NCBI GenBank assembly: GCA_034231615.1
Contig: CM067316.1
Location: 31,932,009 to 31,996,008 of the forward strand
From: Meghimatium bilineatum
Taxonomy: Eukaryota; Mollusca; Gastropoda; Stylommatophora; Philomycidae
DNA: 64,000 bases
Reading direction: 5' to 3'
Below the pieces are notes generated by a model. It ran no database searches, had not been told where the DNA came from, and saw only the letters and a list, made by a program, of their open reading frames with translations. Of the stretch, positions 1 to 64,000 are shown piece by piece. Positions within the stretch are counted from its first letter, which is position 1. Every line of letters begins with the position of its first letter. Made by a program: the position numbers and the translations under genes.

Positions 1-544
1 CATAGACAAATATTTGTCAACCTAGAGAAAAGTGAAGCTGTCAGTCATCATGTAATTGTGGATATACTCAAGGGATGATTGGAGCATATATGGATGTGTC
101 ATGTGTGCAACAATGATGATCTGATGACTAACAATCATCATTCTTTCCTTCTCAACAAAATGATCCCTGCTATGATACAGATTTGTGCATCTATGGCATG
201 TACATTAGCATAATGGAAAATACATATATCAAAGTTAAAAAAGTACTAACACTTTGTCAAGAACAACATTAATGCCACAGAAATCAAAATACATAAGGAA
301 GGTGGTGAATACCAGATAATCCATGTAAAAACAAACAACATCCTTGAGTTCCACATCCTAAACTTCTACTTCCCAAATGACATCCCATTAAACATGACCT
401 AGTCCGTTTACTAATTTATAAACATGATTGGAAGCAATTTTCTCAGAAACTACTTGTTAGATTGCAGAGATCTTTGGTATGCACTTTCTGATATCAATAA
501 TGCTAAAATGTTGCTATTATTAGTCCATATAACCAGTGCCAAAC
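1..544. other. No recognisable feature
   Basis: AT-rich 3' flanking DNA. I see no exon, no tandem repeat and no recognisable transposon protein in this stretch. Confidence 0.5.
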
Positions 545-925
545 CTAGACAATGACAGCACAAGAGAAAAGAAAAATACTATGTCTATTAAAAATACTTG
601 AAGTGTCATAAAGAGGTAGGATTAGAAATGATAACATCAGACAGATAACCAAAACAATACTAGTAATGGAACATATCAAAAGACAAAAGATCAAGAGGTT
701 TTCACACACTTCCAGATTACCAACAGACAGCATGCCACAAATGGCCATGACACAGACATCACAGCTATAAAGCCATAGGTAGACCATGTAAAAGATGGAC
801 CACAGAAATGAAAGAAGCCACAAGCTTACAAGCAGCACACAAGAATGCCATCTCCAGAAAACTCTTCTACCCCTGATGTTGCAAAGTAAACAAGGGCCAC
901 ATCATATAGACAGACAGACAGACGG
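545..925 (+). mobile_element. LINE group 2, 3' end fragment
   Basis: This is the C-terminal coding tail and 3' end of a non-LTR retrotransposon, 5'-truncated and broken by stops. A readable piece is AIGRPCKRWTTEMKEAT, the basic RT C-terminal tail common to such elements. It ends in a short (CAGA)n run near 910-925. Two other copies of the same 3' end lie on the minus strand near 33240-33905 and 38863-39035, and the nucleotide match to the first of these is obvious over more than 200 bases. It cannot be active. Confidence 0.7.
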
Positions 926-1173
926 ATGGACAGGACAATAGATGCTATGGATTTTGCACATTGGTGAATTATTTTCATATTTTATGGTCACTGCAAATAG
1001 TCTTACTGTATTGTTAATGATTTTGTGAATATGATACATATTTTTTGTCTCATTTGTCTTCCTTGCAAGCAGAAACAACTTGAGCATCAAATATGTATCA
1101 TCGATGGAAGCTGACAAAGAGTCAAGTTTGCTTGGTTCCTTGACTAAACAACAGCATACTTGAGATTGGTCTC

Positions 1174-1460
1174 TTCTTCTTCTTCTTCTTCTGCGTTCGT
1201 TCTCAAACTCCTGCAGATTAGCAGGGTGTAGTCCGGAGAACGGAATGTGTTGTGCCATGGTTTACAGCACTGCTGCGATATTCTGCACCTTTCGGCCTGA
1301 CACATCTGATTTCAGCATGGCTTTGGGTCACTGACCCTATATGGGAGGGGACAGCCAACTCTATCCCATAACCTCCATAGTCGCCTTTTACGACATGCGT
1401 GGAAGGTAAACAGTGTCGCTATTCTTTGCTCCCCTTTCGGGCCCTGGCAACACACAGGCG
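1174..1460 (-). mobile_element. SINE-A, complete copy with target-site duplication
   Basis: A 287-bp short interspersed element read on the minus strand. It starts with cgcctgtgtgttgccagggc, contains a catgtcgtaaaaggcgacta block and ends in gaacgcagaagaagaagaag. It is flanked by a perfect 12-bp direct repeat, GAGATTGGTCTC, at 1162-1173 and 1461-1472, so both ends are real. Other copies are near 27815, 32522, 38330, 42822, 45310, 48215 and 56782. It has no coding capacity; the basic RRRRRRR open frame across it is only the GAA tail. Confidence 0.9.
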
Positions 1461-1472
1461 GAGATTGGTCTC

Positions 1473-2308
1473 TATTTGGACCATTTTGTTGCATGTGGAA
1501 ATCGATAATTGTAATTTTGTAAGCATATTTCACCATGATTTTGGCCAACAGAAGACCTACCAGCAGTATAAAAACAAGCCCTTTTTACATCCTGTTTTCT
1601 ATTATTTCCATAGGAGGTGGTTGCAGACGATACAAAGTATAATTAATGTTGTCAATAAAAATCAATGGAATAGTCAAATTTATCATCAAGTAAGCTGAAC
1701 TTTCCTTTAGACAACAGGTCTTCTATTGTGGAAGTTTAAAATTTCACTGCTAAAAACTATTATTAGAATAAGATGTTGTTTACTGTAGATTATGTGATAT
1801 TACATGCAATTAAATGAGGCTGATGACTCTATAATCTATAGAGGACATTTTTTTAATTTGATATATTTTTTACGAGCAAAAAATAATTTATATTGTTTCA
1901 TTGTTATTGGAAATTTACATGCCAATGATCTCTCCCATTTAGCAGGTAATTTCAGAGAAAATTTCTTACAACCTGGAATTAGTATGAATATGAATTAATA
2001 TGAATTAGTAAACGGACTACAGACTATAGCAAGTTAAATGATGAGATTACATGTGTCATATTTGTACAAATGATTAATTAAAAAAATATCACACATTTTA
2101 GATACAAGAATTTGTTTTGTTCAACAATATTTTTTCTTGAATTTGGGTACAAAATTCATTTGTATTATTTAAAGTTCATTAAGAAATTTATTACAAAGAA
2201 TGTTTATTTACAAAATTATCAGCATACATAAGTTTCAAGCACTTTTGAGCTGCACTGCCTTCTAACATCTTGAACTACTCTTTGCTAGCAAGCTTTTTTT
2301 TTAACATA
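1473..2308. other. Unassigned 3' flanking DNA
   Basis: AT-rich sequence with no gene or repeat that I recognise. Confidence 0.5.
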
Positions 2309-4356
2309 CCGTAATTTCCGTGCATAAGCCAAGAACTTTTGTACAATTATCCTAAATTGATTTAGGGGTCTCAGCTTATAAACGAGTACAACACAATTAA
2401 ATTTTTTTTTAAATATTATTCAAATACAGGTAACAGAGGGAAAAACTTACCTGTTTGATAAAACCCTCCAAAAAACCAGTGATTCACATGTTTTTGTCCA
2501 ATATATTCAGGCCGGGAAAAAGTGCATAGGGATATAATATTCCAGTATCCGATGTTATTTATTAACTGAAATACGGTAACGTGTAGGTACATATAATATC
2601 ATCTATGAAAACAAATGAAATATACTGATCTACCAGTATCCCACTTTTATTGTCTAGGCCTACCAAGTAGTGTTGTAGTATAAACTTCGATAGTAACAGA
2701 CACATTTTTAATTGGTTTGGCATGATTACAACAAAATTTTAAAACAAAATTAGCTGGTAGAAACACAAAAAAAAAGAACACAGAATATCGTAAAATACCA
2801 TTAACAGAGGAAAATGCTTACCAGCACCCAACCATTGCATTACTGATGGAGCACTTTTTGAAAGATCCTACCATCATTTTGGACTGCAAATCCGACCACA
2901 AATTTTTGACCCACTTAGCAATTTTAATGATGTCAGCTTTTTATTTACATTCACCCTTCATCACAGCTACATCGGATGACACTACAGGTATTCATTTCAT
3001 TTTGCCAGAAGTCTGTCATTACATTATTCTAGTAGTCGCATAAAGAAGACAAAGCTTCCAGGAATTAGATGTAGGTATACACAAACCCTGACCTTTGACA
3101 GTACGGTTGGTCATGCACAAACCATGACCATCTACAATACTATAAGACTTGTGTACAGAAAATGTAAACAGCCGTACTCAAAGGACAATTTTAATTATTT
3201 CTGTGAATTTTGTTGTCGGTCTTGGCTATTCGTAGCATACAACTCCAAGTATATAAATAGTGACCAATTAAAAGCATGACAATAATCAAAATGTAACGAT
3301 TTAAGTCCTAATTAATTCTTCACAGAGGTCTTCTACTTATGACGGTCTCAAACAAACACGCCACTTTTGGAATTTTGCCCGCTTAGGCAGTTGTGTGGGG
3401 ATTTTTTGGACGTGTAGGAGGGAGGGGGAGGAATGGAATAAATAGTGAAAGATGTCTTCTCTGTCCAGTCACTTGTACATAAACTGTTTTCACACCTTCT
3501 CCTTCCACAGTGGGATTCGAGGCAAATCTAGAAAACATGTAAAAGTTGTCCAGTTCACTGACTAGGGTCTAGCTAAAGTTTGTTTTACCAGTAATTTCCT
3601 TTTAGCATCATTTCACTTATCCCTATATTCTGATAATAACTGGATTCCACAGTACTGGGTATTGTTATTGTTTGTCCACTTTCTCCTAATTCCAACACAT
3701 CATAGACTTTTTGAAAGAAAATTCCACCCAAATTGATACCATGTGAATATAATTGATACCCTAATTGTTACTCTATTCCTGGATCTGCCCTGATTGATAC
3801 CACCCACTGCTAGTTTACTGGTAGTACCTTTCTGCCTGAAATAATGGACCAGCCGAAGACGGATATGTCAGGTCATTGGCGCAAATAAAACGGCGACACA
3901 GAATGCTGAAGAAGAAGAATGAATGGATATGATAGCTGGATGGCAATGCTGTTACCTGGCAGTCATGGGTTTAATGACCACTGACGACACCAACTAGGAA
4001 GGTGGGCTGTATTATCTTTGATGTATTGTTCTTAGTTAGTTGACTTTTATATACATTAAATGTGAGTGGGGCAGATGAAAGAAATGACCTTGCCTCTTAT
4101 GGTTACTAAAGTATATATTAATTTCCATTTAGCATGATTTTTCTATTCCCTCTTCATTCTTACAATAATGGGATTCCACAGTTTTACGCCCCTGTACTCT
4201 CATCAGTTGGTGTTCCTGTGTCCCACAATCCACAATTGGATTATTATTTTTTTTTTTACTTGCCTATAATTAGATTTTAGACTTTGGACACTTTAGAGAT
4301 GTCAAAATCACCTCCTCGGCTTATTATCGGATGGGCTTATATTTGAAAATCTACAG
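2309..4356 (-). mobile_element. pogo/Tigger-like DNA transposon, degraded, copy 1
   Basis: A 2.05-kb element with related ends: TACCGTAATTTCCG...ATAAGCC at the left and, reverse-complemented, TACTGTAGATTTTC...ATAAGCC at the right. A TA dinucleotide lies outside each end (2307-2308 and 4357-4358). About 2840-3040 matches the region of copy 2 (23748-25625) that encodes the C-terminus of a pogo/Tigger-type transposase. A second stretch (about 3920-4200) also matches copy 2, and part of it is duplicated near 3580-3650. There is no intact transposase frame. A SINE-B remnant sits at about 3846-3935. The right end lies about 100 bp downstream of the phosphatase stop codon. Confidence 0.7.
3846..3935 (+). 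mobile_element. SINE-B, internally deleted copy
   Basis: The short block ccgaagacggatatgtcagg, then ggcgcaaataaaacggcgac, then gctgaagaagaagaatg, matches the start and 3' tail of SINE-B copies at 11540, 17572 and 58267. The middle of the element is missing. It is nested in the Tigger-like element. Confidence 0.6.
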
Positions 4357-4458
4357 TAGATAATCTTGAATTTGTGTCTAAAACTCTAGCTCTGTATAGT
4401 ACCAGATTTTCAGAGTCTTTCTAATATTCTTATGACCATCCTAGAAACAACAGGCAGG

Positions 4459-4512
4459 TTACTCTTGATCCATATATTCTTGTACAATCTGATGCAGAAA
4501 TTTATATTGCTC
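4459..4512 (-). CDS. RPTP exon 19 (last): end of D2 and stop
   Basis: This 54-nt exon encodes EQYKFLHQIVQEYMDQE followed by TAA at 4461-4459. EQYxFxYxxxxEY is the standard last helix of a PTP domain, and the exon joins exon 18 (...RPQFIENL) in phase 0, as D1 exon 12 joins exon 11. The acceptor reads ttattcatacag before GAG. The intron before it is 4.57 kb, so the exon is easy to miss. The protein ends just after the D2 fold. There is no AATAAA in the roughly 100 bases before the Tigger-like element; the nearest ATTAAA on this strand is at 3975-3970. Confidence 0.82.
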   Translation of the reverse strand, partial: EQYKFLHQIVQEYMDQE

Positions 4513-7500
4513 CTGTATGAATAAACCAAAATGAACAAATGTCAAGTACTAAAATAGCTTACAAAATCAAAAGCTGTCAACAAGCAGGCATTACATGAAC
4601 AGAACAAATGTGATTGAAAAACATCATTTTAAATAAGCAATTTGGGTAATCCCTTTAACACTTTACTGACCAGCAATCAGAGCATGTTTATCTCCACTTA
4701 TCAAGGGTATTTGCAAATGTTTTAGACATTGATAATGCCATGTTTAAAAATCTGTATATCATCAAACTCACATCATAGAGAATTGAAATTTTCTATGTGT
4801 AATAACGAAAATGGCCCACAGCAACAGATATCCACAGAAAGCTGTATGGGAGCCTTGAGCTTTTAAATGCAGCAGCATTTATCAAGAAAACTAGACTTGC
4901 TGTGTAGACATGCTAACTGCAAACAAGAAGATAATCTGCCTATCATGCAAGGGATGTACAAAGAATAGATTATAAGTAATAACAGTAGATGTAAAAGGAT
5001 GTAAGAAACACAAATAAGCAAACCATTATAAAACTTGGCATATAGAATGCAAGGACCACATGCCCCTGACTCCCCAATGATAAACTTGCACAGGGTGATA
5101 AGATAAGAAAACAGAGTCATCACTGATGATGAGCTCAATAGCTTGCAGGTGGGTGTTGTTGCTAAACTATAAGACCAGTGTTTCTCAACATGTTGTCTTT
5201 GCACAAGGGAAAATCTAAATGTTTTGAAGACAACTTTTTACTGTTTTTAATTTGACATACTTATTTACATTATATTACATTTTTAGATCTTAGTTGGTGT
5301 TAGTAAAGTGGACTTCATTGGCTTTTATTTTAGTAAGTGAATTTGGTTGATTGTTATGCTAATAAGAGAATTGGTTGATTGTTATAATAGTAAGATAATT
5401 TGGTTGACTGTTATTCTAATAAGAGAACTTGGTTAATTGTTATGCTAGTAAGATAATTTGGTTGACTGTCCCTACCTTCTTTGGTGCCCTTCTCTCCAGC
5501 ACCCTCTTCCTATGTCTCGCTATATCAGCCCGATACTATCTCACAACGTGCTTCCCCGCATTAGTCCTTTACCATCCCCTGCTGTGTCCTCCCTGTGTCC
5601 TCCGGGCTCCCTCCAACCCGCACTTTACTTTCTTGCGTGACGTATCTCCGTCTCAAGGCTTCCGTAGATCCATCATGTACTTTCTTGTTTTTTTTCTCTC
5701 TTTCTTTCTTTGTCTCTTTCTTTCTCCTTTTCTTTTTCTTCCTTTTCTTTTCCCTCTTTTATTTTCTACCTCTGCATTTTTCTCATACTCTGTCATCTTT
5801 TCAGCTTTCTCTATGGCTATTTTGGTGTAGTCATGGTTCACAACCACCCCCCCCCCCTCTTAGTTGTTCGACATAAGCCCCTGTACTCTCATCAGTTGGT
5901 GTTCGCTGTGTCCCATTTTTCCTCCAGGCTATTGTCTTTTCCATTGTTCTCCCTTTCACAGGTGTGTTTTATTTTCACTTTGGCGCCTCGGGTACAGTCT
6001 ATTACTGTGGCATGTCTGTATTTTTCTAACCTGTACAAACCTGTACAAATTTTTTACTTTGTAGCCATAATGTGTGTGATCATCCAGATGGAAGGAACTG
6101 TGACCAGTCGCTGCATCAGTTAAGTTATTGCACTATTTTATTCTCATATATCACCATTATCTGCTCATATTCTCTTCCTGCTGTTTGCTCTTTCTCTTCT
6201 GTTCCGCCTTTTTTGGCCTCTTTCTCCCCTTTCTCTCTCTCCCACCTGATCCCTCATACCATCTCATTTTGCTCTTCCCTTACATTATGATTGCTTGTCT
6301 TTAGCATTCATTCTCTGTTGCAACTTTTGAGGTAAGTATTTTTAATGTACTTTTAATTTACTTGCTAAGATAATTTGGTTGACTGTTATTCTAATAAGAG
6401 AGCTTGGTTGATTGTTATGTTAGTATGAGAACTTGGTTGATTGCTATACTAGTATGAGAACATGGTTGATTGTTATGCTAGTATGAGAATTTGGTTGACT
6501 ATTATGTTAGTAAATTGGTGTAGATCAACAGTTATGTTTTTCTGCTTGCCGATAGCCTAGTTTTGGAGAGGATTTGGGCTCCATTAAGTAAAACCATACC
6601 CATAGAAATGTTACACTGGAATATCAACACAATATGACATGTAATAAGATAGGACTTTCTCTAAAATTAGTTTGCAAGGAACAGTCGAGAGTGGATGGAA
6701 AAGAGGACAGAGAAAATCCTGGATTGATAAAATCCTGGATTGATAAAATCAAGGGATGGTCTAGGCGTGATATTTCTATACTTCTACAAATGACTAAGGA
6801 CAGAGCTGTTTGGGGGGCATTTTGTACTGATGTGTGGCACACCTACGACCTTGATGGGTTATGAGTCTCATTATTATTATTCTTGTCTTATCCATGTGTG
6901 CTGCGAGGCGTCATGGGGAACAGAAGTCTTCTTTCTTTTGCTGTGATGCTGCTGCCATAGTGCAGTGTTGGTGTTCTAGTATTTCTCAAATGTCATCTAT
7001 CCATCTTTGTCTGGGTCTTTCCGTTTATCTTTTCAGATACCGTTTATCTTTTCAGATACATTTTATTGAAGGTTCTTGATGGAATGCAATCTGGTTCGAT
7101 TATGATTAGGTGGCTGAATCATTTGATTATTATACTAGTAAGCAAAATTGGTTGATTGGTATTTTAGTAAGAGAACTTGGTGGACTGTTATGCAGATAAG
7201 AAAATTTGGTGGATTATTATAAACAAGAACTTGGTTGGCTATTATGCAAAGAAGGAAACTTGGATGACTGTTATGCTAGGAAGGGAACATGATTGAGTAT
7301 TATGCTAGGAAGAGAACATGATTGAGTATTATGCTAGGAAGGGAACATGATTGAGTATTATGCTAGGAAGAGAACTTGGATGACTGTTATGCTAGGAAGG
7401 GAACATGATTGAGTATTATGCTAGGAAGAGAACATGATTGAGTATTATGCTAGGAAGGGAACATGATTGAGTATTATGCTAGGAAGAGAACTTGGATGAC

Positions 7501-10500
7501 TGTTATGCTAGGAAGGGAACATGATTGAGTATTATGCTAGGAAGAGAACGTGATTGACTATTATGCTAGGAAAAGAACATGATTGAGTATTATGCTAGGA
7601 AGAGAACATGATTGAGTATTATGCTAGGAAAAGAACATGATTGAGTATTATGCTAGGAAGGGAACATGATTGAGTATTATGCTAGGAAAAGAACATGATT
7701 GACTATTATGCTAGGAAGAGAACATGATTGAGTATTATGCTAGGAAGAGAACATGATTGACTATTATGCTAGGAAAAGAACATGATTGACTATTATGCTA
7801 GGAAGAGAGCTTGGTTGACTTATGCAAGGAAGAGATTTGACTGACTATTAACCTGTAGCAGCCAGCTAAAAATAGTGCATATTGCGCCTGACACCCAACC
7901 ATTTTTTATGACTTCTGGTTTTTCTGCATGTGTTTGCTTTTTTTGCGTAACATTTTTATTTATTGAGTTATTGATTTCCAATTTGGAGACAATAGAGATA
8001 AATGGATGCTGGATATGATTTGGAGGTGTTATTTGCTTGCATGTGTCAGTGTTATATTGTGTACAACAAAATCAAGAATGTGGACAAGCACACACAAAAA
8101 CTTAGCTCATCAAGATCACGCGTAGACCTAGTTATAGGAAACACTGCTCCTCAAATTCTTCATCATAAATTACATCACTATTACTATTAAATATTATAAA
8201 CATTTCTCTCAAACACCATACGTTGATATACAGTAACTGAAACACTAAAGCTTTAAAAGGTGTTCTTTTCTGAATCATAATCCATGAAGAAATAGCGAAA
8301 AATGGCAGCACCGAAGTTTGGCTTGTAAACGTGAAAGGTCGAATAAATTACACCTGCGTATATACGTATATCGCTGTGGAAAACCAAGGAACAATCACTC
8401 TAGCACACACTTACTATAAGAGCATGATGGAAATAAACATTGATGATTGTTGTCCATGACTTAATTCTTGATTAGAAACTGGCCTCACAGCATGTGGGGG
8501 CATTCCCATAAGTGCTCCGCCCTCTGTTACAGCAGCCATTCGACTCGATGGTGTTTCGAGTCTAATGCTGCCAAAACAGACGTCGACATCATGGCACAAC
8601 TCTGGCCCTTGCGACAGGTTTCTTTGTTGTTCCACCCACCCACGCCATGCCCATAACTTGTTCAAGCACAACATCAGCCTGACAGAACAACATGGTAACT
8701 GTTATCGAAGGTTATGACTACGGGATGTACATGACTATAAATGGCTACCTCAATGTAGAAATTTGTCGACAGTGGGTTTCTATCCCTAGATTAAATTTTT
8801 CAACTTCGGATTGCTAAAGGTTAAGCCAGGAAGGAACATGATTTACTATTATGCTAGGAAGGGAACTTTATTGACTATTATGCTAGGAAGGGAACTTGAT
8901 TGACTATTATTCTAGGAAGAGAACTTTGTTTGCTATTATGCTAGAAAGGGAACTTAGTTGACTGTTAAGCTATGAGGGGAGAAATATTAATATTTATTAG
9001 GTATATTAAATATACAAAAATTTCAAACAATGCTAACTTAACAATTTTAATATAGAAATTTAGTTTCATAATTCTTACCAAATTTTCAATAAATTGTGGC
9101 CGATTGATTCTGATCTGCTTAACAGTCTGGTACACATCCACCTCATAGTCCAGTTCTAGACGTTCTAGGAGCAGGCTCATGGCCACAAACACTCCACTCT
9201 TGCTAGCTCCATTCCTAACAAAATGCAAACTATTTAAATAAATTGGACTTTATTTATCCACATGTGGATTAACTGTTTGCATTGCACCACTACACCATAC
9301 AAAACATATGTTGAAAAGAAAAGTTTTACATGAGAATAGTACTACAGGAATCATCAAATGTATGAGCACATGATTGCTTTTGCATAGACAATTTATAAGC
9401 AGGCTAACTTAAAGTCAAAGGCTCCATTCTTCTATTGGAGCAAAGCAAGAAGAAACTAGTTTGCTGACAAAAACATTAAAATCTCCATGATTGAGGTAAG
9501 TGCACCTCTTAATACAGAATGTACACAAAAATGTTCTTTCTTTTGTTTGTTATATGTCTACTTTATTTTGTTTGCTATATGTCTACACTGTCAGACAAGT
9601 ATTCTGGAAGAACTCTTTGGTTATCTGGGTTTCTTTGGTTCCATAATTATTTGGTTACACTATGTCTTTCCCAGTTGTTCATAATGGTAACAGTTCTGCA
9701 GGATATGCTCAGAGTTCTGTTAATCTGTTTAGCAAGTGTACAGCTTCTGTCCTCAACAAGGACCTTAAGTTCATCCCTTTCCGCCCTGCATATGATCAAT
9801 ACTAAAATCTTCAAGACATCCACTATTACCATCGTCATCTTCGTCTCTGTTATAATTTCTTTGGCAAAGAACCATCTGATACTGACATTTGTTCTCTGGA
9901 TATGAGAAGAAATATTCATGGACAGGCTCACAGGTTCTTGATCTTTACATCAAGAATATTCTCTATGATATTCAATCACATCATCACAACCGCATCAGAC
10001 GCTCCAATGTCACTCTTGCTGAATCATGCGCATCTTCATAGGCATGAAATTCTTGAGACTAACGGAAATTTAACCAGTCTGATCTAATGGCCCCAAATCA
10101 CCTGGTAACTCGAGTAAACGGGTTTTTCCGTACTTGACTAATGATAATGAAGTACAATTCTCATCTTTCTGCTTGCTTTGATGTTTAGTTTGCTTCTTAT
10201 ATGCAAGAATTCAACACCGTTGAGAACCCACAGAACAGATGTGAAGATGACCATTTGTTGACACTCAGAGATGGACTTCAGAGCAGATTGTTCTATTGCT
10301 TCAACAGTATACTTGAAGCAGAATTTTTCCAGCTCTCCAAGAAGAACATATTTACACATCTTGATCATGAATTTAAGAAATTACTGTCTAAAACACTGTA
10401 CACATTATTTATTCTCAGAGGGAACAATCTAAATAAGTCAAGCTAATACATACATGCAATGTACTGTGATAGGGCCCTTGCTATTTTGTCGAAGCCATTC

Positions 10501-13500
10501 ATTAACCAAGTTAAATAGCCGCAGCAGTGGGCTTACAGAGTTGGGGGTTGTCTGGTAATCAGGCCAAGTCTTGAACATGAACTGTTTAATAGCTCGCTCT
10601 TCACCCTTCACAAACAAATACATAGGTATATAATCAGCTGGGGTTATAGACAATATTATATAAAGAATGATTCACGCTTTTGAAAACAAGTGCTACAGAC
10701 GTCTGTTAAGAATTAGTTATATATTAGTTATATTGCATATTTAGCTTGACACTGTAGTAATATTTAGCAAGAAGAGAATTCTCCACAGAAATTATAAAAA
10801 AGATGGAAGTTTAGGTCACTGACGATGATGGTGATCTCTTTAAAAAAAAATCCAGATAAGATAGAAAGAGAAAAGTAAGATAAAAGAGAACCAGTTCACT
10901 TGTATGGCTAGCCTACTAGCAATACAGCAACAGTTGCTCTCTATACAATTGAAGTGGTAAAAACACTTAATGCATTAGTTACCATGTCAAAGTAGGATGT
11001 GTCAGGACATTGGTGCATTTAAAATGGCAACCAACATATTTTTGTTCTCTGAACTATATGCTGCTGCAATATAGTAGGACTACTGTTCTGTTACAAAGAG
11101 ACATCCATTGGGAGTTTAAGAACCAACTAAAAAAAAAAGTAAATGGGATACTGTTAAAGTAAGTTAAAAGATTTAATTATATAAAACTATAATAACTTCT
11201 GATAGTAAATGCATAGCAGAAGAATAGAATGAAATATTTCCCAAGCACGGAAGATGATTCCAGCATATGAAGTTAAGTACCTGTTAATTTAATTAACAGG
11301 TCTTTATCAAAGACAGTAAAAAGACATAGGACATTGAATAACATTGAAAAAACATTTGTGATTGTAGTTGTTCCCAGGAACTGAGACCTTGTTGCTGGAA
11401 AAATTCTCCAGAGATAGGAAAATATCATTTTATTTATTAGGAGCTACAACATGTGACTGATGACAGAATCAAAGCAAGCATAAACAACTGATGAACAATG
11501 ATTCCTCTCAACAGAATAATGAAATGATTCATAGCACAATATACTTCTCCTTCTTCTTCTTCAGCGTTCATTCCCAAATTCCGGATCTCTCTTATAGCAG
11601 TACAATGGTTCAACTAGATTTCCACCAGGGTGTAGTCCAGAAACTGAAAACTGTTTTGTATCACCGTTTTATTTGTGCCAATGGCCCAATACATCTATCT
11701 TCGGCTGGCACAAGATACTAATCCTACTAAAACAGGTAAAAAATTACCTTCCAACTCACACGAGGACATTATCCTTCATCCATCACATAGAACAACAATT
11801 GTTCATTACATACAATCACAGTACAAGAAAATCTCACTGGCACAAGCCATGTCTGGTAATTGCTGACCTTTTCAAGATGACTCAATTTAAAAACCCTGAC
11901 TGTGACATCTATATCAGCCTCAGAGGATGACAACAGCTCCACGCTGAGAGGCCCATGTTCCTCAGTGTAGCCATACTCCTCTGGCCAATACAAGGCACAT
12001 GACTGTAAAAGCAACAACGTTTCTATAAACATTACTATTTGAAGGTGGCCAAGAACACAATAGAATATCTTAATAAAATATAAATTTAATTAATTAAATA
12101 AAACACACATTCTTAATTGTTGTTTTGAGACAGACTGTAAGATGGTACTTCAAATCAAACGACATACTACGAGAGGAGACAAAACAAGAATATGTGATGA
12201 GCATTATCAGAAAACGCCGCTGGACATACATCGGCCACATACTTAGAATGAAGGAAGAGAGAATTCCACGACATACCTTCATGTGGACACCAGACGGTAA
12301 AAGAAAACAGAGACTAAAAAAAAAAACGCTCAGAAGAACATTTATGAATGAATTAAAAACAGCCATAAATGCACAAGACCTGCAATCCCTAGCAACTGAC
12401 CGACAGGCATGGAGAACTATGACATCCGCTCTATGTGCTCTATCCGCTCTAACATAGCAAAAGAGGAACTGACTGACTGTAAGATGGTAGCCGAGCATAT
12501 TTCTATTTGATAATTCTGTGAGGAAGACTTAAACCTGGTCAAGATGGCAGGTGCTTTGGATATCTTTTGACCAGCCTCTGGACCAGGTTATATTTTTGGT
12601 GTTTCAGTGTATTTCACAACAATACCCAAGTTGGTTCCATAAGAGCAAAAGCTGTATGGATGATATCTTCACACATTGACAAATAACACACAGAGCCACA
12701 GAAAATTGTTATAATTGTCAGAAGTTTACATCAGATTTGTTGACCAAGAAAAGATCTTTGATATAGTAGATAGACAACAACTATGGAAAGCACTATCAAC
12801 ATATGGAGTACCAGAACATTTCATTAATATATGCAAGGGAAGTCCCCTGGACAGACGGAAAGATAAAAAACCAAATTGATTATATACTAATAGAACAAGA
12901 ATGAAAAAACAAATATTCATGCGCAGATCATGAGTTACTCATCGCAAAGTTTAAATCAATGATAAAAAAGACAACAAAAAATTCAATCATTTCCAGATAC
13001 GATATTATGTCTTTATTGAAAGAATACAACATCGAAATTCAAAACATTCAAAAAACTACTTGAATTACAAGAAGAATACACTCCAAAAGAACTTAAAAAC
13101 AAAATAAGTGGAATTTTCAATAACTATAAAAAAACATGCTAGACAAGAAGAGCCAGAAGAAGAAAGAGTATATATCAGAAGAAACTATGAACATCATCCA
13201 AGAAATGAGGCAAATTAAACGTAGTAAAAACTGAACATATTATAGAAGTCTGTCAAGAGATATTCAAAGAATTAGGCAAGACAAGCAAAATTACACAAAC
13301 AAAATATGCTTTGAAATAGAAGGGCAGAAAAACCAAGGTAACAATAAAATGATGTTTGAAAATGTACGACACCTAATAGACAACAAACTTCAACCATCAT
13401 TAAAAGTGCTGAAAGATAAACAAGGAAAAATACTAAAGGAAGGTAAAGATGTCTAATATAGATGGAAGGAATACTGCAGCGAGATGTACAATGACTAAAG

Positions 13501-16500
13501 TAAAACAAAAAACAAATCAATAAATGAATATGGAAAAGAGCCAGAACCTACAAAGGAAGAAATAATATATGCAATAGAAAGTTTAAAGAAAGGAAAAGCT
13601 CCAGGCAACAATGATTTAACAACAGAAATGATAAATGCAGGGAGTGATGCCAGAATCAAGATTTACAACAAACTCTGCTGCAAAATATGAGAAAGTGGCA
13701 CATGACCACAGTAATGGAGATAAATATTATATATACTCCTCGCCCAAAAAAGCCGACCTTCAGATTTGCTAAAATTACCAAACTATAGCCCTTATAAGTC
13801 AAGCAAGTAAAATAATGTTAAACATCACAGTACAAAGAATCAAGCTAAAAATAGAGATGAGATAAACGAAACACAGGCCGGATTCAGATCGGACAGAGGA
13901 ACATGAGAACATTCTTAGCATAAAGCTTATCATAGAAAAGTGTAGAGAATTCTCAACTGACCTGCACATGTGCTTCATAGATTACTGAAAAGAGTTTGAC
14001 TGGGCCAAACACTATCAAACTATGGACCAGAAACTAAGGTAGATTATGAACAACATGGGTTTCCCAAGACATTTGATTCATCTAATGGAAGAGCTTTACC
14101 AAGATCAAAAGGCTGCAGTGAAGTTAGAGGGTGATCTCTCAGAGTGGTTTGAGGTACAGAGTGGAGTAAGGCAGGGATGCACACTCTCCCTATACCTGTT
14201 CAACATCTACATGAAAAATATAATGAGGAATGTGAGAGAAGACATACACAATGCTACCATGCTTTAAACATCATTGTTTTGAAATCCCTGAACTACGCTA
14301 CACACTTCTACATTGTGCTTCTTTCAAATGATATAAAGAGATTAGAACAACTAATCAAGAACAGAAAGAAATACAGCGAATCACAAAACTTATATTTAAA
14401 TGTGCAAAAAACAAAAACCATGCAACGGATATAGCAACACTAAAACAACAAATCAGAATAGACAATACCGAGATAGAGTGTGTGGATAAATTTGAATACT
14501 TAGGAGCAAACATCAATGGCACAAGAGACTGCATGGCAGAGATAAGGAAGATGTTGGCAATGGCATATTGTAAAATAACATGTTTGAAAAATATATGGAA
14601 AAACAACAGAATATAAATGAATGCTAAGAACTTTAATTTTTCTGGTTGCAACATACGGCTGTGAAACATGGGCCCTAAGTAAAACAGCTTCAAAGAAGAT
14701 CAACACCTTTGAGATGAAATGCTAAAGAAAGATACTTAGAATATCATGGAAGGAAAAAAGAGAAACTCAGATATTATACACACATTGAAGATTCCAGACA
14801 GAGTGTTGGTTACTAAACATAACAGCAAAAAGAAAACTACACCTGTTTGGTCATAAAGAGATATAACTGTTTAAAAAAAACAAATAATGGAAGGCAGAGC
14901 ACCTGGACAAAGGAGAAAGGGTAGACCAAGAAGACAATGGACTGACGACATTAAAGATAACATGAATACATCATTGGAAAATGCAAGCCATGTGGCCCAA
15001 GACATTGAGGGGTTCAAGGAGTTCTTTGGGAAGACAACTTTCTGAAGAGAATTCGTCACATGACACACATGCTCAGATAACATAAGATTATTATATTTTT
15101 ACCATTATGTACAGTCAAACGTTTTGTTACATCTATTATGATACAAATTATTCCAGCAGGAGACCTGTTTTATGAATAATAAAAGACTTCATTTTGATGT
15201 TCATTAATTTATTAATTAGTTAGTCGTCAGATCATCATCATTGCACTCTGGACACACCACATAGATACTTTGATCTCCACTTGAGTGTATCAACAATTAT
15301 TATATAGGCGCAATTACTAATATTAAAGACTGGACAGGATTAAGATTCTCCACGCTCAAACAAAAAAACTAACAGAGATGCATGGTAAAATTGTTATGTT
15401 GATGTTTCCAGAGTGACACCCCTACAATCCTGAAGGGTTATGGGTTTAATGATGATGAACAACCATTACATGGTTCCAGTTCTTTGTTGGTTGAAAAACA
15501 TTCTTCTATACCCACAGTAGAGCTCATTTCTGGCAACGTCATATTTCAAGCCTAGTTTCTTTATTGTAGACTTGGAAAAGGAATCATCACCCACAATAAT
15601 CTAATTTGTCCACATTGTTTCTCATAAGCAGTTCAAAATGTCCACACGATCCATTGTTCTATAGACACAAGACACAGTAGTAAAGCAAGAAAGTTGATCC
15701 ACTCTCTCATTGCCTTCAATATCCACATGACCAGGCACGAAAATAAAAGTGACAAATTGCACTTTGTCTACAACTGCCTCAAGCAAATGTTGTCAAATTC
15801 AACCCATTTATATATTTCTGATCATGCTCACCAAACCACCTTGGATGCAGGCATGAGTTGCCATCTGTGTACTTATCTAATTCAAGGTCTTCGTCAGTGA
15901 CTAAATCTTGTAGTCCAGATGCTAAAGAGGAATGTGTTACTCTCCTCTTTGATGGTCTTCCCTACAGACTGAACTGTGAAAGCTGAAGCACTATGCACAT
16001 GTTTAACAACTGAACAATAATTGTATATAATAAAATCCCCTTCCCTGGAATTCTCACTGATCAATGCCTGCATCTCAGACTCCACCGCAATAGGGAACTA
16101 CTCTTTGCATTGTCTATTGAGAGTTAATATAACTTGGAAGTCTGGCAATTCATGGACACGATTAACCAGCAGGAGAAAACTTACAACATGTGAGATGATA
16201 TGCCTGAGAGAAGCCACAAAAGTGACCAAACTAGACAAAATAAGAAATTAGGAAAAGAATCAGTATAAGACCATGCACAGAATACATTGAGAAACAACAA
16301 ATAAAATGGTTTCAACTCTTTATTAGAATAAAACATAACCATCTACTGACAAGAACATATAACATACGAAGATTTGGATACACGGCCAGCGGAAGACCTA
16401 GAAGAAGATGGATAGATAACATCAAGACAACCCTGAACACTTACGGATTCAGCGACACCTCTGACCTTGGATAGACAACTAAAGCTCCCAGTCTTTACAC

Positions 16501-19500
16501 TTAACGGCAAGTGTGGATATTCTGACTATCATCCACATGGGGATAGACAATGAACCATTCCGTACCAGGTGTCACATGCTTTGTATGACTTTCCTCTTTT
16601 CAGTCTGCTAGCTTTCATAATCTGAATTTCAGCTGTGATTTGTAGATAGGCTTGTGCTCTGCAATTAACTATATTCTGTGCTTTGTAACTGGACAGTTGA
16701 GTAAAATTTCATGGCTTCTACTGGTATATCATTAGTACACCAGAGTATAATATGTATCGCTTCATTCTGTATCTTATCCAATCTTTCAGTCTGCAACTGG
16801 ATGAAATCTGATGTTCTGTGCAACAATAGCATTCCAATGTCATCATGCTTGTCTTTATCAGTCTTATAATATATTCATTCATTCATTCATTTTCCTTCTG
16901 CGCTGAAGTTAGCGCATAGGGCAGAGGTCAGATCTCTCCAATTCTGTATGTTCAAAGCTATTCTGTGCAGTTCTTGAATAGTATGAATATTGGTTGTTTT
17001 ACTTTCTCGAGGTATTGTTCTTCTGAGTGTTTCTTTTGGTATACCCCTTGCCATTTTGCAAGAGATTGGTGGTGTGTTCTGTTGGTTTCTGCGTGAAGGA
17101 CATGCCCGATGTAGGACCAACGGCGTTTTCTGATAACATCAGTGATGAAATTTTGATGTGTCCCTTCTCTGATTTTATCACTTATAATATATAGCACGTG
17201 GTTATATATCATTTGAACATTATAAAATGTATAAATTGAAGTAAGAGTTTAAAGAGAGACTAGAAACCACAGTACTATACCTTGTCATTTCTGTCAAACT
17301 CATTCAGCATGACAATTGTGTCAGATGTTGTGTCATACAACATTCGCCAGAAGTCTGCAACAGTTGTGGGTAGAGGCATTTGTGTAACCAGAAACTGGTC
17401 CTTCTGAGTGTAGCCCTACCAAATTGAAGGCAAATATGTACTGCAGAATATAATGGCTTACAAGCACATGCATATACTATATCATGACACTGGGTTGAAA
17501 GGCATGTGCTCAAGTCCACTGGATGAACAACCAACTAACCAAAAATATAATTATATTTAAGTAATTTGCATATCTTCTTCTTCAGTGTTAACTCTCAAAC
17601 TCCCACCAGATCTCTCTTGTAGCAGGAAAACAATCCTACTTAGATACACAGCCTGATGTAGTCCAGAGAATAAATCTCATAAACAATTTATTTTTTAATT
17701 TGGCACCCTCACGCCTTTTGGGCTTAACTCCAAACATTCATTTGTTTAAATTTGTGTTGGTGTGATCATTATTGTATTGCTATCCATGTTGTATATGGTA
17801 ATAATTTGTTATATCTGTTGTCATATCCCATCCAATTTTCAACAAAACTCACTTCCATGACTACATGTTTCCACATAAATCATTGTCACCTTGAACTTGT
17901 ATTGTTTACATGTTAATAGCATATCTAGGGCACACAAGATGTGTGCCATGTCTGCCAAATTTGGAAGGACATGTAGGATCATCACATCCTGAATTGGATG
18001 GTTTTGCCTCAGGTTTCCCCTTCTCCATTTGGTTTCTGGGTGCCAGTTCGACATACAATATCAAACTAATGAGATCTTGAAAGTCAGGGTCACAGGACTT
18101 TAGGTTCTATGATGGAGTGCAATGCCACTAGTTGAACGGCCCTCTACTCCGGAGGGAATGATTGACAACAGGACATTGCGACATAAAAACATATTACTAT
18201 AAAGATAGAATGTTGGTGACGTTTTCATACAAAAAAGTCTCACTATAGTCACATAATCTTCTAGAAAAATAATTGTTTGGTGGTTGGCCTAGTGGCTACT
18301 GGAGGTTGCCACCCGACCTTCCGTATGCTAGTAGGAGGGCCTGGCCAGTCTTAGTTTCCAGCCTCTGATGATTGGACTAAGCCCCATCTCCACAGCAAAG
18401 AGCTGGCTTTGATGGTGTGGTTTATTAAAATAATATACTTAACTTACTGACAAGTAAACAGCATTAATATAATCATTGCAACCCTCCACTGGTGTGTACA
18501 AGTAAGGGCGACTGCGATTTGCTGAAATTAGACAACAAAAATAATTGATATAAACAAACATTACTTCACAATCACATTAACAATTTTATTGAAAGAACTG
18601 TGGTTGCACACACAAGGTAATATCATTTTTTTTTTTAAATTAATTTCAAATTCTACACAAATGTTGACATCCATTTGTTGTTTGCTCTATTAGGAGCATA
18701 GTGGGGTGCAAATGGAACGCAATGCTCTAGGCGGACCCAGGGTTAGCAGATAACCAAGATCCCAAATGTACCTCCTCGTGGTGCACCCTGGTAACAGAAA
18801 ACAGCAGCTCGAGCTGTTTCTGGCCAAATCATTTGGGGATCGTGTCCGAGAATGTGGAGGAAGCAGATGGAAATAGATTTGACTGCAAAAGAGACAGACA
18901 ATATCTCCGACACCATTTGCATCACCATATACAGCGACACTGTTGACATACAGTGACGCCTATTAGTCCAGTCAGAACATTGGAGGGCACATAAAGGTGG
19001 TTGCATGGAGAGACACAAATATATGTCATAATTAGTACAATGACACAATGAAAGGGCAGAACAGCGCCAGAGGGAAGCGCGAACTGCAAATAGAAAGTGA
19101 AAAGTTCCTAGGAAAGGGGAACTGTAAGCTCTGTTAGTTCAAGACAAGCTTCTAGTTACCTGTGATCCTTATAAGCAGAGACCCAGATCCAATCGTGGGC
19201 ACTCGGAAAAGCAAGAAGACCTAAACCAACTCTAATGTCGAGCCTTCCTATACCGGAAATATGCTCGTGAAGAGAAAGGGTTCCGAACACGATGGGCTTA
19301 GGCAAGAAGGGGACAACGATGACAGCCCTGGCCCAACTCTACTGTCAAGATTTCCTATACCGGAAATACACTTGCAGAGAGAAAGGGTTCAGTACCTGAT
19401 GGGCTCAGGCACAAAAGGGACGATTTAGCCCTGGCCCAACTCTATTGTCAAGCTTTCCTATACCGGAAATACACTTGCAGAAAGAAAGGGTTCAGTACCT

Positions 19501-22500
19501 GATGGGCTCAGGCACTATTGGGACAAGGTCGCTTAGCTTGAGAACGCCTTGCTCTCAAACGCGTGGTGTGAGACTCAAACTTGTGCGAGGGGTTCTCGAT
19601 GTCTGTGAACGACGCCTCGGGTAGGAGGGCGAACGAGCCAGGGTACAACTCTTCTGGCAAGTTCTTTGTCATACGGAACCAGGCCTGCCGATTAGAAAAG
19701 ATTCAGTACCCGATGGACACAGGCAGAGTTCGCCCAATTGCACGAGATGGGTTTATAGACGGTGGAGCACCTTGTGCCAGATAGACGCGCTTGACAAGCG
19801 TCTTGGTGAAGAGGCACTACACACCAGCATGCCCCGCGACAGATACACAGGCTGTCACGGACTAGGGACCAAACCCGAAATAAAGGAATGACGAAAGCGG
19901 ATGTGCTGGACCTTGGACATCCTGACCACAAGTCGCCAACCGGGGTGCAAATAATCAGTTTTACTGTGGAACTTGCAGCACAACGTACTTCACGCTCCCC
20001 AGCGGAAATCACACGATATATTCGTTGTGGTTATTTGAAGAAGAAGAAGAAGGAGCATAGTGTCACCATTGGTTAAACTCCTTACAGGAAACTTGTGCTA
20101 AAGTCTAATGCATTTTTACATTTCTATTGCATTTAGAACACTTTCTGCTGTTAGATGCTTCCCGTTATCAACAGAAGCTTGTCACTGGTTTCAATAATCA
20201 TAGTTTGGTCGCAAAAACAATAATCCGCAACACATACACAGCAAAGTGGAAGAAAGAAATAGAAGGGGAATACGAACATGATGCAATACATCTCCTCCAA
20301 AGATATCAACAGACCACAATATTTCGCCTTAGAACAGGCCACTGCAGACTGTTGGGTCACCTTTACCGATTAAGGATCTCATACACAGATGAATGTCCAT
20401 GTGGATCCGGAACCCAGACCCCGGAACACATACTTCAGGACTGCCCAACATACAAAGAGCAGAGACAGCAGACCTGGCCAGAAGATACAGACTTGAGGCA
20501 AAAGCTATGGTGCAGCTGCTCTGACCTGGAGAAGACAGTGGACTTCGTCTTGACGACAGGCCTGACGGTATAGCATGACCACAGATGCTGAACGCAGAAG
20601 AAGAATAGTTTGGTCAGGTTTCAGATAGAGTTGATTTGCACAACAGAATAGCATCTCTTTTTTTATTGTACTTAAAAAAATCATAATTAGTTTCAATATT
20701 TCTTTTGCAAGTTGATGTGTTCAGTGTTCTCTAAAGCTCTTTTTCCCCCTTCAGCCTACCTCATTCCCCCACTTGCCAATCCCTACCCCCTGAATTCGAT
20801 CACAGCACCACCACCCTACACAAAGGGTCATTTTCTCTCACTTTGGGAAACCCTGATCTAGAGCATATGTGTTTGTTTCCTCTTGAACAAAAGCAAGTTA
20901 CCTTTTCCTTTCTGTGCTCCTATTCTGACATCTTTGCCCGTTTCTCCATCTCTGTCAATGTTGCTGCCAAGTTATATGTATGATAATCTACCTCTTCTGG
21001 TACTGTTTCACACAGTGCAATTTATTTCCATTAGATGCATTTATTCTCATAATCTTATATTAAACGAGAAAATGACAAAACTAAATCAAGACCCAAAATT
21101 AATATAGAGAACTGCAATTTAGAAGAAGTGACACATTTTGACTATTCAGGAACAAATATAAACAATGCAGTTAAGATTAAGAGAAGAACCACAATGGTGC
21201 TGCCAAAATTAAAACAGCTAAAGAAATTATAGCAAGGTACTAACATAAGAACCAAGTTGTGCTTATTATGAACATGTGTTTCCAGTGGCGACATATGGAT
21301 GCAAAGCATGGACACAAAATAAAACAGTGGCCAAGAGAATAAAGTCATTTGAATTAACGTTTAGTACACGTGCAGCAACTGTATTCACCAACATCTCCCC
21401 TTCTCTTGTTAGCGAGCAGCAAGTATATTTTCTGCCGTAGACTGCCGTTGCTAGGTACACTTCAATCAATTAAAAGTTCCCAATTTTTAATATTTTTGTT
21501 ATATTGAATATTTTATTCAATTGACTACCTTTTCCTGCAGTGTTAAATGTCATTTAAATATTAATATTTTCGCAATATATTGACAATTTCAAACAAAAGC
21601 ATCGCCATGACCGTGATTTGGGTTTTATAGACTTTTATTTTATTGAATTTTCATTAAAATCATTATGGATTGTGATTCAAATGATTATTTATGGAGAGGA
21701 GTTATTTCCACACTTGAAAATCAGTTGTACCACACTGCTTTATCTAAATTGATAAAACATCAACCAAGTTCACACGATACATTTACAGACTAGATCTAGG
21801 TTTATAGAAGAATTTTAAGACATACCTGTAGGTTTAATCATTTTAATCCCTTGAAATTATAACTATTAGGTCTCTGTAAAACTGTTTCCACTCCAGAATA
21901 TGGTTTCTACATCAGGCTGGCTTCTGAACACCATATTAAAGAAAATGCTAGGGTTTTTTTTAGTTTGTGTGAATGGAGAGTTTTTCCTTGGGGAGAGTGT
22001 TATTGAAGGGAATATAGAAGGCAACAGGGGTAAAGGCCGCCCAAAACGCAGTGGGACAAAAGACATTCAGGAATGCCTGCACATGTCCCTAAAAGAGGAG
22101 CGACAGCTTGCTCCAAGAATTCTCGAGATCCATAAGGAAGACTACGTTCTGGAAAGAATATGTCACATGATGATGATTCTTTATTTTTCTCTGTGTATAT
22201 TAAAGTTAGGCAGTGCAGCCCTGAACATATAATTTCAGCCGAATGTCATTTTGAAAAGTGGCACTCGAAATACTGGACAGTCTGTGCTTGATTCTAAGTG
22301 TTGGTGAATCATATCATGGGATCTTTGTTTTTGTCTTTTTCCAGGATGCAAAATGTGAACGTTCTTAAGGGTCTTGGACAATCATCTTACTCTGCACTCA
22401 AGTGCAATATGTAATGTTACTGCTCTATGAGATCAATTATGGGAAAGAATATTGCAACCAGAAAAATAAAAGTTCTCAGCATTAGCAGTTCCATTTCTAT

Positions 22501-25500
22501 TCTGTTGTTTTTCCATGTTTTTCAAACGTGTTATTTTACAATATACCATTGCTAATCTCTTCCTTATTTCTGCCACACATTCTCTTGCACCGTTGATGTT
22601 TGCTCCTAAGTATTCAAATTTATCCACACACTCTATCTTGGTAATGTTTATTCTGATTTTTGATTGTTGTGTTTACAGAAATACTGTTTACATTAATTTT
22701 TGTTATTTGCGCATTAATATATACGTTTTGTGATTCGCTGTATTTCTTTGTGTCATCATCTTCACTATCTCACACACAAAAAATTGGTAGTATCCTATTA
22801 AGGACGTAGCCATCAACCCAGCATTCTTTGGCTGCAGTGATTTTCTAGGCAATATAAATATGTTCAGTAGTTTCCCATTGCTTTTGGAATGGTCCAGATG
22901 CACAACAGCCTGTGGCGGGGATCAAACTCTGGCCGTCACAGACGTGCTCTGTACCATTCCGCCACAAAACCGGACCCACTATCTCAGTTAAGCTCAATTG
23001 GTCTTCATCGAATCTGACAGACAAACAACAAATTATAAACCAAATAAAATAATAAGACTTCCATAAGTCTCACAGCACATATTCTTACCTGGCAAAATAT
23101 TTTTAAATCTGTTTTTAGCCATGTTTTCCTCCTGTAAAGACACAGAACATTCCTCCCTTTCTATGGTAGGAGACAGTCGTTGCAGAACCTGCAACAAGAC
23201 AAGTCACAATTAACAGTCACAGTTGATAATATATGATTATGAAGTATTAGAAAACTCATATCAGAAGTGAGAATGTTTCCTTTCTTACTAACTTCCCTTC
23301 TCTAGCTCAATGAATCATGTAGCTGGTTCAACGAAGCATGCTAAGCTTAGGCTTTTTGCAGTATTTTCATGATAAACTGGCAGTTTCACAGAAGTGTGGC
23401 TGTAGTCTTAAATAATTTTGTCAATGTGATATCTTGGACTTATGGGTCTGCTTCTCAAGATGCAGCAACCCTGGTTTCAAATATGTGGTGTAGAAGCTGC
23501 CATTTTTCCTCATACAAGTCATGCTTTAATTTCATGTTTCGCACTTGAAGTAGCCTATAGTTTGTATTCTGGTGATACTGCACTGTAACATGGTATATCA
23601 GGGGTTGGCAATCTAAAGCCTGTGGTCCAGACCATACATGCCTGTCCAAATTGCAAAGCCTAACAATCAGAAATTGTGACTGATAACCCATAATGTTCTG
23701 AAAAAATAATCCAAGTATTTATTTAGAGCTGGTCTAGGATCACATTACTGTATATTTCCATATATAAGCTAAGAATTTTTGTATTTTGTTCCGCTATTGA
23801 TGTATTGGGTTCATTTTGGTTTATATACACAACAAATTAATGTTTTAAATTAGCGGTCAAAACACAATAATATTATAAACAAAATAATGTAAATTACAGG
23901 TAACAGAGAAAACAAAATATCTGTACTGGTACAGCCATTGAAATCCTTTGAAGTCTGAATTCTGAAATAATTTATGAACTTCATTCTCTGTCATGGAAAC
24001 ATCAGAGCGGATATTGTCAGTCTCAGGTATATTGTCATCATTGGCATCATCCTGATTGATAATGTCATCCTCACTACCATCCATTGCATTACTAATGTCG
24101 AGCACTTTTTCAAAGATCGGACTATCATTTTGGATGAAATATCCTACCATGATTCTTTGACCCACTTAGTGATTGTGATGTGAACATTTTTTACGTTGCT
24201 AAATCACAGCTAAAATCACACCTTTGTCACAGCTAAATCTGATGATGCAATTTATTCATTCCATTTTGCTCTGAGTCTGACCTTACATTTTTTGTTACGG
24301 GAGACATCTAGAGGCTGTGAGAGGAAGGTAAGGCCCAGGAATTATAGATACAGGAATTACAACCCCATCTCACAGGATCATATTTCCACTTTGTCTGTGA
24401 TATGTTGCCTCTGTGATGTGGTGTCTGTTCATAAAATGATTGCACCACCCCATTGAAGCAACAAAGTCCACAGATTTTTGTGACTGGAATGCAGGATATT
24501 TTAATATGGTGAGTAACCTGATCTAAATATTTGTGCAGGTTACAATTAATCTGTTCTGCCTAGACTCCATTACCCATTCGGACAATTTCTCCTCCAGCGT
24601 ATGGAATGAGGGTGTACAGCCAGGTGATGCTTTCTTTGTCCTTCGCACCATAGATAATTCTTTCTTTTTTTCCATTCTGGTACTTGCTTTTCGTTCACAA
24701 TGAAGTGGCGGGCAGCCATCTAATTGTTGGACTTCTCCGAAAAAGCGATAACATCAAACTTAAAACACGCAGCATATAATGTTCTTTTATGTCCAGACAT
24801 CCTTCTCATAAAACATGAATAAAATCACTATAGTAATACAAATTTAAGAACTGAAAGCTTAAACTGCTTGTGTGGTATTCTTAAATTAGACACATTTTTT
24901 TTTTTTTTTCATCTCATTTACTGGTGTTGTTTTTCATGCCAATGCTCATCTTCGCTTGCGAAAGAGGAACATCATCATCATCATCATCATCATCATATAT
25001 ATATATATATATACACACCGTAGGCTCTACTGCATTATACAGCGCTATACTACTTGAATTTGGTACCACAGTACCAGATTCACTTAGAAGACTATGGTGG
25101 GTAAGACTATGAAAGTGCAAGTTTAGAAAGCTCTTTGAATGTCATGGCTGACGTTATCTGATATTTGTCAAGCTAAAAGTTGAACATTCATTAACCTACA
25201 GTAATATTTAAATATATGTTACGGTCGGTAATGGCTGACTGATAAATTCTGATTGAATGAATGATTCGGATAGCAATGGAACACTGCTGTTTCCTGATGG
25301 TTAGAGTTTTATGACTGCTGGCAATGCCTCCTGGGAAAGGCTGCACTGTATTATCTTTGATGTATTTTGTGTGAGTGGGGCAAATAAAAGAGATGATCTT
25401 GCGTCTTTACTTTTACCATTGCTAAAGATTAGGTTAATTACCTTTCAGCATTATTTTGCTTGTCCCTTCATTCTTATAATAATCGGTTTTCACAGTATTA

Positions 25501-28500
25501 TTACCAGTATAATTATTGTTTCCTACCTCGGCCTATACACGCATTTTCAACTTTTGTGACATTTTAGATAATTAAAGTTACATTCTCTTCTATAAACGGT
25601 TTGTCTTATATTCAGCAATATTCTGTACTTTGTATTAATATGTCTGCACCTAAAAATAGGCTATATATATGTAAATTTCCATAAATTAAAAACAAATTGT
25701 AATGAATATTTAGTAATATTGATACATTTTGGAAACTAACTACCATGTTCCTTTGCAGTTTAGGTTGACACTTTTTACTACTGGTCCCTTCTATAATTCA
25801 GTATATAATTTTTAGCTCAATATTACCTACATATTACTTATAACAAATAACGTGTAACTAAGCTTTCATGTTAGCTGTGTTCTCACCTGGTCCACCTCCA
25901 GTTGTGTATGCATTTATCTTGCCCTCTGGCCATAAAACATAGCACCCCCTGCCCCCACACATTGTCCATTATGCATGATGGTCTTCAGTATTCATTCTCC
26001 TCTTCCTCTTCTTTTGCGTTCATTTTCTTCTTCCTCTTCTTTTGTGTTCATTCTCTTCTTCCTCTTCTTCTGCTTTCATTCTTTTCTTCCTCTTCCTCTG
26101 TGTTCATTTTTTTCTTCCTCTTCTTCTGCATTAATTCTATTCTTTCTCTTCTTCTGTGCTCATTCTCTTCTTCCTCTTCTACATTCTCTTTTTTCTACAT
26201 TAATGCTTTTCTTCCTTGCGAGATCATTCTCTTCTTCCTCTTCTTCTGCATTAATTCTTTTCTTCCTCTTCTGCGTTCGTTCTCTTCTTCCTCTTCTGCA
26301 TTCATTTTCTTCCTTCTTTTCTGTATTAATTTGCTTCTTCTGTGTTCATTCTCTTCTGTGTTCATTCTCTTCTTTCTCTTCTGTGTTCATTCTCTTCTGT
26401 GTTCATTCTCTTCTTTCTCTTCTGTGTGCATTCTCTTCTTTCTCTTCTGTGTTCATTCTCTTCTTTCTCTTCTGTGTTCATTCTTTTCTGTGTTCATTCT
26501 TTTCTGTGTTCATTCTCTTCTTTCTCTTCTGTGTTCATTCTCTTCTTTCTTTTCTGTGTTCATTCTCATCTTTCTTTTCTGTGTTCATTCTCTTCTTTCT
26601 CTTCTGTGTTCATTCTCTTCTTTCTTTTCTGTGTTCATTCTCTTCTGTGTTCATTCTTTTCTTCCTCTTCTGTGTTCGTTCTCTTCTTCCTCTTCTGCAT
26701 TCAATTTCTTCCTTCTTTTCTGTGTTCATTTGCTTCTTCTGTGTTCATTCTCTTCTTTCTTTTCTGTGTTCATTCTCTTCTTTCTTTTCTGTGTTCATTC
26801 TCTTCTTTCTCTTCTGTGTTCATTCTCTTCTTTCTCTTCTGTGTTCATTCTTTTCTGTGTTCATTCTCTTCTTTCTTTTCTGTGTTCATTTTCTTCTTTC
26901 TCTTCTGTGTTCATTCTCTTCTTTCTTTTCTGTGTTCATTTGCTTCTTCTGCATTCATTTTCTTCTTCCTCTTCTTTTGTGTTCATTCTCTTCTTCCTCT
27001 TCTTCCGCTTTCATTCTTTTCTTCTTCTTCCTCTGTGTTCATTTTCTTCGTCTTCTTCTGCATTAATTCTATTCTTTCTCTTCTTCTGTGCTCATTCTCT
27101 TCTTCCTCTTCTACATTCTCTTTTTCTACATTAATTCTCTTCTTCCTCTTCTTCCGCTTTCATTCTTTTCTTCCTCTTCCTCCGTGTTCATTTTCTTCGT
27201 CTTCTTCTGCATTAATTCTATTTTTTCTCTTCTTCTGTGCTCATTCTCTTCTTCCTCTTCTACATTCTCTTTTTTCTACATTAATTCTTTTCTTCCTCTT
27301 CTTCCGCTTTCATTCTTTTCTTCCTCTTCCTCTGTGTTCATTTTCTTTGTCTTCTTCTGCATTAATTCTATTCTTTCTCTTCTTCTGTGCTCATTCTCTT
27401 CTTCCTCTTCTACATTCTCTTTTTTCTACATTAATTCTTTTCTTCCTCTTCTTCCGCTTTCATTCTTTTCTTCCTCTTCCTCTGTGTTCATTTTCTTTGT
27501 CTTCTTCTGCATTAATTCTATTCTTTCTCTTCTTCTGTGCTCATTCTCTTCTTCCTCTTCTACATTCTCTTTTTTCTACATTAATTCTTTTCTTCCTCGC
27601 GAGATCATTCTCTTCTTCCTCTTCTACATTCAATTTCTTCTTTCTTTTCTGTGTTCATTTGCTTCTTCTGCATTCATTCTCTTCTTTCTCTTCTTCTGCG
27701 CTCATTTTCTTCTTCCTCTTCTGCATTCATTCTTTTGTTCCTCTTCTCTGACCATTCTCTTCTCTATCTTCTGCATTCATTCCCTTCTTCCTCTTCTACT
27801 TTTTTCTTCGTCTTCTGCATTTACACACAATATTCTGAAATTAGCAAAATGTAGTACAGAGCATAGAATGTGTTGTAACATGGTTTACAACTTGGCTGTG
27901 ATATTTGTGCCTTTTGATCTGACACATCTGGTTTCAGCATGGCTTCAATTTACTTTGACCTATTCAGTGGGATAGCCAATTCCACTCCCTCCCAAACCTT
28001 GTTAGTTGCATGGCAGGTCACAGTATTGTTATTCTTTACTCCCTTTTAAACCACGCAAGCCCACATGTGTATCCCTCCCTAACCAAGCTAACTAGCTACC
28101 CTATAGCAGTTGCATCTACTGTTACAGTTGGATTCATATATTACACCAGTTAGGTACACTGTTACAATTGAGTCCACTTAAGTGTGTCTAACCTGCAGAA
28201 GGATTCATGTCTATTCAACTACAAAGTAAATACTCTTTATAATATGGTAATGGTAGGGGGGAGGGGATTGAGTGGAAGGAATGGAAATTGCTGAATACAA
28301 GTGATGTAATGTTTTATAAATGCTCACCTCATGCTGCTTCTCCATGGATGATTTCTCATCAAGTGATGTGATGTTTTATATATGTTCACCTCATGCTGAT
28401 TATACATGGATGATTTCTCACCAAGTGATGTGATGTTTTATATATCCTTACCTCATGCTGCTTCTCCATGGATGATTTCTCACCATCTTCCTGTGATAAC

Positions 28501-31500
28501 ATCTCTTCATATGTACTGTGGAAACTGGAGCGAGGTATAGTAGTGTTGCCTGCCATAATAGCCTCCAAGACAGCATCATATACAAAAACATACTGCTCCT
28601 GGGATGTAAGGACAATCATATATGTATATAAAATATGCATTATAACAATCAGTGTAAGCAGACAGAATATCCACTTGTGAATATTGTGGATATCAAACTT
28701 TAACTGATAAACGATCATAATAGATGTCAGAAGTCAAGTTTTAAGATGGTAAAGTAGCTTGTGAAAACAATTTTCTGGTGCTCACAAAGCATGCTCACTA
28801 AAAATTAAGTCTGTTCAGTACAAAATTGGAACATTATAAGTTAGACAAGGATGTCAACTTATTTTTTGTTTTTGTTTGATCTCATTTTATTTCCGCTAGC
28901 ACCTACTGGTGACATCTAGGATATCTCATTTTTTTCATACATGAACTCTCCCACATTGTTTCAGGGGTCTCAAGTTCTTGCTCAACTTTGGCAAAAAGGT
29001 ACTACTGTCATCAACCCTGTCAACACTGTAATATGCTTGCTTTGTGGCATAACAACCTTAAGATAATCATCATCATCTAGTGACGTCTCGTCAACAAAGG
29101 TTGGCTGCAACAGAACTCCAACATTCCCTGTCACTTGCTTTAGTGGTGCACTCTGCTAAACTGTAACATGTTCATCTTGTGATGTTACTCTCCCACTTGT
29201 ATCTCTGTCTACCTCTTGCTCTCTTCCCTTTGACTCTATCTTCCAGTAAGGTTTTCAACAATGTATCATGTCTTTTAATGTGTCCAGAATATTTTATTTG
29301 CCTGTCTTTATTTCCTTTAATAGTTCTTTCTTCATATTAAGTGTTGTTAGAACCTCTTTGTGTGTTTTCTTCTCTTTCCATGATGTTCTCCCTATTCTTC
29401 TATATATCCACATCTCAAAGCCATCAATTATGTCTTCAATTATTGTTTTTTAAGTGCCCATGTTTCTGAACCATACATTAATATAGAATAGATGTAGCAT
29501 TTTATAATTCTCATTTTTAACTTGTTAGTAATTTGTTTAGATGTTAATATTTTCTTCATGTCATTGAAAGTACTTTTAGCCATTCCTATTCTCCTTTTAA
29601 CTTCTGTTTCACATCTGCAGTCACTTGTGAATATGTGTCCAAGATATTGATAATGTTCTACTTGTTGTAGTTTCTCTTCATATAAGTTTATGTTTAGCAC
29701 ATGTTCTTCTGTGACTTTGCTGATTATCATAGTTTTAAGATAACAGATGACATAGATGTCATCTAGTATGGATTTTTCATATTGATACAGATTTACAGCA
29801 GTGTGCATCTCACATACACATATTGATAGGCCATACATAAATTTAATGCCGATGGCAGTATCAAACTCAGAATGAAAAAAGTTCAAGCATGATACATGGA
29901 TACAGGCATGTTAACATTGGGTAGGTTCCTTGCAGAGTGGATTCAACTTTACACAGGCATTGTCAAAACATGTAAAGTTGGATCCATTCAATGCATGTTT
30001 ATTGTAAAATCTGCCAGATTAAAATTGTGATTTTAAACCAAACAATAGAAAAAAAAATAAAAAAAATATTGAACTACATTTTTCATATCTGCTTCAAAAT
30101 TAAAAACACTAAACTCTGATCCTAGCGTACCACTCTACTGCATGCTTTGATTTTATAACATTTTGTTTCTAGAACTCACTCTTCAATTACATTTTTCTTG
30201 TATTTCTTAGAGAGTATTATCTTTGGTTTTTTTATTTTATTTCTCATGCAGTTATAGTTATATGTTCTGCCTATATTATTTCTCATAATAGCACCTAATA
30301 GAGCTGCTGTTAGTGACAATCCTGTTTCTAAATTAAAGTGTATCATATCCTACTCAGGACAAAGCCATCAAACCAGCATTTTTTGGATGTAGTGATTTTT
30401 TATGAAATATAGATATGTTCAATAGTTTGCCATTGATTGGTGAAAGGTCCAGATTCACTATTGCCTGTGGCAGGATTCAAACCAGATACCTTGAACATCA
30501 TTGCAGTGCTTCTCTGCCACGCCACCACAGGGCTGGATGTTTCTAAACTGTCTAAAGTTTAAGTTTATGTTAAGTTTTAAGTTTTTGTGTTAATTTCTAA
30601 ACTGTCCTTAGTTTATTGCTTTTGGATCAATTTTACTCAATTTTTACCATAGTAGTCACCTATAGGCATAATTAAATCAATTAGCAATTTTTAAGTACAA
30701 TTATCATTGTGCATACAGAACTCTCAGTATATTTCCAGTACACAGGCCTACCTTTCTTGCAGAAAGCGAAACAAAAATTACAAGGGTTAGGCAAATCTGT
30801 GTTCCTCATTTTTTTCAACAATAACTTCCCTTGGCTATAATTATCCATCATTGGGTGGTTGCAGGAATATTTATTTAGCTAAAGACTGGAAAATATAGAT
30901 ATTTTTTAGAAGTGTTGTATGGGTGGAAAAAGATATTTTTATGTGGGTTGTATTGGTAGGAAAAGACTGGAGTTAGGGTAAAGCAGGTGGACAGTATCAG
31001 CTAATTTCCTCTAGTATGGCATAGAACGGGTTTACATTGTTCTGCAGCCTAGATCGTCACATGAACACGGCCAGGTAAATTTTCATGTGGTGCTGTGTTG
31101 TTTCACAGTGTTTCTTGTTCTGCCACTTGACATTTTCCTACATTCATTCAACTGTTTAAGTGTGTTCCCGATATCTGGATCCCCAAAATTGTACCTGTGG
31201 TTCACCATTAGGTGCCAGATCTCTCAATCTTGGTCATTTGGTACTCTCTCCAGCAGTCAGGGTATATAGTGGACCCTGGCTCAACATTGTCAACTACTGC
31301 TCTCAGTGGGGTGTTGGTTCATCTGTTCTTCACCGGCAGCATGAAGACCTCATAGTCTAATGATATAGACCTCCAAATATCCACCGCTGAAGTAAAACTC
31401 AGGTTCGCCATTCACTTTGTGAATACCTAGTCAGCAGCTAGTAAATTAACAAACAAATATCAAGATCAATATCCTATGAAATGATTCAGCCACTTAATGA

Positions 31501-34500
31501 TAATGAACCTATATTAGCCAGCAGCACAAGCATACATTATGAGAATGGAAACATCAAATAAGAGGAAGTCCAAGAATAAGATGGATGGGAGAAGTTACAG
31601 AGCTCCTGAGACAGCACAATGTTACTGCATATCAACCGACCAAATGTCCTGAAAAATGATCATCATTCAATCCTAAAGAGCAAAAACAGAACAAAAACAA
31701 TAGATAGATACAAAGAATATCCCATTCATTAAATAGTGAGAAATCACTAATATTTTGTATTCTAACGTCTATTACAAAGTTGTACACTTACGAGAGTTTG
31801 AATCATGTTCACTCGGTTTGCTCGCATAAGTTGTGCACATCTTAGAACATCAACAACATTCTCAGCTGCAGCTTGTTCAAGAAGGTAGTTGAGTGCTATG
31901 AAAGTTCCAGTGCGCCCTATGCCAGCACTGCAAATGTAAATAGTCATAGTCAGATGCAGAAAATTATAAGTGACTGTTATCAGGAGTGAATTAAAAAACC
32001 ATTATTGTAATTGTTCTAAGCAATTAGCTGTCTTAATTGGTTCATTAAGAATGGCATAATGTCCAAGGCAGCTATTCTGTTTCTTACTTTCAACAGAATT
32101 GTTTTCTATGTACAGTGAAAATATATTGCAAGCAGTTGATGATATTTCAGGAACATCAGTGGCTGACTAGTGATTCTCTGAACCAACTGTAGCACAATCC
32201 AGGAAACCCCATACAAGTTCTGTCTCTTTCAGCAGATGGTGAAGGGTATGTATTTCTGATAGTTCCTACAGCACGTTGATTGTATATCTTCCTCATCCTA
32301 CCCCTTAATCATCCTCCTCTAATATCTCCCTGAGTAATTCCAAGTTTCTTTAATCTATTCTTTCAAGTGTACATCCCAGAGAAAGGCTTTATAACAGAGT
32401 ATAAATATCAAGTGACATATTCTTTCCAGAACATTGTCTTCATTGTGGATACTCTGAAAGCCTCTGAGAGAAACCTAAGATCAATAATGTCTCTAGACTT
32501 TAAATCTTTAATTAGAATATTCTTCTTCCGCATTCATTCTTAAACTCCTGCAGATTATTAGGATGTAGTCCAGAGAACATAATGTGCTGTGTCATGGTTT
32601 ACACTTTCCTACGATATCTACAGCCTGATACATCTGACTTCAGAATGGTTTCAGGGTCACAGTGACCCTATATGGGACGAGACGGCCAACTCCACCCCAT
32701 AACATCCTTAGTCACCTCTTACATATAAGATAAATAGTGCTGCTATTCGTTCCTTCCTTTTTGAGCCACGGAAATACAAGGGTGGTAATTAATTAGAATA
32801 TTAATTAATGTCTAGAATCATATTTTTTTGTATAGATAACGCTGCCCATCAGTGCATGCACATGCTAGTAAAGTATACAAAACATGAGAAAATAAACTGG
32901 ATACTATAATGTATTTTGAAAATCTAATATAGTGTGACATCACACAGAGCAACTAATTCTCTAGTCTAAACTAATTCTCAACTCAAGTTTTTCTGTCTTA
33001 AATAGAATTTATCCCCATTTAGGCCACTCCTTGAAGTGGAAATGGGGTTTAGTCCAGCCAACAGAGACTGAAAACTAAGATTAGTCAGGCCAACCCTGAC
33101 ATTGAGCAGGATCAAAGTCCTGCCCAAGCAAGCAGTGGTGCTGAGGTCTGAGATATCAGGCAGTGAGGCACACCAGCAACCATGATATCATGCAACACAA
33201 CTAAGTACGTCTTCATAACAAAACAATATAAATTACTGTATGTTAGATTATATCTATCTATACGCTGTGGCCCTTGTTTGCCCTGCGGCGTCAGGGGTGG
33301 AAGAGTTCTCTGGAGATGGCCTTCGTGTGTGCTGTTTGTAAGCTTGTTCCTATGGCTTCTTTAATTTCTGTGATACATCTTTTACATGGTCTGCCTCTGG
33401 CTTTATAACCGTCTGGAAACGTGTGAAAACCACTTGATCTGTTGTCTTTTGATGGGTTCCAATACTGGTATTGTTTTGGTTATCTGTCTGATGTTATCGT
33501 TTCTAATTCTATCTCTTAATGACACTCTGAGTATTCTTCGTAGACATGTCATTTCTGTTGTCACTATTTTTCTTATAGTGATGGAATAATAATAGTCTTG
33601 TATAATGCAACTTTAGTGTCTATTTTTACATTTTTGTTCTTGAAAATATGTGTCATCTGTCCTAGGATCTGGTATGTTTTGTTGCATCTATTTTGTACCT
33701 CTTTACTGGTTTTCCCTTCACTCGTTATAATGCTTCCTAAGTAGGTGAACTCATTTACCTGTTTAAGGTGTTTATCATCGATGGAGATTGTGGTATTTCT
33801 TTCTTTCTTTGCTATTGCCATTATTTCGGTCTTTTAAATATTGATCTTCATGTTGAATTTTTGACATGTTGTGTGGAGTCTGTTCATAGTATGTTACATT
33901 GAAGGAAATAATGCGCCACAAGTTTTGCTGAATTTGAGCTAAACGTATAAAGGCAACTTCAGAAATTAAAATTGCATATATTTAAATTTATATTTTAAAA
34001 AAGGACATGAGAATGCTGTCTTGATGCACAACTCAGCTAAGGTCTAATAATGAAATTGAAGAGGTCCAGGCATACTAAACTGAATAAAAGTAATGCATGT
34101 CTAAACTGAAATGAACAAGTGTCTACATGTCCTAATTTACAAAATATATGTTGCTACATTATCTATATTGGCATGCTTGTGGGATTAAGCAAATGAAATA
34201 ACCATTAAAATTTATACAGAATATGGTGCTAGGGCCATATTTTTCATTGGTTGGTGTACTCTAGAAACAAAATATCAAGCTAGTCGCTTTTATTTTCTAA
34301 GATTTGGTTTGGTACTCATTTTCTTACAATGGGTTGACCCAGATGTCGTTCAATGGTGAAATAAATATCCACAACTGGAAAATGATCCTGGACCACTGTG
34401 TTAGGATGTCACTAACCACAGCACTACCGGGATTCCAGAGTAGACTAAAGTCACCTAAATTATGCATAATTATCTAATATGTCAGAAAGAAGTGTAGAAG

Positions 34501-37500
34501 TAATAAATATAATGTAGAACATCATATTTTTACCTGCAATGTGAAAGTATAGGAGCAGTGTCCTCTGGTTTGAAGTTCATCACCTTCCTCCTGAAGGACA
34601 ATAATGTTGTTGGGTATGTGGGTGCTCCATGGTCAGACCAGGTGGTGAAATGAAACTGTTTGACAATTCTGCTGTTCTCCATTTCCTGCAAGTAAACAAT
34701 AACTGAATCTTTGAAGTGGGCATATATTATTTTCTGGTTGTCAGCTAAAAAAAATATTTTAAAATAATTCTCCTTTCTTTTTTACATACAATGAGTCACA
34801 GCCTGTGCAACAGCAATTGTGTACTGTCACCATTGTCTCCCACTTTCTGTGAAAGGAAACCTACTTGCATGAGTATGTAAAGAAGATAAAAACAAAATAA
34901 GTAGGCTACACAGAGAATGTTAGAAAAAAGATATGAAAGATAGGTGATCTGGGTGGAGAATGTTTAGTAAACCAGATGAACTTGCCATTAAATATCTATG
35001 CATTGGCTACTGGACTGTTTTTTACAAAGGTACAAAAAGAGCAGCCATACTTAAGAAATTGATATATAATTTTGATGTATTAATGATTTAAAAAACAACT
35101 CATAGCAGAATGTAAGCATACAGTGTCTGAGCTTCAACCGTTACTCCAATGTCAGCGGATTCAGAAATAGGGGCAGGATACCTATGAAAGTCATGATTTT
35201 CTCCTCATACCTGCATTTCTATATAAGATTCTACAATTGCAGGAGATAACGTTTCGATATATGATCAGGTGTGATGAATTTATAATTTGTATATCAATCT
35301 GTACTTTCAACTAAGTTTTCCTTGAGTTGCCAGATATTATCATGGCAAAGTGAACTACAGAAGGTTATCTAAATACTAAATTAACCCATTAGCTGCGCTG
35401 AGTAAAAATCTCAAATCGTAACTGAAGTGTGGGGAAATTTCATGAGCTGTTAATTTTTTTCCTCTAACCAATTTGCCCACTACATTCTCACGTTTAAGAA
35501 TTTGAGTGTAGTTCTATTAATACTGTATGCTCTAATTCATAAATTTACAAGCAAAATGCCTCTTTATATTATGGAGGAGACGTGAATATATACATTTGTT
35601 TTCCAAATATAAACATTGTTTCAATCGAATAGACCTAATCATAATAACTTGTCTTATTCCAGATGCAAAATTTTTCCTAACAGAAATAATCTTGTCAGAA
35701 TATTTATTTGTCTCATCAAAAATATGTTGTATAATAATATCATGTGATAAACATTCAAAGATTTTTTAAAATATTGCATGATCAATGTTCTTAATTATTA
35801 CACCAGAAAAAAAAAATGTTTACCTTACTGTATCATGAATTTGAAACATGTGCACGTTGCATATAGGGCCTATTATTGGAATTACCAAATTAGTACTAGT
35901 ATCACAATGCAAATTAATACTTTCTGAATCACTTCCTTAATCAGATAATGATTACTAGAATTATCAGAGAAACTTTTTCTAAATGTTTATCATTTTCAAA
36001 TTCATTAAGTGTACGTTGTCACCATAGTATGGTCAAAGAAAATGGCTACACAAGGAAAGGCCACCTGTATTAACACACAGAAAGTAGTAATTATGCTTCC
36101 AAACGTGTGCAAATACAGAATTTCAATTGTTAGTTGACCTTTAAACAGCATGAACTAGCCAATCAGATTATTTGAACACTTTGAGATGCTTTCAGGGATA
36201 AATTATATGAATTCATGGCCCATCGCTCCTTAAGGAGATGTCCGCTAAATAGAAGTAACCTTTCATCGTATCCTTAAAGTTGCTCTACAGTGCAGATCCT
36301 GGACCTCAGAGATCAGAACAATCCCACCTCGTTTTCCCACAGGGATCCCCATTGTTTCCTGCGCTTTTTAATGTGTACACCTTAAAAACTGCGCAATTGA
36401 AAACCTCAGGGCCAAATAGGGTTTTCATATATGCAGATGGCATTCTGCTATATAACCTAGGCAAGGTCAGAACTGATATCGCAGCTGGTGTACAAAGTAA
36501 ATTAGACCAACTGTCAGTGTGGTGCAATACCAACAATTGTGTTGTTACTCCCTCAAAGACAAAGGTTGTCTGGTTCTACCTGAATAACAAGCTAGTGTGT
36601 GAATTGGAAGAAGTAGGGAAAGGCAGTGAATCGCTGGAGGTTGACAAAGAGAAGGTTCTGACAAATGTAAGCATGTAAGGAATGGACAGTGATGGTAAGA
36701 GGTGACGGTACAAGAACTTGTCCAGATGCACTCACAATTGCAAGTCACTATCATATGTACAGATGGCTCAGTCAACAGAGAAACGAATGAAGTGTGATGG
36801 CGTTTTATTGCCTACTAAAATTGGGGAAAAAAGGTTTGAAAAGTTGTCTGCCTGCTCCACAACATGAAAAATGAAATGGAAATAGTAGCGGTGACTGCAG
36901 CACCAAGTGGGCGACTGACATATCAGCTCACATGATGATACTCCCAAGGCATGACGCGGAAGATAGAAAGGTGCATAAAAGGATTAAGAAAGGACTGGAT
37001 CAATACTTCCAAAGTATTACATTGATATTGGCCCTGGTTATGTAGGGATCAGAGGCAATAAAAGAGCAGACTCAATGGTGGGCAAAGCTGTGGTTGATGA
37101 CAGTATTAAAGAGAGATGGGGGGGCTGACCTAATAAGGGAGGTCATTGATTTACTACAGAGTAAAGAAGACGATGCTGAAGGTGATAATGTGCACATAAA
37201 AAGAAATACAAATACATGGATATTCAGGGGTGAGGGGATAAAGTGTGTCCTCTCTGGAAAGCTAAATAGATCACATAATGAACATCTGATTGAGACTGAG
37301 TGGTACAGGAAAAAACCTGTATTCCAATTTTTTTAATATTGTGCGCATTTCATTACAACTTTGTTATAGTATACGCAGCTTTAGTGTCATCACTGAAATT
37401 ATATGTCACTAGCAGACTGTGTTGCCACAAAAACAAAACGGCTAACTTAATCAAAGATATATGTTTACTGAACTTGCCAGCTACAGATAAAGATGCTTTA

Positions 37501-40500
37501 CTTTTGGTTGAGGACTGCTACAACATGAAAAGATGTGCGGCCAGGTTATCAAATGGCCGTATATTACTACAGTAATGGAAGAATTCGGTGGAAAACTGAA
37601 TAGAACGCATTTATGCATGAATTTTGTGTTTACAGCATAACAAAGCTGCCATGACAGCGCATCAGAGAAGGAATGATCCTGGGTGTTAGACTTAACCGTA
37701 ACCCCCTCCCAAAAACTATACATCTCTCTCCCATTTCCCCATGTAATATGTATGCTCACTGCTTTTTTGCCTCTACTTCGTTTCATTAAAAATGTTTGTT
37801 TAGTCTTTTCGAGCTTAAGTTGCATTTTGTTAATAATGTAGGCAAGTTTCCCCGTATTGAACCCTTTGAGTCTGTATGCCCATGGATGGCTGCTGGAATG
37901 GAGAGCACAACACTTAAGGAAATGCCCTGTGTGCTATGATGCTGGTTTAAAATTAAGAAGAATATGCGCATGTAAAACTGACATCCTTTATCAAACAAAA
38001 TCAAATGTACCTCACGCACTATATTTGAAAATAAATGCAGTAATAACTTTCTTGTAAACCATTACCTTCATTAGCTCAAAAGTTCTGATGATAAAGTCTG
38101 TATATTTTGTTGTATTCACTAAAAGTACTGTCAAATCCCCATATTTCTGACTGCCCTCATCTGGCCAATATTGCTCACACTTTTTCTGAAAGTCAGCAAT
38201 AATTATTATAGTTCATGCTGCACAACAATATTAACAATAACAAACCAGCAGATCAAAAACAAGAAGGCTGGTAACTGGCAGTTTATGAAAACAAACAAAA
38301 CAAAAATAATAATATGAATATACAATTCTTCATCTTCTGTGTTTATTCTCAAACTCCTGCAGAATAGCAGGATACAGTCTAGAGAATAAAATGTATTGTG
38401 TCACAGTTTACAGCTTGTTTGCGCGTGTGATTTTCAGCCTAATACTTTGGACACCATCAATATTTCTGGGTCACTTTGACCCTCTTAAAGATTGGGACAA
38501 CCAAATTCCCACCCCAATAAACTCTTAGTTGCCTCTTACATCATGCATATCAGTTCACAATGTTGTTATTCTTTAATCTCCTTTGGAGCCATGGCAACAC
38601 ACTTGAGATCTGGTCTTGTGTGTGCTCATATCAGCTGATGCTGTATAGAGTCATAAACAACATTCTTTCTAACTTTATCCTGCTTACACAGACCAGATGA
38701 TGTGGCATAATGCAAGTTACAAAGCAGTATTCTGTCAAAAGTTATTTGCATTACTTGCATTATGTCGATGATATCAATTGCATGGCTGGTTCAAAATCTG
38801 AACGGAAACTCACTTTAAAGTTGGAAGACAGTCTGAGATATGGAATTGAAATTCTATCTATCTATCTATTCGCTAAACCCTTTGTTGCCTTTCACCGTCA
38901 GGGGTAGAATAGTTTTCTGGAGATGGTCCTCTTGTGTGCTGAGTATTTGTGGAATGTGTCGCCTCTTTTATTTCGGTGGTTCATTATTATCGGCCTCTAG
39001 GTCTGCCTTGACTGTATTTGTATAGCATAGCTATTATGGTAGTCTCATGTGAAGGGAAGCAGGCTTAAAGAGAGGCAGAACGTGGATGGGTCGGTCCGAG
39101 GATACAGTTAAACATACCTGCGCCCCATAAGAGATAGCTCCTGGCGAGGAATGGATACCTATTCCTAGTCTTTCAAGAGGCAGTCAAGACTGTCATTACT
39201 CTCAACAGAGAGTGCAGGAAACACAACCATGTAAGTGTGGATGCTGAGGTCAAGGTACTAATATGCGAGAATACCGATGAGACAGATGTTGTGATTTACA
39301 CGGATAAGTCGGTCATCCGTCACCAGCGATGCGCATGGGCCTTTACTGTCAGATCAATGGGGAGAACAGTACACGAAGCCATACATACATAAACCAACTA
39401 CATGATATCATTACACTCAGTAGCGATTTCTTTATTTCCACATTTAAAAAAATTATATACAAAATTCTAAAAACACAAAAGTTATTGCATTTTCCAAATA
39501 CCCTCCATAAATGACGCATAAAGTACAAAAATAATGCAGTAAAAATAATAAAATACTAACACAATTCTACAAATGAATTAAATTAAATGGTCAGTGAATC
39601 CAAGGTTGAGAAATAAGAGACTTTTATATAACAGGTCGTGGCAGTCTTCAGATACTATAAAAATTCTTGCAGTTCAATAAAGAATTAACAAACTACATCG
39701 CTTGCCAGACATAATACTGACAACTGAGGCAGAAAAGGCACAAGTTCTTTACTGGTATACAGAGAATGTAGTGACAGTAGCTTTGTTAACTATCATAGCA
39801 CCCATTCACAGTGATTTTGATTCAACAGGGTTGACATTATACTAAAGATGATATTTTTTTGCCTGGACTATATACCAATAGGAGTTTCTGCAACAAGCCT
39901 CAATTTCCACTTGAATCATAAGGTAAAGGTAGGTCCCATGGCATCTGCCATCAGGGATGAAGATAACTCTTCATGTACTAAGTAGCATCAACTATTAGGC
40001 AAGGTGGCCAATTCCCTTCCATCACCGGCAAGCTTGCTATCAACTAAGCTACAGTTCTTCTCATAACTGTGAAATTTTTTACAATTGGAAAGGCATAAAA
40101 ATATATTACTCTCTTACTCTCATGATGACTTCTTCAATATTTTAAATTACGTTTCTAAGAGAACAGTTATTAGTATAAATTTGTGTTCACAGCTTAGCTC
40201 CACTAGATCTAACATGTGAGAAAATACCTTGCAAGCTTCCATAAGATTTGTAAGCATGACAATTTTTGACACTCTTTGCTGCCAGACCATTCTCCAGAAG
40301 TCACGTATCATCACTTTATTAGGACCTTCAATAAAAAGTGCAAATTGTAAAATCGAAATTATGAATACAACACAAATGATTAAATATACAATCAACAACA
40401 TTAAACAGATACTAACATCAAAATATATCTTTTTTAATCCTCATATGCATATTTCCAATAAAATCGCCTCATCAGCCAGTAAATGATCAATGCCAAGTAC

Positions 40501-43500
40501 AGCCTATATTTCGTTATAAGTTGTGGCATTTTCCACCCAAATAAGTGGGTAATTATGCCTATCTCTGATGAGCAGTTTCACAGCTGGCGAACAAATCTTG
40601 TGAAAGAAAGATGATATCATTGCCTACTAAGTCTATGGGTAATGAACGGAATTTTCTTTGTATGAACCATGCTGGGTAACAGTCGAATTAGACTTCGGTT
40701 GCTTTGTCCTCAAAGATAAGGACATGCACCAGTCCATGTTTCCCACAACATTCAGAGTCCAAGTCAACACTGTTTTGACTAGTGAATTTGAACAGATTGT
40801 TCAATATCTGCCCCTTGGGCAATGGGGAGCTGAATTTAAAGCTTCTTTCCATACACAAGAGTACCTGCTATAGGTTAGCGTATCCAGAACCTGAAATATG
40901 GCTCCTACTTGGAATGTTGTGATGAGACATTTTGCTATAGGACATTTCATTGTGGCTGTTGTTGTGTTCAACAACACTTGGTTTTGTGCTGGATATTTCT
41001 GATATTGCTATCTTAGCTTTACCCTTATACAACACCTATTTTAGCACACGTTGCCTTCCACAAAGGAATTCAATGTGCAATCTGTGTGCTACTATACAAT
41101 GGTCATATCGGAACATCAACTTTGTCGACAACCCCCTCCATCAGAACATCAGAAAGATACCAGGTATCACATCATGCATCGAATATATAAAGAAACAGCA
41201 AATAAAATGGTTTGGACATCTTATGAGGATGAATGATCAATTTCCCATAAGAGCTTAAAACAAGATAGGAAATCAGGATAAAGAGCCAAGGGCAGACCTA
41301 GGAAAAGATGGATATACAACATCAAGATCATCCTTAATAAACATGACTACACCTCAGCCAGAGCAATACCTAGCTCTGGAATGCAGACTACATCTCCTTC
41401 ACAGACTTCTATTCTTAATGGCAAGTTTGGAAGCTATGACAACACCACTGAAGATGAGACAATACACAACCTCTGAGGACTTGTGGCTCTTGGTACTGTT
41501 TATGTGGATTGCACATATTAATATAAGATAAGGGGCTGTAATAATAGGCAGATTATCACGGTCTGGAACGTCATGAATGCACTTTGTATTTCATTGAGTT
41601 CATCTCAATTGTCATGAATTGATCATGTAAATTCGATCATGTGCTGTAATAATATTTTATCTAAATTTTACAATCTTTAGAAAATGATAAAGCAACAGAT
41701 ATTTAGTAATCAAGAACCATATTTAGTAAGTCTTTGTTAATCAATCTATGTCTGTTCATTTTTTAATTTAAATTGTTGCTGTTTATTATGACTTTTTTTT
41801 AAAGTTTACAGTCTCTATTGTAGTTTATAGCTGTGTTATAAATCCATATTTCTTAACAAAAAATCAAACACAGCTTATGTTCATACCTTGGGAGGCAATG
41901 TACATCTTAGGTCTTGAATATCCCTGAAAACAATAAATGTATAAAATATGCTTAATTAAAAAAATGCATTCAGAATAGACTTGAAATAGAAGTAAGGAAG
42001 CTTCCAAGAATTATGTAAAAATTTAGAAGGCTATTTTTATGTATTTTGTACTCAATCAATGTTCCAGTGTGGTGTTGAAAAAATATGTTTAGTACAAATA
42101 CTTGATACAGTTGACATCCTTTTTGGGGGCTTTCCATGAATGAGTTAGTAAAAGCATTTTGTGATACACTGCTGGCAGTTTGTGCAATGGAAGCATCGAG
42201 GGTTTGAGTCCTGCATGTAACTTTCTGAGAAAGGAGTCAGCAGTTTCATTATGATAAAAATATATTAGTAACATGCACTTGACTGCTAACTAAAGCACTG
42301 CCACCACGCTTGATATTGTTCAATCACATTCAACAACTTGACAGGGTTGGTAATTAAGTATTAATGAAAAATATAACCTTTAAAATTATTAGTGTACACA
42401 GAAATAACCCTTTTTTACTCTCCTTGTACGCTCTAAATTGCTGGTGAGCCCTAGTCATTTAATCCTGGCTTTAATATATCGGACAAAAACATGTGAGTCA
42501 CTAGCTTTATATTTAACCAGTGTTTTTTCCCTTTTGTTACCGGAATTTTATGTAATTTTTTTTTAATTTGGGAGTACTCGTTTATAAGTCGAGACCACTA
42601 AATCAAGTTCTGATTTTTTCCCAAAACTTCTCGGTTCATAAGCGATTTTTTATGGTATGTTGTTTCATAATCAAATTAATAAGATATGGACTGAACAAAC
42701 AAATAAAACATGAATATTAAATAAAATAAAACATGACATACAACGTCCGTCATTATATAATTTGTTATAAGACGGCATATGAGGTAATTGCATTCAATGT
42801 CAGTCTCTGGCAATCATGATTCTTCTTCTGTGTTCATTCTCAAACTCCTGCAGATTAGCAGGATGTAGTCTGGAGAACGGAATACGTTGTGTCATAGTTT
42901 ACAGCATTGCAGCGATATTTGCGTCTTTCGGTCTGACACATCCAACTTTAGCATGGCTTTGGGTCACTTACCCTATATAGGATGGATAGCCAGCTCCATC
43001 CCATAACCTCCTTAGTCGCCTCTTACGACATGCATGGAAGGTAAATAGTGGTGCTATTCTTTGCTCCCCTTTTGGGCCCGGCAACACATGGGCGCATAAT
43101 CATGATTAATAATCTAAATATATTGTATTTATTATTCCATAAATAAACAAATGGCCACTTAATATTTCAACACATAAAACACACGGACAACACATATATG
43201 CCATCATGTCGATCCATTACGATGCCATGCGGTTCAACATTAAACCTAGAAATATTCAGAATGGACACCATCCCAAATATATACCCCATTTCTTAAATTT
43301 TAAGCAGCAAATTTGTGTTACATATTCAAATTTTTAGTTGGCACTAATTATATGTCATATTAATCTAATTTCATACTGAGGAATTGGGGCATATCAACCG
43401 CGCTTCGGAACGCCCTCAGTGGTGTAAATTCATCAGCATTTCCATATGCCATCACATAGATTAATGATTTTGTAAGGTTTTTTTAACAAGCCCATATAAA

Positions 43501-46500
43501 TTAATTAAATGACATATGGTGAACAGCAGTTATACACGGAGGTCTTGGTGACTGGATTATTAGGGTTGTAAAGTTTTGATATTATCAAATTGAATAAACT
43601 CCTACAGTTGAAATGAGTTAACTCACTATAAGACATTTTACTAAACCAAAGACAAAAAAAGGTGACCAGCACACAATAATTGAAAAAAATTTCAAAACAT
43701 TATTTCAGACATGAAAAGTAATTATGCATGCATGGCGCACACACACTGTGCATATTAAGACAAAACAGTTGGTCGCAATATTGACGTCTATGCATACAAT
43801 TTAATTACTTACATCCATGAAGTTGGCATTGACATAGTCAGAGTGAGGTTCATTGGGCAATGGATCCAGAATGATACGAGAATGATCATCTGTGAAACAA
43901 AGTTAACAGTCAAGGTTAATAAAGATGTAAGATGAACTTAAGATGTACAACTGCCTTGTGTTGTACACTATTCTGTTCATTCTCACTTAAAATTCCCTTT
44001 ACTTCAGTTTGGATATGAACAGGTAATCCGCTATCCTCTCTCCAAGTGGTCTGCTTCAGCAAAGATCCTAGACGCTGTCATCAACTTCCGGCAAGTCACA
44101 GATTTCTCTATGGAGCCACTTGGAAGGATAGACAAAGCCACCACTTTGTGTGTGTGTGTGTGTGGGGGGGGGGGGTGCGTGTGTGAAAACTATAAATCCA
44201 ATGTCCATGAAATGTTCAAACACTGATAAGCATTGCAATGCTGTTAGCTATTTCTGGCTTTGGTTAATTTGGACTATATCTACACTAAGGTATGTGAACT
44301 TTCTGTGGAATATGGTTGCAACTATTTAAGGTTCCCCAGTTCAATGGAAATATTTTAAAGTCATCATTGGCCTCTAGGTCAACCCAGTCAAAGGAAACAA
44401 GTACCAGAACTTCTGGGACAGTAAAGGTGGTGGGCATGATACCGACCATACATTCTGTTGGTCAATGATAAATATCGGCGTAACACTGTATTCTCTGATA
44501 CCCCTCAGGTGTGAAAAATGGGGAAACTGAGTTATGAATTAGTGTTATAGAATGATATTTTTACACATAAATGCTCAGTTGCTTAGTGGTCGACCAGAAA
44601 CTGTCTGACTAGTGTTACCTACAGAAAGTTCTCATGTAGCACTGTCACAATTTTATAACGTTCCCAGCATATAAGCTCTGTAACCCATTTTCTGGTAGCT
44701 GGTTCAATCATGAAGTTTTTTGGTAAACCATGAGTAACAGTGAACACATACCAGGGTTACCTGGTCAACTGGCAAGTGACATTTACTTATTATTATACTA
44801 CTGCAACTCCATGTCTCTTTTTATTTTCTCTTCATGGTTCCTGAAGAAGTGGTCTTGATCTGGTCATATGACAATACTAGCTCCACTTCGTCTCCACCAA
44901 GCAACTATCACCATTTTGGAGACCCTTTTGTGCCAAAAGCTGCAGAAATCAACATTTTTATACGACATTTCTCACAATTTATAAATATCATGTTATCCAT
45001 AAAATCAAACAGAACATTCATATTTACAGCAATTCTTTTTGAGAATACATCTTGACAAACTTGTAACATTTACAGTGATTATTGATTTTGATTTATATTT
45101 TCACATAAACGTGTGTTTACATTTTTAATTTGTGCAACTTATTACTATTGTTCTTTGAAGTGACAGCATCTAGACCTCCTCGATGTTTTACAGCTAGTCA
45201 GGCTTTGGAAATGTTCCAAAATTGGTTAGGTAACAATCCTGAGATTAGCTTTGATGGCAGTGATGATGATCTAGAATTATTACAATCTGACTGATGAAAG
45301 TTCTGATTCTTCTTCTGCGTTCATACTCAATTCCTGCAGATTAGCATGATGTAGTCCGGAGAACAGAACGTGATGTGTAATAGTTTACAGCATTGCTGCA
45401 ATATCTGCGACTTTCGGCCTGACACATCCAACTTCATCATATATTTGGGTCACTTTGCCCCTATATGAATGGGATGGGACAGCCAGCTCCACCCCATAAC
45501 CTCCTTAGTTACCTCTTATAACATGCATAGAAGGTAATAGTGAAGTTCTAATTCAGAGTTGGGATGATTAAGCTGATTGTTTTCAGCCATCAACTAGTGC
45601 AAGAAGTGCATGTGCATCTACTTCACAGAAAATAGAACATGCAACTACAAGTAGTGCAAGGCTGAACACGGTTAATAACCGTCAATGTCGACAGTGAAAA
45701 TGGAGAGAGGACATCCCATCACCAGAAACAAAACTGAAAATGATTTAAAATTTGATCCAACAAGCACAGAAAACATAAGGTTTGAAGGTGTGACATCTTC
45801 AAATTAGATTGTCTCATTCAGCTGTTGACTATGATAATTTAATTATTGATATCAATAAATATGCTGAATTCAGGTAAAAATTCTTATTATATAACTGACA
45901 TCAAGGTTTATTTATTTTCAAATCTTGGAAGCAAATAGCCTGAAATGAAATTTCTCAATTTTTTATGTTAATTATTTTTAGCGTGAATAAATGCCCAAGA
46001 ATAAGGGATTACTAGACAAAAAACACCAGAATTTGTGTACACTTCATTTTTTTTAAAAATCTTTCTAAGCAGGGAGAGGTATTGAAGAAATGTATCATTC
46101 TATGCTTCATAGAAAGAAAATACAATCACAAAAAATGTACAAGTCTACACAGATTAATTTGCAGAGGAAGCAGTAAGGAATGACGGAGATTACATTTTCA
46201 TAAGACTCAAATATGGGAATATAATATCTAAAGCGTTTGCAACCAGGAAATACATTTTCAACTTTAGAGCAGAAGCAGTTGAACTCTCATGCGCTGAAAG
46301 TCCTCACTGAACCATGACTGCCAAGACCAAAGAGGATAGCTATATTCACAGATTACAGATCCCTAATGGAATCAATCCAAAGCATCAGAATAGAAAATTT
46401 AGAAAGCAAACAATAGGAATAGAAAGAATAGAAAGCAAACAATAGGACATTCATAAAGTAACATGGAATTCTCCTGATGGCAGAACCAAGAACCAGATTG

Positions 46501-49500
46501 ATCACTTTTGTATTAGTAACACATTTCACACATTAGTACGTGATGTAAGAGCTTATCATGGTGCAGAAATTGGCAGTGATCATGTTCTCTGCATTGCCAA
46601 ATTCAAGGTAAAACTGAAAAGGTTATACCAACAAAACAAAAAGAGGAAAATAGACGTACTGAGACTACTTACAAGTGACTTACAAGCAGAATATGATATC
46701 AAGATACACAACCATTTTGAAACTTATTAAAAATTATAAATGAGGTATGGAAGGAAGAAAAACTGTCTCCACAATGGAAAGACAAAGTCATAGTAAAATT
46801 ACCAAAGAAATGTAATCTGTCTGATTTTAACAATGGGCAAGGAATTACTCTGTTTATCACAGTCAGGAAAAATATTAAGTAGTATGATGTTAGAGAGGCT
46901 CAAGGAATTAGTAGGTGAAAACATTAGAGAAGAGCAAGCTGGATTCAGACCAAAACGATTTTGTATTGACCAAATTTTTACCCTTAGAACAACTATCGAA
47001 GAATCAGTGGTAATGCAATCTGCACTTATTATCAACTTTATTGGATTTTCAAAAGGCATTTGATAGTCATTTGTTGGCACCAGCCAACACTCTGGCAAAT
47101 CCTTGATAATTACAGCTTCCCAACTACATATTTAAATGTAACAGAATCTGTAATCCAACTCTGTGGCAGCATGGTACACAGCCCGTCTGTGATGGTCAAG
47201 GTACAGGATTTTAATCCCACTGCAGACAATTGTGCATCCGGACCATTCAGAAAGAAATGGCAAACTATTGGACATATTTATTTTGCCTAGAAAATCACTA
47301 CAGCAAAAAATGCTGGGTTGACGGATATGTCCTGAATAGAATATGCTACCAAAAATCAAGTCTTTATATGACAACTCAGATGCTGAATTATAGATCCCAT
47401 AAGGTTAAGTCCAACCCCTAATAATGCACAAGATATGCTGATCAACTTTGCCATCTTTTAGAACAAATTGGTCTTCAGGTCAGCACTTCCAAGACTAAAT
47501 TAATGAATTTTACTAACTGTAACTTTAAAATCACCCTCAATGGAGAAACAATTCAGACAGTTGATAACTTTTTTATCTAGGCAAAAAAATGACACAAGAT
47601 GGTGATACAACAAAAGAGAACTCTACCAGAATTGTGTTGACATCAAGTGCACTCCACGACCTAACAAACATCTGAAAATCAAAAACAATAGGAAACATAC
47701 CAAACTACAACTGTTCAACGTTAATGTAATACCGTGTTGACATATGGTTGCAAAAGTTGGAAAATGACAAAAGCGGAAGAGTAATTGAATTCATTTGAAA
47801 AAAAATTTCTTAGATGATTCTTAAATATTGGTTGAGAAGAATTCAAGTCAAACATGCAAGTAAGAGAAGACACCAAACAGCAATATGTTTCTAAAACAAT
47901 AAGAAGAAAACAATAGACTTATATCGGACATGTACTTAAAATTAATGAAAACAGACTGCTACTGCAAGAATTAAAATGGATACCTGATGGAAAAAGAAAA
48001 AGAGGAAGACCAAAAGATACTCTTCGCAAGATAACCATCAAAGAGGGTATGACTATGAGTCTCAACAACATACAAGAATTACACAGTAGCATCACATCGC
48101 TCAAACTGGAGAGCTCTGGTTTCTGCCTTATGCACCGTATTCGGCACTGAAGGAACATAGATAGATAGATAGATAATATGTGTTCACGCCTGTATTTTTC
48201 CAGGATCTGAAAGTGGAACAAAGAATGGCAGCACAGTGTAACTTCCATGCATGTTGCAAGCTGTGATTTAGGAGGTTATGGGGTGGTGTTGGCTGTCCCA
48301 TCCTATATGAAAATATCAAGATTTTTCAATGAGTTGACACAGTTATTTATTTACTAGCAAAATGTATCTATACTTTCAGGTCTAATGAAGCATGATTGGT
48401 CAGCAACTTACAGGCTACAATATTTCCATATCTGTTCTTTACTTTGTTTTCCTGTCTTCTAGCAATATCACAGAGTGCAAGTAGTCCCATAGGAAGTTCC
48501 TATTCGATAAAAAGTAGATGATAAGATTCAATATGGTAAAATTCTAGAGAAAAATATTTTAATAAAATTATCTGGCAATGATAAACCCATATGCCATTTT
48601 GTATATAAAACTACAGTTATAATATTTTTCCTCATCATCAGGTGACATTTTTTTCCAGCATGTAGTCTTTTCTATGAATCTCTTGAATTCCCCTCTTTCT
48701 TGAGCAAGTTGTCCCGCCTCTTTTAGTGACATACGAGGGAATTCTTGAATGTCTTTTGTCCAATGGCGTCTTGTCCCTGTTGCCTTCTATCACCCCCTCC
48801 AGTAACACTCTCTACATGCTGTCATATCTCTTAATGTGACTGATAAAAGCTAGCTTTTTCTTTAATGTAATAATGAATACTCGCTAATTCCAATATGAAT
48901 TATTCACTACACCCATAAACAATTTCTGGGCACTATACTCCTGTAGTTTGCAGTTTTCAGGAGAAACATCCAATTTAAAATGAAACTGAGGAATACACAT
49001 ACATTCTCACTCTCCATTTTGACTGGAAGTCAAATATCTTTACAAGCATAAAATGGATGTCGCATAAGCTTGTATGTACTCAAGTGCACTCTGGATATTG
49101 GTGCAACTACCACTGAAGCAGACCCAATCTAGAGTAGACAGCCACTAATGTCTGTGACATAATAAAGCTCTTGAAGACAGGAGCATCGATTAATAATACA
49201 CATTCAGACAAGGAATATTTAGTGAGGATTACATGATGCAATGTATGACTGTCACTCACAGTATCCTGGAGGATAAATATCCACATGACATATGGGTCAG
49301 AGTATATATAGATTAGGCATCACAAAATGCAGTATGCAATCTGCAGTAACAAATGAGCAAGCAGTAATATATATTTATATGTGTGAGCATGTGTGAATAT
49401 ATATAAAAAATCTTTTAACTCTCTTAAGATAACATTTTCCCAGTGGCAACATTGGATGCGAGACTTTAAATAAGACAATATCCAAAAGAATAAATTCATT

Positions 49501-52500
49501 TGAAATAAAGTGCTACAGAAAGAACCTACAAATATCATGGACAGAGAGAAAGGAGAACATTGAAATTTTAAAACTGTTGTTATCATGTGACATATTCTCT
49601 CCAGAACATTGTCTTCCCAATGAACTCCCTGAACCCTTCTCTGTCTTGGGTGATGCGGCGTGCATTTTCCAACGAAGTATTCATGTTATCTTTAATGTCG
49701 TCAGTCCATCGTCTTCTTGGTCTGCCCTTTCTCCTCCTCCCAGGTGCTCTGCCCTCCATTATTCGTCTTTCTAAACAATTGTGTCTCTTTATATGACCAA
49801 ACAGGTGTAGTTTTCTTTTTGCTATTGTGTTTAGTAACCAACATTCTGGAATCTTCAATGTGTTTATAATATCTGAGTTTCTCTTTTTTTCTTTCCATGA
49901 TATTTTAAGTATCTTTCTGTAGCATTTCATCTCAAAGGCATTGATCTTCTTTGCCACTGTTTTACTTAGGGTCCATGTTTCACAGCCACATGTTTCAACC
50001 GGAAAAATTGAAGTTCATAGCATTAGCAGTTTCGTTTCTATTTTGCTGTTTTTTCCATATGTTTTTCAACCATGTTATTTTACAATATGCCATTGCCAAT
50101 CTCTTCCTTATCTCTGCCATGCAGTCTCCTGCATGCAGTCCCCTGCATGCAGTTGATGTTTGCTCCTAAGTATTCAAATTTATCCACACATTCTATCTCG
50201 TTATTGTCTATTCTGATTTTTGGTTGCTGTGTTGTTATGTTTGTTGACAGGATTTTTGTTTTTTGCGTGTGTAATTATAAGTTTTGTGATTCGCTGTTAT
50301 TTCTTTGTGTTAAGTGATTAGTTGTTTCAATCCCTTTATATCATTTGAAAGAACCACAGTATCATCTGCGTAGTGTAGATCAGGGATTTCGAAACCACTA
50401 ATGTTTAAAGCTTGGTAGTCAGCGTTGTGTATGTCTTCTCTCACATTCTTCATTAAATTTTCAGAATGTGTTCTCTTTACAGTGTTCGATTAGCGACTGT
50501 TCCCTCCCAAAGTAATGGCAACCTACGGGAATATTGTGCCTAGAAATTTTGAAATTACTTAAACTAAAGAAGGGTGGTTTCTAAATACCATCACAAGAAG
50601 GAAGCTACAGTATTTTGGACACTTAAAGTGACATGACTGAATCTAAAGGCTGATTCTGGAGGGCCAAGTACCAGGTGAGAGAGGAAGACCAAGAAGACGA
50701 TGGACTAGTGACATCGAAGAATGTATGCACATGTTTCAGAGAGGCGTTATGAGTTTACATGATAAAGACAACATTCTGGAAAGAATATGTCACTTTTTAT
50801 TTATGTATATAAATATATACATTTAATTATTTGCTATTATAAAGAAAAAGTTTTCCTTATACACCCATCTTTAATACTTTTTCAGGCAGTGAGTGGCCGC
50901 TACTACCACTACCACCATCTATTATTATTTTTATTATTATTATTATTATTATTAAGAGGAGCTCTGGACCCACAGCCTGGGTTCACCAAAAGTTACTGAT
51001 GATGATTCTGTGTATCAGGGATTCAGAAATTAATTATATAGAGTGACTGGCCAATCCAATCATGTCATTAAAAAAAATCAAAATTATGCAGTGAAACAGT
51101 AAGGGTATAGTAAAGAAAAAATGAGAACAAACAACAGAATTTGTTTTGGAGTTGGCGATACAAATGTGCCCCCATCTGCAGAAAACATAACATATTTTAC
51201 AGAACTGTGGTAACTGTACCACATCAGAAGAAAAAAATTATGGTCATCTGAAACAGATCTGGTTGACAATCTCTATAGTCCTGTCATGAAGCTGGTGACT
51301 ATAGTACAGTTCATTGAAGAAATGCATATCAGTGTTTGACTTCAATTGGAGAACAAGGAAAAAGACAGACCTTCACAGAGTATCATGGAAGGAAGCAAAA
51401 ACTCTCATCAAAAGAAAATACAAACATACATGGAGTTGCAGAACAGACTGAAAATTGCCATACGATCCCATCCTAAAGTAGAACAGATCCTAGCAACTAC
51501 TATCTTCAGATTAAAAGCACATCTCCGCAAAACAAAAGTTGTCCAAACTGACCAACATCCATTTCAAAAGGGTCTCCATATTCCAGAACACATCCTGCAG
51601 ACAATCTGAGGACTTAACATGACCCCAAGAGACCGAATTGAAAGTGAAGCTGTAGGACAACAGCGAGGACCTTCTGCTGATGACTGAATTCATGGAGGCC
51701 ATCCATTTACCTGAACAGACTGCTAATCATAAGAAACTGACTGCAGACGAAGATGAAGAAAAGATGTAACTACTAAAAAAAAGAAGAGTACCAAAAAAGA
51801 AATATTACCTCAAATTCTTTCATGAATCCCTGACAGTTTAGTTCCTTGTTTTTCAGGATGAAGTCATACAGTTCAGATACAGGAACAGGACTTGTTTGTT
51901 TTCTGTTGCTGACATTCATATATATTGGCTCATGAATACCATTCTTGGTGTTGTCATCATCCTCAATGGCAAATGAAGGTGGTTCACTACCTGAAAAAGT
52001 ATTTAAGATGGGTGTATAAGAAAAACTTTTCCTTTATAACAGCATATTAAAACATTGACAGAATACAAACAACTTTTTTAATCATGATGTTCAAGAAGGG
52101 AAGGTTTCATTGTTTTATACAGAAGGTCCCCAATTGACTCTTCAATCATATTCTTGCATGGAAATAAATGTTCACTGCACAAAATGAAGAAACAAATAAA
52201 CAGTGTAAGGCAACATGAGAGTTGAAGCAACACAAGGTGAAACAAGTAAAAATAGATATGGATTAGTCATGCCAATGCATAAAAACAAGCGATACTAATG
52301 ACAAAGATTGACGTTTGGACCAAAAGATCTCTCTCTTGGTAAAAGACAGTAAATAAACAACAAATCTAACATACAAAAACACAGGTCAGGCAGTGGCAAA
52401 AATACATGATAGGCATAAATAAATCAAAATAAATTAAAGCTCGGGTAGGAAAAATATTGGTTCACTATCTGAGAAGACCAAGACAGGAGTAAATAAAAGA

Positions 52501-55500
52501 TAGAGAGAATGAGAGTAGAAGACAATGAGGGCACGAAAGGGCGAGAGAGAATTAAAAAGAAATGGGTAATGATAAAGACAGGCAGAGGATGATACAGATG
52601 GGATTGGGGGTAAAAGTAATACAAGGAGGTGCAACAGAATGGACATAGGTAAGAGAACAGGGAATGAAAGGGGAAGTGTGATAAAAGAGAAGCATATTAA
52701 CCAGGTCAGGGAAACATATGAATCAAAAAGTAAGGTCAAAAAGTAAGGTAAAAAGGTTACGGAAAAGGTGACATCACATGGATAGAATAAAGCTATGAAA
52801 GAAGAGAAGGCAGGAGCAAGGAAAGAGAAAAACAAAGAGTTAGGAGAAAAAAGTAGATGAAAAAAGCAAAGGTCAGAAAACGCAGAATCTGCAACAAGCC
52901 GAAAGTGAGCATTGTCCAAGACTCATGAATTATGTCCTGTTCTCTTACCCATGTCCCTCGAATTGCACCTCCTTTTATTACTTCTTAACTCCTTTACCCC
53001 CATCCCATCCTTATCGTCCTCTGCCTGTCTATCATTACCCATTAATTTTTGGTTCTCTCCTCTTGCTATTTCATACCCCCTCGTCTTTTCTCTCATTCTC
53101 TTTATCTTTTATTTCCTCCTGTCTTAATCTGTGTGAATAGTGATCTCAGCTCTCTATCTTTTTTTCTACCCTGGCGTTTATTTTATTTTTTAAAATTTAT
53201 TTTGATTGACCACTTAACAGCATAATGCCACTGACAAAATTTTAGGTTTAACCATCATTCAATTTTTCGATTCTCTCCAAGGTTTTAATACATACCAACA
53301 TGAGAACTTTCAATGTCTCTGTTCTCCAAGCTGTTCTAGACTTCCACTTTGCCTGTGCTTCTTCTTCTTCTGCGTTCAGCATGTGGTCATGCTATACCGT
53401 CAGACCTGTCATCAAGACGAAGTCCACTGTCTTCTCCAGGTCAGAGCGGCTGCCCCATAGCTTTTGCCTCAAGTCTGTATCCTCTGGCCAGGTCTGCTGT
53501 CTCTGCTCTTTGTATGTTGGGCAGTCCTGAAGTATGTGTTCTGGAGTCTGGGTTCCGGATCCACATGGACATTTATCTGTGTATGAGATCCTTAATCGAT
53601 AAAGGTGACCCAACAATCTGCAGTGGCCTGTTCTAAGGCAAAATATTGTGGTCTGTTGATATCTATGGAGGAGATGTATTGCATCATGTTCGTATTCCCC
53701 TTCCGTTTCTTTCTTCCACTTTACTGAGTATGTGTTGCGGATTATTGTTTTTACTTTTCCGTAAGACAGTGGGTGTCTGTGTTGCTCCATTTCACTTCCT
53801 GCCTTTGACAGAGCACCCGCTTTCTCATTTCGCATGATTCCACAGTGTGATGGTATCCACTGAAGGGAAATAGCTGTTGATTTTTGGATCTGTCTTAGCT
53901 CATGTCTGATGTTGTACAGAAGGCTTTCGTTTTTGTTGCATTTGTGCTGAATCTGTATATGTTCAGTGTTGCCTTGATCTTTGGGTTGAGTAGAAATGGT
54001 GATAGCTCACATGTCACTATGTTTTCTTTCTGGCATCTTGTCTCAATTCTTTCATTTCTTATACTTGTTTTAATGTTTAATGATTTATCTGGATATTGTT
54101 TGTCCGACTCTATGGTGGCCAAGGTACTGGGTTCAAATCCCGCCACGGGCAATTGCACATCCGGACTGTACAGAAAGCAATAGCAAACTACTGAATTTAA
54201 TATTGCCTAGAAAATCAATACAGCCTAAAAAATGCTGAATTGATGATTATGTCCAGAATAAGATATGCTACAAATTTAGTTTAGATTTTTTTTTCTTATG
54301 ATGCTCTAACCACTTTATTGCTATGCAACATCAACACTCACCTATTCTGGAGTCACCAAGCAAGTGGATACTCTCATCTCTTGTTAATATATCTTCTCCT
54401 TGATCCAAAGATTTATTTTTCAGTACATGCACATTTTTGTGTTTGCGTTTTCTGACAATATACAAGTTGATAAATGTCACTTTGAAGCATTATTACAACA
54501 GCAAGGATTGAATTTATATAAACTACTATTTCTGCACAATTAGCTCTCAAATGCATTATAACAAAGAAGAATGAGTTCTGTAATCCTTGTTTGATTACAT
54601 ATACAAGAACGAATTGAAAAGTTTTGCCTCATAGGCGATAATTTTATTAATATTCAAGATACACATATGAACTTTACATTTTCTTAAACCTTGTAATGTC
54701 CTTATAAGTGAGGTGTCGTTATTTTTCAACATAGTCCCCATTTCAGTCCATGCACAAATGCCAACGTCTGACTAGTTGTTGCGTCCCATCGAGGAAGAAA
54801 TCAGACGGTTTCCCCTAAAACCAGGTACACACGCTAGCTTGCACTTCCTCATCACAAGCGTAATGATTTTCCTTGAGAAGTTCCTTCAGCTTCAGGAAGA
54901 GAAAAAAGTCATAAGGTTCCAGAACATGGCTGTACTACGGGTGCGGTAAAATGTCATCAAACATGAGACGCTCCAATGAGACTGTTTGTCGACTCGTGTG
55001 TGGTGAGCATTGTTGTGCTGAAGAACTGCAGATTTACCCACATGAACATGCAGCAGTCGTGTCAGAGTTTCATCAAAGTTGTCACACAGAGATCGGAGTT
55101 GACAGTATTGCCGCACTTCAAAAATTCCATGCGGACTACACCCTCGCAGTCCAAAAAGATGGTCATCATTTTTCCCGCCAAAGCAACAACCTTGAACTTT
55201 CTTGGTGACGGTGAGTTGTTATGCCTGTACTCCATGGACTGACACTTGTTTTCGGGGTCATAATGATGTACCCATGACTCATTGCTAGTGACAATTCTGC
55301 GGATAAAGACATCACCTTCCTGTTCATATCACGTCAGAAGTTCCTGACTTGTTAGATGCCTGCTGTCACTGCTGTTTCATTTTCGGTGTCAGCATGCGAT
55401 GGACCCATCTCGCACACACTTTCCTATACCCAGGCATAGCATGGATAATGTAATGGACTCATTCAGTCAAAATCCTAAGCATTGTGGCGATATCTTTCTT

Positions 55501-58500
55501 ATTGACACGAATCAGTTTATCCACGTGAGCGTGGTGTTGTGCATCCACTGCTGTGATCAAACGCCCGCTGCGTACTTGGTCATGCAGGCTCGACGTCGTT
55601 TACAGTCCTTGCCCACCTCCTAGCAGTACTTACATCTACAAAGGCATCACTATATACTGCAGTCATTCTTTGATGTATGTCGATGGGCCTACAATCTTCC
55701 GCCACCAGGAATTCAATCACAGCACCTTGCTTCAATCGTATTTCCATACACATCACCATTTTATGGCTGCTGTGCACATGCAGGTGCATGACAATGCATG
55801 TCCCAGTGGTCAATTCCTTAGAGATTATTTTCACATAGGTGTCACGTGGCTCGAAGTGATGTGAAAGTTATGGCTCTGGAGGCAAAATTTTTCAATTCGC
55901 CCGTGTACATATTTTATTTTTGCAACTGTCACAGACCAATACAGTGTATTCTTGAAGAAATCAGCATGTTTTAACTATTATAATGAAGCCTTAGAGAACT
56001 ATAAATCTGAAAATACTTTATTTGAGCTTTCATTAATTAATCTTCCAGTATGATACTGTTCCATTTGAGTTTGAAGGAGTTAAACCAGATCATAAACAAG
56101 TTGGCTCCAAGAACAACGTTTTGTAAATATCTTCTGCAGTTGTTTCCAATCCCCTGTCAATTAGCAGGATATAATCCAGGTAACAATTTATTGTATCATG
56201 GTTTACAGCTTGGATGTGACATCTTAAGACATCCAATGTTCCCTATAATTGTCTCCACTTATAAGCAAATCTGAAGCTGTCTGAGCAGTGAGTAATTCCA
56301 TGTTTTCAATAGTTTCAAAAGATAAAAGGTTTTTTGTTAGTCCTTATGTGCACAGGTTGTACATTTCGTGAGTGGAACCTTCTAGTAATATGCTCAACCA
56401 CCCACCCACACACATTAGAGTAAGCATTCGTGACATCTGCACCTTTAAGTCTGAATCTGACATCAGTAAGGTGGAAATACATAATTTCAGATGTTTGAAG
56501 CTATCATTTTCTAAACACACCACTAACAAATATTGTAGAGACTTTACTTAATAAATCTCAGTGATAAGTGATAATTAGAAGCAACAGCACTCACTTGTAA
56601 ACAATGCACACAATCACCAAGATCATAACAGCAAGTACTGCAGCACCTGTGATACCAGCCCATATAGGAATACTTGCTGCCTCACTCTCTGCTACAATTT
56701 CTAGAGATGAAAACAGTTACTTAAGCAATTTTACATACAACTGATACTTTGATATCGAATGCAATTTTGTTATTACAGAATCTTCTACTTCTTCTGCGTT
56801 CGTTCTCAAACTCCTGCAGATTAGCAGGATGTAGTCCGGAGAACAGAATGCGTTGTGTCATGGTTTACAGCACTGCTGCGATATCTGCGCCTTTTGGCCT
56901 GACACATCCGACTTCAGCATGGCTTTGGGTCACTAACCCTATATGGGATGGGACAGCCAACTCCATCAGGTAAGCAGTGCTGCTATTCTTTGCTCCCCTT
57001 TTGGGCCCCGGCAACACACAGGTGAGCTATTACAGAATAATATTAAAATATTAATGTAATAAAATCAGCAGTAATGAAAATCAGCAAGTCACCAAATCCA
57101 GGAACATCACAATAACCAAAACTAAAGTGAAACAAACTGAATTTAAATATCGGGGAAGTATATTCACAGACAATGGAAAATTAGACAGAGAGATTGAGAC
57201 AAGATGCCAGAAAGCAAACATAGTGACATACCAGCTATCATGTTTACTGTTCAACCTAAAGATCAAGTTGGAAGTCAAGAGACAGATCATAAACAGTATT
57301 TTTATGAAACACATTGTTATCAATGCCAGACTGGGCACTTGCAGCAGCCCAGAAGAGAAAACTTACAGCATGAGAAATGAAATGCCTGAGAAAAGACGCA
57401 ACAGTGACCAAACTAGACAAAATGAGAAATGAAGAATCAGTATACGGCCATGCACAGAATACATTGAGAAACAACAAATAAAATGGTTTGGACACCTTAT
57501 GAGAATGAACCATAACCAACTACTAACAAGAACATATAACATAAGAAGATCCGGATACAAGGCAAGAGGGAGATCTAGAAAAAGATGGATGATAACATCA
57601 AGACAACCCTGAACAAATACAGATTCAACGGAACCAAGGCGACACTCCTGGCCTTGGATAGACAACTACAGTTCCCCTATGTTTAACAGCAAGTATGAAT
57701 ATTTTGAATATCATCCACCTGGGGATAGACAATAGACATTTAAAATATTACGCAGTAATATAAGTCTCGCATACTATTATTGAAAGTGAAAAAATACTAA
57801 TGAAGGAGTGATAAGAACATTAAATGTTGAAGAGTGTTTAACGTCATTATAATAAGAAAGTTCAAATTGGTTTGCCATATAAAGAGGCATAATAGAATGG
57901 AAAAAATTAATAATGAAAAGTACAGTTGCTGGTAGCAGGGGTAAGGGCCTCCCAAGATGACGATGGATAAGAGATATCTCAGATTATTAAAACATGCCCT
58001 GCCCATGGCTGTGGCAGGTCAACTCGACCAGAATAATGAAGAGCTCAGAAGATCAATAAAGAAGATTACATTCTAGAAAGAATATGTCACCTGATATATA
58101 CTTTGATTATAGAATACACGTTTACTATGGAACAAGACTCACACAGCGCTGCAATTGCCTGAAAGGTCTACTATGAAACAAGCCTAACATAAAACATAGA
58201 GCTGCTATTGACTGCAAATGTTTAATATGAAACTTGTCTCACAAAGAGCTGGTATTGAATGCAAATCAACCGAAGACTAACGTGTCGAGCCACTGAAGCA
58301 AATAGAATGGTGGCGACACAGCACATTTCCACTCTCTGGACTACATACTGTTGGAAATCTAGAAGAACCATTGTTCTGCTAGAAGAGAGATCCAGCAGGA
58401 GTTTGAGAATAAATACTAAGAAAAAGAAGACGAATGCATATGTTTACTATGGAACAATTTTCACAGAGATTTACTATTATGTGACATTCTTCCTAGAACG

Positions 58501-60030: not shown

Positions 60031-60203
60031 CTAAAATATAAAATCATAACTTTCAATGAAGAAAACAAGTCATAGAAAAAAGAAAGGTTGTGCTCTTTAT
60101 ATAACATGTGTATATTAAATGCCTGGGTTCTATATCACATATGAATGTTTGAATGTGTGAAGTGCAAAAAATTCAAATTTCTTTCAAATCAAAATAGAAA
60201 TCA

Positions 60204-60405
60204 GGGAGCTGTCGAGGGTGGAAGAAGCAGAGGAGGACAAATAAAGACATGGACAGACAACATCAAGGAATGGACAGGGCAAGATATTTCCACACTCATC
60301 CGCATCGCTGAGGATTGAATTTGCTGGAGGACTCTGTGTGCTGAAGCATCCAATGTGGTACCCCTACGATCCTGAAGGGTTACGGGTTTATTGATTGATT
60401 GATTG
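60204..60405 (+). mobile_element. LINE group 7, 5'-truncated insertion with target-site duplication
   Basis: 202 bp flanked by a perfect 10-bp ATAGAAATCA (60194-60203 and 60406-60415). It encodes RGGQIKTWTDNIKEWTGQDI, then STLIRIAED, and ends in (TTGA)n after gttacgggttta. Confidence 0.88.
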
Positions 60406-60499
60406 ATAGAAATCATACTGAAACAGTAGCATTGTGCTTGAACAAAGGTTTTCAAAAATTACCCAACATTATTACCTAATTTATTTATTACCAAATTTA

Positions 60500-60720
60500 C
60501 CAATTTTGGTAATTTATTGAAACAGGTCCATAGAGTTTTGCTTTCTGTGTTGTTTCTCTGGGTCAGTGTTTTTGTCTCTGAATTTCATATTCAGGGCAAT
60601 TGTGACATATATGCTCTGTAGTCTGAGGTTGTCTGTCCACATGTACACAATTTTGTCAAACTCGAACATTGTATACTGTGGTTGGGTAGTCAGTTGTGTT
60701 CTGTTCTGAGACATAAAATT
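60500..60720 (-). mobile_element. LINE RNase H-type C-terminal remnant
   Basis: In broken minus-strand frames: HVDRQPQTTEHICHNCPEYE, then IQRQKH*PRETTQ. This is the CG...TxEHIxxxCPxYxxQRxxxWP end of group 5-type LINEs. Confidence 0.55.
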
Positions 60721-60797
60721 TCTTGTCTATTCAGTAACACAGCTTGTTCTAGTCTATTCATAATTTTGCAGTCATCTTTATTGGTTTGGTGCTCTTA

Positions 60798-60836
60798 AAA
60801 CTCTCTCTCTCTCACACACTCTCTCTCTCTCTCTCA
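60798..60836. repeat. (CT)n microsatellite
   Basis: Mostly CT dinucleotides with a short CACACA interruption. Confidence 0.95.
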
Positions 60837-61914
60837 TTTATTATTATTAGAATACTTTCTATATTAACCATAATTAATAACTGTACTCCTTTGGTTGACA
60901 ATAACTGTAAAAAAAACCAATCTAATTCTGTTGATCAGAGGTGATCATAATCATATGGGGCACAGGGTGACTGCTGTACAGCGGACAACACATAATATAA
61001 CAATAGGACAGATCAAAATATGGTGGTATCTGATGGTAAATGGATAAAAGAAAATATAATAAAATGGCAGAGGATTATATGTAACAAGGTTTCAAATATA
61101 AAGTCTTGATAAGAACCCAAAAAATCACAAAACTATTAACTAAGCTAGATTATATTGCATTCTGGCAGAACAAGTAAAACTAAAACCATATGTCAGAAAT
61201 AAGACACACTTGCCTTGGACACAACCAGAAATGGCATGACTACAAAAAATACACTAAGGAAAAACAAAACATCCCTGCAGACTTGTCACAAAATACTAAT
61301 CTATACAGGATGTACAGCAAGGGCTAAGAAAACATCCAGGCAAGAGCCAAGGTGAACAGACATATACAAATGATAGACACCAGGGCAAGGAACAAGATGC
61401 CAAATGGGAAGGATATGTTGATTAAAAGATAATACTGAGGTTCATGTCACCAGAATACAAATAGGTCATGATCAAGGAGGATAACATTATGTTTTGTTTG
61501 TTCATATCCTCAGGAAATACAAGCAATTTATTATTGCTTCAGATGTGCAGTGCAGTGGTCTCTTCAGAGCTCTCTTTCATACACAGAAGACTTAAGTTTT
61601 TTTCTAGTGAAGAAGCCTTCTACTCACGAGATCAGCTGGTATTTTGCTTGGAAACTAGATGCTGGCTTTATTTGAATATGTGTGAAAATCTAGCGATCAG
61701 TCTGAGATCATTACAACTGATTTCTACTGGCTGTGCATCATGCCTTTGTTTGTCACCATGGACACAATGTGCGCTAAATTGGGATTCATACTTCTAAAGT
61801 GATGCATTTGACTTTTATCATGATTTTCTTTGGCTGTCAATACAAAGTGCCAATGAAAATCCTGGGAAAAGTCAAATGACACGCACGCACGCGCGCGCGC
61901 CCGCCCGCCATTAG
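60837..61914. other. Upstream intron, unassigned part
   Basis: A short (CG)/(CA) alternating run at about 61882-61908. No exon with EGF-like cysteine spacing is found here on the minus strand. Confidence 0.45.
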
Positions 61915-62050
61915 TAACCATTGCAGCTTTTCTCAGACACTTCATTTCACAAGTAACAATTTTCCTTTGCTGCGAGGCTGTTAAAGACCATGTTTGACGT
62001 TGGTAGCAGAGTTTAGGTATAAAAATTGTAGATATTATCTGTTTATATAT
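61915..62050 (-). mobile_element. LINE group 4 scrap
   Basis: IISTIFIPKLCYQRQTWSLT, then TCEMKCLRKAAMVT, matching the RT thumb segments of 16090 and 57060. Confidence 0.55.
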
Positions 62051-62198
62051 ACACGCACACATGCACATATGTGGAAGATCATTTGTTATCAATTTTACTA
62101 CCAGGAAAAGATTGTCGCTCTTCCCAAAACATTCTCGTCCAATCATTCACTGTTTAAAACACAGCTTGCACTCTTTGATGAATTTTAGTTGGTCGACA

Positions 62199-63306
62199 AA
62201 GTACTAATTCAAGCAGAAAAGTTTCAGTGTATGCCAAGTCATCCAATGAAGGAAAGATTCCAAAATCTAGCAATGGGGCGACTGAAAAGAAGCAGCTTTA
62301 TCCATCAAGCTAAACGACTCCGTAGACAACTTACAGACCTACCTGAAGTTGACAGCCCCTTAAGGTCTGTTCCAGAACAAACCCTGTGGAGTGAAAGGCA
62401 TGGAATGTCAATATACATTCAGACCCATGTGAAAGGAATACTAAGCGAGGACGAACAGAACAGTGTGAAGCGAAGGACAGTCACCCTGTTTCCTGGATGA
62501 GGAATATCAACAAGATATATGGGTCAGAGTATACACAGATGGGTCAGCACAGAATGCTGTGAGGAATGGAGGTGCAGGTGTATATAGAGAATATCCACAC
62601 AAGCCTAGAGATACAATCAGAACACCGACAGGGAAATTCTGCAATAATTATGATGCAGAAATCCAGGCAATTAGTGTGGCAGCTAAAAAAAAACTGCTGA
62701 ACTTCAACTCTGGCCTACAGTCTGTGGTATTCCTGACAGATGCAAGGTCAGAGCTTCAAGCTCTCCAGTCTGGAAAACTAACAGACTTGAAAAAACTACT
62801 TAGCGAATTGTCGTACCAGTATAGGGTAACCATTCAGTGGATACCCTCTCACTGTGGAATACCAGGAAATGAAAAAGCAGACCAACTGGCTAAGGAAGGT
62901 GCTGCCGAAGACCAACCAGATATACCAATCACCTACCATCAGAAAAAACAGATGATCAAGTCAATAAGAAAGCCACAGACACGAACACAAGATGACTATC
63001 ACATTATGAACAGATCAGAACGAGTTATAATTCTACGTCTCAGAACAGGACACAACTGACTCCGCAGTCACATGTATACAAAGTTCAAGATTGGCAACAG
63101 GGCCATGTGTACATGTGGACGGGCAGCACAGAGTGCCAAACATATACTTCAAGAGTGTTCTGAGCATGAAACGCTGAGGCAGACATATTGGCCAGAGGAA
63201 ACAACACTGGAATCAAAGCTCTATGGGACACTGTATGAACTACAAAAGACAGTGAGACAGAATTACAGATATAGACATGTTTCAAGTGAACGAAAGAAGA
63301 AGAAGA
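62199..63306 (+). mobile_element. LINE group 5 relative, RNase H to 3' end, with target-site duplication
   Basis: 1108 bp flanked by a perfect 12-bp AGTTGGTCGACA (62187-62198 and 63307-63318). In order: RT C-terminal linker (FIHQAKRLRRQL...), a frame change at about 62500, RNase H starting VYTDGSAQNAVRNGGAG with DARSELQAL and WIPSHCGIPGNEKADQLAKE, a stop at 63057, then RAMCTCGRAAQSAKHILQEC. It ends in (GAA)n. The RNase H residues Asp (YTDGS), Glu (DAEIQAI), Asp (LTDARS) and Asp (EKADQ) are all kept. 5'-truncated and frameshifted, so inactive. Confidence 0.93.
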
Positions 63307-63318
63307 AGTTGGTCGACA

Positions 63319-64000
63319 TCCTTCGGCTGTAACAAACTGAATCACTGCTCATTGGAGAAATTTGAAAGGATTCGTTATCATATTAGCCCTGCTGTCAACT
63401 GCCTGCACAGGGCACCAAGCATGCACAGAGAATGGCCATGAGACCATTTGTTCATTAATGTGTACTTATTACATCAGTGATGACATCTTCAAGATTCTCG
63501 TGTGCTAGCATTGGTGATGCAGAACAGGCAGGTTTCATTTGATAGCGCCTCATATATGTTTTCCGTGACTACAAATGAGATACTGCACAAATGATAAAAA
63601 TTAAACTAATTTTGTATTGTAAACTCTCCGTCTGTGTGGCAACTGGAGCCTCTACTTCTAGTTCAAGGAAGAAAGAATAAGCTCCTGTCCTTTTTAGACA
63701 GGGAATGCTTGGTGTGCCATCACTGCAGATGGCTCAATAGGTCTAACAAAAAGTGATGATGTGGTTGGCCCAGACATGTATGCTGCTCTCCTGGCAAGAC
63801 ATCATGATTCTGGGATACTGCCACACTAGAATCCCTCCCTTCAGTGACTACAAATGCATCTACACATTTTCCCCACCCCAACATAACCATGCCTTTAAGA
63901 CCTCATGATTTTGGGTCTCACTGTAGTTAATCAACTGATGAAAACATATGCTTTTGTCAGAAAGGCTAAGGGTTATCTGCTCATAGCTAAAGGAATTACT
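63319..64000. other. Upstream intron, unassigned end of window
   Basis: No exon, repeat or coding motif recognised. Confidence 0.45.

Follow-up and report, generated by a model that had tools for sequence, protein, structure and literature searches.

The donor splice site of one exon in a receptor phosphatase gene is present three times in tandem in the window (the whole stretch of 64,000 nucleotides that was analysed), and this array is very probably a neutral 'mirage' in the amphioxus sense, with the first donor being the one that is used. By a mirage we mean a short, minisatellite-like tandem duplication that includes an exon-intron boundary by chance. Slippage or unequal exchange would have generated the copies, donor 1 would act as the productive donor, and splicing from donor 2 or 3 would place a stop early in the mRNA and expose it to degradation, while the extra copies would be tolerated and would drift. 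The exon and donor 1 are intact and in frame, and donors 2 and 3 lie within the intron.

Running TRF on the window, we obtained an array at 28298-28485 with a period of 62, 3.0 copies, 89% match, 0% indels and a score of 313. Reading the minus strand (28484-28299), we found that the 62-bp unit consists of the last 33 nt of the exon and the first 29 nt of the intron and occurs three times head to tail (Table 1), and thus both approaches agree with the first-pass annotation, which had reported this tandem triplication and a separate GT donor in each copy (gtaagg, gtgaac and gtgagc). The splice signal is retained as a GT donor in 3/3 copies. Pairwise, the copies differ at 6/62 (1 versus 2), 5/62 (1 versus 3) and 7/62 (2 versus 3) positions, i.e., they are 89-92% identical and 8-11% diverged, which makes the earlier description of the distal copies as nearly identical, and hence recent, an overstatement; nothing in our analysis points to the duplication being maintained, as had been offered as the other option. 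Copy 1 carries two private substitutions, both intronic (+3 and +6), copy 2 carries four (three in the exon-derived part and one at +5) and copy 3 carries three. Units 1 and 2 open with an additional donor-like GT (ATG|GTGAGA at 28483 and TTG|GTGAGA at 28421), which copy 3 lacks, reading GATGAG there (G to A); splicing from the site at 28483 would remove 32 nt from the exon and put it out of frame.

The private substitutions of each copy (two, four and three) are unlike the false expansion of one copy, and it is accordingly a slim prospect that the animal carries a single copy that was rendered as three in the assembly. Short arrays are prone to misassembly, and excerpts of PMC3087553 describe a published amphioxus mirage whose assembly in a draft genome was aberrant, but with copies that differ at 5-7 of 62 positions an assembly artefact is unlikely; copy number between individuals may still vary. 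As a repeat, the 62-bp array is far beyond chance, yet the genome is very rich in such arrays. A DNA search of the same genome with the array, which skips very common words, returned a single match, and an Rfam scan of the window gave no match at the gathering score. Elsewhere in the window, a 1.8-kb minisatellite, pyrimidine-rich on the plus strand (25991-27797), lies about 500 bp past the donor array and within its intron, and several arrays at 5331, 6375, 7168-7835 and 8821 (span 5331-8980) share a related, TTATGCTAGGAAG-like 29/58-bp unit.

Table 1. Exons of the phosphatase gene, copies of the 62-bp unit, and splice-site arrays found elsewhere in the genome.
Feature	Position	Strand	Description
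Exon with the array (exon 12 of the first-pass annotation)	28452..28598	-	End of D1 and start of the D1-D2 linker, EQYVFVYDAVLEAIMAGNTT...MEKQHE
Copy 1	28423..28484	-	Donor GAG|GTAAGG, GT at 28451; in frame
Copy 2	28361..28422	-	Donor GAG|GTGAAC, GT at 28389; weaker; +62 nt, out of frame
Copy 3	28299..28360	-	Donor GAG|GTGAGC, GT at 28327; strength like donor 1; +124 nt, in-frame TGA included
Next exon	23090..23188	-	VLQRLSPTIEREECSVSLQEENMAKNRFKNILP; acceptor TTGTTGCAG; donor CAG|GTAAGA; read from sequence
D1 catalytic exon	31810..31926	-	...SAGIGRTG..., active-site C and R retained; PF00102 1.3e-8
D2 exon	17281..17415	-	GYTQKDQFLVTQMPLPTTVADFWRM...; PF00102 1.9e-12
D2 P-loop exon	9082..9213	-	HCMNGASKSG with the preceding exon; CX5R arginine replaced by K; PF00102 1.3e-7
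Donor array L030			54-bp unit; six donors TCT|GTAAGA in the fetched stretch, the array reaching its end (at least six)
Donor array L042			52 bp x 3.0; 100% match (TRF)
Donor array L031			50 bp x 2.0; 86% match (TRF)
Donor array L024	474, 608, 672 of the oriented stretch (donors)		Downstream 64-bp array, 95%
Donor array L104, into L128	C21:5035974-5036517	-	Last 46 nt of a kinesin exon plus one G recurring, in 47-bp units
Acceptor array L050	C22:5439501-5440250		Phosphatase exon acceptor x6; 53-bp units of 28 nt intron and 25 nt exon, 98% match

The gene with the array lies on the minus strand of the window and, with two PF00102 domains and a CX5R motif in D1, is predicted to encode a receptor tyrosine phosphatase. 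Upon scanning the neighbouring candidate exons for PF00102, we obtained matches at E <= 0.01 in 5/5, with 4/5 past the cut-off. For the exon 28598-28452 itself, phmmer against the PDB gave PTPRZ (8.2e-6), PTPRG (1.2e-5) and PTPRS (9.4e-5) as the best relatives, and scanning the longer ORF around it with Pfam reported no PF00102. The assignment of the array to the end of D1 in a receptor phosphatase gene, made at first pass, is supported. In D1, the active site is split by an intron (HC|SAGIGRTG) and CX5R is intact. D2 is likewise split (HCMNGASKSG), and it is predicted to be inactive because a K replaces the CX5R arginine.

We found that only donor 1 is in frame with the exon at 23188, which begins in phase 0 after TTGTTGCAG, because neither 62 nor 124 is divisible by 3, as the first-pass annotation had likewise stated. 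Past donor 1, the frame stays open for 21 codons up to a TGA, the end of which lies at 66 nt, just beyond donor 2. Joining donor 2 to 23188 gives ...SMRFCNDCLLP* as read from the sequence, with a TAG ten codons past the junction, and the donor 3 product takes in the TGA that lies in the frame past donor 1. Decay is expected of an mRNA whose stop comes early, with introns still ahead of it. More exons lie downstream of the predicted stops from donors 2 and 3, and nonsense-mediated decay would be expected for both mRNAs because the stop precedes several further introns. Scored with a matrix of approximate frequencies, donors 1, 2 and 3 reach 11.4, 7.0 and 11.6, with U1 duplex energies of -10.1, -7.0 and -9.7. 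That donor 3 matches donor 1 by matrix, and nearly so by U1 pairing, speaks against a neutral mirage with first-donor use, and the disuse of donor 3 is an assumption of that reading because the two sites are about equally strong.

The strength of donor 3 and the early stops from both distal donors would also suit regulated unproductive splicing, in which the distal donors act as a switch that directs a fraction of the transcripts into decay, thereby setting the receptor level. We regard such a switch as improbable, given that there is no sign of conservation, that donor 2 is weakened at +5, that the closest paralog found (L085) is without the copies, and that the other donor arrays likewise reach early stops, as random intron sequence would: an early stop occurs within 18-66 nt past donor 1 in 6/6 donor arrays (that of the window and five elsewhere). 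The paralog emerged from a search of the same genome, which holds at least 136 PF00102 matches; at E <= 10, the exon 28598-28452 had four matches there, itself included. The closest paralogous exon found, L085, is 43% identical and ends in phase 0 at the corresponding boundary, where one donor, GAG|gtttgt, is present. Because L085 has one donor, the window array appears to have arisen after the split from the L085 gene or to have been lost in the latter. The L085 intron contains a separate 30-bp array that starts about 135 bp in. Among the other phosphatase loci, three adjacent, very similar and uninterrupted two-domain ORFs of 1141-1143 aa (L002 and L003; C9:17730951-17759216) look like intronless copies, unlike the exon-split phosphatase genes.

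The first-pass annotation had proposed instead that the distal donors yield a shortened receptor in which D1 is kept and D2 is missing. Donors 2 and 3 do change the frame, and D1 is complete upstream of the array with its C and R retained, while D2 is without the P-loop arginine, and a receptor lacking D2 would therefore still have its active domain. Yet the stops precede several more introns and decay is expected, meaning that a D1-only receptor would be possible only if its mRNA escaped decay, and no isoform lacking D2 was found in the accessible portion of PMC11215419; we consider this outcome very unlikely. Least probable of all is recursive splicing, where each 62-nt unit would be excised as a small intron (GT...AG|GT) and all routes would lead to the same mRNA. 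The geometry fits, with every copy ending in GAG|GT, and the kinesin array L104 has better signals, but on a rough matrix by which eight real acceptors of the window gene score 1.8 to 5.4, the two acceptor-like ends of the window array reach -7.2 and -10.9, compared to -0.3 to 2.9 for three such ends in L104. With strong 5' sites and such acceptor-like ends, the window array does not seem to offer an AGGT duplicate that supplies both splice sites, as intron gain would have it. The neutral mirage, with donor 1 in use, is the reading that we retain.

To place the array in its genomic background, we used a random sample of twenty 10-kb stretches (L004-L023, one per contig 1-20, at positions fixed beforehand and containing 2477 N). 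These held 101 arrays of period 20 or more, covering 26.3% of 200 kb, and the sampled genome is thus exceptionally rich in tandem arrays of 20-150 bp. The window, with 11 such arrays and 5.8% coverage, is poorer in them than the random samples, which counts against the mirage reading, as does the unevenness of the duplicated-donor sample described below.

We examined 60 phosphatase exons of three exon types, chosen from the match list blind to their surroundings, and 40 kinesin exons, of which 11 without a clear donor and 10 without a clear acceptor were left out of the respective counts. The 60 include two near-identical copies (L034 and L035) and some that are presumably of non-receptor type; two donors (L039 and L082) and nine acceptors were set by hand before the phosphatase count, and the L078 site may be wrong. 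A junction was scored as duplicated when a 24-mer across it recurred at most 350 bp away with at most 4 mismatches within the fetched flank, the flanks of about 200-350 bp limiting the distance at which a second copy is visible. By this test, 5/89 donors (60 phosphatase and 29 kinesin) were duplicated, namely L024, L030, L031 and L042 (4/60) and L104 (1/29), with an uneven distribution of four in the first 20 phosphatase exons and none in the next 40. The same test scored 14/89 intron positions at +60, 13/89 at +100 and 13/88 at +150 (Fisher p versus donors of 0.050, 0.080 and 0.050, respectively), and 0/89 in the exon interior at -50. In the window gene, 1/12 donors tested (the array donor) and 0/9 acceptors tested were duplicated. 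The automatic count of acceptors gave 3/90 (L050 and L074 of 60, L111 of 30), of which L050 alone was kept because L074 and L111 rested on weak 4-mismatch matches; at L114, an array stops 2 nt short of the exon. We considered a bias of duplication toward donors over acceptors and do not claim one.

A donor hot spot was rejected, as duplication is less frequent at donors than in the intron 60-150 bp further on. We also rejected minisatellites seeded by donors, since 94 repeat units from the random sample were without a clear excess of donor motifs (4 observed versus 3.2 in shuffled units at score 9, and 3 versus 1.6 at score 10). The simplest reading is that arrays arise anywhere and that splice sites are sometimes straddled, and that the duplicated donors (five, versus 13-14 at intron positions and none in exons) are a spill-over of this general process, with coding sequence purged. 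The rate of about one donor in 20 rests on five cases and two domain families, and we offer it as a lead, not as a genome-wide estimate.

The five donor duplications outside the window have TRF matches of 95-100% in four cases and 86% in one (L031). In the kinesin array L104, eight CAG or TAG|GTAAG donors follow each other at a spacing of 47 nt with scores of 10.4-12.4, and the units resemble complete small introns made of exon sequence, most of them with GCTAAC, a short pyrimidine run and CAG; further AG|GTGA sites occur in the intron after the eight-donor row. Counted over these cases, the phosphatase genes have rows of 2, 3, 3 and at least 6 donors, the kinesin gene has one of 8, and the acceptor of another phosphatase gene is present 6 times.

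The apparent frequency of such arrays is more interesting than the single array, as together they form a natural series of competing and nearly identical splice sites, with two to eight donors in tandem, for the study of donor choice, which also bears on how often tandem duplication seeds introns. We only tentatively entertain the broader proposal that mirages extend beyond cephalochordates, with about one donor in 20 duplicated in this genome, rows of as many as eight strong donors (kinesin L104-L128) and the first one still chosen. If true, donor choice would need a rule beyond site strength, and such genomes would be natural breeding grounds for new introns and for sites of recursive splicing. 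A literature search on competing duplicated donors gave no match at the set threshold.

The class of array is already known, and by itself the window array is one more mirage. In a human interferon-induced gene, a minisatellite reportedly supplies several donors (1995), and the window array is likewise a tandem repeat giving several putative donors. Minisatellite-size internal tandem repeats at exon-intron boundaries alter gene structure in human duplicated genes, where, in the accessible text of PMC2812944, the altered introns are backed by transcripts, whereas the window array was read from DNA. Tandem duplication of a stretch bearing AG|GT is one model of intron gain (excerpts of PMC4974935); the window array differs from it by copying the donor of an existing intron with no new intron apparent, and the kinesin array L104 comes nearer to this model. 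The closest counterparts are the amphioxus mirages, described, in the available parts of PMC3087553 and PMC3902484, for the globins BflGb6 and BflGb9, Adh3 and troponin C, with similar repeats in PGBD5. Those are minisatellite-like copies across a 5' or 3' exon-intron boundary, with units of 10 bp to about 160 bp, that keep the splice signals in many copies, include imperfect copies, and reportedly leave regular splicing undisturbed; they show length variation and somatic instability, and may provide a route of intron gain (same excerpts). Like them, the window array has three head-to-tail 62-bp copies across an exon-intron boundary and keeps the splice signals in 3/3 copies, and in the same genome several genes and both boundaries are hit (donors L024, L030, L031, L042 and L104; acceptor L050). 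It differs from the amphioxus cases in concerning other genes and another genome (1.61 Gb), as represented by one assembly.
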